Positions 1-64,000 of a stretch of 64,000 nt of DNA are shown here, piece by piece. Numbering within the stretch: position 1 is the first letter of the stretch; the number at the start of each line of letters is the position of its first letter. The notes beneath the pieces were generated by a model that was not told the origin of the DNA, searched no databases, and saw nothing but the letters and a program-made list of their open reading frames with translations. The stretch covers positions 1 through 64,000 of the forward strand of contig PTKV01000008.1 in NCBI GenBank assembly GCA_002937895.1. The letters run 5' to 3'. The DNA comes from Alphaproteobacteria bacterium MarineAlpha5_Bin9 (GTDB lineage Bacteria > Pseudomonadota > Alphaproteobacteria > HIMB59 > GCA-002718135). The position numbers and the translations under genes were made by a program.

Positions 1-76
1 CGCTCTTAGCTCAGCTGGATAGAGCATCGGTTTTCTAAACCGAGGGTCGCAGGTTCGAATCCTGCAGAGCGCGCCA
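1..76 (+). tRNA. tRNA-Arg (TCT), missing its first base at the window edge
   Basis: Cloverleaf visible: acceptor (g)cgctct/agagcgc, anticodon stem tcggt/accga with loop tttctaa (anticodon TCT), T-loop ggttcgaatcc, encoded CCA at 74-76. Confidence 0.93.
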
Positions 77-117
77 AATATTTTAAATGAAGTATAGAAT
101 TAATGATATTTTTTTAA

Positions 118-993
118 ATGAAAAATTGTTTAGGCTTTATAGGTGGAAGTGGTTTATATGATCTTGATTTTTTAGATAATAAAAAACTATTAGAAATAAA
201 TTCTCCGTGGGGAAAAGCATCTGATCAAATAATACAAGGAGATTTAAATGGAAACAAAATATTTTTTTTACCAAGACATGGTAAAGGTCATAAAATATCT
301 CCAACTAATATTAATTATCAAGCAAATATTGAATCTTTAAAGCAATGTGGAGTAACAGATATTATATCTTTATCTGCTGTTGGATCCTTAAGAGATAATT
401 TAATTCCTGGTACATTTGTAATCGTTGATCAGTTTATTGATAGAACAGTAAATCGAAAAAAAAGTTTTTTTAATGAAGGTATAATAGCTCATGTCCCTTT
501 TTCTCATCCAACTTCTTATGAATTAATGAAATTAAGTAAAGATTGTCTAAATACACTAAATATAAAAAATCATTATGGAGGAACTTATTTAGCAATGGAA
601 GGCCCACAATTTTCAACTAAAGCAGAATCTAATCTATTTAGATCATGGGAAAGTGATATTATAGGAATGACAAATATTCCTGAAGCAAAACTCTGTAGAG
701 AAGCTGAAATAAGATATTGCTCCATTTCAATGGTCACTGATTTTGATTGTTGGCATCCTAATTATGATACAGTAAGTCTTGATCTCATTATTCAAACAAT
801 GAAGGAAAATATTCAAAATTCAAAAAAATTCATAAAGGAATTTTCTAATAATTATTATTCTGGCATAGACTTTTCTAATGATACTACTAATAATATTTTG
901 GATAGTTCAATAATCACTCCTCAAGAAGATTGGGATCCAAATATTGAAGATAAATTAAATTCTATACTTAAAAGATATAAACAAAATAAATAA
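118..993 (+). CDS. mtnP: S-methyl-5'-thioadenosine phosphorylase
   Basis: Protein motifs IGGSGLYDL, PRHGKGHKISPTNINYQANI, MEGPQFSTKAES, GMTNIPEAKLCREAEI typical of the MTAP family. Confidence 0.93.
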   Translation: MKNCLGFIGGSGLYDLDFLDNKKLLEINSPWGKASDQIIQGDLNGNKIFFLPRHGKGHKISPTNINYQANIESLKQCGVTDIISLSAVGSLRDNLIPGTFVIVDQFIDRTVNRKKSFFNEGIIAHVPFSHPTSYELMKLSKDCLNTLNIKNHYGGTYLAMEGPQFSTKAESNLFRSWESDIIGMTNIPEAKLCREAEIRYCSISMVTDFDCWHPNYDTVSLDLIIQTMKENIQNSKKFIKEFSNNYYSGIDFSNDTTNNILDSSIITPQEDWDPNIEDKLNSILKRYKQNK

Positions 994-2076
994 ATGATTG
1001 TAGGAGGTAAAAATATAACAACAATTTGGTATGATTCTAAAAATGACGATATTAAAATTATTGATCAGCGTTTTTTACCACATGAATTAAAAATTGTTAG
1101 TTTAAAAAATTTAGAGCAAACAATATTTGCAATTAAAGAAATGCAAGTAAGAGGAGCTCCTTTAATAGGTGTAACAGCAGCCTATGGTTTATATTTAGCT
1201 TCAAAAAATGATCACAGTCTAGAAAAATTAATTCAGTCTGGTAATCTTTTAAAAAAAGCTAGACCTACAGCTGTAAATTTATCATGGGCAGTTGATAAGA
1301 TTATTTTTGAAATTAAAAAAAATTATAATAAAAATATTAATAAACTAATTTTAAAATTAGCAAATAAAATAAGAGATGATGATATTAAATCGTGTAGTTC
1401 AATTGGGGAAAATGGATTAATTTTAATCGAGGATATTTATAAAAGAAAAAAATCAACAATTAATATTTTGACTCATTGTAATGCTGGTTGGTTGGCAGCA
1501 GTAGATTGGGGAACAGCTTTGTCACCTATTTATAAAGCTAATTATAAAAATATTCCAATGCATATTTGGGTTGACGAAACGAGACCTAGAAATCAAGGTT
1601 TTAATCTGACTGCATGGGAATTAATAAATGAAAACATATCAAATTCTCTTGTAGTTGATAATGCTGGTGGCCATTTAATGCAAAAAGGATTAGTAGATCT
1701 TTGTATCACAGGAACTGATAGAACTGCTTTAAATGGAGATGTTTGTAACAAAATAGGTACCTATTTAAAAGCTTTGGCAGCATTTGATAATTCAATTCCA
1801 TTTTATGTAGCTGCACCAATTTCTAGTATAGATTTTAATATAAAAGATGGATTAAATGAAATTCCTATTGAAGAAAGAAATTCAGAAGAGATATCAGTTG
1901 TTAATGGTTTAACTGCAGATGGAAAAAAAAATAATGTATATATAACACCAAAAAATGCTGTATGTAAAAATTATGCCTTTGATGTTACTCCTGCTAAATA
2001 TATTTCAAAAATAATCACTGAAAAAAAAATCATCGATGCAAATGTTGAATCTATTTTAGGGTTAAAAAATTTATGA
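994..2076 (+). CDS. mtnA: S-methyl-5-thioribose-1-phosphate isomerase
   Basis: Motifs MQVRGAPLIGVTAAYGL, THCNAGWLAAVDWGTAL, VDETRPRNQG, ITGTDRTALNGDVCNKIGTY; starts 1 nt after the mtnP stop. Confidence 0.93.
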   Translation: MIVGGKNITTIWYDSKNDDIKIIDQRFLPHELKIVSLKNLEQTIFAIKEMQVRGAPLIGVTAAYGLYLASKNDHSLEKLIQSGNLLKKARPTAVNLSWAVDKIIFEIKKNYNKNINKLILKLANKIRDDDIKSCSSIGENGLILIEDIYKRKKSTINILTHCNAGWLAAVDWGTALSPIYKANYKNIPMHIWVDETRPRNQGFNLTAWELINENISNSLVVDNAGGHLMQKGLVDLCITGTDRTALNGDVCNKIGTYLKALAAFDNSIPFYVAAPISSIDFNIKDGLNEIPIEERNSEEISVVNGLTADGKKNNVYITPKNAVCKNYAFDVTPAKYISKIITEKKIIDANVESILGLKNL

Positions 2077-4079
2077 AATCAAGATGGAATGAAAAAAAAT
2101 CACAATTATTCATAAAAAAATATCTATCTAAAGGTATAAATAGAGACCTAGCTTTAAGAATATATAGTTCACGTCTTTTAGGACAAGAACCTAAATTAGT
2201 TTTGCATGGTGGTGGAAATACTTCAGTAAAAATCATTCAAAAAGATTCTTTCAAAAAAAAATCAAATATTCTTTTTGTTAAAGGAAGTGGAAAAAACATG
2301 AAAGACATTGGTATTGAAGGATTCCCAGCACTTGAATTAGATAATTTAATTAATTTAAAAAAATTAAATAAAATTAATGATTATCAAATGATTAATTTTC
2401 AAAAAAAATTTATGGTTGATACCAACTTCCCAAATTCTTCTGTTGAAACATTATTACATGCTTTTTTACCGCATAAATATATAGATCATACACATTCCAA
2501 CGCAATATTAAGCATTATTAATCAAGAGAATGATTATGATATTTGTAAAAAAGTTTTTGGTAATGAATTAGCTATAGTTCCATATATTATGCCAGGTTTT
2601 ATGCTAGCAAAAAAAGCTACACAAATTTACGATAAAAATCCGAAAGTTAAAGGTTTAATTTTGCTTAAGCATGGAATTTTTACTTTTGGAAAAACAGCTA
2701 AAGAAAGTTATAAAAGAATGATTAGATATGTAAATATAGCTGAGAATGAATTAAGAAAAAAAAATAAAATAAAAAAATTCTTTTTTAAGAATCAATCTAT
2801 TTCTACAGATCTTCTAATATCTATTTTGCGTAAAAATTTAACTTTAAAAAACAATAAATATTTTGATAAAAAAATTATTATTTTTTCTAAAATTAATTTT
2901 GTAAACGATTTGTTTAATTATCAAAATAAAATAAAAGGTCCAATTACTCCGGATCATGTAATAAGAATAAAATCTAAACCATTATTTATAGATTTGGATA
3001 AAATTGATTATAAAAAAGTTGAGGATTTTATAAACAAAAAGATTTTAAATTATTCCAAAAATTATTTTAAATATTTTAAAAGAAATAAACATTTGAATAA
3101 AAATGCAATTATGCATGATCCTCTACCACGTTTAATAATTATAAAAGGAATAGGTTTATTTTCTATAGGAAAAAATTATAAAGATGCAAAAATAATAATG
3201 GATATTGGAAAATCTTCATTATCAGTTATTAACGATGCTTATAAATATGGAAAATTTAAATCAATTTCTGAAAAAGAAATATTTAAAATGGAATATTGGC
3301 CTTTAGAATTAGCTAAATTAAAGCCTTCTAAATCAACTCTCCAAGGTCATGTTACTGTTATTTCTGGAGGTTTAGGAACTATAGGTTATGCAACTGCCTT
3401 AAAATTTAAAAATGAAGGATCTGAAGTTGTAATTATTGATAGACAAAAATTAAATAAAGAAATTGATGGGATTACTTATTTTAAATGCGATGTTTCTGAT
3501 GAACTAGATATAAAAAAAGCATTTAAAAAAATATTACATAAATTTGGAGGTATAGATATAGTTATTTCTAATGCAGGCTTTGCTATTCAAAAGCCATTAA
3601 GCCAATTAAATAAAAATCTTTTAGACAAAAGTTTTTCAACCAATTTTTATGCTCATCATTTTTTGACACAACAATCAACTAAAATATTCAAAAAGCAGGC
3701 AACAGGTGGTTGTGTGCTTTTTAACATATCTAAGCAAGCAATTAATCCTGGTAAAAATTTTGGAGCTTATGGAATGCCAAAAGCAACATTGCTTTCTCTT
3801 ATGAAGCAATACGCATTGGAATTTAGTAAATATGATATCAGGTTTAATGGAGTAAATGCAGATAGAATTAGAAGTGGTTTATTAACAAAAGAATTAATTT
3901 CTAAAAGAGCAAAAATTAGAGGTTTAAGTGTAGATAATTATATGCAAGGAAATTTATTGAATAAGGAAGTTAAACCAGAAGATGTTGCGAATTCCTTTTT
4001 TCATTTATCAATTTCAACAAAAACAACAGCCTGCATTATTACAGTAGATGGAGGAAATATAGAAGCAAGTTTAAGATAA
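2073..4079 (+). CDS. Bifunctional class II aldolase / short-chain dehydrogenase fusion
   Basis: N-terminal class II aldolase motifs (LHGGGNTSVK, VKGSGKNM, HTHSNAIL, LKHGIFTFG) and C-terminal SDR (VISGGLGTIGYATA, ISNAGFA, YGMPK as YxxxK); 4-bp overlap with mtnA. Confidence 0.88.
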   Translation: MKSRWNEKKSQLFIKKYLSKGINRDLALRIYSSRLLGQEPKLVLHGGGNTSVKIIQKDSFKKKSNILFVKGSGKNMKDIGIEGFPALELDNLINLKKLNKINDYQMINFQKKFMVDTNFPNSSVETLLHAFLPHKYIDHTHSNAILSIINQENDYDICKKVFGNELAIVPYIMPGFMLAKKATQIYDKNPKVKGLILLKHGIFTFGKTAKESYKRMIRYVNIAENELRKKNKIKKFFFKNQSISTDLLISILRKNLTLKNNKYFDKKIIIFSKINFVNDLFNYQNKIKGPITPDHVIRIKSKPLFIDLDKIDYKKVEDFINKKILNYSKNYFKYFKRNKHLNKNAIMHDPLPRLIIIKGIGLFSIGKNYKDAKIIMDIGKSSLSVINDAYKYGKFKSISEKEIFKMEYWPLELAKLKPSKSTLQGHVTVISGGLGTIGYATALKFKNEGSEVVIIDRQKLNKEIDGITYFKCDVSDELDIKKAFKKILHKFGGIDIVISNAGFAIQKPLSQLNKNLLDKSFSTNFYAHHFLTQQSTKIFKKQATGGCVLFNISKQAINPGKNFGAYGMPKATLLSLMKQYALEFSKYDIRFNGVNADRIRSGLLTKELISKRAKIRGLSVDNYMQGNLLNKEVKPEDVANSFFHLSISTKTTACIITVDGGNIEASLR

Positions 4080-4495
4080 TGTTTTTAAAATTTTTAGAAT
4101 TTATAGGAAGAAAAAAGATTGTACTAGATAGAGGCCCTTCTCATCCAGAATTTCAAAATGCAAAACCTTGGATGGAAAGATATTATTTGTTATTTAGACA
4201 TAGACCTAAATGGTTCCCTTTTAACATTCTTATTCATAGAATGCTTGATAATGATCATGGTGATGGAGTTCATAATCACTTATGTCCTTATATAACAATA
4301 ATAATAAAAGGTGGATATTTTGAAACTACTGAAAAGGGAAAATTCTGGAGACCCCCAGGATATATAGGTTTTAGATCTGCCGATCATCTTCATAGAGTAG
4401 ATTTAAATCCTAATGTGGAAACAATGACTATATATATACCTGGACCTTTTGGATTAAGAAAAAATAAAAGAGCTGAATATAAAACTAAATTTTAG
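4079..4495 (+). CDS. Small cupin-like protein
   Basis: 138 aa; NDHGDGVHNHLCPYITIIIKGGYFE...HLHRVDL resembles a His-rich cupin metal site; overlaps the preceding gene by 1 nt. Confidence 0.6.
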   Translation: MFLKFLEFIGRKKIVLDRGPSHPEFQNAKPWMERYYLLFRHRPKWFPFNILIHRMLDNDHGDGVHNHLCPYITIIIKGGYFETTEKGKFWRPPGYIGFRSADHLHRVDLNPNVETMTIYIPGPFGLRKNKRAEYKTKF

Positions 4496-5232
4496 ACTAT
4501 AACACCATCATAAATTAATTTTAATCCACTAAATCCTAGAAAGACATATATAAGAAAATAAAAAAATTTTTCTTCAACTCTTTTATGTAAGTAATATCCC
4601 AAGTATATACTTATTGGAGCCATTGGTGATAAATACAAAGATATTTTAAGATTTGATATTACTAATTGATCTAACAAATAATAAGGTATTAATTTAATCA
4701 AATTTATAATTAAAAAAGCCAAGGTTATAGTTCCTACGTATACAGTTTTATCTAGTTTTTGTGGAAGTAAATATACGCTCATTGGTGGACCACCTGCATG
4801 AATTATGAAGCTTGTATATCCTGCAAATAATGACCAAAATCGTCCTTTTTTTTTGGTTGGTTTAATAAAAGAATTATTTTTTTGAAATAATGTAAGGAAA
4901 ATAAATAAAATTGCAATCGCTCCTACAATAATTTTAATACTCCTTACTGAACTGAATTCAAATGTTAAAGCACCAATAAATATCCCTATAATTGAGGCAG
5001 GAATTATTGTTTTAATATTTTTAATATCCCATTTATTCCAATAAATATATATTGCTATAAAATCCATTATTAATAAAATGGGCAACAATATTGCTGCTGC
5101 TTTAATAGGATTTATTGAGAGAGTCATTATTGGTATTGCTAAAATTGCTATTGGCCCTGCAAATCCACCTTTCGAAATTCCAAATAAAAAAACACCTATT
5201 GAGGCAGTTATATAAAAATATAAATTTTCCAC
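4492..5232 (-). CDS. TauE/SafE (TSUP) family membrane transporter
   Basis: Multi-TM protein, GISKGGFAGPIAILAIPIM and IHAGGPPMSVYLLP motifs of the TSUP family. Confidence 0.82.
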   Translation of the reverse strand: MENLYFYITASIGVFLFGISKGGFAGPIAILAIPIMTLSINPIKAAAILLPILLIMDFIAIYIYWNKWDIKNIKTIIPASIIGIFIGALTFEFSSVRSIKIIVGAIAILFIFLTLFQKNNSFIKPTKKKGRFWSLFAGYTSFIIHAGGPPMSVYLLPQKLDKTVYVGTITLAFLIINLIKLIPYYLLDQLVISNLKISLYLSPMAPISIYLGYYLHKRVEEKFFYFLIYVFLGFSGLKLIYDGVIV

Positions 5233-5234
5233 TA

Positions 5235-6398
5235 TTATTGATTTAGTATTTTTATAGCATTAAAAATATCTTTAATTTGATCTTTGCTATCTTCTAATCC
5301 GCAGTATATTCTAACTATAGTACCTGTTCTAAGATTTCTCCTTTTTCTTTTATCTAGTGGAGGAAATGTAATTAAACTTCCATAACCACCCCAGCTATAT
5401 CCAATTTTAAAAATTTTTAATTTTTTATAAAATTTTTCCAAAGTATTATTCGAATACTTTTTTTTAAATTCAAAGGCAAATAAACCAGTACTGCCAGAAA
5501 AATCTCTTTTCCAGATGACATGATTTTTCATGCTTGGTAATGCTGGATGATAAACTTTAGATATTAATTTATGATTAGATAATTTTTTTGCAAGATTAAT
5601 TGCATTTTTTTCAATTTCTTTAATTCTTACATGTAATGTTGTAATTCCTCTCATGGATAAATATACTTCCTCAGATCCAGGAATAATACCTAAAGATTTG
5701 ATAGTAGATCTTATTATTTTAGCATCTTGTTGTTTTCTAGAACTCACAAATCCAATTAAAACATCTGAATATCCATTAATGTATTTAGTCCCAGCATCAA
5801 CAATTATATCAATACCAAGATTAAATGGTTGGCAAAAAATTGGTGAAGCCCAAGTATTATCTAAAATTGTGATTATTTTTTTTCGCTTAGCAATATTTGT
5901 AATTTTAGGAATATCCATAATATCAAAAGTTGCAGTTCCTGGAGACTCCAAAAAAATTAATTTTGTTTTTTTATTAATTAAATTATTAAAATTTTTATAA
6001 TTAGTAGGGTGAAAATATTTTATTTTGATGTCAAAATTTTTTAATATATTTTCACAAAAAGTTCTTGTAGGATTGTATACTGAATCAGTTATGAGAACTT
6101 CATCTCCCTTTTTTAAATAGGCTAGAAAAGGTATAGTAATTGCAGATAATCCTGTAGGGGCTATTACTGTATCTTTAGCATTGTATAAGAAAGAAATAGC
6201 ACTTTCTAATTGTTTGAAAGATGGATTAAGGTGTATTCCATACTTTACCTTATTATCATCACGTTTTTTTAAATCATCGATGTATTCTTTAAATGAATTA
6301 AAAATAATAGTAGATCCTTTGTATATCCCTGGATTAACAAATCCATTTTGATTTTTAGGATTTCTACTTATTTTAGTTAATTTTGTTTTTATATGCAT
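5235..6398 (-). CDS. metC: Trans-sulfuration PLP enzyme, likely cystathionine beta-lyase
   Basis: Cys/Met metabolism PLP fold: DNTWASPIFCQPFNLGIDIIVDAGTKYINGYSDVLIG, C-terminal SWGGYGSL. Confidence 0.83.
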   Translation of the reverse strand: MHIKTKLTKISRNPKNQNGFVNPGIYKGSTIIFNSFKEYIDDLKKRDDNKVKYGIHLNPSFKQLESAISFLYNAKDTVIAPTGLSAITIPFLAYLKKGDEVLITDSVYNPTRTFCENILKNFDIKIKYFHPTNYKNFNNLINKKTKLIFLESPGTATFDIMDIPKITNIAKRKKIITILDNTWASPIFCQPFNLGIDIIVDAGTKYINGYSDVLIGFVSSRKQQDAKIIRSTIKSLGIIPGSEEVYLSMRGITTLHVRIKEIEKNAINLAKKLSNHKLISKVYHPALPSMKNHVIWKRDFSGSTGLFAFEFKKKYSNNTLEKFYKKLKIFKIGYSWGGYGSLITFPPLDKRKRRNLRTGTIVRIYCGLEDSKDQIKDIFNAIKILNQ

Positions 6399-6473
6399 AT
6401 TATTAGAAATATAATATATTTATAAATATACTATTGTTTATACTATCATAAATATTTATAATAAAATTAATAA

Positions 6474-7484
6474 ATGAAGTTTTTTTTTATCTTTATATTT
6501 ATAACTTTTATCAATTATTCATTACTTATAAATGCAAATACATTGGATGAAATAAAAAATAGAGGCTATTTATCATGTGGAGTTTCTGAAAACCAAATAG
6601 GTTTTTCTACTATTAATGACGAAGGAAAATGGATTGGGTTTGATGTTGATATATGTAGAGCTGTAGCGTCAGCAATTTTTAATGATCCTGAGAAAGTAGA
6701 ATTTATAGTTACAACTTCAAGTTCAAGATTTCCTAAACTAGCGGGTGGAGAAATAGATATTTTATCTAGAACAACAACATGGACTTATAGTAGAGATACT
6801 AATTTAGGATTTGATTATTCAGGTATTAGTTTTTTTGATGGCCAAACTTTTATGGTTAGAAAATCTCTTGATATCAAAAATATTAATGATTTACAAGATT
6901 CAACTATATGTTTAGTTTCTGGATCTGCAAAAGAGTTTAATACAATTGAGTATTTTAAAAAAAACAATATTAGATTTAATATTCTTAATGTAGAAATAGA
7001 TCAGGACGCCCTAGAGAATTATTTAGCTGATAGATGTGATGCTTATACAAATTTTTATTCAGAACTTTCAATATTAAGAGTAAAAATACCTAATTCAAGC
7101 AAACATATGATTTTAACAGATCTAATATCTAAAGAACCATTAGGACCTTTAGTTAGACATGGTGATAATGAATGGAATGATATTGTTAGATGGACTCTAA
7201 ATGTATTAATTATAGCTGAGGAATATAATATTGATTCAATTAATATTGATACATTTCTTGAAACTGATAATGCTGAAATAAAAAGAATTTTGGGAATAAT
7301 TGGTAATTATGGCGACATGTTAGAATTAGATAATTCGTGGTCATATAATATAATTAAAAATGTTGGTAATTATAAAACTATTTTTGATACAAATCTTGGG
7401 CAAAATACTGCTCTTAAAATGAGCAGAGGTCTTAATGATTTATGGAAAGAGGGGGGAATATTATATTCTCCACCTTTTAGATAA
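6474..7484 (+). CDS. Amino-acid ABC transporter substrate-binding protein (AapJ-like, paralog 1)
   Basis: Signal peptide; RGYLSCGVSENQIGFSTINDEGKWIGFDVDICRAVA; C-terminal GGILYSPPFR; clear paralog of the 9433 gene. Confidence 0.87.
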   Translation: MKFFFIFIFITFINYSLLINANTLDEIKNRGYLSCGVSENQIGFSTINDEGKWIGFDVDICRAVASAIFNDPEKVEFIVTTSSSRFPKLAGGEIDILSRTTTWTYSRDTNLGFDYSGISFFDGQTFMVRKSLDIKNINDLQDSTICLVSGSAKEFNTIEYFKKNNIRFNILNVEIDQDALENYLADRCDAYTNFYSELSILRVKIPNSSKHMILTDLISKEPLGPLVRHGDNEWNDIVRWTLNVLIIAEEYNIDSINIDTFLETDNAEIKRILGIIGNYGDMLELDNSWSYNIIKNVGNYKTIFDTNLGQNTALKMSRGLNDLWKEGGILYSPPFR

Positions 7485-7553
7485 TTATTCATAATAAAAA
7501 AGTAGATTGTTAATGAAAAAAGATTAAAAATATGTATTTAGTATAATATATTT

Positions 7554-8315
7554 ATGGATAGTGATAATTCAAAAAAAGAGCAACCAATTATTATTTTAGA
7601 TAAAGTAAATAAATGGTTTGGAGATCTACATGTTTTACAAGATGTAAGTATTTCCGTTGCAAAAAAAGAAAGAATAGTTGTTTGTGGTCCTTCTGGATCT
7701 GGTAAATCTACCATGATTAGATGTATAAATAGATTAGAAGAACATCAACAAGGAACGATAATTGTAGATGGTATTGAATTGACGGGAAATTTAAAAAATA
7801 TTGATAATGTTAGAAGAGAAGTTGGAATGGTTTTTCAACAATTTAATTTATTTCCACATTTAACAGTTAGAGAAAACATAACTTTAGCTCCAATTTGGGT
7901 TAAAAAGATGCCTAAAAAAGAAGCTGAGGAACTTGCAATGACTCATTTAGAAACAGTAAAAATACCCGAACAAGCTGATAAGTATCCAGGACAATTATCA
8001 GGCGGTCAACAACAAAGAGTGGCCATAGCAAGATCTTTAGCTATGAATCCAAATATAATGCTTTTTGATGAACCAACTTCAGCACTAGATCCTGAAATGA
8101 TAAAGGAAGTATTAGATGTTATGGTTGATCTAGCTGAGGGTGGTATGACAATGATAGTTGTAACACATGAAATGGGCTTTGCAAAAACCGTTGCAAATAG
8201 AATGGTTTTTATGGATGAAGGAAAAATTGTAGAAGAAGCAGAACCAAATAAATTTTTTAATAATCCTGAAAGTGAAAGAACTAAACTTTTCTTAAGTCAA
8301 ATTTTAAGCCATTAA
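7554..8315 (+). CDS. aapP: General L-amino acid ABC transporter ATP-binding protein
   Basis: Walker [25 protein letters not shown], Walker [13 protein letters not shown]. Confidence 0.9.
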
Positions 8316-9001
8316 TTTTTCAACGTAATATATATTCTTTTATTCATTTTTCCTTTATTTTCTATTTTTCCTATATTTATTACTCCAATTTCATTTGTTT
8401 TATTTACATGAGTTCCTCCACAAGGTTGTAAATCTATATTTCCTATTTTTACCAATCTTATTTTTTTATCAGTTCTAGGAGGTTTGACTGACATAGTTCT
8501 AACTAAATCTGGATTCTTATCTAATTGTTCATAGGTTATCCATTCATAAGTTATGTCATGATCCATATTTATCAAATTATTCATTTTTAGTTGTAAATTC
8601 TCTTTATCTATTTTTTGATCAGCGTTAAAATCAAGTCTACTTTTTTCTAATCCTATTTGCCCACCCGTCACTTCATAAGGAATCAATGAACAAAGTAGAT
8701 GTAACGCAGAATGCATTTTCATATATTGATATCTATTTTCCCAAATGATTAATCCCTTAACTTCACTATTTTTTTCAATTTTATAATTGCCATCAAATAA
8801 ATGAACGATCTCTTTTTTTTCATTGTAAATTGTATCGATAATACTAATTTCATTATTTTTTATATATAATTTACCTGTATCACCAGGTTGTCCTCCACTT
8901 CTCGCATAAAAAGCAGTTTTGTCTAAAATTATTTGATTTTCAGATGCCATTAATACATTTGCTGTAAATTCTTTTAAATATGCATTTTCTAAAAAAATCA
9001 T
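8312..9001 (-). CDS. AlaX-type alanyl-tRNA editing protein
   Basis: [12 protein letters not shown]-like [28 protein letters not shown]; Met at 9001 preferred over the ORF start at 9013. Confidence 0.85.
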
Positions 9002-9003
9002 TT

Positions 9004-9330
9004 TTATAACCAAATTTTATCAATGATTTTTTGAAACCAATTTCTTTCTTTGCAATTAATGTTTGAAGGTTTTTCTAAATTTTCTCTGCATTCACATTTA
9101 AATTTTATATCTAATTCTATATCTCTGTATTCTGCAATTTTTTTAAATCGTTCATTTGATTCATTTGTTTTTTCTACACAAAGTGAGTATTCCTTTTGTA
9201 AAATAGGAGACCAACCTTCTTTGCCTATTTTGTCTGCTTCAACCCAGGATCCATTTACTAAGAAATAAACTACTATAAACCAGCTCATATTTATACAATA
9301 TACTGTATTCATATAGTTTAATAAATACAA
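9004..9330 (-). CDS. Hypothetical small protein with N-terminal hydrophobic segment
   Basis: ORF 108 aa ahead of alaX, Cys-containing; no family recognised. Confidence 0.45.
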   Translation of the reverse strand: MYLLNYMNTVYCINMSWFIVVYFLVNGSWVEADKIGKEGWSPILQKEYSLCVEKTNESNERFKKIAEYRDIELDIKFKCECRENLEKPSNINCKERNWFQKIIDKIWL

Positions 9331-9414
9331 TATATAAATATTAAAAATTTATAAAATTTTACTTGAACAATTTGATTTCTTAGAGCAAAGGATCTTTTAA
9401 TTTAATAATTATTA

Positions 9415-9424
9415 AAAAAGGAGA
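9415..9424 (+). promoter_or_regulatory. Strong Shine-Dalgarno of aapJ
   Basis: aaaaaaggag 8 nt upstream of ATG at 9433. Confidence 0.7.
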
Positions 9425-9432
9425 AAATACAT

Positions 9433-10470
9433 ATGAAAATTTCTAATGTATTAAAATTATTTGCTTCTACTTTGATTTTATCTTTAAGTTCATCTGTTAT
9501 TGCAGATACACTTTCTGATACACAAGCTAGAGGTCACGTTCGTTGTGGAGTAAGTCAAGGACTTCCTGGCTTCTCTAATCCAGATGAAAATGGTAACTGG
9601 ACTGGTATTGACGTAGACGTATGTCGTGCTGTAGCAGCTGCAATTTTTGGAAAGGGTGGAGATGAAAAAGTTGAATATTTCCCAACTTCTGCAAAAGAAC
9701 GTTTTACAAAGTTAACAGCAGGCGAATATGATATTCTTTCAAGAAATACTACTTGGACTTTATCTCGTGATGCGAAAATTGGTTTAACTTTTAATGGTGT
9801 AAACTTTTACGATGGACAAGGTTTCATGGTAAGAAAAGATCTTGGTGTTACAAGTGCGCTAGAACTTGATGGTGCAAGTGTTTGTGTTAACACAGGAACA
9901 ACTACTGAACTTAATTTAGCTGACTATTTTAGAGCAAATGGCATGTCTTATGAGCCAGTTGTTTTTGAAAAAGCTGATGAAGTTGTAGCTGCATATGATG
10001 CAGGTCGTTGTGATGTACACACTACTGATAAATCAGGATTAGCTGCACAAAGAACTAAAACAGCTCAACCAGATGCTCATATGGTTCTTCCAGAAACTAT
10101 TTCTAAAGAGCCTTTAGGACCAGTTACTCGTGAAGGTGACGAACCTTGGAGTGATATCGTATTTTGGGTTCTTCAAGCTTTAATTACAGCTGATGAACTT
10201 GGAATTTCTGGTTCTGATGTGAAAAATATCGTAGGTGATACTAGTCAGACTCCTGAAGTTAAACGTATTTTAGGTGTTGAAGGTGAAACAGGAGCTCATT
10301 TAGGTCTTCCTAAAGATTGGGCATACTGGGCAATCTTTGAAGTTGGTAATTATGGAGAAATGTACGAGCGTCATGTTGGTATGAATACTCCTTTAGAGCT
10401 AGCTAGAGATGGATCACCTAATGCTGGTTGGAAAAACGGTGGACTTTTATACGCACCTCCAATTAGATAA
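9433..10470 (+). CDS. aapJ: General L-amino acid ABC transporter substrate-binding protein
   Basis: RGHVRCGVSQGLPGFSNPDENGNWTGIDVDVCRAVAAAIFG; C-terminal NGGLLYAPPIR; followed by aapQM. Confidence 0.93.
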   Translation: MKISNVLKLFASTLILSLSSSVIADTLSDTQARGHVRCGVSQGLPGFSNPDENGNWTGIDVDVCRAVAAAIFGKGGDEKVEYFPTSAKERFTKLTAGEYDILSRNTTWTLSRDAKIGLTFNGVNFYDGQGFMVRKDLGVTSALELDGASVCVNTGTTTELNLADYFRANGMSYEPVVFEKADEVVAAYDAGRCDVHTTDKSGLAAQRTKTAQPDAHMVLPETISKEPLGPVTREGDEPWSDIVFWVLQALITADELGISGSDVKNIVGDTSQTPEVKRILGVEGETGAHLGLPKDWAYWAIFEVGNYGEMYERHVGMNTPLELARDGSPNAGWKNGGLLYAPPIR

Positions 10471-10494
10471 TCATTAAAATATATTTATTTATAT

Positions 10495-10525
10495 AAAATG
10501 CTCGGTATAATAACCGAGCATTTTT
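10495..10525 (+). terminator. Hairpin with U-tract between aapJ and aapQ
   Basis: TGCTCGGT (10499-10506)/ACCGAGCA (10513-10520) flanked by aaaa/tttt. Confidence 0.85.
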
Positions 10526-10540
10526 ATTTTAACAAAAAGT

Positions 10541-11731
10541 ATGAATATTAACTCTGAAATAATTAAACCTCCAAAGAAAGATATTTTTAAATCTGGAAAA
10601 TTTAGATCTATTGTAATTCAATCAATAGTTATGCTTTTATTCATCTCTTTTGTTTTGTGGGTAATCGATAATGCTGCAACCAATATGACTGCAAATGGAA
10701 TAGCCCATGGCTTTGATTTTTTATGGGAAAATTCTATGTTTGATATTGGATATCTTCCATTTATTGACCACACTCCTGTCGATACTTATTTCCATGCTTT
10801 TATCGTTGGCATTTTAAATACAATTTTAATTGCTGTGATTGGAATATTTTTTGCTACAATTTTTGGTTTTTTAATTGGAATTGGAAGATTATCTGATAAC
10901 TGGTTAGTATCAAGATTTTGTGGTGCATATATAGAAATATTAAGAAATGTACCTTTACTTCTCCAACTTTTTTTCTGGTATCACGCAGTATTAAGGATTT
11001 TACCAAGAGCTAAAAACAGTCTTAATGCTGGTGATAGTTTTTTTCTTAATCTAAAAGGTTTATTTATTCCTAAACCTATTCCTGAAACTGGATTTAATTC
11101 CGTTTTACTTACTTTTATTGTAGCTATTATTTTTATTATTTATTTAATTAGATGGGCTAAACAAAGACAAGCTAAAACTGGTCAACAAATTCCTATTTTT
11201 TCAATTTCTTTAGGTATTTTAATTTTACCAGTTATGTTTGTTTCCTTTTTATATAATTTTCCTTTATATTTTGAACAACCAGTCTTAAAAGGTTTTAATT
11301 TTAAAGGTGGAATTCGATTAATTCCCGAAATGGTTGCATTGCTTCTAGCACTATCATTATATACAGCCGCATTTATTGCAGAAAATGTGAGATCAGGAAT
11401 ATTGGCAATAAATAAAGGGCAAATTGAAGCTTCTAGTGCAGTAGGATTAAATAGAATACAAATTTTAAGATTAATAATTATTCCACAAGCGATGAGAGTA
11501 ATTATACCTCCTCTTACTAGTCAATATTTAAACTTAACAAAAAATTCTTCTTTAGCAGTAGCTATAGCTTATCCAGATTTAGTCCATGTTTTTGCTGGAA
11601 CTGCTCTAATGCAAACTGGTCAAGCAATTGAAATTTTAGCTATGACTATGTCAGTATATTTAACATTAAGCATAACAATTTCCTTATTAATGAATTGGTA
11701 TAATCGAGCTATGGCTCTAAAGGACAGATAA
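10541..11731 (+). CDS. aapQ: General L-amino acid ABC transporter permease
   Basis: HisM/GlnP-type permease, EILRNVPLLLQLFFWY, AAFIAENVRSGILAINKGQIEASSAVGL. Confidence 0.92.
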   Translation: MNINSEIIKPPKKDIFKSGKFRSIVIQSIVMLLFISFVLWVIDNAATNMTANGIAHGFDFLWENSMFDIGYLPFIDHTPVDTYFHAFIVGILNTILIAVIGIFFATIFGFLIGIGRLSDNWLVSRFCGAYIEILRNVPLLLQLFFWYHAVLRILPRAKNSLNAGDSFFLNLKGLFIPKPIPETGFNSVLLTFIVAIIFIIYLIRWAKQRQAKTGQQIPIFSISLGILILPVMFVSFLYNFPLYFEQPVLKGFNFKGGIRLIPEMVALLLALSLYTAAFIAENVRSGILAINKGQIEASSAVGLNRIQILRLIIIPQAMRVIIPPLTSQYLNLTKNSSLAVAIAYPDLVHVFAGTALMQTGQAIEILAMTMSVYLTLSITISLLMNWYNRAMALKDR

Positions 11732-11732
11732 T

Positions 11733-12881
11733 ATGGCTCAACAACCCACAGTGACTTTACCCCCAGGAAGAGACAATCTTAAAAAACCACCTGTTGTGAG
11801 TATTGGTTTTTTAGGTTGGATAAGAACTAATTTATTTTCTACTTGGTACAATACTTTATTCACCCTTTTAGGAGTTTATATTTTGTATTTGGTGTTTCCT
11901 CCTTTATTTCAATGGGCTATTTTAGATGCTGTATGGAGTGGAGAAGATCGTACAGTTTGTGAATGGTATGATGAAGACAAAGTTAAATATAGAGCTGGTG
12001 CTTGCTGGCTTATGGTTAAGGTTTACTTTAATTTTTTTACATATGGTTTTTATCCAGATGAGCTCCAGTGGAGAATTAATTTAGCATTTATAATTTTGGC
12101 AATATCATTTTCATTAATGTTTATTCCGAATTTTAAAAAGAAACATTATGTAGGTATTTTTCTTTTCGTATTTTATCCGTTTATCGCTTTTTTTCTTTTA
12201 TCTGGAAATGAATCATTGGGTTTAGAATATGTGAGCACCCATAAATGGGGAGGTTTATTTTTAACCTTCCTTTTAGGTAGTATAGGTATTGTTTTTGCTC
12301 TTCCTTTAGGAATCATTCTAGCTTTGGGTAGAAGATCTAAACTACCGGTTGTTAGATTATTATCTGTAATTTTTATTGAGTTTTGGAGAGGGATTCCACT
12401 TATAACAGTATTATTTTTTGCTGCTGTTATGTTTCCATTATTTGTTCCACAAGGTGTTGAAATTGATAATCTTTTGAGATGTATAGTTGGTCTTACTTTA
12501 TTTGGTGGTGCTTACATGGCTGAAGTTGTTAGGGGTGGATTGCAAGCTTTACCTAAAGGACAATATGAAGCAGCTCAAGCTGTAGGTTTAGGATATTGGA
12601 AAATGATGGCATTAATAATTATGCCTCAAGCACTACGTATAGTTATCCCAGGTATTGTTAATACCTTTATTGGTTTATTTAAGGATACCACTTTAGTATT
12701 CATAATAAGTTTAATGGATTTATTACTTACAGTATTTACTACTAATTCTAATCCTGATTGGATGGGTTTTCCTTTTGAAGGTTATATATATGCAGCTTTA
12801 GTATACTTTATTATATGTTTTAGCTTGTCTCGTTATAGTCTTAGAGTAGAGAACAAATTAATGGTTGCAAAACAAGGATAA
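11733..12881 (+). CDS. aapM: General L-amino acid ABC transporter permease
   Basis: EFWRGIPLITVLFF, GAYMAEVVRGGLQALPKGQYEAAQAVGLGYWKMM. Confidence 0.92.
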   Translation: MAQQPTVTLPPGRDNLKKPPVVSIGFLGWIRTNLFSTWYNTLFTLLGVYILYLVFPPLFQWAILDAVWSGEDRTVCEWYDEDKVKYRAGACWLMVKVYFNFFTYGFYPDELQWRINLAFIILAISFSLMFIPNFKKKHYVGIFLFVFYPFIAFFLLSGNESLGLEYVSTHKWGGLFLTFLLGSIGIVFALPLGIILALGRRSKLPVVRLLSVIFIEFWRGIPLITVLFFAAVMFPLFVPQGVEIDNLLRCIVGLTLFGGAYMAEVVRGGLQALPKGQYEAAQAVGLGYWKMMALIIMPQALRIVIPGIVNTFIGLFKDTTLVFIISLMDLLLTVFTTNSNPDWMGFPFEGYIYAALVYFIICFSLSRYSLRVENKLMVAKQG

Positions 12882-12926
12882 AATCCTCAATTTTTTTGTT
12901 GACTTTATCTTAATTTTTAATAAAAA

Positions 12927-12941
12927 GAACAAAAATAGAAC
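12927..12941 (+). promoter_or_regulatory. Putative LexA (SOS) box
   Basis: gaac-aaaaata-gaac = GAAC-N7-GAAC, exact match to the alphaproteobacterial LexA direct repeat GTTC-N7-GTTC on the other strand; 60 bp upstream of umuD. Confidence 0.8.
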
Positions 12942-13000
12942 ATAATATTATTATTTTTATATAAATATTATATTTCAATAAGTTAATTGTTTTTTTTAAG

Positions 13001-13444
13001 ATGATGACAAAGAATAAGAAAGTTGATTTATTTAATTTTTTTAAAATTAAAAAAAATAATATACCTGTCTTTTTAGATAAGGTTTCAGCAGGTTTTCCTT
13101 CTCCTGCTAGCGATTATATTGAAAATAAATTGAATTTAAATGAATATCTTATAAAAAATCCGCCAGCCACATTTATTGTTAAAGCCCAAGGTTTATCAAT
13201 GATTGAGGCAAATATAAAACCAAATGATTTATTAATTGTTGATCGAAGTCTTACTCCAATAAACAATCATATAGTAATAGCTTCAATTTTTGGTGACTTA
13301 ACTGTTAAAAAGTTAAAGAAAAGAAGTAACATTACTTTTTTAGTATCTGCAAATACAAATTATCCTAGTATTCAAATAAAAGAAGAGATGGATTGTTTTA
13401 TTTGGGGTGTAGTGACTTTTATTATTCATGATGCAAAAATATAA
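13001..13444 (+). CDS. umuD: UmuD-like S24 protease subunit of Pol V
   Basis: [11 protein letters not shown] cleavage site, [21 protein letters not shown], catalytic Lys in LTVKKL. Confidence 0.9.
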
Positions 13445-14714
13445 TAATATTAGTCAATCTCTGGCTTTGATTGATTGCAATTCATTTTATGCTTCTTGTG
13501 AGAGAGTGTTTAACCCAAAATTAATTGATAAACCAGTAGTTGTCTTATCAAATAATGATGGATGTATAATCACTAGATCTGATGAAGCTAAAAAATTAGG
13601 CTTAAGAATGGGAGATCCATATTTTAAAGTAAAAAAAATTATTGAAAAAAATAATGTTAATGTTTTTTCTTCTAACTATTGTTTATATGGAGATATTTCA
13701 GATCGAGTCATGGATATATTGTCTAGATTTGCTTCAGAAATAGAAATTTATTCAATTGATGAGGCTTTTTTGAATCTTAAAGGTTTTAAGCTTAATGAAT
13801 TAAGAACATATTGTTTGCATATTAGAGAAATTATAAATAAGTGGGTTGGAATTCCTGTTAGTATTGGAGTAGGTTCAACTAAAACATTAACTAAGGTAGC
13901 GAATCATATAGCAAAAAAAAATAAAAACTTAAAAGGTGTTTTTATCTTAAGTAATCAAGATGAGGTAATTAAAATTTTAGATAAAACAGAAATAGGAGAA
14001 ATTTGGGGAATAGGAAAACAATTAAAAAAATTTTTAAATAAATGTGGAATAGAAACAGCTAAACAATTTGTAGAAATGGATAGAAGATGGATTAGACAAA
14101 ATATGGGAGTTGTAGGAGAAAAAATTCAGATGGAGTTAAATGGAATTTCATGTTTAAATTTAGATCTTATTCCTAGTCCTCAAAAAAGTTGCTGTGTTTC
14201 AAGATCATTTAATAAACCCATTGATAATATTGATGAAATGACAGAGTCTATAGCTACGTATGCATCTAGAGCAGCTGAGAAAATAAGAGAGGAAAATTTG
14301 ATAGCTCAGGTAATAAACGTTTTTATAACAACTAATCATTTTAATCAAAAAGAAAAACAATATTCAAAATCCATAAGAATTCAATTAGATTTTCCTACAA
14401 ATAATAATTTTTTGATAGTTAAAAGAGCAATAGAAGGATTATATAAAATTTATAAAAAAAAATATCGTTATAAAAAAGTAGGAGTTATTTTACATCAATT
14501 ATATAATTCTAATGATGTAAGAGGATTGTTAGATTATGATAGAGAAAAATCTGATTTATTAATGCGATCAATAGATAAAATTAATTTAAAATATGGAAAT
14601 TCTACTTTACGTTTAGCAGCTGAAGGAATAGAAAAAAAATGGAAAATGCAGAGAAAAAAAATTTCACCATGTTACACTAGTAGATTTCATGAATTGAAAG
14701 TTGTAAATTGTTAA
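13428..14714 (+). CDS. umuC: UmuC Y-family DNA polymerase
   Basis: [42 protein letters not shown]. Confidence 0.93.
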
Positions 14715-14715
14715 A

Positions 14716-15594
14716 ATGAAATCTTTTGGCGCACAAAATATGGTTTCAACATTAAAAAAAGTTTTAATGAGAAAGCCAGAATATGATTTCTCAAAAATTG
14801 ACTTAAAAAAATGGCATTACGAAAAAACATTGAATCAAGAAATAGTTAAACAAAATTATAAAGATTTTAATAAAATAATAAGAGATTTTGGAACAGAAGT
14901 GATTGAATTATCAATTAGGAGCAAAGATGAAGAATTATGTGATAGCATTTTTACACATGATCCATCTTTGGTCACTGAAGATGGAGCTATAATACTAAAT
15001 ATGGGTAAAAAATTAAGAAAAACAGAAACAATAGAGCATGAAAATTTTTATAATCAATATGAAATTCCTATTATTGGTAAGATTAGTGAAAAAGGGACAG
15101 TAGAAGGAGGTGATTGTTTGTGGGTAAATAAAAATACTTTGTTAATTGGTCAAAGTTCAAGAACTAATGAAGAAGGAATAAAACAACTATCTAATATATT
15201 AAGTAGGTTAAATGTAGAGTGTATTCCAATAAAATTACCTCAATATACAAATTCCGAATCATGTTTTCATTTAATGTCTTTAATGTCTATGTTAGACCAT
15301 GACCTAGTTATTGGATGTATTTCATTGTTGCCGCAAATTTTAAAAGATGAATTTAAGAAAAGAAATATAAAATTAATTTGTATTCCTGAAGATGAATATA
15401 AAATAAGTAATACTTTAGCTATAAATATTTTAGCTTTATCACCTCGTAAATTAGTTTTAATTGATGGATATCCTAAAACTCAAGAATTACTTTTAAATGA
15501 AGGTAATGAGATAGTTTTGTTTGAAGGAAAAGAACTTTGCATAAAAACAGAAGGAGGTCCAACTTGTTTAACAAGGCCAATACTTAGAGATTAA
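14716..15594 (+). CDS. Amidinotransferase-fold / dimethylarginine dimethylaminohydrolase-like protein
   Basis: FTHDPSLVTEDGAIILNMGK, VEGGDCLW, HLMSLMSML, GGPTCLTRPI. Confidence 0.75.
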   Translation: MKSFGAQNMVSTLKKVLMRKPEYDFSKIDLKKWHYEKTLNQEIVKQNYKDFNKIIRDFGTEVIELSIRSKDEELCDSIFTHDPSLVTEDGAIILNMGKKLRKTETIEHENFYNQYEIPIIGKISEKGTVEGGDCLWVNKNTLLIGQSSRTNEEGIKQLSNILSRLNVECIPIKLPQYTNSESCFHLMSLMSMLDHDLVIGCISLLPQILKDEFKKRNIKLICIPEDEYKISNTLAINILALSPRKLVLIDGYPKTQELLLNEGNEIVLFEGKELCIKTEGGPTCLTRPILRD

Positions 15595-15595
15595 T

Positions 15596-16609
15596 TTATT
15601 TTATAGTTTTTAACTTTGAATTCATTATTCTAAACCAAATAGGAGGTATTAGTGCCATGATCAACATACCTGGATAGCTTGTAGGCATTTCCATTTGTTT
15701 TTTATTGTGGGATAACAAAGGATAATGTTTCGTTGCAGTTTGATGATGTTCACTATGAAGACCTAAATTAAAAGTTGACCAGTTTGTTGGGCTAAATCTA
15801 CTATTCCAAGAGTGATGCTCTTGATATTTTTCGAATTTTCCATTTATTTCTTTTCTTATTAAACCGTAATGTTGAATATAATTCACTAGTTCTAGTAAAA
15901 TTATTGATATAAGTGAATGAAAAATAATAAATGCAATTCCATTTATACCTGCAACCATATAAGATATTATGAGTAGAATAATTTCTGATATTAAGTAGTG
16001 AAGCATACGATTTTTGTAATTAAGTGTAGATAAGTTTTTCTTTTTAAGAATATTTTTTTCAATGTTCCATGATGAAATTATGCTGGAAATAACACAACGT
16101 GCAAAATAAAAATAAAAATTTTCATTTTTTCTAGCTGTTGCTGGATCATTTTTAGTAGCAAAATGTTTATGATGTCCATAAATGTGTTCAATTCTAAAAT
16201 GTCCATAGAAGCATAATATTAATATAATTACTCCTAGAGCTCTCATTTTTTTATTATTTCTATGTATTAATTCATGTGCCGAAGTAATTCCTATTGATCC
16301 TCCAGACATACCAACTGCAGCTCCTAAAGCTACTGACTCTAAAATAGAAATATTATCTTGTGATACTTTAAATAATCCACTTATTATAAGTAAAAAAATG
16401 CAGGGCATTACTAGAATTAAAAAAATATTATGAAAATTATATTCTTTAAGTTTCTTATCTATTTGATTTAAATTTGGTAAAATATTATCGATTATTGGTA
16501 TTATAAAAAATACCCATATAAAAGGAGCTAATGACCAATTTGGTGAAAATATTATACCTAAAGAACTTAAAAAAATAAGTGCAAATGGGAAGAAAAAATA
16601 AACTAACAT
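15596..16609 (-). CDS. AlkB-type membrane di-iron alkane 1-monooxygenase/hydroxylase
   Basis: His boxes HELIHR, HIYGHHKHFATKNDPATA, HYGL, LHSEHHQ; start trimmed from 16681 to Met at 16609 because the first 24 codons of the ORF run through tRNA-Asn. Confidence 0.82.
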   Translation of the reverse strand: MLVYFFFPFALIFLSSLGIIFSPNWSLAPFIWVFFIIPIIDNILPNLNQIDKKLKEYNFHNIFLILVMPCIFLLIISGLFKVSQDNISILESVALGAAVGMSGGSIGITSAHELIHRNNKKMRALGVIILILCFYGHFRIEHIYGHHKHFATKNDPATARKNENFYFYFARCVISSIISSWNIEKNILKKKNLSTLNYKNRMLHYLISEIILLIISYMVAGINGIAFIIFHSLISIILLELVNYIQHYGLIRKEINGKFEKYQEHHSWNSRFSPTNWSTFNLGLHSEHHQTATKHYPLLSHNKKQMEMPTSYPGMLIMALIPPIWFRIMNSKLKTIK

Positions 16610-16620
16610 AATATTAAGAA

Positions 16621-16695
16621 TGGCTCCCGAGGGCGGGCTCGAACCACCGACCTTAGAGTTAACAGCTCTCTGCTCTACCACTGAGCTACTCGGGA
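16621..16695 (-). tRNA. tRNA-Asn (GTT)
   Basis: Reverse complement TCCCGAGTAGCTCAGTGGTAGAGCAGAGAGCTGTTAACTCTAAGGTCGGTGGTTCGAGCCCGCCCTCGGGAGCCA folds as a cloverleaf, anticodon GTT, encoded CCA. Confidence 0.95.
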
Positions 16696-16760
16696 AAATT
16701 ATTTTATCAATAATAAATTATTTATAAAAAACAAGTAAATTATATAAAAATAAAAAATAA

Positions 16761-18311
16761 TCATTCATTTAAATTAACCTCAGTAGCTATTCTTGATGCA
16801 TTAGCCATAATTAATAGGCCAATGGGTGTAGCAGGAAGCGAAGGTAATATTGATGAATCTATTATATGTACATTTTTAAAATTTTTAGGATTTCCATAAA
16901 TATTTGTTTCATTATCTTTAGGATTTATAGACATAGGCATTGATGAGCCATTATGCAATGATATATTATTCTTCAAAATAAGTGGATTAATAGTTCTAAA
17001 ATTAGAATTTTTAAATATAACTTTTAATTCATTTTGTATATTATTCAATGTTTTCAAAGTTTTATTATTGTTAATTAATTTTATATTTAAATTATCATTA
17101 TGATCCAAAAACATTCTATAATAGTCAGAATTAAATGAATTAATTGTAGTATGAGCGACAAAAAAATGATTCATTAATTTCTTAATAAAATAGTCAAATA
17201 TTTTATTTTGACTAATAATGGATGGAAAAATATTTATAAATAAATCATTACTAGTATTTATTTGTGTATGAGTCCAAAACTCATCATTATATTTATATTC
17301 CATATAAATATCAGGTTGTGTATTTGTGTGAGGCCAATTATTTAATAAAGATTTTCTTGAGAATAATGGAAATATTATTTGTCCTTTAGATTTGAGATCG
17401 TAATTTTTATTAAAATAATTATTTGAATTCATTATTATTCTAGTACTGTTAATTGAACCAGCACCTAAAAAAACTTTATCAGCATAAATAGAAGAATATA
17501 TATTACTTTTTAAATCTATAAATTCTATTTTTATTCTATTGTTTTCATTTATTAATTTCTTTACTATAATATTATCACTATAGTTAATTTGATTATTTTC
17601 TAATAACTTTTCTAAATCTTGCTTGGAATTATATATAGAGTCATAAACACATCCGCTGATACATCTTCCACAATATTGACATTTGATAAAATTAGAGTCA
17701 TCATTTATTCTAGTTAACAATCTTGAATTTCCAACAAGCAAATTTGTTAAGTTATTTTTATTTTTTAATTCATTAATTACAAAATTTGTTGCAAACGATT
17801 TCTTTAAATTAAAATTATTATTAGTATAAGTTGGAAAAATATTTGATAAATCATCTGTTTTTGTAATATAAGGTAAATCATTTAAAGTTATTTCTAAATA
17901 TTTTTCAAAATTTCCTTTATCAATCGGCCAATCTTTAATTTCTTCAAAATCTGGACTTAAAACTGCGCCTCCCCATCCTTCACTTAATCCACCTTTAGCA
18001 TAACTAAAAAAGGGAATTTCAGAATTATCAGAAAATTTATTAACTTTTAAATTTTTTCCATAAAAATAGTTTGATCCAAATATTTGTTTTTTAAAAATTG
18101 ATTTATTTTTTTCTTTTTTAAATAATTTATTATAATCATTTTTTGACCAATCATTATAATTTAATTTTTTTAATTTATTTTTAATTTCTAATTTATCTTT
18201 ATCTATTATATTTCCTGTATCTAAAATTAATGGTTTTATTCCTCTTTTCACTAAAGCTTTAGTGGCAGTAATTGATCCTATTCCACTTCCAATTATTACT
18301 ATTTTTTTCAT
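16761..18311 (-). CDS. GMC-family FAD-dependent oxidoreductase with a four-Cys motif
   Basis: N-terminal dinucleotide fold IVIIGSGIGSITA, GGAVLSP, C-terminal IDSSILPSLPATPIGLLIMANASRIA; CQYCGRCISGC motif. Confidence 0.75.
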   Translation of the reverse strand: MKKIVIIGSGIGSITATKALVKRGIKPLILDTGNIIDKDKLEIKNKLKKLNYNDWSKNDYNKLFKKEKNKSIFKKQIFGSNYFYGKNLKVNKFSDNSEIPFFSYAKGGLSEGWGGAVLSPDFEEIKDWPIDKGNFEKYLEITLNDLPYITKTDDLSNIFPTYTNNNFNLKKSFATNFVINELKNKNNLTNLLVGNSRLLTRINDDSNFIKCQYCGRCISGCVYDSIYNSKQDLEKLLENNQINYSDNIIVKKLINENNRIKIEFIDLKSNIYSSIYADKVFLGAGSINSTRIIMNSNNYFNKNYDLKSKGQIIFPLFSRKSLLNNWPHTNTQPDIYMEYKYNDEFWTHTQINTSNDLFINIFPSIISQNKIFDYFIKKLMNHFFVAHTTINSFNSDYYRMFLDHNDNLNIKLINNNKTLKTLNNIQNELKVIFKNSNFRTINPLILKNNISLHNGSSMPMSINPKDNETNIYGNPKNFKNVHIIDSSILPSLPATPIGLLIMANASRIATEVNLNE

Positions 18312-18354
18312 ATATATTTAATAAATAAAATAATTTTTAACTATAAAATTATTA

Positions 18355-18428
18355 TGGAGGCTCGAAGCGGAATCGAACCGCTGTGCAAGGCTTTGCAGGC
18401 CCCTACATAACCACTCTGCCATCGAGCC
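18355..18428 (-). tRNA. tRNA-Cys (GCA)
   Basis: Reverse complement GGCTCGATGGCAGAGTGGTTATGTAGGGGCCTGCAAAGCCTTGCACAGCGGTTCGATTCCGCTTCGAGCCTCCA; anticodon GCA, encoded CCA. Confidence 0.95.
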
Positions 18429-18504
18429 AAAAAATATTATTATTAATCTATTTAATTGAATTAACAATAAAAAAGAATATAAGTTAATTAATTTCCGAAA
18501 AATT

Positions 18505-19161
18505 ATGAATTTTAAAGAACAAAGATCTTTTATGGTTGAAAATCAACTTAGACCCAACAAAATTAACAATCTTCATATTATAAACTTATTTAATACCTTA
18601 GAAAAAGAATCATTTTTAAAAAATTATACTTTGTCTAATATTTATTCAGATAATGAAATTCTTTTAAAAGATCATCGTGGATATTTAAAAAATTTGCATA
18701 TAGCTCAACTTTTACAAAATTCAAATATTACTAAAGATGATAAAGTTCTTCATATAGGTGGATTAACAGGTTATGTTTCAGTTTTAATTTCTAAATTATG
18801 CAAAAATTTAATTGTTATTGAAAATAATATAGATTTTTTAAATATAATGAAAAATAATGTTAAAAATGAAAAAATAGAAAATATTTTGATTTATGAAAAT
18901 GATTTAAAGTCAGGTTATAATAAACATTCACCATATGATTTAATATTTATCGATTGTCCTGTTTATAACTTTGATAAAACATTATTATTTGAACAAATAA
19001 ATAGTGATAATGGTAGAATTATTATGATAGATAAAATTAATGAAAATATTTGTAAAGCTGTAAAAATAACAAAAATTAAGCAAAATTTTAATAAAGAATT
19101 TTTATTTGATGTTTTTAGTAAATTTTTGCTATATCAAGAAAAAGAACAATTTGTTTTTTAA
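18505..19161 (+). CDS. Protein-L-isoaspartate O-methyltransferase family protein
   Basis: MVENQLRPNKI start and Rossmann KVLHIGGLTGYVSVLISKL; upstream of tolC as in other alphaproteobacteria. Confidence 0.75.
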   Translation: MNFKEQRSFMVENQLRPNKINNLHIINLFNTLEKESFLKNYTLSNIYSDNEILLKDHRGYLKNLHIAQLLQNSNITKDDKVLHIGGLTGYVSVLISKLCKNLIVIENNIDFLNIMKNNVKNEKIENILIYENDLKSGYNKHSPYDLIFIDCPVYNFDKTLLFEQINSDNGRIIMIDKINENICKAVKITKIKQNFNKEFLFDVFSKFLLYQEKEQFVF

Positions 19162-19163
19162 TT

Positions 19164-20447
19164 ATGAGATTTATATATACTTTAACATTCATATTATTTT
19201 TTAATATAGCTAATGCAGTTTCTATATCAGAATCTATAAAAAGTACTGTAGAAAATAATGTTAAAATAAGAATTGGTTTAGAAAAAATTAATGAAGCAAA
19301 AGAATTAATTGCTAAATCATCTGGAGAATTACTACCAGATATTTCAAGTTCTATATCGGGAACATATTCAAATTCAGAAGTAGAGACTTCTACAACCGAA
19401 ACTACACCTGAAACATTTACTGATAATTATAAACTTACTATTAAACAAAATTTATTAGATGGTGGTTATGATAATCTTGAGATTGATAGATCAAAAATAT
19501 TATTTGAAAATGAAAAGATTAATTTTGAAATGACAATAAATGATTTAATACTTGATGCGATAAATGGATATTTGACAGTTTTAAATTATCAAGTAGCATT
19601 AGAAGCTAATAAAATTAATTATAGCTCTGTTCAAAAATTATATGAAGAAACAAATACAAAATATGAAATAGGATCAGCAACAATATTTGATTTACAAGCT
19701 GCAGAATCATCTTTTGCAAATGCAGAATTGAATTTATTTGAAGCTGAACAAAATTTGATAATTGGAAAGAAGACTTTTAAACGAATTGTAGGTCTTGAAC
19801 CAATAGATTTAGACTCCTTAATAGATATTGACTCTAATATTTCTTTAGATACTTTAATCCAAAATGGATTATCAAATAATTTTTCTATTAAACTTTTAAT
19901 AAATGATATTACGAATAAAGAAATTCTCTTTCAAAAAGAACAATCCACAAAAAAACCTAGTTTAGATTTCACGGGATCTGCTGAATATTCAGATACAGGA
20001 CATATAGATTCTGGATCTGAAACAACTAAAGGAACTCTAGGTTTAACATTAACAATACCAATATTTAAACAAGGAATTGATGATTCCAATATAAGAAAAT
20101 ATCATTCACAAATTTTACAGGCTGAGTTAAATTTAGAAGATACAAAAGAAGATTTAAGAATATCAATATCAAATACTTTTAAAGATTTTAAAGTTAATGA
20201 ATATAAAATGATAGCAAATGATAAATCTATTTCTTCTAATCAAACATCTTTAGATATTATTAAAGAAGAATATAATTTAGGAACCAAAACTATATCTGAT
20301 CTTTTAACTCAAGAAGAAAATTTGCTTTTAGCAAAATTAAATTATTCTAATTCTAAGAAAGATTATTTAATTTCATATTTTAATCTTAAATCTTTAGAAG
20401 GTAGTTTATTAGAAAATTTTAAAGAATATATACCTAGTTTTGATTAA
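19164..20447 (+). CDS. tolC: TolC family outer membrane protein
   Basis: Signal peptide; repeated OEP-type coiled-coil halves with QNLLDGGYDNLEI, YEIGSATIFDLQAAES, YNLGTKTISDLLTQEENLL. Confidence 0.85.
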   Translation: MRFIYTLTFILFFNIANAVSISESIKSTVENNVKIRIGLEKINEAKELIAKSSGELLPDISSSISGTYSNSEVETSTTETTPETFTDNYKLTIKQNLLDGGYDNLEIDRSKILFENEKINFEMTINDLILDAINGYLTVLNYQVALEANKINYSSVQKLYEETNTKYEIGSATIFDLQAAESSFANAELNLFEAEQNLIIGKKTFKRIVGLEPIDLDSLIDIDSNISLDTLIQNGLSNNFSIKLLINDITNKEILFQKEQSTKKPSLDFTGSAEYSDTGHIDSGSETTKGTLGLTLTIPIFKQGIDDSNIRKYHSQILQAELNLEDTKEDLRISISNTFKDFKVNEYKMIANDKSISSNQTSLDIIKEEYNLGTKTISDLLTQEENLLLAKLNYSNSKKDYLISYFNLKSLEGSLLENFKEYIPSFD

Positions 20448-20472
20448 TAAATTATTTTTAATATAAAAATAT

Positions 20473-20754
20473 ATGAATGAAGATAAAAATAAATCTATTA
20501 ATGAATCTTTAGAAATAATAAGAAAAGCTTTGCAAGATGATAATTCAAATTATCTAAAAAAAGATATATTGATTTTAGATAATTTAATTAAAAAAGATGG
20601 AAGAATTTATAAACTTAAACAAGTTTCTGTAGCAAATACCGATAATATTAATAATGATAAAATTAAAAGAATTTTAGATAATCACATAGAAGAATGGGTA
20701 AAAAAGAATATTCAAAATTATATTAATAAATTTTATCAAAAAAAAAATAAATAA
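20473..20754 (+). CDS. DUF2497/PopZ-like small protein
   Basis: 93 aa; N-terminal SINESLEIIRKAL and C-terminal hydrophobic/charged helix LDNHIEEWVKKNIQNYI; position directly upstream of valS. Confidence 0.6.
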   Translation: MNEDKNKSINESLEIIRKALQDDNSNYLKKDILILDNLIKKDGRIYKLKQVSVANTDNINNDKIKRILDNHIEEWVKKNIQNYINKFYQKKNK

Positions 20755-20757
20755 TTA

Positions 20758-23394
20758 ATGAAAATTGAAAAGCAGTTTAATTTTAATAAATTTGAAAAAG
20801 ATATTTATAATAAATGGGAAACTTCAAATTCTTTTAAAGCTAAAAAATCAAATGAATCTTTTTGTATAATGATGCCCCCACCTAATGTTACTGGAAGTTT
20901 ACATATGGGTCATGCTCTCACTTTTACAATTCAAGATATTTTAATTAGATATAATAGAATGAGAGGTAAAGAGGTTCTTTGGCAAGCTGGAACTGATCAT
21001 GCAGGAATTGCAACTCAAATGGTTGTAGAAAAAAAATTATTAGAAAATAATATTTCACGAAATGATTTAGGTAGGGATAAATTTATTGAAAAAGTTTGGG
21101 AATGGAAAAAAGAATCTGGTGGTAAAATTAGCAATCAACTTCGTCGTTTAGGATCATCAGCTGATTGGTCTCGTGAGCGTTTTACAATGGATGAAGGTTT
21201 GTCTAAAGCCGTTAGAAAAGCTTTTGTAGATCTATATAATGATGGAATTATTTATAAAGATAAAAGATTAGTTAATTGGGATCCCAAATTATTAACTGCT
21301 ATTTCAGACTTAGAAGTTGAACAAAAAGAAATTGAAGGTACATTATGGCATATTAAATATCCAATAAATGAGAATAAATTTTTAATTATAGCAACTACTA
21401 GACCTGAAACATTGTTAGGTGATTCTGCTGTGGCTGTAAATCCTGATGATACAAGATATAAAGATTTAATAGGAGAGTCATGTATCTTACCTTTAGTTAA
21501 TAAAAAAATTCCTATAATTGCTGATAAACATGCTGATCCTGAAAAAGGGTCTGGAGCAGTAAAAATTACACCTGCACATGATTTTAATGATTTTGAGGTA
21601 GGTAAGAGGAATAATTTAAAGTTCATAAATATTTTTGATCAATATGCAAAAATTAATCATAATGCTCCAGAGGAATTTCAAAATTTAGATAGATATGAAG
21701 CAAGAAAAATTATTTTAAAAAAATTAGAAAATCTTGGACTACTAATAAAAGAAGAAAAACAAAAAATGTTTGTTCCTTACGGGGATAGATCAGGAGTAGT
21801 TATTGAACCTTGGCTCACTGATCAATGGTTTTGTAATGCAAAAAAATTATCTATTGAACCTATAAATTCTATTAAGACAGGTAAATCTAAATTTATTCCA
21901 AAACAATGGGAAAATACATTTTATAATTGGATGGAAAATATACAGCCTTGGTGTATTTCAAGACAATTATGGTGGGGTCATCAAATACCTGTTTGGTATG
22001 GACCTGATAAAAAAATTTTTGTTGAAACTTCTTTAGATGAAGCCAAAAGAAAATCTAAAATTTTTTATGGCAAAGATACTTCTTTAATTCAAGACTCAGA
22101 TGTTTTAGACACTTGGTTTTCATCTGCTTTATGGACATTTTCAACTTTAGATTGGCCTGAAAAATCTTATGAACTTGAAAAATTTTACCCTGGTAATGTT
22201 TTAGTTACAGGATTTGATATTATCTTTTTTTGGGTTGCAAGAATGATGATGATGGGATCATATTTTATGAAAAAAACACCTTTTGAAGATATTTATATTC
22301 ATCCTCTTATAAGAGATGAAAAGGGACAAAAAATGTCAAAGTCTAAAGGTAATATTATTGATCCATTAGATCTCCTTGAAAAATATGGTGCCGATACTCT
22401 AAGATTTACTTTGACAGCACTTTTAAATCCAGGAAGAGATGTTAAATTATCTGAATCAAGAGTTAAAGGTTATAAATCCTTTACTAATAAAATTTGGAAT
22501 GCATCAAACTTTTTACTGATTAATAATTGTAAATATGACTCTAATTTAGATATTTCTAATTTAAATGAGCCATTAAACAAATGGATAATAAGTAAATTAT
22601 CCTTAACACAAAAAAAAATTAAATATAATATGCAAAAATATTTATTTCATGAAGTTGCAAATGATTTATATCATTTTATTTGGCATACTTATTGTGATTG
22701 GTATGTAGAATTTTCAAAATCAATTTTTGAAAAAAATTTACAAAATTCAAATGAAACCAAGAGTGTTGCTGCCTGGGTTTTTATCGAAATATTAAAATTA
22801 TCTCATCCTATTATGCCATTTATAACTGAAAAATTATGGGAAAAGTTTTTTGATGATGATGAAAATATGTTAATTAATCAAATTTTAACCGATATTGGCA
22901 ATGTTGATAAAGATGAAATTTATAACAATTATTTTGATAATTTGATTTCTATTATATCAAAAGTTAGAAATCTTAGATCAGAATTTAATATTTCTTATAA
23001 AGAGTTAATCAATATAAATTTTTCAAATAATGATGACAAATTTATTAAATTTCTTAAAAATAATGAAAATGAAATTAATAGATTACTAAAAACTAATATT
23101 ATTACTTATGATAAAAAAACTTCAAAAATTGATGGTGCTGCTTATTTATTAATAAATCAAACATCACTTTCTATACCTCTCAATAATTTAATTGATACTA
23201 ATAATGAGTTAAAAAAATTGAATTTAAGGAAAGATATAGAACTAAAAAATTTAAAGAAAATCGAACTTAAATTATCAAATTCTTCATTTTTGTCCAAAGC
23301 TCCTAAAGAAGTTATAGAACAATTTGAAAAACAATCCAATCTTATTAAATCTTCTATTGAAAAAATTGATCAAATAATTGATACTATAAAATAA
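20758..23394 (+). CDS. valS: Valyl-tRNA synthetase
   Basis: PPPNVTGSLHMGHAL, TDHAGIATQMVVE, KMSKSKGNIIDP. Confidence 0.97.
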   Translation: MKIEKQFNFNKFEKDIYNKWETSNSFKAKKSNESFCIMMPPPNVTGSLHMGHALTFTIQDILIRYNRMRGKEVLWQAGTDHAGIATQMVVEKKLLENNISRNDLGRDKFIEKVWEWKKESGGKISNQLRRLGSSADWSRERFTMDEGLSKAVRKAFVDLYNDGIIYKDKRLVNWDPKLLTAISDLEVEQKEIEGTLWHIKYPINENKFLIIATTRPETLLGDSAVAVNPDDTRYKDLIGESCILPLVNKKIPIIADKHADPEKGSGAVKITPAHDFNDFEVGKRNNLKFINIFDQYAKINHNAPEEFQNLDRYEARKIILKKLENLGLLIKEEKQKMFVPYGDRSGVVIEPWLTDQWFCNAKKLSIEPINSIKTGKSKFIPKQWENTFYNWMENIQPWCISRQLWWGHQIPVWYGPDKKIFVETSLDEAKRKSKIFYGKDTSLIQDSDVLDTWFSSALWTFSTLDWPEKSYELEKFYPGNVLVTGFDIIFFWVARMMMMGSYFMKKTPFEDIYIHPLIRDEKGQKMSKSKGNIIDPLDLLEKYGADTLRFTLTALLNPGRDVKLSESRVKGYKSFTNKIWNASNFLLINNCKYDSNLDISNLNEPLNKWIISKLSLTQKKIKYNMQKYLFHEVANDLYHFIWHTYCDWYVEFSKSIFEKNLQNSNETKSVAAWVFIEILKLSHPIMPFITEKLWEKFFDDDENMLINQILTDIGNVDKDEIYNNYFDNLISIISKVRNLRSEFNISYKELININFSNNDDKFIKFLKNNENEINRLLKTNIITYDKKTSKIDGAAYLLINQTSLSIPLNNLIDTNNELKKLNLRKDIELKNLKKIELKLSNSSFLSKAPKEVIEQFEKQSNLIKSSIEKIDQIIDTIK

Positions 23395-23396
23395 TT

Positions 23397-25124
23397 ATGA
23401 ATGATAAAGGCTCTAACATTAAATCTAAATTACCTAGTAGACATGTAAGTGTAGGTCCAAAAAGTGCCCCTCATAGATCAATGTATTATGCTATGGGATT
23501 AACAGAAGAAGAAATTTACCAACCCTTTATTGGAGTAGCAACTACTTGGAATGAATCTGCTCCATGTAATATTACATTGGGTCGTCAAGCACAAGCTGTA
23601 AAAATTGGAGTTAAAGAAAAAAATGGAACTCCAAGAGAATTTACAACTATAACAGTGACTGATGGTATAGCTATGGGTCACGAAGCAATGAAAGCTTCAT
23701 TAGTTAGTAGAGAAGTTATTGCTGATAGTGTTGAATTATCAGTGAGAGGTCATTGTTATGATGGTATTGTTGGTCTAGCTGGATGCGATAAATCACTTCC
23801 TGGATTAATGATGGCAATGGTTAGACTTAATATACCTTCAGTTTTTATATACGGAGGATCTATTTTACCTGGACATCACAAAGGAAAAGATTTGACTATA
23901 ATTGATGTTTTTGAAGCAGTAGGAAAACATGCACAAGGATCAATTGATGACAAAGAATTAAAAACTATAGAACAAGTAGCCTGCCCCTCAGCAGGTTCTT
24001 GTGGTGGCCAGTTTACAGCTAACACAATGGCCTGTATTTCTGAAGCCTTAGGACTAGCTTTAACAAATTCTGCAATGACACCAGCAACATATAAAGAAAG
24101 AGATAATTATGGAGTCGAAAGCGGTAAAGCTGTTATGCATTTAATTGAAAAAAATATAAGACCTAGAGATATTGTAACTATTGAGTCTTTACGTAATGCA
24201 GCAGTTGTTGTAGCTGCTACAGGAGGCTCTACTAATGCTGCATTGCATTTACCTGCTATAGCACATGAAGCTGGAATAAAATTTACTTTAAAAGATGTGG
24301 TTGAAATATATAAATCAACACCATACATTGGAGATATGTCACCGGGAGGTAAATATGTTGCAAAAGATTTATATGAAGTAGGTGGAGTTCCTACAGTTAT
24401 AAAATCTTTAATTGATGGTGGATACATTAATGGTGATTGCATGACAGTTACTGGAAAAACTATAGGAGAAAATCATAAAGATATAATATTTCCAAAAAAT
24501 CAAGATGTAGTTTACCAATGTGACAAGCCCATTAGTGAACATAGTTCAGTAGTAGGATTATGGGGAAATCTAGCTGAAGATGGAAGTATATCTAAAATTG
24601 CTGGGTTAAAGAATTTAACGTTTAAAGGAAAAGCTAAATGTTTTGATTGTGAGGAAGATGCACTAACAGCTGTTTTGAAAAATGAAATTATTGCTGGTGA
24701 TGCTGTAATCATTAGATATGAAGGACCAAAAGGAGGACCAGGTATGAGAGAAATGTTATCTACAACAGGTGCTATATATGGACAAGGTTTAGGAGAAACA
24801 GTAGCATTAATTACAGATGGAAGATTTTCTGGAGGTACTAGAGGTTTCTGCATAGGTCATGTTGGTCCTGAAGCAGCAGTAGGAGGAATGATAGGACTTT
24901 TAAAAGATGGTGATGAAATAATAATAGATGCAATTAAAGGTGAAATAAATGTAGCTTTATCGGATGAAGAAATTCAAAAAAGAAAAAAGGAATGGAAACC
25001 AAGAAAAACTAATCATAATTCTGGATCTATATGGAAATATGCACAAACAGTCGGCCCGGCATTTGAAGGGGCAGTTACTCAACCAGGAGCAAGTAAAGAA
25101 ACTCATACTTATGCAGATATCTAA
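23397..25124 (+). CDS. ilvD: Dihydroxy-acid dehydratase
   Basis: GCDKSLPGLMMAM, CPSAGSCGGQFTANTMA, TDGRFSGGTRGFCIGHVGPEA. Confidence 0.97.
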   Translation: MNDKGSNIKSKLPSRHVSVGPKSAPHRSMYYAMGLTEEEIYQPFIGVATTWNESAPCNITLGRQAQAVKIGVKEKNGTPREFTTITVTDGIAMGHEAMKASLVSREVIADSVELSVRGHCYDGIVGLAGCDKSLPGLMMAMVRLNIPSVFIYGGSILPGHHKGKDLTIIDVFEAVGKHAQGSIDDKELKTIEQVACPSAGSCGGQFTANTMACISEALGLALTNSAMTPATYKERDNYGVESGKAVMHLIEKNIRPRDIVTIESLRNAAVVVAATGGSTNAALHLPAIAHEAGIKFTLKDVVEIYKSTPYIGDMSPGGKYVAKDLYEVGGVPTVIKSLIDGGYINGDCMTVTGKTIGENHKDIIFPKNQDVVYQCDKPISEHSSVVGLWGNLAEDGSISKIAGLKNLTFKGKAKCFDCEEDALTAVLKNEIIAGDAVIIRYEGPKGGPGMREMLSTTGAIYGQGLGETVALITDGRFSGGTRGFCIGHVGPEAAVGGMIGLLKDGDEIIIDAIKGEINVALSDEEIQKRKKEWKPRKTNHNSGSIWKYAQTVGPAFEGAVTQPGASKETHTYADI

Positions 25125-25916
25125 TTAATTTTTAATTTCTAAAAAAACAGGGACATGATCAGAAGCTTTTTCCCAACCTCTTACTTCTTTGTCAATTTTT
25201 ACTGATTTAATTATATCTGTTATTTCAGAAGTTGTTAAAAAATGATCAATTCTTAACCCATTATTTTTTTGCCAACTTCCACCTCTATAACCCCAATATG
25301 TCCAAATATTTTCATCTAAATTGAAGTTTTTAATCGTATCAGTAAAATACCCTTGATTTATTAGTATTCTAAATTGTTCTCTAGTTAATGGATGAGCACA
25401 AGCATCATCTTTAAAATTTTCAGGTGAATAAACATCATTATCTGTTGGTATAACATTAAAATCTCCGCCGATTATTATTGGAAAACCATTTTCTTGTATC
25501 TTAAATATATATTCATTAAATTTTTTCATCCATTTAATTTTATATTTAAATTTATCAGTATCAATAGGATTTCCATTAGGTAAGTAAATACAAAATAATT
25601 TTATAATTTTATTTAATTCATTACTTTTTATTTCAGCTTCAAGAAATCTTGATTGAATATCTTCTTTATAAGTTGGAATTTTATAGTTTTTAATTTTTAT
25701 ATTTTTTTTGCTAAGTATTGCAACTCCATTCCAAGCCTTTTGTCCATTAACATAAGACAAATAACCTAGCTTCTTAATTTCATCATATGGAAATTTTTCG
25801 TTTATACATTTTAATTCTTGTAATAAGTAGATATCAGCTTTATTTTTTTTGATATGTTTTATTATACTTTCTATTCTTGCATTTATGGAATTTACATTCC
25901 AAGTTACTATGTTCAT
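25125..25916 (-). CDS. xthA: Exodeoxyribonuclease III
   Basis: WNVNSINARIESI, LLQELKC, GGDFNVIPTDNDVY, LRIDHFLTT, ASDHVPVFLEI. Confidence 0.93.
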   Translation of the reverse strand: MNIVTWNVNSINARIESIIKHIKKNKADIYLLQELKCINEKFPYDEIKKLGYLSYVNGQKAWNGVAILSKKNIKIKNYKIPTYKEDIQSRFLEAEIKSNELNKIIKLFCIYLPNGNPIDTDKFKYKIKWMKKFNEYIFKIQENGFPIIIGGDFNVIPTDNDVYSPENFKDDACAHPLTREQFRILINQGYFTDTIKNFNLDENIWTYWGYRGGSWQKNNGLRIDHFLTTSEITDIIKSVKIDKEVRGWEKASDHVPVFLEIKN

Positions 25917-25919
25917 ATT

Positions 25920-26246
25920 CTATATTGAGAAAGATGTTCCGCAGCCACAAGATGATGAAGCTTGTGGATTTGTAATTTTAAATGAACTTCCGATTAATTC
26001 ATTAACATAATCAATTTTTGAACCTTTAAGATATTCAAATGATATTGTATCTATCAGTATTTCAAATTTTTCAGTATTTATTACTAAATCCTCTTTATTT
26101 ATAGAATTATCAAATTCAAATTTATATTGAAACCCTGAACAACCACCACCAAGAACTGAGATTCTAAAATATTTGAATTTATCCAATGATAATATATTAA
26201 ATATATGTTTTTTAGCATTATCAGTAATTTCAATATTTTGTTCCAT
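25920..26246 (-). CDS. erpA: A-type iron-sulfur cluster assembly protein
   Basis: LGGGCSGFQYKFEFD and C-terminal CGCGTSFSI. Confidence 0.88.
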   Translation of the reverse strand: MEQNIEITDNAKKHIFNILSLDKFKYFRISVLGGGCSGFQYKFEFDNSINKEDLVINTEKFEILIDTISFEYLKGSKIDYVNELIGSSFKITNPQASSSCGCGTSFSI

Positions 26247-26307
26247 AAATAACTAAAATAAATTTATTTATTACTATATAAGAATTTAGTAATCTTTTAA
26301 ACTATAT

Positions 26308-27435
26308 ATGATAGAGCATTTATCTGCAAAACCAGAATTTTCAAAAGGTAGATTTTATATTGAAGATTATGATGATGATTTCAGAAGTAAATTCCAAAGA
26401 GATAGAGATAGAATTATTCATTCAAACTCATTTAGAAAATTAAAATATAAAACTCAGGTATTTATAGATAGCGAAAGTGACTACTACAGAACTAGACTTA
26501 CTCATTCACTTGAAGTATCCCAAATAGCAAGATCATTATGCAGAGCTTTAAATTTAAACGAAGATTTGGGTGAAGTTGTTTCCTTAGCTCATGATTTAGG
26601 TCATCCGCCATTTGGTCATAACGGTGAGAGAGCATTAAATTATTGTATGAATGATTATGGTGGATTTAATCATAATGATCAAACATTAAGAGTTATAACT
26701 TTTTTAGAAAAGAGACATCCAAAATTTGATGGACTTAATTTAACTTGGGAAAGTTTAGAAGGCATAGTCAAACACAACGGAATTATTTTATCCAACATTC
26801 CTTTTCATACAGAGGAATATAATAAAAATTATAATTTACGTTTAAGTAAATCACCACACTTAGAATCTCAGATAGCTGCAATTTCCGATGATGTAGCTTA
26901 TAATAATCACGATATCGAAGATGCCATAAGAGCTAATATAATCTCTTTAGGTTCGTTAAATGAAATAAAACATTTTAATCAAATTATTCAACTTTTGATT
27001 GAAAAGTACAAGCAAATTGAGGATACAAGATTGACCTATCAAGTAATAAGAAAAAGTATATCAATTATGGTAAATGATATTATAAATCAATCAATAAAAA
27101 ATATAAATTTAAATAAAATTCATGACATCTCAGATGTTTTTGATAATAATTCATTTTTAATAACTATGTCAGAAAATACTAAAAATAATTGTTCATCTAT
27201 TAAAAAATTTTTATTTGATAGTGTGTATAATAATCCAAAATTTTTAACTAAAAGAAACGAGTCTGAAGAAATTGTAATTAATATTTTTAATTATTTTAAA
27301 AAAAATTTTCATAAATTACCCAAAGATTGGTTAAATCAAGAAAAATTTTATCAAAAAGAACGAATAATTTGTGATTATATATCAGGAATGACTGATAGAT
27401 ATGCTTTTAAACTTTATAAATCAATATATGAATGA
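26308..27435 (+). CDS. dgt: Deoxyguanosinetriphosphate triphosphohydrolase-like protein (HD domain)
   Basis: RTRLTHSLEVSQIARSL, LAHDLGHPPFGHNGE, DDVAYNNHDIEDA. Confidence 0.92.
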   Translation: MIEHLSAKPEFSKGRFYIEDYDDDFRSKFQRDRDRIIHSNSFRKLKYKTQVFIDSESDYYRTRLTHSLEVSQIARSLCRALNLNEDLGEVVSLAHDLGHPPFGHNGERALNYCMNDYGGFNHNDQTLRVITFLEKRHPKFDGLNLTWESLEGIVKHNGIILSNIPFHTEEYNKNYNLRLSKSPHLESQIAAISDDVAYNNHDIEDAIRANIISLGSLNEIKHFNQIIQLLIEKYKQIEDTRLTYQVIRKSISIMVNDIINQSIKNINLNKIHDISDVFDNNSFLITMSENTKNNCSSIKKFLFDSVYNNPKFLTKRNESEEIVINIFNYFKKNFHKLPKDWLNQEKFYQKERIICDYISGMTDRYAFKLYKSIYE

Positions 27436-29179
27436 TTATATAAGCACATTTTATAATGATATTTATCATATTATTGATAACTTAATTAAAGATAATATTA
27501 TTCCAAAAGATTTTAATATTAAAAAAATTAATGTAGATTTTTCTTCAAAATCAAAAAGAGGAGATATATCTACAAACCTATATATTATATTAAATAAAAG
27601 TTTAATTAAAAAAGATTTTGAATTAAAAAATTATATATTATTTGAATTTAACAAATTATCTTATTTAAATAAAATTACATTTTCAAACAATGGATTTATT
27701 AATCTTATACTTAATGATGATTATATTTTTTCAAAATTAATTGAAGTAATTAAAAAAAACCATGAATATGGAAAAATTATACTAAAGAATAAAGATAAAA
27801 ATATTAATATAGAATATGTATCAGCTAATCCCACAGGTCCTGTACATGTAGCCCATATGAGAGGGGCTGTTTTAGGAGATGTCTTGTCTAATATCTTAAG
27901 TTTTGTTGGCTATAATGTTACAAGAGAATATTACGTCAATGATACAGGAACCCAAATTAATATATTAGGTAAATCATTATATAAACGATATCTTCAACTA
28001 TTAGGAGAGCAAATTGAAATAGAAAAAGATGAATATCCTGGCGATTATTTAATTAAAATTGCAAAAAATATACTAGATAATCATAAAAATGAAATTATAA
28101 AAAAAAATATAAAAGATAAAGATATTTTTTTCAAAAATTATGCCGTTAAAGAAATAATTAAAACAATTAAAATAGATTTAAAAAATTTAGGAATCTTATT
28201 TGATACATATACCCATGAATCGTCAATTATTGATAATAATAGTAATATAAATGAAGTTTTTAAAATTTTAAAAGAAAAGGAATTGTTATACGAAGGTTTT
28301 TTAAATAAACCAAAAGGTGAAGATATAAAAAATTGGAAACCTCGTAAACAGTTACTTTTTAAATCCTCATATTATGGAGATGATTCAGATAGGCCTTTAA
28401 AAAAAGAAAATGGAGAATGGACATATTTTGCTAATGATTCAGCTTACCATTATAATAAAATAAACCGAAATTATAATTTATTAATAAATGTTTGGGGTGC
28501 AGATCATATAGGATATGTAAAAAGAATGAAATCTATTGTTGACGCCATTTCAAACTCAAAAGTATCTTTAAATATAATTGTATGTCAAATAGTTAAATTA
28601 ATTAAAAATAATCAATCTTTAAAAATGTCAAAAAGAGAAGGTAATTATATTTTAATTAAGGATCTTTTAAAAGATGTTGGAAAAGATCCATTAAGATATT
28701 ATATGATATCAACTAAAAATGAAACACCAATAGATTTTAATATTGATGAAGTTATAAAGCAAAATAAAGACAATCCTGTATTTTATTGTCAATATGCTTA
28801 TGCAAGATCTTCTTCAGTAATAAATAAATTTAAGAATGATAATATTTTAAATTCTGAAAATTTGATCAATAAAAAGATAGATTTTAAATTTATTAGTAAA
28901 TATGAAAGAGAGATTATTTTACAAATTATCGCGTGGCCTTATATTATATTTCAATCATCAACTTTATGTCAACCACATAGAATTACTAATTATATTGAAA
29001 ATTTATCAACAATTTTTCATTCTTTTTGGAATAAAGGAAAAGATCATTCTGAATATAGACTAATTGATAATAGTAATATTAATAAGACCATATCGAAAAT
29101 TATTTGGATAGATTCTATGAGAATTGTTTTTAGAAATGCATTTAAATTAATTGGAATAGAAGCTAATGAAAAAATGTAA
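27428..29179 (+). CDS. argS: Arginyl-tRNA synthetase
   Basis: VSANPTGPVHVAHMRGAVLGD, YVNDTGTQI, KMSKREGN; Met at 27428 preferred over the ORF start at 27401. Confidence 0.94.
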   Translation: MNDYISTFYNDIYHIIDNLIKDNIIPKDFNIKKINVDFSSKSKRGDISTNLYIILNKSLIKKDFELKNYILFEFNKLSYLNKITFSNNGFINLILNDDYIFSKLIEVIKKNHEYGKIILKNKDKNINIEYVSANPTGPVHVAHMRGAVLGDVLSNILSFVGYNVTREYYVNDTGTQINILGKSLYKRYLQLLGEQIEIEKDEYPGDYLIKIAKNILDNHKNEIIKKNIKDKDIFFKNYAVKEIIKTIKIDLKNLGILFDTYTHESSIIDNNSNINEVFKILKEKELLYEGFLNKPKGEDIKNWKPRKQLLFKSSYYGDDSDRPLKKENGEWTYFANDSAYHYNKINRNYNLLINVWGADHIGYVKRMKSIVDAISNSKVSLNIIVCQIVKLIKNNQSLKMSKREGNYILIKDLLKDVGKDPLRYYMISTKNETPIDFNIDEVIKQNKDNPVFYCQYAYARSSSVINKFKNDNILNSENLINKKIDFKFISKYEREIILQIIAWPYIIFQSSTLCQPHRITNYIENLSTIFHSFWNKGKDHSEYRLIDNSNINKTISKIIWIDSMRIVFRNAFKLIGIEANEKM

Positions 29180-29691
29180 TGATTAAGAGGAATATTTTTT
29201 TTAAAAAAAAAATTAATACTTTATTTATTTTTATTACATTTCTATTATTTATATTTATCTCCTATTTTATTTTAGAAAACTTCCTAATTTTTTCAGATAA
29301 AAATTTTGTAAAAATAAATGAATATAAAGGCAATTTTTATACAATTCCTGTAAATACAGAAAATGAAAAAGTACCATTTCAAAATATAAGAATTTTAGAA
29401 AAATCTTCAGAAAATTATGAAAATATTCATGACCTTAAATATTCAATTCAATTATTTTCATCATCTGATTTAAGTGAAGTAAAAAGTAGAATCAATTATT
29501 TTTCTTCTAAAGAATCATTTAATATTAATGATTTATATATTGTTGCATTAAAACATAATCTTGGTTCTGGATCTGATTATTTGTTAGTTTATAAGGATTT
29601 TTCAGATAGAAATAAGGCATTAAACTACTGTAAAAATTTTTTTTCTAATATTAATAATTGTCTAATTGTTAACATCCAAAACTTAGATTAA
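29179..29691 (+). CDS. Membrane-anchored SPOR-domain-like protein
   Basis: N-terminal TM helix and C-terminal YSIQLFSSSDLSEVKSRI...YLLVYKDFSDRNKALNYC; located between argS and scpA. Confidence 0.6.
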   Translation: MIKRNIFFKKKINTLFIFITFLLFIFISYFILENFLIFSDKNFVKINEYKGNFYTIPVNTENEKVPFQNIRILEKSSENYENIHDLKYSIQLFSSSDLSEVKSRINYFSSKESFNINDLYIVALKHNLGSGSDYLLVYKDFSDRNKALNYCKNFFSNINNCLIVNIQNLD

Positions 29692-29701
29692 TAATATCTT
29701 A

Positions 29702-30475
29702 ATGTTAGAAGATATTAAAAATGTATCTGAAAATAATGAAATTATTGATAATTTTAATCTAAATTTAGAAGGATTTGATGGACCTATTGATTTGCTGCTT
29801 GAATTGGCAAAAAAACAAAAAGTTGATTTATCGAATATCAATGTTTTAGAATTAGCAAATCAATATATTCTATATATTAACAAATATAAGTCATTGCATC
29901 TTGAAATTGCTGCGGATTATTTAGTTATGGCTGCTTGGCTAACCTTTTTAAAATCAAAATTATTATTGCCTAAAACTGATGAAAAGGAAGATCATACTCC
30001 AGAAGATCTTGAAGCTGCTTTAAAATATCAATTACAAAGATTATCGGCAATACAAGATACATCACACAAATTATATAGTATGCCTCTAATAAATAGAGAT
30101 GTATTTTACAGAGGTTTTTCAAATGAAATTAAAGTTAAATATAATATTACTTATTCTTCTACTCTATATGACTTATTAAAATCATATTCACAAATAATTA
30201 TTCAAAAAGAAGATCATCAATTATCAATAGAAGCATCAGAGTTAATTACTGTTGAACAATCAATATTAAGATTAAAAGGAATGTTTGGTTCCATAACTGA
30301 ATGGACTAATTTTATGAATATAATTCCAAAATTAACTAAAAATATTGTTTTAAATAAATCATCAATTTCCTCAAATTTTGTAGCATCATTAGAATTAGCA
30401 AAAAATGGTTTTATTGATGTTAAACAGGAAGAATCTTTTGGAAATATTTTTATAAAGGTAAAAAATAATGGATGA
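29702..30475 (+). CDS. scpA: Segregation and condensation protein A
   Basis: LEGFDGPIDLLLELAKKQKVDLSNI, YLVMAAWLTFLKSKLLLP. Confidence 0.92.
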   Translation: MLEDIKNVSENNEIIDNFNLNLEGFDGPIDLLLELAKKQKVDLSNINVLELANQYILYINKYKSLHLEIAADYLVMAAWLTFLKSKLLLPKTDEKEDHTPEDLEAALKYQLQRLSAIQDTSHKLYSMPLINRDVFYRGFSNEIKVKYNITYSSTLYDLLKSYSQIIIQKEDHQLSIEASELITVEQSILRLKGMFGSITEWTNFMNIIPKLTKNIVLNKSSISSNFVASLELAKNGFIDVKQEESFGNIFIKVKNNG

Positions 30476-31103
30476 TAATACTAATTTAAATATTCTAGAA
30501 GCTATAATTTTTTCTTCTACTGAACCAGTTCATGAAAATGATTTAAAAGAAAAAATTAATGATAAAAATAAATTTAATTCTTATATTGATCAATTAATTA
30601 ATTTTTATTCAAATAGAGGAATTAATTTAGTTAAAACTGGTGAATATTGGTCTTTTAGAACATCCCCTAAACTAAAAGATGTGCTAACTATTCAAAAAAA
30701 TCAAAAAAGAAAGTTATCAAAAGCTGCGATTGAAACTTTAGCTATTATAGCATACATGCAACCTGTCACTAGAGCTGAAGTTGAAGATATAAGAGGAGTA
30801 CAAATGGGAAGAGGTTCAATTGATAATTTAATGGAAATAGGATGGATTAAACCTAAAGGAAGAAAAAATTCTCCTGGAAGACCAACTACATGGGGGACTA
30901 CTGATATTTTTCTTCAACACTTTGGATTAGATAATATTAATGATCTACCAAGTAAAGAAGAATTAAAAGCAAGTGGATTTTTAGAAAAAAGATCGGCAAT
31001 TTCAACTATTACTGATTTAGCTAAAGAAAAAGAAATATCTCAATTTAATGACAATGATATAATCCCAGAAGAAAATCTTGATGATTTTATTTCAAATAAA
31101 TAA
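30468..31103 (+). CDS. scpB: Segregation and condensation protein B
   Basis: LEAIIFSSTEPV, LSKAAIETLAIIAYMQPVTRAEVEDIRG, RPTTWGTTDIFLQHFGL. Confidence 0.92.
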   Translation: MDDNTNLNILEAIIFSSTEPVHENDLKEKINDKNKFNSYIDQLINFYSNRGINLVKTGEYWSFRTSPKLKDVLTIQKNQKRKLSKAAIETLAIIAYMQPVTRAEVEDIRGVQMGRGSIDNLMEIGWIKPKGRKNSPGRPTTWGTTDIFLQHFGLDNINDLPSKEELKASGFLEKRSAISTITDLAKEKEISQFNDNDIIPEENLDDFISNK

Positions 31104-31196
31104 TTTTTTCCTTAAAACCCTTTATTTTCTTCACTTTATTAAGTTTATTTTTCTACAATAATAGGTTATTAGCAATTTTAATTTGGAGAAATTGAT

Positions 31197-31385
31197 ATGA
31201 CACCTAGTATATGGCAACTTTTAATTGTGCTAGCGATTGTTTTATTGCTTTTTGGTCGAGGAAAAATTCCACAATTAATGGGAGATATGGCCAAAGGAAT
31301 AAAATCATTCAAAAGTGGCATGAAAGACGAAAATAAAAAAGAAACTGATAATATTGAAGAAAATAAATCTGACGAAAATAAATAA
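31197..31385 (+). CDS. tatA: Sec-independent translocase TatA
   Basis: [39 protein letters not shown]. Confidence 0.93.
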
Positions 31386-31391
31386 ATTTAA

Positions 31392-31739
31392 ATGTTTTCT
31401 TTCGGTTGGACTGAGTTAGCTTTAGTTTTTGTTATTGTAGTAATTTTTATTGGTCCTAAAGAATTACCAAATTTATTAAAGCATATTGGAACTTTTTCAA
31501 AAGCTATCAAAAAAATTTCTAGAGAATTTAAATATTCATTGAATGAATTATCTAATGAAGCTGATATTAAAGATGTAAAAAAATCGTTTGATGATTTAAA
31601 AACGATTAATAAGGATTTAGATCCAGCAAACTCATTAAAAAATGAGATTAAAGACATTAAAGACACTACTAATATATTTAAAGATGAAATTTCTAAAGCA
31701 TCATCAATAGATGATAAAAAAAATGAAGATAAGAAATAA
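31392..31739 (+). CDS. tatB: Sec-independent translocase TatB
   Basis: MFSFGWTELALVFVIVVIFIGPKELPNLL. Confidence 0.9.
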   Translation: MFSFGWTELALVFVIVVIFIGPKELPNLLKHIGTFSKAIKKISREFKYSLNELSNEADIKDVKKSFDDLKTINKDLDPANSLKNEIKDIKDTTNIFKDEISKASSIDDKKNEDKK

Positions 31740-31751
31740 CTTGTAAATTAT

Positions 31752-32513
31752 ATGAATGATAATAAATCACAAATGAAAGAAATGTCATTAATTGATCATT
31801 TAGCTGAGTTAAGAAATAGACTCATTTGGTGTTTTATTTATATTTTAATTATTTTTATTATTTGCTTTTATTTTGCTGATAATCTTTTTTCATTTTTAGC
31901 TAAACCACTTGTTGAATTAATGGATACAGAAAATGGACAAGGATTCATTTATACTGCATTACAAGAAGCTTTTTTTACTGAATTAAAAATAGCATTCTTT
32001 TTTGCACTTTTTTTTGCTTTTCCATTGATTTCAATACAAATATGGAAATTTATTGCTCCAGGATTATATAAAAATGAAAAATTTGCATTTTTACCTTTTT
32101 TAATTGCAACCCCAATTTTATTTTTCTTAGGAGCATCTATGGTGTATTATATAATTTCTCCTATTGCATGGAAATTTTTTCTATCTTATCAAAATATGAA
32201 CACTAGTGGCATTCCCATAAGATTAGAGGCAAAAATGGGTGAATATCTTAATTTAATGATGAGATTCATTTTTGCTTTTGGTATGGCGTTCCAGTTGCCA
32301 GTTGTTATTACTTTAATGGCAAAAGCGGGTTTAGTTAATTATGAAAATTTAAAGAAATTTCGTAAATATGCTATTGTTATAGCTTTTTTAGCAGCAGCTT
32401 TTTTAACGCCACCAGATCCTTTTAGTCAAATAAGTTTAGCATTGCCAATTATTATTTTATATGAAATATCAATATTTTTAGCGAAAATGATTTCAAAAAA
32501 TAAAAAAGAATAA
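31752..32513 (+). CDS. tatC: Sec-independent translocase TatC
   Basis: LIDHLAELRNRLIWC, multi-TM, FRKYAIVIAFLAAAFLTPPDPFSQ. Confidence 0.95.
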   Translation: MNDNKSQMKEMSLIDHLAELRNRLIWCFIYILIIFIICFYFADNLFSFLAKPLVELMDTENGQGFIYTALQEAFFTELKIAFFFALFFAFPLISIQIWKFIAPGLYKNEKFAFLPFLIATPILFFLGASMVYYIISPIAWKFFLSYQNMNTSGIPIRLEAKMGEYLNLMMRFIFAFGMAFQLPVVITLMAKAGLVNYENLKKFRKYAIVIAFLAAAFLTPPDPFSQISLALPIIILYEISIFLAKMISKNKKE

Positions 32514-32520
32514 CTTATAT

Positions 32521-33786
32521 ATGCATGATATATCTATAATTAGAACAGATCCAGTAAAATTTGATAACTCTTTAATAAATAGAGGTGTAGAACCTTGTTC
32601 CAAAAATATAATAAGTAAAGATGTTGAAAAAAGAAAAGCACAAACTCTTCTTCAACAATTACAGGCAGAAAGAAATTCTTTATCTAAAGAGATTAATATA
32701 TTGAAATCTAAAAATTTAGATGTAAAAAATCAAATTAATAAAGTTGATAAAATTAAAGATCAAATTATTTCATTAAAAGAATTAGAAAAAATTTTAGATG
32801 ATGAGTTAAAAGCTATATTATCTAATTTACCAAATATTCCATCATCTGATGTCCCTTTTGGAAAAGATGAAAAAGATAATATTGAATTAAAAAAATGGGG
32901 AAATAAACCTCAATTTAATTTTAAATCTAAAAGGCATTTTGAAATAGGTGAATCCATGGGATTAATGAATTTTGATATTGCATCTAAAATATCTGGTTCT
33001 AGATTTGTTGTCCTAAAGGGAATGTTAGCTAAATTAGAAAGAGCACTTTCACAATTTATGTTAGATCAACATACTAATAAAAATGGATATACTGAAATGA
33101 ATGTTCCTGTACTTGTAAAAGATCATTCTCTTTTTGGAACAGGAAATTTACCTAAATTTGCTGAAGATCTATTTACTTCTGGCGATGATCATTGGTTGAT
33201 TCCTACTGCAGAGGTTCCTTTAACTAACCTAGTAAGAGAACAAATTTTAGATTTAAATTCCTTACCAATGAGATTTACCTCATATACACCATGCTTTAGA
33301 TCTGAGGCTGGTGCAGCAGGAAAAGATACCAGAGGAATGCTTAGACAACATCAGTTTACAAAAGTTGAATTAGTATCAATATCAAAACCAGAAGATTCTG
33401 AAAAAGAACATGAAAGAATGCTATTATCTGCAGAAGGTATCTTACAAGAATTAGACCTTCATTATAGAGTTGTAACTTTATGCACTGGAGATATGGGTTT
33501 TGCTTCTAAAAAAACTTATGATATTGAAGTATGGTTACCCGGAGAAAATACCTATAGAGAAATTTCAAGTTGTTCAAATTGCGGAGATTTTCAGTCTAGA
33601 AGGATGAATGCAAAGTATAAAAATGAAAAAAATGAGAACATATTCGTACATACTCTGAATGGCTCTGGATTAGCTGTAGGAAGAACTCTTATAGCTATTT
33701 TAGAAAATTATCAAACTGAGGATGGTAATGTAGCAATACCAAAAGTACTCCAAAAATATTTAAATAATAAAACTTTTATTATTTAG
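32521..33786 (+). CDS. serS: Seryl-tRNA synthetase
   Basis: Class II motifs: YTPCFRSEAGAAGKDTRGMLRQHQFTKVEL, REISSCSNCGDFQSRRM, LNGSGLAVGRTLIAILENYQ. Confidence 0.96.
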   Translation: MHDISIIRTDPVKFDNSLINRGVEPCSKNIISKDVEKRKAQTLLQQLQAERNSLSKEINILKSKNLDVKNQINKVDKIKDQIISLKELEKILDDELKAILSNLPNIPSSDVPFGKDEKDNIELKKWGNKPQFNFKSKRHFEIGESMGLMNFDIASKISGSRFVVLKGMLAKLERALSQFMLDQHTNKNGYTEMNVPVLVKDHSLFGTGNLPKFAEDLFTSGDDHWLIPTAEVPLTNLVREQILDLNSLPMRFTSYTPCFRSEAGAAGKDTRGMLRQHQFTKVELVSISKPEDSEKEHERMLLSAEGILQELDLHYRVVTLCTGDMGFASKKTYDIEVWLPGENTYREISSCSNCGDFQSRRMNAKYKNEKNENIFVHTLNGSGLAVGRTLIAILENYQTEDGNVAIPKVLQKYLNNKTFII

Positions 33787-34415
33787 TGGTTGATGTAAGA
33801 AAAATTAGATTGATTTTAGATTTAAGGGAAGCTGGTATCTCAAACTCTAAAGTATTATCTGCTTTAGAGAAAATTCCTAGAGAGAAATTTATTCCTAATA
33901 CTTTTAGAAATCAAGCTTATGAAAATATAGCTCTTCCAATAGGTGAAGAACAAACTATCAGTCAACCTTACATCGTGGCTCTTATGACAGAGATGTTAAA
34001 TATTGAAAAACATCATAAAATTTTAGAATTAGGTACTGGTAGTGGTTATCAAACTTGTATTTTATCTTTACTATCTAGAAGAGTATATTCTATTGAAAGA
34101 ATTAAAAAATTACTAATTAAAGCAGAAAATATGTTTAATATGCTTAAATTAACTAATATTGTCACTAAACATGGTGATGGAAACTTAGGATGGCCAGAGC
34201 AAATACCTTTTGACAGAATAATTTTTACGGCTGCTACAAAAGCAATATCTGAAAACATTTTTAATCATATCTCTAATAACGGAATAATAATTGCTCCGAT
34301 AATTTCACATAATTCACAAAAATTAAAAAAATTTACAAAAAAAGATAACGAAATTGTTGAAGAAGATATTGAAAATGTATTATTTGTACCAAATTTGTCA
34401 GGAATTCAAAATTAA
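33786..34415 (+). CDS. pcm: Protein-L-isoaspartate O-methyltransferase
   Basis: IPREKFIP, EQTISQPYIVALMTEML, ILELGTGSGYQTCIL; GTG start. Confidence 0.92.
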   Translation: MVDVRKIRLILDLREAGISNSKVLSALEKIPREKFIPNTFRNQAYENIALPIGEEQTISQPYIVALMTEMLNIEKHHKILELGTGSGYQTCILSLLSRRVYSIERIKKLLIKAENMFNMLKLTNIVTKHGDGNLGWPEQIPFDRIIFTAATKAISENIFNHISNNGIIIAPIISHNSQKLKKFTKKDNEIVEEDIENVLFVPNLSGIQN

Positions 34416-35773
34416 TTTAAATTTTTTGTAAATTCTATACTCATTATTTTTCTTGAAAAGAATATTACAAAAATTCCAAAAATCCAATTTATTAATAATA
34501 AACCCCAAAAAACATAAGCAAAATCAAATTCTAAGTAAATTATTAAAAATGATAATGTTATTAGAGGTAAAATAACCATTCTAAAAATAGTTAGAAATAA
34601 AACATAATTAGCTTTTTTCATTCCTTGAAGTAATGCATTACTTATAAAAAAAACAGGATATATTGGTTCCATTAGACAGGTGATTTGTAAATATGTTTTT
34701 CCATATTTGATTACATCTTTATTATCAGTAAATATACTTACAATGAATTCTGCTGAAAAAAATATAATTATTCCTGCAAATATCATAATTGAACATCCGT
34801 AAAATAAAGCCTTACTATAAACTTCTCTAACTCTATCAAAATTCTTTGCTCCAAAGTTTTGACCAGATATTGCTAAAACTGCAGAATTTAATCCTAATAT
34901 TGGTAATAAAAAAATTTGTTCATATCTAATTGCTGTTCCATAACCAGCAAGTGCATAATCTCCATACATAGATACAAAGTAGAGAATGATATAAACACCT
35001 ACGCTTATCATTATCATCCCAAAAGCTGCTGGTATTCCTTGATTTAATAAAGATTTAATTAGATCTAATTTTGGATAAAAACATTTAAGATATAAATATT
35101 TTTTCAGTTCTGTATTAAATGTTTTATATAAAATATAAGTCATTCCGAGGAATTGTGATGTAATTGTTGCCAAAGCAATACCTTTAATTCCTAATGCTGG
35201 AATAAAACCATATCCGAAAATAAATAATGGATTAAGTATTATATTTAAAAAAAAGCTAAAAATCATAACATTCCTATAACTTTTAGTATCTCCTATTGCT
35301 GTAAGTGATGAGTTAGCCGCAATTTGAATAAAGAAAAAAATTGATCCAAGAAAAATAATTTGAATATAATCTATAGATAAATTTAAAGTTGTTGTATTTG
35401 TTCCCATTAATTCTAGGATAACAGGTCCGATTAATAGTCCAATAATAGTTATAATTATAGCCACAATTAATGAAATTAATAAAGTTTGAGCTAAATATAA
35501 GGATGCCTTTGTTTTATTTTCATTACCAATAGAATTAGAAATTAAAGCAGTTGAACCAATACTTATGCCAATTCCTATAGCAATAATTATAAAATATACT
35601 GGAAAAGTTTGAGCTATAGCTGCAAGTGCTTCTGGAGAAATTTTTCCTGCGAAAAAAGTATCTACTATGTTATAAAAAGTTTGAAACATTGTCCCAATGC
35701 TTGAAGGTATGGCAATATTAATAAAAAGTTTATTAATTGGATCTTTAGTTAAGGAATATTGTTTATTTTTCAT
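34412..35773 (-). CDS. MATE family efflux transporter
   Basis: 12 TM, IPSSIGTMFQTFYNIVDTFFAGKIS, TALISNSIGNEN. Confidence 0.9.
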   Translation of the reverse strand: MKNKQYSLTKDPINKLFINIAIPSSIGTMFQTFYNIVDTFFAGKISPEALAAIAQTFPVYFIIIAIGIGISIGSTALISNSIGNENKTKASLYLAQTLLISLIVAIIITIIGLLIGPVILELMGTNTTTLNLSIDYIQIIFLGSIFFFIQIAANSSLTAIGDTKSYRNVMIFSFFLNIILNPLFIFGYGFIPALGIKGIALATITSQFLGMTYILYKTFNTELKKYLYLKCFYPKLDLIKSLLNQGIPAAFGMIMISVGVYIILYFVSMYGDYALAGYGTAIRYEQIFLLPILGLNSAVLAISGQNFGAKNFDRVREVYSKALFYGCSIMIFAGIIIFFSAEFIVSIFTDNKDVIKYGKTYLQITCLMEPIYPVFFISNALLQGMKKANYVLFLTIFRMVILPLITLSFLIIYLEFDFAYVFWGLLLINWIFGIFVIFFSRKIMSIEFTKNLN

Positions 35774-35873
35774 GATTATAGGTAATTATGTTTTATTAAT
35801 AAAATTTGCAAGAAATAATATATATATTATATGTATTCTGAAATATTAAAAAAATGATTTTAACAATTTATTT

Positions 35874-37673
35874 ATGATAACAAGATTCTCAGTTCCACCT
35901 TTGTATAATTGCACCATTCATTTATCAAAAGTTGCTTCAAATAAAATACCTCCCGATAAGGTGATCAAAAATGCTAGGATATTATCTACATATACTGATA
36001 GAATATTACAAAATAAAGAAATTTGGATATCAAAAGGAAGAATAGCATGTATAAAAAAAAACAATACTGCTAATAAATTCTTTAAAGAATTAAATATTTT
36101 TGATGCTGAAAATAATATTTTAGCTCCTGGATTAATAGATCCTCATATGCATATTGAAAGTAGTATGATGACAGCTTGCGCATATTCTGAAGCAGCATTA
36201 TTAAATGGAACAACTACAATTTTTTGTGATTCTCATGAAATTGGAAATGTATGTGATATAAAAGGTATTGAGTGGATGCTTGAAGATTGTCGAAGGGCTC
36301 CTTTATCAATTTTTTTGACACTTCCTAGTACTATTCCCGCTACGAATAGTAAATTAGAAACTGCTGGTGGAAATATAAATTATAAAAAAGCAAGCTATCT
36401 TTTCGATAAGTGGAAAGAAATTATTGGATTGGGAGAAAAAATGGATTTTGTCTCTGTATGTGATGGTAATAAATATTCACATCAAATTATCTCTGAATCA
36501 TTAAAAAGAAATCTTCCTATTAGTGGACATGTTTTTGGTAGAGAGTTTGTAGCAGCTTATGCTGCTAGCGGAATTACAGATACTCACGAAGCAGAAGAAA
36601 AATATTTCACTAGTGAATTATTAGATGCAGGTTTATGGATTTTTTTAAGAGGTGGAAATCCATTAACTCCATGGAATAGTATAAAGGAAGCAATTAAGTC
36701 TTTAACAAAATTAGGAGCTTCCTCTAAAAGAGTCTGTGTTTGTACTGATGATAGAGACGCAGATGATTTATTTAATTTTGGATTAGATTGGGTAGTAAGA
36801 CAAGCAATTAAACTAGGAATTAATAAAAAGTCCGCAGTTTCTATGGCCTCTCTTCATCCTGCTATGAGATATAATATTGATAATGAATATGGTGCTTTAG
36901 GCCATAGTAGGAGAGCAGATATTATTCAATTAAATAATAAATTTGAAGTAGAAAATACATGGTTGGGTGGAGAATTAGTAGTAAAAAATAAGAAAGTAAC
37001 TCCTTTATTAGATTATCAACTTTCAAAATATAGATATAAATATCCAAAAAAAGCTTATAAAACTGTTACTCTTCCAAAAAAAATAAATTTGATTCCAAAA
37101 ATTCCAAATAAAAAATTTAAAATCAACACTATTGAAACTAATTTGCCTGGAATAGTTACAAACAAGAAACAGATAATCGTAAATTCTACTAATAAGTCTT
37201 GGAAAAACATTATAGAAGAATACAATTTATGTCATATATGCGTGATTGAACGACATGGCAAAACTGGTGAAATTGGATATGGATTTTTAAAAGATTTCAA
37301 TTTAAAGTTTGGAGCTGTTGCTAGTAGTGTAGGTCATGATGCGCATAATATAATTGTAGCTGGTAAAAGTGAAATAGATATGAAAATTGCTTTAGATAAT
37401 ATAAATAAAGATCAGGGTGGTATAATAATTGTTAATAATAAAAAAATATTATCTAAAATTAAACTCCCAATAGCAGGATTGTTATCTGATAAAAAAGCTA
37501 GTGAAATTGCAAAAGAAACAAAAATTTTTAAAAAAATATGGAAAAAAGCTGGATGTAAAATTCCCTACATGGGTTTTAATCTCTTACCTTTATCTGTTAT
37601 ACCAAACATTAGATTAACAAATAAAGGACTTGTAGATGTGAATAAAATGAAAATTATAAAACTATTTGAATAG
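35874..37673 (+). CDS. ade: Adenine deaminase
   Basis: APGLIDPHMHIESSMM, CDSHEIGNVCDIKGIEWML, SGHVFGREFVAAYAASGITDTHEAE, TDDRDADDL. Confidence 0.88.
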   Translation: MITRFSVPPLYNCTIHLSKVASNKIPPDKVIKNARILSTYTDRILQNKEIWISKGRIACIKKNNTANKFFKELNIFDAENNILAPGLIDPHMHIESSMMTACAYSEAALLNGTTTIFCDSHEIGNVCDIKGIEWMLEDCRRAPLSIFLTLPSTIPATNSKLETAGGNINYKKASYLFDKWKEIIGLGEKMDFVSVCDGNKYSHQIISESLKRNLPISGHVFGREFVAAYAASGITDTHEAEEKYFTSELLDAGLWIFLRGGNPLTPWNSIKEAIKSLTKLGASSKRVCVCTDDRDADDLFNFGLDWVVRQAIKLGINKKSAVSMASLHPAMRYNIDNEYGALGHSRRADIIQLNNKFEVENTWLGGELVVKNKKVTPLLDYQLSKYRYKYPKKAYKTVTLPKKINLIPKIPNKKFKINTIETNLPGIVTNKKQIIVNSTNKSWKNIIEEYNLCHICVIERHGKTGEIGYGFLKDFNLKFGAVASSVGHDAHNIIVAGKSEIDMKIALDNINKDQGGIIIVNNKKILSKIKLPIAGLLSDKKASEIAKETKIFKKIWKKAGCKIPYMGFNLLPLSVIPNIRLTNKGLVDVNKMKIIKLFE

Positions 37674-37676
37674 ATT

Positions 37677-37910
37677 TTGATGAAAAGCAAAATATTAGAA
37701 TGGGGAGGTGTTATTTCAGCAATCTTCTATACAATTTTTATTGCTTTAAATATTGGAATGGAAATAATTGGTTTTATTTTATTATTAATCTCAGCTCTTC
37801 TACTAGGATATTGGTCTTACTTAAATAAATTTAAAGGAATAATTTTTTTACAATGTTTTTATGCAATAGCAGCGATATTAGGAATATATAGATGGGGTTT
37901 TGATAGTTAA
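37677..37910 (+). CDS. Small multi-TM membrane protein
   Basis: 77 aa, about three hydrophobic helices, tightly packed between ade and the DnaJ-like gene. Confidence 0.65.
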   Translation: MMKSKILEWGGVISAIFYTIFIALNIGMEIIGFILLLISALLLGYWSYLNKFKGIIFLQCFYAIAAILGIYRWGFDS

Positions 37911-38647
37911 TGAGTATATGGGGTAAAGTAATAGGAGGCATTGCAGGCTTTTCAATTGGTGGACCGTTAGGAGCAATTTTAGGTGTAATGGCTGGCAATA
38001 TTTTTGATAAAAAATCAATAAAAAATTTTAATTACAAAAATATTTCTAATGAACAAAAACAATCTATTTTTGCTTTTAGTATTATTGTTTTAAGTGCAAA
38101 ATTAGCAAAATCAGATGGAACAGTAACAAAAGATGAAATTAATGCTTTTAAAGAAAAATTTAAAATTCCTAAAGATAATATTAATAAAGTAAGTAGATTA
38201 TTTAATGAAGCAAAAAAATCAACATATGGATATGAAAAAATAGCACAACAAATTTCATATATTTTTAGTGATAACAAAATTATATTAGAAGAATTATTAA
38301 ATAATTTATTTTATATAGCAGAAGCTGATGGTAATATTAGTAAAGAAGAAGTTTTATTTTTAAAAAATATTTCTAACATATTTGGATTTAATGATGTTAC
38401 ATTTGAAAGAATTTATCAATATAGATTAACAAATGTTAATTCTGATCCTTTTAAAACTCTTGGAGTAAAAAGATCTGACTCTAATGAAACAATAAGAAAA
38501 GCTTGGTTACAAATTATTAAAGAACATCATCCGGACAATCTTATTTCAAAAGGAATGCCTAAGGAATTTATAGATCAAGCTAATAAAGAATTATCATCCG
38601 TAAATAATGCTTATGACAAAATTAAGAAGTTAAGAAATATAAAATGA
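37910..38647 (+). CDS. DjlA-like TerB + J-domain co-chaperone
   Basis: Gly-rich N-terminal hydrophobic segment, TerB-like helices (KSDGTVTKDEI, EADGNISKEEV), C-terminal J domain with HPD. Confidence 0.83.
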   Translation: MSIWGKVIGGIAGFSIGGPLGAILGVMAGNIFDKKSIKNFNYKNISNEQKQSIFAFSIIVLSAKLAKSDGTVTKDEINAFKEKFKIPKDNINKVSRLFNEAKKSTYGYEKIAQQISYIFSDNKIILEELLNNLFYIAEADGNISKEEVLFLKNISNIFGFNDVTFERIYQYRLTNVNSDPFKTLGVKRSDSNETIRKAWLQIIKEHHPDNLISKGMPKEFIDQANKELSSVNNAYDKIKKLRNIK

Positions 38648-39615
38648 TTGACGTTAATTTTTCAGTAAAAAATATTCAAAATATAAAAAAAATGATTTCA
38701 CCATATATATTAAATACACCAATTATACATGATTCAAATAATTCCATTCTTTCTAAAAATAGAAATTTATTCTTTAAATTAGAATTTCTACAAAATGGAG
38801 GTAGTTTTAAATCTAGAGGAGCGATTAATAATGTTTTAAGTTTAAATAAAAAAGAAAAAAAAAATGGAGTTTTAGCTGTAAGTGCTGGTAATCATGCCAT
38901 ATCTGTAGCTTATGCATCAAATATATTGAAAGTAAAAAACAAAGTTATAATGCTTAAATCATCAAATGAATATCGAAGAAAAACTGTAAGACAATTAGGA
39001 AGTAAATTAATTATTGCGAAAAATGCTAAAATAGCTTTTGATAAAGCAAATATAATTGCAAAAAAAGAAAATAGATTTTTAATTCACCCCTTTGACGGAG
39101 TAAAAACTTTACAAGGTTCAGCTACTTTGGGTCTGGAAATTTGTCAAAGATTTAATAAATTAGATAATTTAATTATTTCTGTAGGAGGAGGAGGGTTGAT
39201 AGCAGGAACATCAATTATGATAAAACAAAAATTTCCAAATTGTAAAATTATTGGCGTAGAACCAAAAGAAGCATCAGGTTTGACTCAAAGCTTAAAAGCT
39301 GGGAGGGCTCTAAATTCTGTAAAAGTAAATACTATTGCTGATAGTTTAGGTCCTCCGTATCATATGAAATATAGTTTTGATATATGTAAAAATCATATTG
39401 ACGAAATGATTTTAATATCAGATCATCAGATGAAAAGAGCTATGAAGTTCGTTTATAATAATTATAAATTTATCTTAGAACCTGCAGCTTGTGCAGGAAT
39501 AGCTGCTTTACAAGGTCCTTTATCAAAAAGATTATTAAATGAAACGACTCTAGTTTTGCTTTGTGGATCAAATATAGATCTAAATACTTGGTTTAAATTA
39601 GCTTATGATAAATAA
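38644..39615 (+). CDS. PLP-dependent threonine/serine dehydratase-like enzyme
   Basis: LEFLQNGGSFKSRGAINNV (PLP Lys), VSAGNHAISVAYAS, SVGGGGLIAG, LCGSNID. Confidence 0.85.
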   Translation: MIDVNFSVKNIQNIKKMISPYILNTPIIHDSNNSILSKNRNLFFKLEFLQNGGSFKSRGAINNVLSLNKKEKKNGVLAVSAGNHAISVAYASNILKVKNKVIMLKSSNEYRRKTVRQLGSKLIIAKNAKIAFDKANIIAKKENRFLIHPFDGVKTLQGSATLGLEICQRFNKLDNLIISVGGGGLIAGTSIMIKQKFPNCKIIGVEPKEASGLTQSLKAGRALNSVKVNTIADSLGPPYHMKYSFDICKNHIDEMILISDHQMKRAMKFVYNNYKFILEPAACAGIAALQGPLSKRLLNETTLVLLCGSNIDLNTWFKLAYDK

Positions 39616-39775
39616 AATTCCATATTTTATTTATTTTCTATTACTTTTAATTTTAATTTTTCCAATATTTATGTCTACAAACAATAATTTTAAAATAGTA
39701 ATAAAAAATTCATCTATTTGGTGTTTTCTATTTATAACAATAATTCTTATTTATAAATATTTTATAATTAATTAA
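39605..39775 (+). CDS. Possible 56-aa membrane protein not in the ORF track
   Basis: MINKIPYFIYFLLLLILIFPIFMSTNNNFKIVIKNSSIWCFLFITIILIYKYFIIN*; two hydrophobic helices, ATG overlaps the preceding stop region. Confidence 0.45.
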   Translation: MINKIPYFIYFLLLLILIFPIFMSTNNNFKIVIKNSSIWCFLFITIILIYKYFIIN

Positions 39776-40895
39776 ATAAATAATATTCACCTCCACTGAT
39801 TGGTTTTGATACTCCTGTTGTTGTAAATTTACTTAATGGAAGATTTTTTACACTTCTTATTCCTATATAAGCAAAAGCTTGAGCCTCAATTAAATCTCCA
39901 TCTAAACCAATTTGTTCAGTAGTTATAATTTTTTTATTTAAAATATTCTTAAGATTATTATAAAAAAACTGATTTTTTCTACCTCCACCAGTTAATATAA
40001 TAATATCAATTTTCTTATTTAAAAGTTTTATTCCTTTATAAATACTTTTTACAGTCATCATAGAAAGCGTTGTTAATGCATCATATTTATTTATTTTTGT
40101 TATACTTTGAAAATATTTATTAAAATATTCTCTGTCTAGTGATTTTGGATATTTTTTTTTAAAAAAACTATCTTTTAGAAATTGATTTAAAATCTTATTA
40201 TTACATTTACCTTTGTTACTAATAATACCATTAAAATCATAATTTTTTTTAAATTTTTTTTGGACAAAATCATCTACTAATGAATTACCAGGGCCTAAAT
40301 CAAAAGATATTAATTCATTATTGTTTATGTAAGAAATGTTAGAGATTCCTCCTATGTTAATAAACGCAACTTTTTTGTTAATTTTATTGGATAAATATTT
40401 GTGATAATATGAAGCAATAGGAGCTCCTTGACCACCTGCCAAAATATCTCTCTGCCTTAAGTCATATATAATATTAACTTTAAGTTGATTGCTTAAAATC
40501 TTAGGTAATGCATATTGTATAGATAATTTTTTCTTAGGGTTATGTATTATTGTTTGTCCACTTATTACAATAAAATCAATTTTATTTACTTTTATTTTAA
40601 AATCAATTAGAAATTTTGATATTTTCTTTTGAAATTCTTTAGTTATAATTAAATTAAATTTTTTATTTAGATTAATTCTTTTAAAATTATAATTTTTAAT
40701 AAATTTTTTTATTTTATTTACATATTCTTTTCTATATTTGTATGTTTTTTCATTTATAATTTTTACTTTGTTAGTTCCATTAGTTTTCATATAACATAAA
40801 TCGATTCCATCAATAGACGTACCACTCATGACGCCAATAGAGTTAAAATTTTTTTTATTTTTGTATTTTTTAGGAAGTTTGAACTTTTTATTCAC
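39768..40895 (-). CDS. anmK: Anhydro-N-acetylmuramic acid kinase
   Basis: GVMSGTSIDGIDLC, GGQGAPIASYYHKYL, NIGGISNISYI, DLGPGNSLVDDFV, ILTGGGRKN. Confidence 0.92.
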   Translation of the reverse strand: MNKKFKLPKKYKNKKNFNSIGVMSGTSIDGIDLCYMKTNGTNKVKIINEKTYKYRKEYVNKIKKFIKNYNFKRINLNKKFNLIITKEFQKKISKFLIDFKIKVNKIDFIVISGQTIIHNPKKKLSIQYALPKILSNQLKVNIIYDLRQRDILAGGQGAPIASYYHKYLSNKINKKVAFINIGGISNISYINNNELISFDLGPGNSLVDDFVQKKFKKNYDFNGIISNKGKCNNKILNQFLKDSFFKKKYPKSLDREYFNKYFQSITKINKYDALTTLSMMTVKSIYKGIKLLNKKIDIIILTGGGRKNQFFYNNLKNILNKKIITTEQIGLDGDLIEAQAFAYIGIRSVKNLPLSKFTTTGVSKPISGGEYYLFN

Positions 40896-40980
40896 AGTTA
40901 ATTAACAGTTTATTAATAATAAAATGATTAAAATACTATAATTTTAATAAAAAAACATTGTAAAAAATCTTAATTTTCTT

Positions 40981-41109
40981 AGAGTAATAATTAGTTATTA
41001 CTCTTCAAAAGGTATTAACTAAACTTTTTAGGGGAAACCTTAAGCAGTTTATATCGGGAGGAAATGCACGATATATAGAAAAGACCTAGCTTGCTGGGTC
41101 TTTTTTTTT
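40981..41109 (+). ncRNA. Unassigned structured leader or small RNA ending in an intrinsic terminator
   Basis: Four consecutive potential helices read by eye (agagtaataa/ttattactct; aaggt..ctaaa/tttag..acctt; tatatcg/cgatata; terminator), 12 nt upstream of the deaminase ATG. Confidence 0.55.
41081..41109 (+). terminator. Rho-independent terminator
   Basis: agacctagc-tt-gctgggtct followed by a run of T. Confidence 0.9.
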
Positions 41110-41121
41110 ATATAAATCTCT

Positions 41122-41703
41122 ATGTATAAATTTTATGATCAACTTTTAAATTTATTTCTAGTTAAACTTATCCCTCAATCTAAAAAATCAATAAAAAAGG
41201 GAAATAAAATATTTTCTGGAGCAATAATTAATAAAAAAAATCAAATAATTACTTTGGGAACGAATAATGAAACTTTAAATCCTTTATTTCATGGTGAAAT
41301 CGTTACTTTAAATCAATATTTTAAAAATAAATACAATTATCGAAATACAAAAGATTATATATTCATCAGTTCTCATGAGCCTTGTTCTTTATGTTTGTCA
41401 GCAATTACTTGGTCAGGGTTTAAAAAGATTTATTATTTTTTCCCTTATTCTGATACAAAAAATAAATTTAAAATCCCACATGATTTAAAAATTTTAAAAG
41501 AAGTTTTTAAAATATCTGATGGTAATTATAATAAATCAAATAAATACTGGAATTCTTATTCAATTTTAGATGAAATAAAAAAATTAAAAAATGATGAAAT
41601 AATAAAATTAGAAAAAAAAATAAAAATAATTAATAAAGAATACAAATATCTTTCAAAACTTTATCAAGATAATAAAAAGATTAATATTATTCCTTTAAAA
41701 TAA
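41122..41703 (+). CDS. Cytidine/guanine deaminase-family zinc hydrolase
   Basis: HGE and HEPCSLCLSAITW (HxE...PCxxC) zinc-deaminase signature. Confidence 0.75.
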   Translation: MYKFYDQLLNLFLVKLIPQSKKSIKKGNKIFSGAIINKKNQIITLGTNNETLNPLFHGEIVTLNQYFKNKYNYRNTKDYIFISSHEPCSLCLSAITWSGFKKIYYFFPYSDTKNKFKIPHDLKILKEVFKISDGNYNKSNKYWNSYSILDEIKKLKNDEIIKLEKKIKIINKEYKYLSKLYQDNKKINIIPLK

Positions 41704-43107
41704 TTATATACCTAATTCTAAATATGATTTTTCAATCTTCTTTAACGCAACTGAATACGCAGATACTCTATAGTTTGTTAATTTATATTTATTTTTTAAT
41801 TCTAAAATTTCTTGAAGAGCCATTCTCATTGTATCCTCTAAACCTGAAGCAATTATATCTTCTTCATTCGCACCGTATACGAGTTGATCAACTAAATTTT
41901 TAGGCAATTTTTTTGATGAGATTTTGTTTATAGCTTCAACTATTGATTGACCTCTATGTTCTTCGTATCTTTTATTTAGTCTCCCCATTCTAATATGACT
42001 GATATTTCTTATCCATTCAAAATATGAAACAGCCACACCTCCTGCATTAGCATAAATATCAGGAATTATAGTAATTTTCTTATCATTTAGAATTTTGTTT
42101 GCATTATAAGTAATAGGACCATTTGCAGCTTCACAAATAAGTTTAGCATTAACTTTATTTACATTACTAGTATTTATTACATTTTCTAAAGCTGCTGGTA
42201 TTAAAATATCACATGGAATTTCAATAATTTTGGAAGAGTCTTTAATTGTTTTTGCATTTTCAAAATTTAATATTGAATTGTTTTCATTTTTATATTTTAT
42301 TAATTTGTGTATATTTATTCCTTTTTCGTTTATTATTAATCCATTTTTTTCACCAATTGCTACAATTCTTGCCCCATCATCATATAAGGCTTTAGATGTA
42401 TTTAGACCAACATTACCAAAACCTTGAATAACAATTTTTTGATTATTTAAATTTCCCTTTAAATTAGTTTTATAAATTTCTTTTTTATGTCTGAAAAATT
42501 CTTTTAGTGCTTGATGAACTCCTCTACCTGTGGCTTCTAATCTTCCTTTTATCCCACCATGTTGAATTGGCTTTCCTGTAACACATGCCATATGATTTAT
42601 GTCATCAGGTTTTAAACTTTTATATGCATCTAAAATCCAACCCATTTCTCTTTGAGATGTTCCCATATCTGGGGCAGGGACATCTCTAGAAGGACTTAAA
42701 AAACCTCTCCTTATTAATTCTCTAGCAAATTTTTTAGTAATTTTTTCAAGAGATTCTTCATCGTATTTCTTAGGATTTATAAGCAAACCTCCTTTAGCTC
42801 CTCCAAATGGAATATCAGCAACAGCACATTTAAAAGTCATTAGTGATGCAAGAGCCTCAACCTCTTCCTGATTAACATTAATAGAATATCTTAATCCTCC
42901 TTTAGCTGGGAGTCTGTGAGTGCTATGAACAGCTCGCCATCCATAAAAAATCTCAGTTTTACCTTTTATTCTTACAGGAAATTTTACTTGTAGAACTGAT
43001 CTGCATGTTTTCAAAATTTTAGAGATATTTTGATCAATTTTTACAGCTTCAATAGCTTCATCAATCATTTTATCAACATTTGCAAGAAAAGTTGGTCTAT
43101 TTTCCAT
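41704..43107 (-). CDS. gdhA: Glutamate dehydrogenase family protein
   Basis: LPAKGGLRYS, MTFKCAVADIPFGGAKGGL, VPAPDMGTSQREMGWI, VIQGFGNVGLNT. Confidence 0.9.
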   Translation of the reverse strand: MENRPTFLANVDKMIDEAIEAVKIDQNISKILKTCRSVLQVKFPVRIKGKTEIFYGWRAVHSTHRLPAKGGLRYSINVNQEEVEALASLMTFKCAVADIPFGGAKGGLLINPKKYDEESLEKITKKFARELIRRGFLSPSRDVPAPDMGTSQREMGWILDAYKSLKPDDINHMACVTGKPIQHGGIKGRLEATGRGVHQALKEFFRHKKEIYKTNLKGNLNNQKIVIQGFGNVGLNTSKALYDDGARIVAIGEKNGLIINEKGINIHKLIKYKNENNSILNFENAKTIKDSSKIIEIPCDILIPAALENVINTSNVNKVNAKLICEAANGPITYNANKILNDKKITIIPDIYANAGGVAVSYFEWIRNISHIRMGRLNKRYEEHRGQSIVEAINKISSKKLPKNLVDQLVYGANEEDIIASGLEDTMRMALQEILELKNKYKLTNYRVSAYSVALKKIEKSYLELGI

Positions 43108-43186
43108 TAATTTTTATATAATAATGATTTTTATGATTTTTTAAACTTAATTTTTATAAATTCAAGTAATATAGGTTTATTTATTA

Positions 43187-44221
43187 ATGATATATTTTAA
43201 TTTACTAATTATATTTCTTTTTATAATTTTCATTCATGAATTTGGGCATTATTTTTTTGCTAGATTATTTAAGGTAAAAGTAACTGATTTTTCTATAGGT
43301 TTTGGAAAGGTATTAATTTCATATTATGATAAGAATCATACAAATTGGAAAATATCTTTAATACCTTTAGGTGGTTATGTAAAAATAAAAGGCTTAGAAT
43401 CAATTTTTAATAATAAACCAAAAACATTTAATCATAATGATTCTTTTGAAGATATCTCATTATTGAAAAAAATAATAATTCTTTTGGGCGGAAGTTTGTT
43501 TAATATTATTTCATCATGGATAATTATTATTTCCATATTTTTTTTTATTGGCATTACTAAATATGAGCCAATTATTGGAGAAGTAATAAAAGATTCACCA
43601 GCACATATAAATGATTTAAAAAACGGAGATCGTATTGTTAAAATTAATGATCATAAAATAGATAATTTTTTAGATATAGGAAAGTTTATTAATAAAGATG
43701 AATATGTAACAATTGAACTATTAAGAGGTAATAGCATAATAACTAAAAATGTAAGATTAAATTATAACAATGAATTAAATAAATATTTTTTAGGAATTAG
43801 AAGTAATAATAAACCAAATATAATTAAATATGATTTTATAAATTCATTTATTGATTCCACTTATTTTATACCTACTTATTATATTCAAATTTCAAAATAT
43901 ATTTTTAACTCATATAATTCTAATACTCTTTCTCAAGAACTATCTGGTCCTATAGGTATAGTAAAGATCGCAGATCAATTAATGCTTGATAAAATAATAG
44001 GAATTCTTTTTATGTTTATAAGTATTTCACTTTTTGTTGCAATTTTTAATTTAATTCCCATACCATTATTAGATGGAGGTCATATTTTATTTTTTATAAT
44101 TAGAAGAATTTTTTCTAATAAATTGCCTCAATTTATTATAAAACTTTATTTAGCTATAGGTATAGCAATTATAAGTTTTATTTTTATTTTAATTACATTT
44201 AATGATATTTTTTATAAATGA
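43187..44221 (+). CDS. rseP: RseP-like M50 site-2 metalloprotease with PDZ domain
   Basis: HEFGHYFFARLF zinc motif, PDZ-like PIIGEVIKDSPAHINDLKNGDRIVKIND, PIPLLDGGHI. Confidence 0.88.
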   Translation: MIYFNLLIIFLFIIFIHEFGHYFFARLFKVKVTDFSIGFGKVLISYYDKNHTNWKISLIPLGGYVKIKGLESIFNNKPKTFNHNDSFEDISLLKKIIILLGGSLFNIISSWIIIISIFFFIGITKYEPIIGEVIKDSPAHINDLKNGDRIVKINDHKIDNFLDIGKFINKDEYVTIELLRGNSIITKNVRLNYNNELNKYFLGIRSNNKPNIIKYDFINSFIDSTYFIPTYYIQISKYIFNSYNSNTLSQELSGPIGIVKIADQLMLDKIIGILFMFISISLFVAIFNLIPIPLLDGGHILFFIIRRIFSNKLPQFIIKLYLAIGIAIISFIFILITFNDIFYK

Positions 44222-44628
44222 ATATTAAAGCAAATATTATTAATATATTGATTCTTTCTATTACAAATATTGTTATATTTTATTATGCAGTTCAATTACT
44301 TGTTTTTACAGATGAATTTTCCTATAATAATTTAGGATCATTTAATCATGCAATTGCCGGATTATCAGAAATCATAGGAATAATTTTTTTATGTTTTTCC
44401 TTTAGTTTACTTTATATAAAATATACAGGAATATATAAACAAGAACCATTATTATATACAATTTTTTTAGTATTTTTTTTAATTGCTTCTAATTTATGGA
44501 GATATGTTTTTACTGATAGTCCAGGAGAATCAAATATTAATATTATTTTAATAAATGCAACAATATTTACAATTATATCATTATTAATGTTAATATTAAT
44601 TATAATATTAAAATTTTTGAATAAATGA
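44218..44628 (+). CDS. Hypothetical membrane protein (about 4 TM)
   Basis: ORF 136 aa, strongly hydrophobic, ATGA overlap with rseP. Confidence 0.7.
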   Translation: MNIKANIINILILSITNIVIFYYAVQLLVFTDEFSYNNLGSFNHAIAGLSEIIGIIFLCFSFSLLYIKYTGIYKQEPLLYTIFLVFFLIASNLWRYVFTDSPGESNINIILINATIFTIISLLMLILIIILKFLNK

Positions 44629-44643
44629 ATAAATGAATAAATG
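44619..44643 (+). repeat. Three tandem copies of the 8-mer GAATAAAT across a stop codon
   Basis: gaataaatgaataaatgaataaatg read directly. Confidence 0.85.
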
Positions 44644-44655
44644 AATTGAGGTTAT

Positions 44656-45027
44656 ATGAGTAATTTTGAAAAAGTAAAAGAATTTATGTTAACATTTGGC
44701 CAAGAAGTAAAAAAAGATCCAGAATTCCCCAATGAAAAAATTATTGAATTAAGAAAAAAATTAATAGATGAAGAATTTAATGAATTAAAAGATGCTATAA
44801 ATAATAAAGATATAGTTGAAGTAGCGGATGCTCTTACAGATATATTGGTTGTTACATATGGAGCAGGAGTAGCTTTTGGAATTGATTTAGATAAGTGTTT
44901 TGATGAAGTTCATAGAAGTAATATGAGTAAACTTGGTGCTAATGGCAAACCAATTTATAATGAAAGTGGAAAAGTTTTAAAAGGCCCTAACTATCAAAAA
45001 CCAAATTTAAAACAATTTGTAAATTGA
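44656..45027 (+). CDS. MazG-like / phosphoribosyl-ATP pyrophosphohydrolase-like NTP pyrophosphatase
   Basis: KLIDEEFNELKDAI...EVADALTDILVVTYGAGVAFGID, EEF..E / ADALTD signature. Confidence 0.8.
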   Translation: MSNFEKVKEFMLTFGQEVKKDPEFPNEKIIELRKKLIDEEFNELKDAINNKDIVEVADALTDILVVTYGAGVAFGIDLDKCFDEVHRSNMSKLGANGKPIYNESGKVLKGPNYQKPNLKQFVN

Positions 45028-45202
45028 TTCGTATTAATATTTTTTTTTAATATTTTATATATAATTATTTTTAATAAAATTAATAAATGATCAATTTTAT
45101 CAAGGATTACTTGTCTTTTTAGATATCTTAAAAATTATTTTCAATTATAAAAATTTGTATTTTTTTAATTTATCAATCACAAAATAATATATAATAGTAA
45201 TT

Positions 45203-46057
45203 ATGGGTTTAGTTACTGATTTATTTTTACCATTAGCCTTAGCTTTTATTATGTTTTCATTAGGAAGTGGTCTAACACTGAATGATTTTTCTCAAATTAT
45301 TAAGAAACCAAAGGACTTCTTAATTGGTTTCATTTCTCAAATTGTTATTTTACCAATTGTTGGACTAATTCTTGTTTCTATTTGGCCTTTATCTCCTGAA
45401 TTAGCAATAGGAGTTATGCTAATAGCTGTTGCTCCAGGAGGTGCCACATCAAATATTATAACTTCATTTGCTAAAGGTGATGTAGCTTTGTCTATATCTC
45501 TCACTGCTGTAATAAGTCTTCTATGTGTTATTACTATACCTTTCACACTTCTTACATCTATTAGTTTTGCTATTGGATCCTCAGTTAACTTTGAATTTTC
45601 TATATTTGATATAGCACTACAAATGTTTCTAATAGTGACTATTCCTGTGATAATAGGGATGATATTTAAAAAATTTTTCAATAATTTAGCAATTTCTTTT
45701 GAACAAACATCAAAAAAAATTTCTGCAATTTTATTTTCATTAGTTTTATTAGGAGCTATTATTTCTGAAAGGGAAAATATATTATCTTATTTTTATCAAG
45801 CAGGCCTTATAACGCTTTTATTGAATTTAATAATGATGTTTATTGCATATTATTTAGGAAAAACTTTTGCTTCAAATAAAAAGCAAGGGATAGCTATTAC
45901 TGTTGAATGTGGTTTACAAAATGGTACTTTGGCTATTGTTGTGGCGACATCTATTTTTGGAGGAGGGGTTTTTTTAATTCCTGCTGCTACTTATAGTTTA
46001 ATTATGTTCTTTAGCGCTTTGATATTTGTTTATTTATCTAGACGTGAAATAATATAA
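45203..46057 (+). CDS. Bile acid:sodium symporter family transporter
   Basis: About 9-10 TM; LAIGVMLIAVAPGGATSNIITSFAKGDVALSISLTA, VECGLQNGTLAIVVA. Confidence 0.88.
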   Translation: MGLVTDLFLPLALAFIMFSLGSGLTLNDFSQIIKKPKDFLIGFISQIVILPIVGLILVSIWPLSPELAIGVMLIAVAPGGATSNIITSFAKGDVALSISLTAVISLLCVITIPFTLLTSISFAIGSSVNFEFSIFDIALQMFLIVTIPVIIGMIFKKFFNNLAISFEQTSKKISAILFSLVLLGAIISERENILSYFYQAGLITLLLNLIMMFIAYYLGKTFASNKKQGIAITVECGLQNGTLAIVVATSIFGGGVFLIPAATYSLIMFFSALIFVYLSRREII

Positions 46058-46104
46058 GATTATATTAATTAACTATAAAAATATCAAAAAATTATTTTTT
46101 ATTA

Positions 46105-47166
46105 TTATATTTTTTTTGCAGCACTAGTTTCTTTAATATTGCTTAATTTTGTATATCTATCAATCATTTGAGTAGTTTTATGGCCGCTTTGTGCCATAAT
46201 TTCATGAACAGGTACTCCATTAATTCTTGCTTGAGTAATTGCTCCTATTCTTAAACTATGTCCTGAAATCATTTCACAATTAGTTATTCCTGCATTTTTA
46301 GCTCTTTTTTTTAGTATTAATACAAAATGACTGTCTGTTAGACTTACCTTAGAAAAATCTTTTTTATTTAATGTTGTTTTTTCAATTTTTTTTGATTTGT
46401 TTATTTTATAAAACAATCTTCCACTTTTAATATTTGAAATTTCAAGCCATTTATTCAATGCTGTGACTGGACAGCATAAATCTCCTGTTTTGGGAATAGA
46501 TATTACTCTACCTAGACCTGTCTGATCTGTTTTACTATATCTTATATTTATCTCTATGCTAGATTTAGAAAAAGATAGATCTTCAAAATTCATTAAAATG
46601 ATTTCTGATCTTCTGCAAAAACTATAAAAACCTAGTAAAATTAATGCTTTATCTCTTATACCTTGTAGATTATCTTTTTCGTTTGAAATATTGTTAATAA
46701 TTTTAACTAAATCCTCTTTTAATATTTCTCTAGCTTGTCCATTATTCTTATTCTTGTCATTTCTTACAATTGCACTAATAGTTTCAAATATTTCAGGATT
46801 TCTTCTGTCAAACTGATATCCACTAAGTCTGTATTTATAACTTATAGATGCCAAAATTCTTTGAATTGTTGAAGCTTTATAAGGTGATTTAGAGTAGGGG
46901 TTATTATTTAAATTAGTTGTATTTTTTTTATTAGTTTTCCCTTTATATTTTAATGCATCTGAATCTTGATGTAACCAATCTAAATAATTGGATGTTAAAG
47001 CATATGCGCTATTTAAATCATCTACATCTACTGGATGACAATTATATTGTTTTTTACAGTATTCTATAAATTTAAGCCAATCTCCTTCATATTTCTTTTG
47101 TGTATTTGATGATTTTGACTTTTCTCTAAGTTTTAAAACTCTTTCATTTTGTATTATTTTAACCAT
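46105..47166 (-). CDS. Tyrosine recombinase / phage-integrase-family protein
   Basis: SAM-like N-terminal core-binding region and catalytic RRSEI, SGHSLRIGAI, SGHKTTQMIDRY; likely start Met at 47166 (VKIIQNERV) rather than the ORF start 47220. Confidence 0.88.
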   Translation of the reverse strand: MVKIIQNERVLKLREKSKSSNTQKKYEGDWLKFIEYCKKQYNCHPVDVDDLNSAYALTSNYLDWLHQDSDALKYKGKTNKKNTTNLNNNPYSKSPYKASTIQRILASISYKYRLSGYQFDRRNPEIFETISAIVRNDKNKNNGQAREILKEDLVKIINNISNEKDNLQGIRDKALILLGFYSFCRRSEIILMNFEDLSFSKSSIEINIRYSKTDQTGLGRVISIPKTGDLCCPVTALNKWLEISNIKSGRLFYKINKSKKIEKTTLNKKDFSKVSLTDSHFVLILKKRAKNAGITNCEMISGHSLRIGAITQARINGVPVHEIMAQSGHKTTQMIDRYTKLSNIKETSAAKKI

Positions 47167-47177
47167 ACATATATTTA

Positions 47178-47205
47178 AGATACGATAACTGTAATTATCG
47201 TATGT
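47178..47205. other. dif-like recombination core site
   Basis: agATACGATAA-CTGTAA-TTATCGTATgt: perfect 9-bp inverted arms with a 6-nt spacer, 12 bp upstream of the recombinase start. Confidence 0.6.
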
Positions 47206-47349
47206 TATATAATATGTCAATAATATAATAATTATATATAATATCTCTATTTATCATATATATATATTACATATATAATGCTTAATATTAATTTATTATC
47301 AATATATTGAATTTCACGTGGAAATATATACTATATATTGTATTTGCTT

Positions 47350-48084
47350 ATGAATATAGAAAATCTACCTAAAATAAAGAAAAACAGTAATGTTTTTGTT
47401 TTAACAGGAGCCGGAATTTCTAAGGAATCTGGAATAGAAACATTTAGAGATAATAAAAAGGGTTTGTGGAATAAACATAAAATTGAGGATGTTGCAACAT
47501 TAGAAGGTTTTATCAAAAACCCAGAAAAAGTTTATGAATTTTATAATTTAAGACGTAAAGAGCTAAATTCACATGATATAAAACCAAATAAAGCTCATAT
47601 TATATTAAAATATTTGGAAAAATACTTAAATATCAATATAATAACACAAAATATTGATAATTTACATGAAAAAGCTGGTAGTAATAATATTTATCATATG
47701 CATGGAGAGTTAAACAAAGTTAAGTGTTTAAATAAAAATCACATTTTTGAATGGACATCAGATTTAACAAATGAACATAAGTGCAATATTTGTGGTTCCG
47801 CCATGCGACCTGACATTGTGTGGTTTGGTGAAATTCCATATTTCATTGATCAAATAGAACACTTAACTCAAATTTCAGATATTTTCATATCTATAGGAAC
47901 ATCAGGAGAAGTCTACCCTGCTGCAGGTTTTGTAGATTTATTTAAACGAATGAATAAAATCACAATTGAGTTTAATTTAGAAAAAAATTTAAATAGTCAC
48001 AAATTTGATTTCTCAAACTATGATAAGGCAACAATATCTTTAAATAAGTTCAAAAACTTGTTAACACAACAAATTATTATATAA
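47350..48084 (+). CDS. cobB: Sirtuin NAD-dependent deacylase
   Basis: VLTGAGISKESGIETFRD, ITQNIDNLHEKAGS, HMHGEL, CNICG, RPDIVWFGE. Confidence 0.92.
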   Translation: MNIENLPKIKKNSNVFVLTGAGISKESGIETFRDNKKGLWNKHKIEDVATLEGFIKNPEKVYEFYNLRRKELNSHDIKPNKAHIILKYLEKYLNINIITQNIDNLHEKAGSNNIYHMHGELNKVKCLNKNHIFEWTSDLTNEHKCNICGSAMRPDIVWFGEIPYFIDQIEHLTQISDIFISIGTSGEVYPAAGFVDLFKRMNKITIEFNLEKNLNSHKFDFSNYDKATISLNKFKNLLTQQIII

Positions 48085-48105
48085 AAATTTAATATATATA
48101 TTTTT

Positions 48106-49053
48106 TTAAATAAAAATTGATTTAGGAAAATAGCATGAAATGACCCAATTAGGAGCATCAACTATTTCGCTTATTCTTAAGTCTGCACATACACTTGATA
48201 GCATATAAGCTTGATTTTCACTAATATTCTGCTTTTGAATTAAAAGATTTATCATTGATTTTAATGAATTTTTTGAACTTTCAAATAAATCTGGACCTAT
48301 TCCAGTTGTTACATAATAACCTTTATTGTCAATTTGCGTATAATTTGAGTTAAATGTTTCAAATTGTGGTTCTTTAATAATCTTATTTTTCAATAAATTA
48401 ATCTTAATAGTTGCAATCATAGGGCTTTCGATAGCTGTTCCACAAACTTCACCATCTCCTTGTGCTGCATGTGTATCTCCTAATGATAGAAGCCCCCCTT
48501 TTACCTGCACTGGAAGTCGTAAAATAGTGCCTACTGACATATCTTTAATGTCTAAATTTCCACCGCATTTTCTAGGCGGCACTATTGAATGATTCCCCTT
48601 CTCTTCTAAAGCTAAACCAATAGTTCCTATAAAAGGTTTTAAAGGGATTTTTGCAAGATTAGAAAATAATGATTCCTTGGGTTCATTTTTATCATATTTC
48701 CAAATATTTAAATCTGCATTTTTGAAATCATCGTTTAATAATCCAAATCCTGGTATAATAGCTGTCCATCCCCAACCAGATGTTTTTAATTGCAATATTT
48801 CAATTTCAATTACATCCCCTACATTAGCATTTTCAACATAAATAGGACCAGATACAGGATTAACTTTAGAAAAATCTAATTTTTCTATATCCTTTATAGT
48901 TGAATTGATTGTAATTTGGCCTCCAGAAGAATCAACTGTTTCTATTTCAACAGTTTCTCCAGATTTTACATATTTGACAGGTTCAATAGAATTATCCCAG
49001 CCAAAATGATGAAATTTTGAATGAATTGTATGATTTGAATGGATAGAAGTCAT
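48106..49053 (-). CDS. Acetamidase/formamidase family protein
   Basis: NVGDVIEIEILQL, PRKCGGNLDIKDM, LSLGDTHAAQGDGEVCGTAIE. Confidence 0.9.
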   Translation of the reverse strand: MTSIHSNHTIHSKFHHFGWDNSIEPVKYVKSGETVEIETVDSSGGQITINSTIKDIEKLDFSKVNPVSGPIYVENANVGDVIEIEILQLKTSGWGWTAIIPGFGLLNDDFKNADLNIWKYDKNEPKESLFSNLAKIPLKPFIGTIGLALEEKGNHSIVPPRKCGGNLDIKDMSVGTILRLPVQVKGGLLSLGDTHAAQGDGEVCGTAIESPMIATIKINLLKNKIIKEPQFETFNSNYTQIDNKGYYVTTGIGPDLFESSKNSLKSMINLLIQKQNISENQAYMLSSVCADLRISEIVDAPNWVISCYFPKSIFI

Positions 49054-49111
49054 GATTTAAGATAATAAATTATCACATTATATCTAATAAATAGCAAATT
49101 AATAATAAAAA

Positions 49112-50248
49112 TTGACATATTCAAATAAAAATTTTGATGTAATAATCATTGGATCCGGAATAGCTGGAGTGTCTATTGGCTCTGAATTATCTAATAATTT
49201 AAAAATTTGTATATTAGAGAAAGAGAATTATCTTTCATATCATTCTACTGGAAGATCTTTTGCTTTTTATTTAGAGAGTTATGGTAATAAAATTATAAGA
49301 CAATTAACCTCTGCTTCTAAGGATTTTTTTGTAAATAATTCAAATAATGAAAATCCAATCTTAAAAAAAAGAGGTGTTTTACATATAGGAAGCAAAGATC
49401 AAGTAAGCTCTATAGATGCACTTTATTCAGATTTAATACAGATTAACGATAATTTTAAATTATTAGATAGAAATGAAACTATTAAATTGCTACCTTGTTT
49501 AAATTCTGAATCTATACACAATTCTATCTACGATGAAAATGCAAGTGATATAGATGTTAATAATCTTTATAATGTTTTTTTAAATGAATGTAAGAAGAAC
49601 AATTCTGTAATTGAAAAAAATGTTTTAATTCAAAATTGCTTAAAAAAAGGAAATCATTGGATTTTAAATACAAATAAAGGTGAATATAATTGTAATATAA
49701 TTGTTAATGCTGCTGGTGCTTGGGCAGGAGAATTTGGAATTAAAACAGGTTCTCAAAATATTAATTTAATTCCAAAAAAAAGAACTATATTTGGTTTTAA
49801 ACCTCTAAATGTAGAATTAAATAAAAACTGGCCATTAGCTGTTGATGTAGAAGAAAATTTTTATTTTAAGATTGAGAATGACATAGTGCTAGCATCTCCT
49901 GCAGATGAGAACCCCTGTAAACCACATGATGCTCAACCTGATGAATATGATATTGCTGTTGGAGCAGAAAGAATAAAAAAATCTACATTATTTCAATTCA
50001 ATTCTATAAAAAACAAATGGGCTGGATTAAGATCTTTTGTTAAAGATAAAAATCCAGTAATAGGTTTCGATAATCAAATAGAAAATTTTTTTTGGTTTGC
50101 TGGACAAGGAGGTTATGGAATACAAATATCCCCTACTTTAGCTAAAATTGCCAATAATATTATTTTAAAAAAAGATAATAATTTTTATGAAAATAAATTA
50201 GGCATGAATTTTAAATCATTTGATGTTAAAAGGTTTATAGATGAATAA
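49112..50248 (+). CDS. FAD-dependent amino-acid oxidase/dehydrogenase (DAO family)
   Basis: VIIIGSGIAGVSIGSEL, HSTGRSFAFY, VNAAGAWAG, WFAGQGGYGIQ; TTG-type start assumed by the ORF track. Confidence 0.87.
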   Translation: MTYSNKNFDVIIIGSGIAGVSIGSELSNNLKICILEKENYLSYHSTGRSFAFYLESYGNKIIRQLTSASKDFFVNNSNNENPILKKRGVLHIGSKDQVSSIDALYSDLIQINDNFKLLDRNETIKLLPCLNSESIHNSIYDENASDIDVNNLYNVFLNECKKNNSVIEKNVLIQNCLKKGNHWILNTNKGEYNCNIIVNAAGAWAGEFGIKTGSQNINLIPKKRTIFGFKPLNVELNKNWPLAVDVEENFYFKIENDIVLASPADENPCKPHDAQPDEYDIAVGAERIKKSTLFQFNSIKNKWAGLRSFVKDKNPVIGFDNQIENFFWFAGQGGYGIQISPTLAKIANNIILKKDNNFYENKLGMNFKSFDVKRFIDE

Positions 50249-51296
50249 TTATAGCCCCTATTTTGATGGTCACAACGATGTTTTATTAAAATTATTATTT
50301 TCTAAAGAGAAAAACAAAACTAAAGAATTCTTTAATGGTAATGATTATTGCCATATTGATTTTCCTAAAATTAAAAAATCAAAATTTGTTGGAGGTTTTT
50401 TTGCAATATTTGTTCCTGAAAAAGTACCGGATGAATCACTTTTTTCAAAAATGGCAAGTAAAAGTTATAGTTATGATTTACCTTCTCCCCTTAAATATGA
50501 TCATTCTATAGCTACAACTATATCAATGATTGATATATTAAAAAATATAATTAAAAATTCAAATAATGAAATAATCTTATTTACTAATAAAAATGATATT
50601 ATTAATTTTGATCATGAAAATCAAATAGGAATTATTCTCCATATTGAAGGAGCGGAAGCAATAAGTGAAAATTTTGATTCATTAGAAATATTATATGAAT
50701 TAGGTCTTCGTTCAATTGGACTTGTTTGGAGTAGATCAAATATTTATGGAAATGGAGTTCCATTTAAATTTCCTAGTTCTCCAGATATTGGCTCAGGATT
50801 AACTTTAAAGGGAAAAGAATTAGTAAAAGAATCTAATAATTTAAAAATATTAATAGATTTATCTCACTTAAATGAAAAAGGTTTTTGGGATGTTGCTAAA
50901 ATAAGTAATTCACCCTTAATAGCAACACATTCTAATTGTCATGAAATATGTAATCATTCTAGAAATTTAACAAATGATCAATTTAAAGCAATAAATGACT
51001 CAGGAGGATTTGTTGGGTTAAATTTTGCTACTGCGTTTTTAAGAGAAGATGGTCAAATGATTGATACAGATCTAGATATTTTAATAAGGCATCTAGATCA
51101 TATGATTAAACATTTAGGTGAAAACAATGTTGGTATAGGATCTGATTTTGACGGAGCAAAAGTCCCATCTAAAATAAAAGATCTTACCGGGATGAATAAT
51201 TTAAAAAATGAGATGATTAAATTTAATTATAGTGAAGAATTAATAGATAAAATTTTTTATAAAAATTGGTTAAATTTTTTAAAAGAAAATTTTTAA
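50241..51296 (+). CDS. Peptidase M19 / membrane dipeptidase family protein
   Basis: FDGHNDVLLKL, HIEGAEAI, LIDLSHLNEKGFWDVA, THSNC, IGSDFDGA. Confidence 0.9.
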   Translation: MNNYSPYFDGHNDVLLKLLFSKEKNKTKEFFNGNDYCHIDFPKIKKSKFVGGFFAIFVPEKVPDESLFSKMASKSYSYDLPSPLKYDHSIATTISMIDILKNIIKNSNNEIILFTNKNDIINFDHENQIGIILHIEGAEAISENFDSLEILYELGLRSIGLVWSRSNIYGNGVPFKFPSSPDIGSGLTLKGKELVKESNNLKILIDLSHLNEKGFWDVAKISNSPLIATHSNCHEICNHSRNLTNDQFKAINDSGGFVGLNFATAFLREDGQMIDTDLDILIRHLDHMIKHLGENNVGIGSDFDGAKVPSKIKDLTGMNNLKNEMIKFNYSEELIDKIFYKNWLNFLKENF

Positions 51297-52033
51297 TTTT
51301 TTGAAACTTTTCTCCAAAAAAAAGGTCTTACTTCTATTGCGCCATTATAAAATTTATTTAAATTATTTGCTGATTCAACAGTCTTGTAATAAGTTTTTTC
51401 CAATTCATTAAGTGCATTTTCATCTGCATCTACTCTTAGATTATGCCATATTTCAGGTTTTATAGATGCTATTGTTAAACCTGCTGACATGTATTTACCA
51501 AATATATCAGTAGTCTTTTTTGATATTTTTTTGTTTAAATTAGAATCATAATATTCAACATTTTTAATATGACCTCCTGCATTTTCGCCTGCTTGAATTG
51601 ATTTAATTAATCTTAATGGAAAATCTTCATTGAGGTTTTTATTATAATAGTTAGCTGATGATTCTAAAACTTTGATTGATTCCATACAATTGCCAGAAAC
51701 TATAAAATTATTATCTTTTATATATCCTTTCCAGTTTAATGTATTTTCTCCAGTCCATTCAAAATAATTATTTTTATCAATCGCTGCCATTTGTCTCATG
51801 TGTTTATTTTTGTCATTATTGATAACTATATTCCCAGCTTTATTAATATTGATATTTGAATCAATTAATTCCATAATTTTTAACCCATTATCAACATTAA
51901 CATATGCTTGTGTAGCAACTGCTCCTTTTAAACTTACATGTGGAACTAAACTTCCGTATCCAGCAATATCTGTAAATCCACATACTCCAAAGTCACCAGT
52001 TTTATGGTCTCTAGCTACTATTGATAGAGTCAT
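51293..52033 (-). CDS. DUF1028 family protein (putative Ntn-hydrolase)
   Basis: TLSIVARDHKTGDFGVCGFT, AVATQAYVNVDNG, GNCMESIKVLE. Confidence 0.8.
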   Translation of the reverse strand: MTLSIVARDHKTGDFGVCGFTDIAGYGSLVPHVSLKGAVATQAYVNVDNGLKIMELIDSNININKAGNIVINNDKNKHMRQMAAIDKNNYFEWTGENTLNWKGYIKDNNFIVSGNCMESIKVLESSANYYNKNLNEDFPLRLIKSIQAGENAGGHIKNVEYYDSNLNKKISKKTTDIFGKYMSAGLTIASIKPEIWHNLRVDADENALNELEKTYYKTVESANNLNKFYNGAIEVRPFFWRKVSKN

Positions 52034-52049
52034 GAATTATAAAATATAA

Positions 52050-53075
52050 TTATGTTGTTACTACTGTTTTTCCTAACTGGTTTCCCTCAGCTAGATATTT
52101 ATGTGAATCTACAACATTATTTAGAGTAAAAGTTTTTGATATTATAGGCCTTAAATTCTTTTTTTCCATTTGATCATTAATCCAATTCACTCCTTTTATT
52201 CTCTGATCTTCAAATCTCATTGTGTCAAATATACTATGAAATCTAATTTCAATTCTTTTTGCAAGTAAAGGAAGCGTATGTACAGGACATGAGTTTAAAT
52301 TTAAATTACCGTAATTAACAATTAATCCTCTAGGTTTTACAGTATTTATTAATTTTATAAAATGCTCTCCCCCTACACAATCATAAGACAAATCAAAGCC
52401 TATTCCATTAGTAATATCCATAATATCTTTTTCCAAATTACTATTGTCAAGAGATAAAACTTCATCATAACCTATTTCTTTTAAAGCCTTTTCCTTCTTT
52501 AAAGTTCTACTTATAGCAATTGTTTTTAATCCAAAAATTTTAACTATTTGCATAGCTCCAATAGCTGCACTACTAGAAGCTCCTGTTATGACACACCATT
52601 TGCTATTTTCAATATTTGATTTATAAACTAAGCCTCCCCAAGCAGTTAAATATTGACACCATGCTGCAGCAGCTTCTTCAAATGTTTGATGAGGAATTTT
52701 TTTTGTTATCGTCCAAGCTGGAACGATTGCCGTATCTCCATATGTGCCATATTTATTTATTGAATCTGATGTCCAATAATCATTATGATCACAAGATAAA
52801 AAAGGAATGGCACAAACTTCATCACCTACTTTCCAATCATGAACATTTGTACCAACTTCATCAATAATTCCAGATCCTTCTATTCCAATTCTTGAAGGTA
52901 ATATGGGGGTGCCAACATATCTTCCCTCTCTAAGCATAACCTCTGCTTGATTTAAACCTAGAGCTTTAATATTTATTCTAACTTCATTTTTATCAGGAAG
53001 TTTTATTTTTTCATTAAATATTTCTAAAACTTCTGGCCCCCCAAATTTTGAAAAACGAACAATTCTATTTTTCAT
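52050..53075 (-). CDS. Medium-chain NADPH:quinone/zinc-type alcohol dehydrogenase
   Basis: ALGLNQAEVMLREGRY, GIEGSGIIDEVG, VITGASSSAAIGAMQI. Confidence 0.87.
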   Translation of the reverse strand: MKNRIVRFSKFGGPEVLEIFNEKIKLPDKNEVRINIKALGLNQAEVMLREGRYVGTPILPSRIGIEGSGIIDEVGTNVHDWKVGDEVCAIPFLSCDHNDYWTSDSINKYGTYGDTAIVPAWTITKKIPHQTFEEAAAAWCQYLTAWGGLVYKSNIENSKWCVITGASSSAAIGAMQIVKIFGLKTIAISRTLKKEKALKEIGYDEVLSLDNSNLEKDIMDITNGIGFDLSYDCVGGEHFIKLINTVKPRGLIVNYGNLNLNSCPVHTLPLLAKRIEIRFHSIFDTMRFEDQRIKGVNWINDQMEKKNLRPIISKTFTLNNVVDSHKYLAEGNQLGKTVVTT

Positions 53076-53081
53076 TGTTAA

Positions 53082-53834
53082 TTATTTTACAGCTCTAATT
53101 TTTGGCTCACCATAACCAACCATTCCTTTTTCAGGTGGAGTAGCATAACAATGTTTACTTTGTGTTAATTTTAACTTTGAAAGAATATAAGCACTGTTAA
53201 CTGCTAAAGGCACAGGATCTATAACTGGTATATGATATCCCTTAGATTTTAAATTTTTTTCTATAGATTCTGCACAACCTAACATTCCTGTACATCCAAA
53301 AATCATAACATCAGATTTATCTTTTTCTACAGCCTCTATGGCTTGTTTAGTTAATTCATTTACAGTTCTATCAAGATCATCTTCTAATTCAAGAACTGGT
53401 ATATCAACAGATTTTACAGATGCCAATTTTTCAGAAACTCCATAAATTTTTGCCTGATTTTCAAACATAGGTCTTATTCTTTCTAATACTGTTAAAACTG
53501 AAAACTTATGACCTAACATACTTGCATAATGCATCGCAGTTTCGCAAGGACCAAGAACTGGAATAGAGACACATTCTCTTCCAGAATGTAAACCTGGATC
53601 TCCCATACAATCAATTACTACAGCATCACATCCCTCTTTTTCTGCATCAATAATTTTTAAAATAGTTCCAGGTAATGACATTGCTTCATCATATTCACAT
53701 TCTATTGATCCTGGTCCTATATCTATTTCTGAATGACTTACAGTAAAAACATTTTTTCCAATAGCCTCTAAATCTTCAGATTTCCTAAAACCTTTTGAGG
53801 TAATAGGTGTTACAACTCTAATATTGTGTGGCAT
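53082..53834 (-). CDS. Asp/Glu/hydantoin racemase family protein
   Basis: IDCMGDPGL and FGCTGMLG cysteine motifs, PLGPCETAMHYASMLG-type region, IDPVPLAV. Confidence 0.85.
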   Translation of the reverse strand: MPHNIRVVTPITSKGFRKSEDLEAIGKNVFTVSHSEIDIGPGSIECEYDEAMSLPGTILKIIDAEKEGCDAVVIDCMGDPGLHSGRECVSIPVLGPCETAMHYASMLGHKFSVLTVLERIRPMFENQAKIYGVSEKLASVKSVDIPVLELEDDLDRTVNELTKQAIEAVEKDKSDVMIFGCTGMLGCAESIEKNLKSKGYHIPVIDPVPLAVNSAYILSKLKLTQSKHCYATPPEKGMVGYGEPKIRAVK

Positions 53835-53971
53835 TTTACCCCCTAATATATTTACTAATAATCTTATTACATTTTTGGAGTAATTATAATATAAAAAATT
53901 AATATCAATTTTATTTGTTGACCTATTATTAAATATAGTAAATATTAAAACTAGCTAAAATAGAGTAAAAT

Positions 53972-55513
53972 ATGCAAATTGGAGTAGATGTTGGTGGCAC
54001 AAATACAGACGGCGTAATTATGTCGAATGGTAAGGTGCTAGTATCAGATAAAACTGTTACTACTCCTAATGTTGGAGATGGTGTATTTAATGTAATAAAA
54101 TCTGTTTTGGATAAAGGTAAAATCAGTGCTGACAAAATTACAAGCGTGATGATTGGAACAACTCATTTTACCAATGCTTTAGTTGAAAGAAAAAGATTAC
54201 AAAAAATTGCTGCTATTAGATTGTGCTTACCAGCTTCTGATAGTCTAGTTCAAATGATTGGCTGGCCAGAAGATTTAGTGCAAACTTTAAATCCAGTAAA
54301 ATTTTTTGCAAAAGGAGGATATGAAGTAGATGGAAGAGAAATTTCTCCTCTTGATACAGATGAAATTAATAAAATAGTTGATAAAATTTCTAAAACAGAT
54401 GTAGATAGTATAGCAATAAATTCTGTTTATTCTCCTTTGAATTCAGAAATGGAAGAAAAAGCAGCCGAAATAATTTCCAAAAAACTTCCAAACGTTAAAA
54501 TATCTTTATCTAATGCAATTGGAAAAGTAGGATTAATTGAAAGAGAAAATGCTACAATAATTAATGCGGCTTTATCTAAATTAGCAGAAGATATAGTAGA
54601 AGCATTTGAAACTGCGCTTAAAAATTTAAATATAAAAGCTCCTTTATACATAAGTCAAAACGATGGAACTTTAATGCGACCAGAAAAAGTAAAATCTTAT
54701 CCAGTACTAACATTTGCGTGTGGTCCAACAAATAGCATGAGAGGAGCAGCATTTCTATCAGGCATAGAAGAATCAATTATAGTAGATATTGGTGGTACAA
54801 CGTCGGACATTGGATATATTAAACAAGGATTTCCAAGACAATCAGCTGTTGCTACTGATGTTGGTGGTGTAAGAACTAATTTTAGAATGCCAGATATTGT
54901 TTCAATAGGTCTAGGCGGCGGAAGTATAGTTAGAGAAGATGGAAAGATAATAGGACCTGATAGTGTTGGTTATATGTTAACTAAAAAAGCTAAAGTTTTT
55001 GGAGGTGATACTCTAACAACTACAGATATTGCAGTTGCAAAATATAATTTAAAAATAGGAAATCCAGAATTAATAAAAGATATAGATAAAAATATTGTAG
55101 AAAATGCAAAAAAACAAATAACTAAACTCCTAGAAGATTCAATTGATAAAATGAAAACTAGTTCTCAAGATGTCCCAGCTATTTTTGTTGGTGGTGGCAC
55201 TATTATTAATAAGGAGAATGTTAAAGGTGTTTCTGAACTAATAATTCCAGAAAACTTTTCTGTTGCAAATGCAGTAGGAGCTGCTTTAGGTCAAGTTAGT
55301 GGAGAAGTTGATAGAGTATTTCATTATGATAAATTAGGGAGAGATAAAACTATAGAGCAAGCAAGTATAGAAGCAAAAGAAAAAGCAAAAGAAGCAGGTG
55401 CTATTGAAAAATCTATAGAGATTATGGAAATAAATGAAAATCCACTAGCTTATCTTCCAGGTAGATCTGTAAGATTACAAATTAAAGCTATTGGTGATTT
55501 GGAGAATATATAA
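53972..55513 (+). CDS. Hydantoinase/oxoprolinase A-type subunit, copy 1
   Basis: IGVDVGGTNTDGVIM, MIGTTHFTNALVER, FACGPTNSMRGAAFL, DIGGTTSDIGYI. Confidence 0.9.
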   Translation: MQIGVDVGGTNTDGVIMSNGKVLVSDKTVTTPNVGDGVFNVIKSVLDKGKISADKITSVMIGTTHFTNALVERKRLQKIAAIRLCLPASDSLVQMIGWPEDLVQTLNPVKFFAKGGYEVDGREISPLDTDEINKIVDKISKTDVDSIAINSVYSPLNSEMEEKAAEIISKKLPNVKISLSNAIGKVGLIERENATIINAALSKLAEDIVEAFETALKNLNIKAPLYISQNDGTLMRPEKVKSYPVLTFACGPTNSMRGAAFLSGIEESIIVDIGGTTSDIGYIKQGFPRQSAVATDVGGVRTNFRMPDIVSIGLGGGSIVREDGKIIGPDSVGYMLTKKAKVFGGDTLTTTDIAVAKYNLKIGNPELIKDIDKNIVENAKKQITKLLEDSIDKMKTSSQDVPAIFVGGGTIINKENVKGVSELIIPENFSVANAVGAALGQVSGEVDRVFHYDKLGRDKTIEQASIEAKEKAKEAGAIEKSIEIMEINENPLAYLPGRSVRLQIKAIGDLENI

Positions 55514-55515
55514 TT

Positions 55516-56610
55516 ATGAAAGAACTAACATTAAAAAATCTAGATGATTTCTTAAGAGGGACAGCTTTTTTAGGCACAGGTGGTGGTGGAAATCCTTATG
55601 TTGGAGGGTTAATGTTAAGACAAGAATTAGAAAAGGGAATTAATTGCAATTTAATTAAAGGTTCTGAAGTTGATGATGATGCATTAATAATTCCTATAGC
55701 TGTTATGGGAGCTCCGACAGTAATTGTAGAAAGACTACCAAATGCTAAGTCTTGCATTAAAGCTTTAAGAAAAATGGAAGAATTAATGGGGAAAAAAGCT
55801 ACAGCTCTTATTGGAGCAGAAGCTGGTGGAATAAATGGCACACTCCCTTTTATTTTAAGCTCTTATACTGGCTTGCCAGTTATTGATGGAGATGGAATGG
55901 GTAGAGCATTTCCAGAACTCCAAATGTGCACATTTGGAGTTTATGGAGTTAATTGCTCACCGGTAATTGTTAGAGATGAAAAAGATAACGAAATAATAGT
56001 TAATGCTGAGAATAATCATGCATCAGAAATGTTTGCGAGAGTTGTATGTATGCAAATGGGAACAAAATCAGAGATAGCTTTATACCCAATGACTGGAAAA
56101 CAAATGAAAGAAACTTCAGTTCATCATACTTGTACTTTGGCATATGAAATTGGAAAATCAATTAGAGAAGCTAGAGACACTGGTAAGAGTCCTTTAAATG
56201 GAATTATTGACTATTTTAAAACGAGTTTTGATAAAAGATTTTGTAAACTATTATTTGAAGGTAAAGTTACAGACTTATTAAGGGAATCTACAGATGGATG
56301 GGCAAAAGGAACTGTAAAATTAACATCTTTGAGTGATCCTAATCAAGAAATGGTAGTGCAATTGCAAAATGAATTTTTAATTGCATTAGTAGATAACAAA
56401 CCAGTAGCAATGGTCCCTGATTTGATTTGTCTTGTAGATTTAGAAACTGCTGAACCAATTACTGCAGAAGATGTTAAATATGGTCAAAGAGTAAATGTTA
56501 TTGGAGTTAGTGTTCCTGAAAATATGAGAAGTAAAGAAGCATTAGATACTTTCGGACCTGTTCCATTTAAGGTTTGGGATGAGTATATTCCAATAGAAAA
56601 AATCAGCTAA
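55516..56610 (+). CDS. DUF917 family protein, copy 1
   Basis: GTAFLGTGGGGNPYVGGLMLR, GAEAGGINGTLPFILSS, IDGDGMGRAFPELQM. Confidence 0.87.
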   Translation: MKELTLKNLDDFLRGTAFLGTGGGGNPYVGGLMLRQELEKGINCNLIKGSEVDDDALIIPIAVMGAPTVIVERLPNAKSCIKALRKMEELMGKKATALIGAEAGGINGTLPFILSSYTGLPVIDGDGMGRAFPELQMCTFGVYGVNCSPVIVRDEKDNEIIVNAENNHASEMFARVVCMQMGTKSEIALYPMTGKQMKETSVHHTCTLAYEIGKSIREARDTGKSPLNGIIDYFKTSFDKRFCKLLFEGKVTDLLRESTDGWAKGTVKLTSLSDPNQEMVVQLQNEFLIALVDNKPVAMVPDLICLVDLETAEPITAEDVKYGQRVNVIGVSVPENMRSKEALDTFGPVPFKVWDEYIPIEKIS

Positions 56611-56617
56611 ATTTTAT

Positions 56618-57676
56618 CTAAACTAAAACTAAATTATTTATATCAAAACCAAATTTTACAGTTTCACCTTCTTTAAATATTTTTGATTCTGGTAAATTTG
56701 AAAACTCAGATATGAATTTGAATTCATTTGAATTAATTATATATCTAATTATAGCTCCTTGGTAAGAGATAATATCTATAGTTCCCTCTAATATACAAAT
56801 ATCTTTATCTGTATTGGGATTAAATATAATATGTTCTGGTCTTAATACAGCTGATGAAAATTCCTGATTAATTTTTTCATTAATTTTTAATTGAAAATTT
56901 TGATTCAAAAAAGAAACATTGATATAATCACCCGAGTATGATTTTTTTTCTAAAGGTAAAAAATTTGAAATTCCAATAAAATCTGCAACAAATTTATTTG
57001 CTGGTTTTTCATAAATTTCAGTTGGAGTTCCTATCTGAGATATTTTTCCTTTATCCATAATAGCAATTCTATCTGACATTGTAAGGGCTTCTGATTGATC
57101 ATGTGTAACATATACAGTTGTAATCTTTAATTTTCTTTGAAGTTCTTTTATCCAGATTTTCATCTCTTCTCTTAGTTTTTTATCTAACGCACTTAAAGGT
57201 TCATCAAGTAAAAGAATTTGAGGTTCAGTTACTAAGACTCTAGCCAAAGCAACTCTTTGTTGCTCCCCTCCTGAAAGTTCTCTTTGGTATCTATTTTCAA
57301 ATCCTAACAAGTTAACTTGTTCTAATGATTTTTTTACCTTATCAATAATTTCATTTTTATTAATATTTCTCATTTTTAATCCAAATGCGATATTATCAAA
57401 TACATTCATATGAGGAAAAATTGCATAATTTTGAAAGACAAAACCTATATTTCTAGTTTCCGGTGCCTGATAAGTTATGTCATTATCACCAATTAATATT
57501 TTTCCACCTGACGGCATAACAAATCCTGCAATCATTCTTAAAGTTGTTGATTTGCCGCATCCAGACGGTCCTAAAACAGAAAAAAATTCTCCAGAATTAA
57601 TATTAAAACTTACATCATTTACAGCAAGCAGTTCATCAAATTTTTTTGAAAGATTATTTAATTTTAAATCGAACAT
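56618..57676 (-). CDS. PotA-like ABC transporter ATP-binding protein
   Basis: GPSGCGKSTTLRMIAGF, LSGGEQQRVALARVL, LLLDEPLSALD; start trimmed from 57706 to Met at 57676 because the upstream codons lie in a hairpin. Confidence 0.92.
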   Translation of the reverse strand: MFDLKLNNLSKKFDELLAVNDVSFNINSGEFFSVLGPSGCGKSTTLRMIAGFVMPSGGKILIGDNDITYQAPETRNIGFVFQNYAIFPHMNVFDNIAFGLKMRNINKNEIIDKVKKSLEQVNLLGFENRYQRELSGGEQQRVALARVLVTEPQILLLDEPLSALDKKLREEMKIWIKELQRKLKITTVYVTHDQSEALTMSDRIAIMDKGKISQIGTPTEIYEKPANKFVADFIGISNFLPLEKKSYSGDYINVSFLNQNFQLKINEKINQEFSSAVLRPEHIIFNPNTDKDICILEGTIDIISYQGAIIRYIINSNEFKFISEFSNLPESKIFKEGETVKFGFDINNLVLV

Positions 57677-57684
57677 AAAAACAT

Positions 57685-57707
57685 TGTGGCCATATTGAAT
57701 GGCCACA
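57685..57707 (-). promoter_or_regulatory. Intra-operon stem-loop between solute-binding protein and ATPase genes
   Basis: tgtggccat-attga-atggccaca, perfect 9-bp stem. Confidence 0.75.
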
Positions 57708-57724
57708 AAAATAAATATTAAGAA

Positions 57725-58849
57725 TTAACTAGCAAAAATTTCATTACAAGTTTCTACTATATCATCTTCATTATCTAAATACCAATTCCAATCTGGTGTA
57801 AATAAATCATCTAATGCTCCTGCATCATTTGTAACACCTTTAGAAGTTAGTAATTCAGGTAATTCAGCATTTTTTATTGTAGGTCTTAAATAAAATGTTT
57901 CACCTGCACCATTCATAAATTTTGGATCTAATTTCGCATTTACATATGCAAGTGCAAGTTTCTTCTGCATAGGATCAGCATATTTACTAACAGTATGAGT
58001 TTGAGTTAAGATTGGTTTTCTGTGTTGCCAAACGATTGGAGCAACTGGAATTCCTTTATCCATTTGTAAATATATTTCACCTTCCCATTGAACACCTATA
58101 TGAACCTCACCTCTTTCAACTAATGTTTGCATATTACCAGTAAAATCAGAAATTTTAGCAGGCATTGCATCTTTCATAGCTTGAAATCCAGCTTTAAGAT
58201 CATATTCGTCTTTACCAAATTGAGCACAAGCACAAATAAAGAAAACCATTTGCAGAGTATTAGAAGTTATATAAGTTCCTCTCATGCCAGCAAATCTGTC
58301 TTCCCAAAAAGATTCAAAAGTTGTTGGATTTGGATCTGTTAAATCAGTTCTATAAACATGGGCATATTGTCCAAAAGCCCACGTTAAACCTACACCTGTA
58401 GCTTTAGCAAATGGCCAAATATTTTTTCCATTAGGTATTGCATCAGCAATATCATCAGGAGTCATAAAATAATCACCTGATTTTTGAGTTTTAACCATTT
58501 CTGGAATATTCCAATTACATATATCAAAAGCTGGGTTTTGAGGACCATTTGCAATATACTTTGGAAACCAAGGCCAAGCACCATCATATGATACTGTACA
58601 ATTATAAGTTTTTTCAAACTCATCAATAAAAGCACCTCTCATATATTCTTCCCAGAAACCTCCCCACTCTCCAAGTTTTAATGTAGCACCACCAGCATCA
58701 AAAGGTTGTCCATCAAAAGTTACATCTTGTGACCATGCGTGGTTAATATTAAATAGTGGTAATGTAGAAGCAGCAGCAGTTACAGCAGCAGTGTTTTTGA
58801 GAAATTTTCGTCTAGATTGATTTTTTCTAGAAATATTTTTTTTATTCAT
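57725..58849 (-). CDS. PotD-like periplasmic solute-binding protein with a Tat signal
   Basis: SRRKFLKNTAAVTAAASTLPLFNINHAWSQ twin-arginine leader; extracellular solute-binding fold in a PotABC-type operon. Confidence 0.87.
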   Translation of the reverse strand: MNKKNISRKNQSRRKFLKNTAAVTAAASTLPLFNINHAWSQDVTFDGQPFDAGGATLKLGEWGGFWEEYMRGAFIDEFEKTYNCTVSYDGAWPWFPKYIANGPQNPAFDICNWNIPEMVKTQKSGDYFMTPDDIADAIPNGKNIWPFAKATGVGLTWAFGQYAHVYRTDLTDPNPTTFESFWEDRFAGMRGTYITSNTLQMVFFICACAQFGKDEYDLKAGFQAMKDAMPAKISDFTGNMQTLVERGEVHIGVQWEGEIYLQMDKGIPVAPIVWQHRKPILTQTHTVSKYADPMQKKLALAYVNAKLDPKFMNGAGETFYLRPTIKNAELPELLTSKGVTNDAGALDDLFTPDWNWYLDNEDDIVETCNEIFAS

Positions 58850-58985
58850 AAAATTACTCCATTATACAAATATTTATAAAAACTTAGCATATAATATTAA
58901 CTATACAACAGAGTTTTCTCAATAAAAGCTTTAAATTATTATTACTAATTTTTTATGATAAAATAAATCTATTTACCAATAAATA

Positions 58986-59813
58986 TTAAGAAAATTTTAC
59001 CCCTGAAAACTTTTTCAGATTAACTAATCTAGAAGTTATAAGCATAGAAAGTATAACAAGACAAATTGCAAATATACCTGCTGCAGCTGCAGTAGGTTCA
59101 AAAGTATATCTTAGAGACCAATAAAGAGCAATAGGTAATGGAGTGTTATTTGGAGTAGACATAAATAAAGATACATCGAATTGACCAAACGAAACAATAA
59201 AAGCAAATACAGAACCTGCCATTACTCCATTACTAATATTAGGAAGAGTAACTTTTCTAAAAGCAGTTAAAGGTGAGGCCCCTAAACTTCTGGCAGCTTG
59301 TTCTAAATTAACATCAAAATTAAATAATGATGCGGAAACAGTTCCTATGACATAAGGCATAGTAACTAAAACATGTGCTATAATCATTCCTAAATATGTT
59401 CTAGCTAAACCCCAACCTGAAGATATATAAAAAACATATAAAGCTAATCCTAAAACAATTCCCGGTAAAATTAATGGTGATAAAAAAATAGCTCTTAAAA
59501 TATTAATACCAGGAAATTTAAATCTAGTAATAAATATAGCTGCCATGGTTCCTAAAATAGTTGATATAACCATTACAATTAAAGCTAAACCAAAACTGAA
59601 TAAAAAAGCAGATAGAAATTCCTCGCTTTGGAAAAATGCCACTATCCATCTAGTTGAAAATCCTTCTGGCGGAAAAGTTAAATGATCGCCAGAATTTAAA
59701 CCTGTTAAAACAACAATAAAAACCGGAATTAATAAAATACATAAAGCAATAAAAGATCCAAATTTAACAAGAAAACCAACTTCACCAACTTCTTTTAATC
59801 TTTTTGCTGCCAT
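58986..59813 (-). CDS. PotC-like ABC transporter permease
   Basis: EQAARSLGASPLTAFRKVTLPNI EAA loop; start trimmed from 59918 to Met at 59813, giving a TAATG junction with the upstream permease. Confidence 0.9.
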   Translation of the reverse strand: MAAKRLKEVGEVGFLVKFGSFIALCILLIPVFIVVLTGLNSGDHLTFPPEGFSTRWIVAFFQSEEFLSAFLFSFGLALIVMVISTILGTMAAIFITRFKFPGINILRAIFLSPLILPGIVLGLALYVFYISSGWGLARTYLGMIIAHVLVTMPYVIGTVSASLFNFDVNLEQAARSLGASPLTAFRKVTLPNISNGVMAGSVFAFIVSFGQFDVSLFMSTPNNTPLPIALYWSLRYTFEPTAAAAGIFAICLVILSMLITSRLVNLKKFSGVKFS

Positions 59814-60685
59814 TATGCTCTTCCTCCAGCAATTCTTATAGCTGTCTTTTGATATATTAAAACTGATAATAAACTTGTTAAAAATAAAACTACAGCTATT
59901 GCAGAACCAAACTGCCATTTACCCATTTCTGCAACTTGTTGATATACATGTAAAGGCATCATCATAACTTTCCAACCTCCCATTAATGCTGGAACTAAAT
60001 ATGAACTAATAGATATTGCAAAAACCAGTAATGTTCCTGCAAGTATTCCTGGCATTGAAAGAGGGAGAATAATATTCCAAAAGGTCTTATTTGGAGAAGC
60101 ACCTAAACTTCTACTAGCTTCAACAACAGAAGGCGATATTCCCCTAATAATTCCTATTAAAGATAAAATCATAAAAGGAAGAGAAAATTGAACCAAACCG
60201 ATAACGACTCCTAATTTATTATACATCAAACCTATTGGTTTTTCTATAATGTCAAAATACATTAAAGCTCCATTAATTACACCATTATCCCCTAATAAAA
60301 CCATTAACCCAAATAATCTTATAACCATATCTAATTGCATAGCACATAATACTAAAATCATTAAGAATGTATTTCTTGCAACATTTTCAGTTTTAGCAAT
60401 TAAATAAGCTAGAGGATATCCTATAATTAAAGTTATTATTGATACTAGAGCAGCGAGTGTTAAGGACATAACTGCAGCATCAAAGTATAAAGATCTATTC
60501 CATATTCTTAAAAAACTTTTTAAAGTCCATTCACCTTGTAAAGCTAAAACTCCAGTTACTGGCTTATCAAAAGCTATAATGAAAAGACTAGCAACTGGAA
60601 TTATAAAGAAAACTAGAAAAAAAATAAAAGTTGGTAAAACTAAAAAAATTGGTCTGTAAGATATATATATTTTTTTGAAATTCAT
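59813..60685 (-). CDS. PotB-like ABC transporter permease
   Basis: VEASRSLGASPNKTFWNIILPLSMPGI, 6 TM. Confidence 0.9.
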   Translation of the reverse strand: MNFKKIYISYRPIFLVLPTFIFFLVFFIIPVASLFIIAFDKPVTGVLALQGEWTLKSFLRIWNRSLYFDAAVMSLTLAALVSIITLIIGYPLAYLIAKTENVARNTFLMILVLCAMQLDMVIRLFGLMVLLGDNGVINGALMYFDIIEKPIGLMYNKLGVVIGLVQFSLPFMILSLIGIIRGISPSVVEASRSLGASPNKTFWNIILPLSMPGILAGTLLVFAISISSYLVPALMGGWKVMMMPLHVYQQVAEMGKWQFGSAIAVVLFLTSLLSVLIYQKTAIRIAGGRA

Positions 60686-60689
60686 ATTT

Positions 60690-61781
60690 TTACAATTCTT
60701 CTAATGGAGTATAATCAAAGTTTAAACCAAAGGCTCTAGGGCCAAATAAATCTAAAGCTTTTTTTGATCTCATAATTGAAGTTGCCGAAATAGCAACTAT
60801 TTTTATTCTTTGTCCATAACGTAATCCATCCGTAGTTATAGGTTCTCCAGTTTCACTATCAAGTGCACATATCAAATCAGGTACCATAGCTAAAAGTTTT
60901 TTATCATTTAATTTAGCATAAGAGAATTCATTTTGAAATTCAATTAACATTTCATCTGAAGAATCTAGACTTTTTAAAAATAATTTCCCCCTAGTGAATC
61001 CATTTAATGTTTCTCTAATTAAATCATTTATTTTTCCTGAAAAAAGAACTTTTCCACATCTTGGTGGATTGCTTTTTTCCATATAATTTATTATTGCCAT
61101 AACAGGATCGGTTTTTTGATTTCTTGCTTTTTCAATGACCTCTCCTATGTCAAAAGATAATTTTATTGTATTATGAATAGCTGTTTCTTTAATTTGTTTA
61201 GCATTCATCGGATAACATGCCATTTCACAAATTCCACCCATTCTCACGCAGACTGCTCTAGCAAGCCATTCCCCAGATCCACTATTTCTTGAATTAAAAA
61301 TAGCCGTTTCATAAAAATCATTAATAGCTACAATTGGATTTATATCAACATCTCCAACATTATATGTAACCATTTGTAATTCAGGAAAAGCTCTACCCAT
61401 TCCGTCTGCATCAATTACAGGTAAACCAGATAATGCAGAAACAACAAGGGGTAATGTAGCATTAACACCACCAGCTTCTATAGGCATAATAGCATTGAAT
61501 TTTTTACCAATAATTTCTTCTACTTTTCTTAATGCATGGAGAGTTGTAGGTCCGTTGGGAACTTTTTCAACAAAAACTGTTGGAGCCCCCATAGATAAAA
61601 CATTACAAGCAAAAGTATCTTCTTTTATTTCATCAGGACTTATTATTTTAATTTTTTTCCCTTTTTCTAATTGATGTTTTAACATTAATTTTCCTATATA
61701 AGGATCTCCTCCTCCACCAGTACCTAGAAAAGCTGTTCCTCTTGTAAAATTTTCCAAATTGTCTAATGTTAATTCAATCAT
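60690..61781 (-). CDS. DUF917 family protein, copy 2
   Basis: GTAFLGTGGGGDPYIGKLMLK, IEAGGVNATLPLVVSALSGLPVIDADGMGRAFPELQM; paralog of the 55516 gene. Confidence 0.87.
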   Translation of the reverse strand: MIELTLDNLENFTRGTAFLGTGGGGDPYIGKLMLKHQLEKGKKIKIISPDEIKEDTFACNVLSMGAPTVFVEKVPNGPTTLHALRKVEEIIGKKFNAIMPIEAGGVNATLPLVVSALSGLPVIDADGMGRAFPELQMVTYNVGDVDINPIVAINDFYETAIFNSRNSGSGEWLARAVCVRMGGICEMACYPMNAKQIKETAIHNTIKLSFDIGEVIEKARNQKTDPVMAIINYMEKSNPPRCGKVLFSGKINDLIRETLNGFTRGKLFLKSLDSSDEMLIEFQNEFSYAKLNDKKLLAMVPDLICALDSETGEPITTDGLRYGQRIKIVAISATSIMRSKKALDLFGPRAFGLNFDYTPLEEL

Positions 61782-61784
61782 ATA

Positions 61785-63326
61785 TTAAAATATATCCCCT
61801 ACTGCTTTTACATGTAATCTAACGGCACCTGATGGAAGATAGCTTAACGGAATTTCTTCTAATTCAATAATTGAAATAGTTTCTTTTATAGCTCCAGCTT
61901 GAAGAGCCCTATTGATAGCATCATTTTTAGCATTTTCTATTGATTTATCTCTTCCAATTTCATTATATGAATAAATTTTATCTATTTCACCTCCTGCTTG
62001 AGCCAAAGAAGCACCAATAGCATTAGCAACATCAGAATGTTTTGGGATAATAACTTCTTCCGCTCCTTCTAAATTTCCTTCTACAAGAATACTACCACCT
62101 CCTACTAAAATAACAGGTACTAAATCTTTATTCAACTTTACTCTATCTATACCATCCTCTATCATTTTTTTTATTTTAATTATTGTATTATCAATTAAAT
62201 TTTTATCCAAATTACTAACATTATCTTTATTTCCAAAATTTGATAAACCTTTCGCAATAGCAATATCTGAAGCTGTAAGTTTATTTCCACCAAAAATTAA
62301 ACTTTCTGAAGTTAATTTAAAACCAACAGACTCTGGACCAACTTCTATATTATTATTCACATTTGTTACTAAACTACCCCCACCTAACCCAATAGATATT
62401 AAATCAGGCATTCTAAAATTTGTTCTAACTCCTCCTATATCAACAGGAATTGCTGATTCTCTAGGAAAGCCTTCTTTGATTACACCGAAATCAGTAGTTG
62501 TCCCTCCAATATCTACTACAATAGCGTTTTTATGTCCTGATAAAAATGCAGCACCTCTCATACTATTAGTTGGTCCAGAAGCAAAAGTTAAAACAGGATA
62601 ATTTTTAACTATGTTTGCAGACATTAATGTTCCATCATTTTGACTAATATAAAATGGACATTTAATATTTAATTTTATTAATGCTTCATTAAATGAAGTG
62701 ATAACTTTATCTGCAAGATTTCCTAAAGAAGAATTCATAATTGTAGCATTTTCTCTTTCAATAAAACCTACTCTTCCAATTCTATGTGACATTGTAATTA
62801 TAGATTCAGGGTTATATTTTTTTATGATATCAGCAGTAAGTATTTCTTGTTTTTCATTAATAGGTGAAAAAACACATGATATTGAAATATATTTTAATTT
62901 TTTTTGAGAAATTTCTTTAGCTACTTTTTCAATTTCAGTTTCAGACCAATCCCCAAGATATCTTCCGTCAAATTCATAACCTCCAGGAACAATCCAAAAA
63001 TTATTTCCTAAAATATTTCTTAAATTATCAGAAAAATCAATACAAGGAGGAACACTAATAGTTGCTGGATAGGCTAATCTTACAATTGCAACTTCTTCTA
63101 GTCTTTTATTTTCTACAAATGCATTTGTAAATTGAGTTGTCCCAATCATTACAGATTCTAAATCATTTGGAGATATTTTTGTTTTTTCAAGTATGTCACT
63201 TACAGCATTAATTATACCTAAACCAGGTTCCTCTGTGGTAGCAGACTTAACTCCATGAAGAACTTCTCTACCGTTCATTATAACAGCATCAGTATTAGTC
63301 CCACCAACGTCAACACCTATTCTCAT
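61785..63326 (-). CDS. Hydantoinase/oxoprolinase A-type subunit, copy 2
   Basis: IGVDVGGTNTDAVIM, MIGTTQFTNAFVENKRL, FASGPTNSMRGAAFL; same length (513 aa) as copy 1. Confidence 0.9.
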   Translation of the reverse strand: MRIGVDVGGTNTDAVIMNGREVLHGVKSATTEEPGLGIINAVSDILEKTKISPNDLESVMIGTTQFTNAFVENKRLEEVAIVRLAYPATISVPPCIDFSDNLRNILGNNFWIVPGGYEFDGRYLGDWSETEIEKVAKEISQKKLKYISISCVFSPINEKQEILTADIIKKYNPESIITMSHRIGRVGFIERENATIMNSSLGNLADKVITSFNEALIKLNIKCPFYISQNDGTLMSANIVKNYPVLTFASGPTNSMRGAAFLSGHKNAIVVDIGGTTTDFGVIKEGFPRESAIPVDIGGVRTNFRMPDLISIGLGGGSLVTNVNNNIEVGPESVGFKLTSESLIFGGNKLTASDIAIAKGLSNFGNKDNVSNLDKNLIDNTIIKIKKMIEDGIDRVKLNKDLVPVILVGGGSILVEGNLEGAEEVIIPKHSDVANAIGASLAQAGGEIDKIYSYNEIGRDKSIENAKNDAINRALQAGAIKETISIIELEEIPLSYLPSGAVRLHVKAVGDIF

Positions 63327-63417
63327 AATATTAAAGAAATTTTGATTATTATTATTTTTTTATTTTGGTCAATATATCATTTAATAATTATTCAATAATT
63401 TAAATTATTAAATATAA

Positions 63418-63753
63418 TTAATCTAAATTAATAGTATCAATTTTTGTAGCTAGAATAAAATCATTCAAGGATAATCCTTTTATAGCATGTGTATGTATCA
63501 TTATTAGACAGTAGCCATATCCTAAAGATATATCAGGATGATGTCCCTCATTTTCAGCTAGTGCACCGACCAAGTTAACAAAATTAAGGGAGTCGGAAAA
63601 ATTTTTGAATTTAAATTTTTTATAAATCATATCTTTGCTATCATTTAAAGCCCAATTATTGAGTAAAAATAAATTTTTTCTAATTTCACTATTTTCCATC
63701 TTAGGTGTTTTAGTTGAACATGGTTTGCATTTTTGATTTTTAAAATTATTCAT
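63418..63753 (-). CDS. phhB: Pterin-4a-carbinolamine dehydratase
   Basis: FKFKNFSDSLNFVNLVGALAENEGHHPDISLGYGYCLIMIHTHAIKGLSLNDFILATKID. Confidence 0.92.
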   Translation of the reverse strand: MNNFKNQKCKPCSTKTPKMENSEIRKNLFLLNNWALNDSKDMIYKKFKFKNFSDSLNFVNLVGALAENEGHHPDISLGYGYCLIMIHTHAIKGLSLNDFILATKIDTINLD

Positions 63754-63788
63754 ATATTTTAAATATTAATTCTTATTTTTATTGTTTT

Positions 63789-64000
63789 TTAAATTTCTAT
63801 TACCAATCCATCATAACCAGGAAAAACATTTTGAGGACATAAATCTAAAAGTGATTTTTCATCTATTAATGCTGTCATATGCGTGAAAATTGTTTTTTTT
63901 GGTTTCAAATATTTTACATAATCCAAGATTTCATTTAAGCCTGCATGAGAAGGATGTGGATCATATCTTAATAAACCTACAATCCATAAATCTAAATTTT
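63789..64000 (-). CDS. C-terminal part of a metallo-beta-lactamase-fold hydrolase (truncated by the window edge)
   Basis: Reverse-strand translation LDLWIVGLLRYDPHPSHAGLNEILDYVKYLKPKKTIFTHMTALIDEKSLLDLCPQNVFPGYDGLVIEI*; resembles PhnP-like MBL proteins. Confidence 0.65.
   Translation of the reverse strand, partial: NLDLWIVGLLRYDPHPSHAGLNEILDYVKYLKPKKTIFTHMTALIDEKSLLDLCPQNVFPGYDGLVIEI

Follow-up and report, generated by a model that had tools for sequence, protein, structure and literature searches.

Single-recombinase systems are known from several groups of bacteria as alternatives to the canonical Xer system, in which two enzymes, XerC and XerD, resolve joined sister chromosomes when the cell divides. 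In streptococci and lactococci (XerS/difSL) and in epsilonproteobacteria (XerH/difH), the gene of the one recombinase and its target site lie next to each other in the terminus (PMC5357621, PMC2731167). XerL/dif of the Legionellales also consists of a single divergent recombinase and a site with uninterrupted inverted arms, in a group thought to be without dif/Xer (PMC9765430). The same economy of one enzyme and symmetric arms characterizes Cre/loxP of phage P1 and Dre/rox of phage D6, and a rox half-site is annotated near dre. Pelagibacter (P. ubique) has been reported without dif/Xer, a situation read as a loss by genome streamlining, and the same paper found no evidence of loxP/Cre-like replacements in dif/Xer-deficient proteobacteria (PMC2731167).

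The locus described here was identified in a 64-kb window, which is the whole stretch of DNA analysed, from an alphaproteobacterial genome of 1.23 Mb (93% complete). A tiny-genome ocean bacterium devoid of XerC and XerD appears to use one Cre-like enzyme and an adjoining site at the terminus. The two elements of the module are the following.

46105–47166, minus strand: single Cre-like tyrosine recombinase of 353 aa (PF00589, 3.8e-15), proposed as the sole Xer enzyme
47180–47203, plus strand: predicted dif-like recombination site, ATACGATAA-CTGTAA-TTATCGTAT, with a conserved core at 47182–47201; no recombination assay

We are highly confident that this palindrome is the dif site of the chromosome and that the adjoining gene encodes its only Xer-type recombinase, in the absence of data on recombination, binding or phenotype.

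The original prediction of a 28-mer with a dif-like 6-nt spacer and 9 bp of perfect repeat per arm was borne out by re-reading positions 47178–47205 (AGATACGATAACTGTAATTATCGTATGT), where the perfect arms occupy 47180–47188 and 47195–47203 and the spacer CTGTAA 47189–47194. Such a palindrome is in itself unremarkable: five perfect 9-6-9 palindromes occur in the AT-rich DNA of the window, so that a single genome proves nothing and conservation becomes decisive. The 20-mer ACGATAACTGTAATTATCGT has one match in the window at up to three mismatches, where shuffles predict none, and one match in the whole genome at up to two mismatches. We surveyed 150 genomes of the order, 98 from the family of the window, which we infer to be the AEGEAN-169/HIMB59 group (PMC10308909), and 52 from its sister family. 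Of the 98 family genomes, 70 carry a single copy of the 20-mer (with one mismatch in one of the 70), and none of the 52 sister-family genomes carries it. It adjoins the recombinase in every locus read, upstream of each orthologue, in hosts named as uncultured Alphaproteobacteria single cells and MarineAlpha5 bins. All 71 named loci with a site carry the spacer CTGTAA, and two further named loci end at a contig edge inside or near the start of the recombinase gene. The site was neither duplicated in any family genome nor variable beside orthologues; lack of conservation there, one of the refuting results named beforehand, was not seen.

The position of the site was assessed by GC skew and by the polarity of FtsK-orienting (KOPS) motifs. 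In the window, cumulative GC skew climbs to 40–57 kb and then drops, while the coding strand shifts from plus to minus, and the strand and skew argument initially made for converging replication forks was thus right. The distance between the cumulative skew maximum and the site is 6–22 kb in all 11 contigs (1.89 Mb), on chromosomes of 1.2–1.6 Mb; in G007, over a 400-kb stretch, the distance is 8.5 kb. A skew switch far from the site, which would have told against the proposal, was not encountered. The motifs of the window point towards the site from both sides.

39188–39195, plus strand: KOPS-like GAGGAGGG, toward the site, from the motif polarity analysis
42672–42679, plus strand: KOPS in the exact E. 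coli form GGGCAGGG, toward the site, from the same analysis
45960–45967, plus strand: KOPS-like GAGGAGGG, toward the site, from the same analysis
46892–46899, plus strand: KOPS-like GAGTAGGG, toward the site, within the recombinase gene; the final motif of this polarity ahead of the reversal
50131–50137, minus strand: KOPS-like AGTAGGG, back toward the site from the right, from the same analysis
57266–57272, minus strand: KOPS-like AGGAGGG, back toward the site, from the same analysis
61797–61803, minus strand: KOPS-like AGTAGGG, back toward the site, from the same analysis

In the contigs analysed, the E. coli KOPS GGGNAGGG, which was not selected from these data, occurs 31 times toward the site and never away from it. 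The other KOPS variants were in part selected from these very contigs; among them, GAGTAGGG gives 59:0. For GRGNAGGG, the interval that best marks the reversal spans the site in every one of the 11 contigs, and the reversal takes place within 525 bp on both sides of the site in nine of them, the nearest motifs being 297–304 bp away on each side in seven contigs and at about 300 and 525 bp in two more. Relatives have a copy equivalent to that at 46892, some 300 bp away from the site. As a control, all 56 words with the composition of GGGNAGGG were counted together, giving 1248:237 toward versus away; G-rich skew accounts for part of the polarity, not for its completeness or its sharp switch. 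Motifs selected on four training contigs, each divided at its GC-skew maximum, gave a reversal interval around the site in six of seven test contigs and off the site in the seventh. A search of 18 family genomes found FtsK with its FtsK_gamma domain in 17 of them.

The immediate surroundings of the site comprise a possible promoter, a conserved neighbour and a parS-like motif.

47192–47220, minus strand: promoter-like -35 TGTCAA (47215–47220; TTGACA on the minus strand), 17-bp gap and -10 TAATTA (47192–47197); read from the sequence, inference only
47312–47323, no strand assigned: parS-like TTTCACGTGGAA, one of three such motifs in the genome, role unknown
47350–48084, plus strand: sirtuin-like gene, divergent, a conserved neighbour that also adjoins the module in relatives, G003 among them

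The promoter-like -10 overlaps the dif-like site in the window, and in relatives TTGACT-17-TAATTA likewise overlaps it, with a conserved flank. Owing to this overlap, part of the site conservation could be regulatory, and the recombinase is probably the repressor of its own gene, an autoregulation that is only inferred. This arrangement is also what supports the strongest rival explanation, that the palindrome is solely an operator, bound by the recombinase or a separate repressor, with dimer resolution taking place elsewhere. Nothing requires an operator to lie at the peak of GC skew or where KOPS polarity reverses, and no other tyrosine recombinase exists in the genome to act elsewhere. The asymmetric 6-bp spacer is moreover invariant in sequence, and in the window genome, unlike every other locus read, the whole of it is inverted with respect to the gene. 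By synteny, the gene, its neighbour and the replichores keep their mutual arrangement there, so that only the site was flipped; the -35 and -10 elements, with their 17-bp spacing, can still be read in the flipped site. Either orientation of a single-copy recombination site should work. The operator-only reading, which leaves the KOPS reversal unexplained, was rejected and retains very little credibility.

The parS-like motif is a separate observation. In 60 of 71 loci, TTNCACGTGNAA is found about 100 bp from dif at a near-constant distance (-104 to -106). Among 13 family genomes searched, 12 have exactly three parS-like motifs, of which two lie at mnmE/mnmG close to the origin and the third near dif; the other two motifs of the window genome are also at mnmE/mnmG. 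As an essential part of the module the motif was rejected, being missing from 11 of the 71 loci.

The recombinase starts at 47166 with a conserved ATG-GTT-AAA, which leaves 11 bp to the 28-mer; the frame could be extended to a TTG start at 47220, but orthologues align from the ATG. Tyrosine recombinases are expected to carry the catalytic set R-K-HxxR-H-Y, and R185, K212, H303, R306, H329 and Y338 are invariant in 16 orthologues, which share 58–69% identity within the family. By sequence, the closest solved relatives are Cre structures, and XerH is not among the sequence matches. A Foldseek search with an AlphaFold model of moderate quality (pLDDT 71) placed Cre first (E 6e-10), ahead of XerA (3e-6) and XerH (7e-6). 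On sequence and predicted fold, the enzyme thus qualifies as Cre-like, with Cre and Dre as its nearest characterized relatives. The site, with arms of 7–9 bp and a 6-bp spacer, does not have the architecture of Cre/loxP (13-bp arms, 8-bp spacer).

The enzyme had been described as a lone tyrosine recombinase, correctly, as the window genome has no second PF00589 protein within the limits of its completeness. Most genomes contain exactly one such protein; 18 of the 98 family genomes have no match, as expected of incomplete genomes, which is not proven. Canonical Xer relies on two enzymes and some single-cell genomes carry extra PF00589 proteins, so a second, unrecognized partner recombinase might be required. 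Against the count of one in most genomes and arms identical over 7–9 bp, such a partner is highly improbable.

The recombinase scores far below the cut-offs of the XerC, XerD and XerS models, reaching with its orthologues only 23–42 bits against the XerD model. No XerC/XerD-type gene was found in the window's family, and hence a canonical xerC/xerD pair elsewhere, named beforehand among the refuting results, did not materialize. The sister family has two matches to the XerD model, of about 329 and 286 aa and 190–226 bits. No canonical dif lies within three mismatches in the window genome, and searches for the canonical proteobacterial dif in both families of the order returned weak matches only. 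The sister family (f2; G024 and others) possesses XerC/XerD-like genes, yet no canonical dif was found in it within three mismatches of the consensus. Membership of XerC/XerD was rejected for the window recombinase, as neither a pair of XerC- and XerD-subfamily paralogues nor a canonical dif was found.

A class-wide search led to a second family (f99) with genomes of 1.0–1.6 Mb, several of them complete single chromosomes. Rhodopsin was found in 10 of 10 members tested, and the family is probably SAR11 (Pelagibacteraceae), a name that is inferred. PF00589 is present in 71 of 78 genomes, nearly always as one homologue of about 304–336 aa, and GATAA-N7-TTATC palindromes occur at all 39 loci read. 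Arm sequences vary from type to type, but complementarity is mostly preserved (pair 7: 10 AT, 7 TA). The skew maximum of G558 lies 1.8 kb from its site. The reading of a complete probable-SAR11 genome covered only 400 kb. In six complete genomes, for five of which chromosome length is known only to 0.1 Mb, the recombinase gene is located at 0.46–0.50 of the chromosome from the parS beside mnmG/rsmG/parA. This family therefore shares the layout of a single recombinase and an adjoining site, opposite parS and at the skew peak. If the inferred SAR11 name holds, these data are at odds with the published view of P. ubique as lacking a dif/Xer system (PMC2731167). A single clade of the AEGEAN-169 and SAR11 recombinases has support 69/86 and is neither shown nor rejected, so that one capture or two by these groups is unresolved.

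The module may also be exchanged as a whole. In G003, from another genus of the window's family (L020, G003:C42), a different recombinase occupies the same locus beside the sirtuin gene, with up to 46% identity to f99 and 34–39% to its own family. Its palindrome differs as well, ATATTAGGTTTGATAT-gggagag-ATATCGAACCTAATAT (16-7-16, one mismatch). Enzyme and site have changed as a pair, the pattern to be anticipated for an enzyme that acts on its own target. Relatives of the recombinase are abundant on plasmids, where they are annotated as site-specific integrases, and long perfect GATAA-N7-TTATC palindromes lie upstream of those of Protochlamydia and Hymenobacter plasmids (L362, upstream of 1390; L367, upstream of 1387). 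This suggests, without proving it, a plasmid resolution module as the source of the chromosomal system; descent from a plasmid Cre/lox-type module is inferred only. We lean, by a small measure, towards a scenario in which Cre/lox-type modules resembling plasmid ones replaced XerCD/dif for chromosomal dimer resolution in AEGEAN-169 and SAR11, while FtsK/KOPS stayed, recombinase and site were swapped in place as one module in G003, and a parS-like motif lies about 100 bp from dif in many AEGEAN-169 genomes. The plasmid relatives and the palindromes preceding two of their genes are also all that speaks for an integrase of a resident mobile element acting at an attachment or resolution site, an alternative raised in the original prediction that can be practically discarded, as the site is never present twice per genome, no copy was found in viral contigs, and the gene is vertically conserved in several genera with conserved neighbours and a fixed terminus position.

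The self-contained, single-recombinase dimer resolution module first proposed is, by comparison, strongly supported by the invariant site, its terminus position, the KOPS reversal and the lack of XerC/XerD. When a chromosome dimer forms, FtsK would load on KOPS and pump DNA toward the convergence point, bringing both copies of the site together. Each site would be bound by two recombinase molecules, one on each of its near-identical arms, and a tetramer of one single protein would assemble from the two occupied sites. Tyr338 would then cut and exchange strands across the asymmetric 6-bp spacer, resolving the dimer; with symmetric arms, the spacer alone would set the direction. Recombination itself and its dependence on FtsK remain inferences. 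The single enzyme and its catalytic residues, the invariant single-copy site, its terminus position, KOPS convergence, the retention of FtsK gamma and the loss of XerC/XerD-type genes are computed results.

If this holds true, abundant ocean bacteria do possess dimer resolution, of a Cre-like type, and the reading of a loss by streamlining would be wrong. It would also mean that dimer resolution can change its recombinase and still retain FtsK and KOPS, and raises the question of whether FtsK gamma can activate a Cre-type enzyme. The site further provides an exact terminus marker for these genomes.

The locus fits the functional class of single-recombinase dif/Xer systems in its one recombinase without a XerC/XerD partner, its conserved single-copy palindrome whose spacer falls in the range of 6–8 bp, its terminus position, and KOPS convergence with FtsK gamma, recombination by the enzyme being inferred. 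We regard the system as a new variant of this class based on a Cre-like enzyme, for which biochemical evidence is missing; our literature searches found no report of a Cre-like single-recombinase system. It resembles XerS/difSL and XerH/difH in its single recombinase and adjacent terminus site, but the arms of the window site are fully symmetric, unlike theirs. Identity with XerS was rejected (NCBIfam NF003462, 16.8 against a cut-off of 267 bits), and XerH structures rank well below Cre in the fold search with the moderate-quality model. With XerL/dif it shares uninterrupted inverted arms and reliance on one divergent recombinase, in a group held to be without dif/Xer; xerL, however, lies more than 400 kb from dif in L. 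pneumophila, whereas gene and site are adjacent here. XerC/XerD/dif offers the same FtsK-KOPS-terminus setting and ATAA-N6-TTAT core, and differs in its two enzymes, its canonical dif and its XerD-type sequence. Cre/loxP and Dre/rox provide the nearest solved structures by both sequence and fold, together with the principle of one enzyme and symmetric arms. Unlike them, the present enzyme, only 26% identical to Dre and with spacers of 6–7 bp against the 8 bp of loxP, is chromosomal and located at the terminus with KOPS and FtsK.
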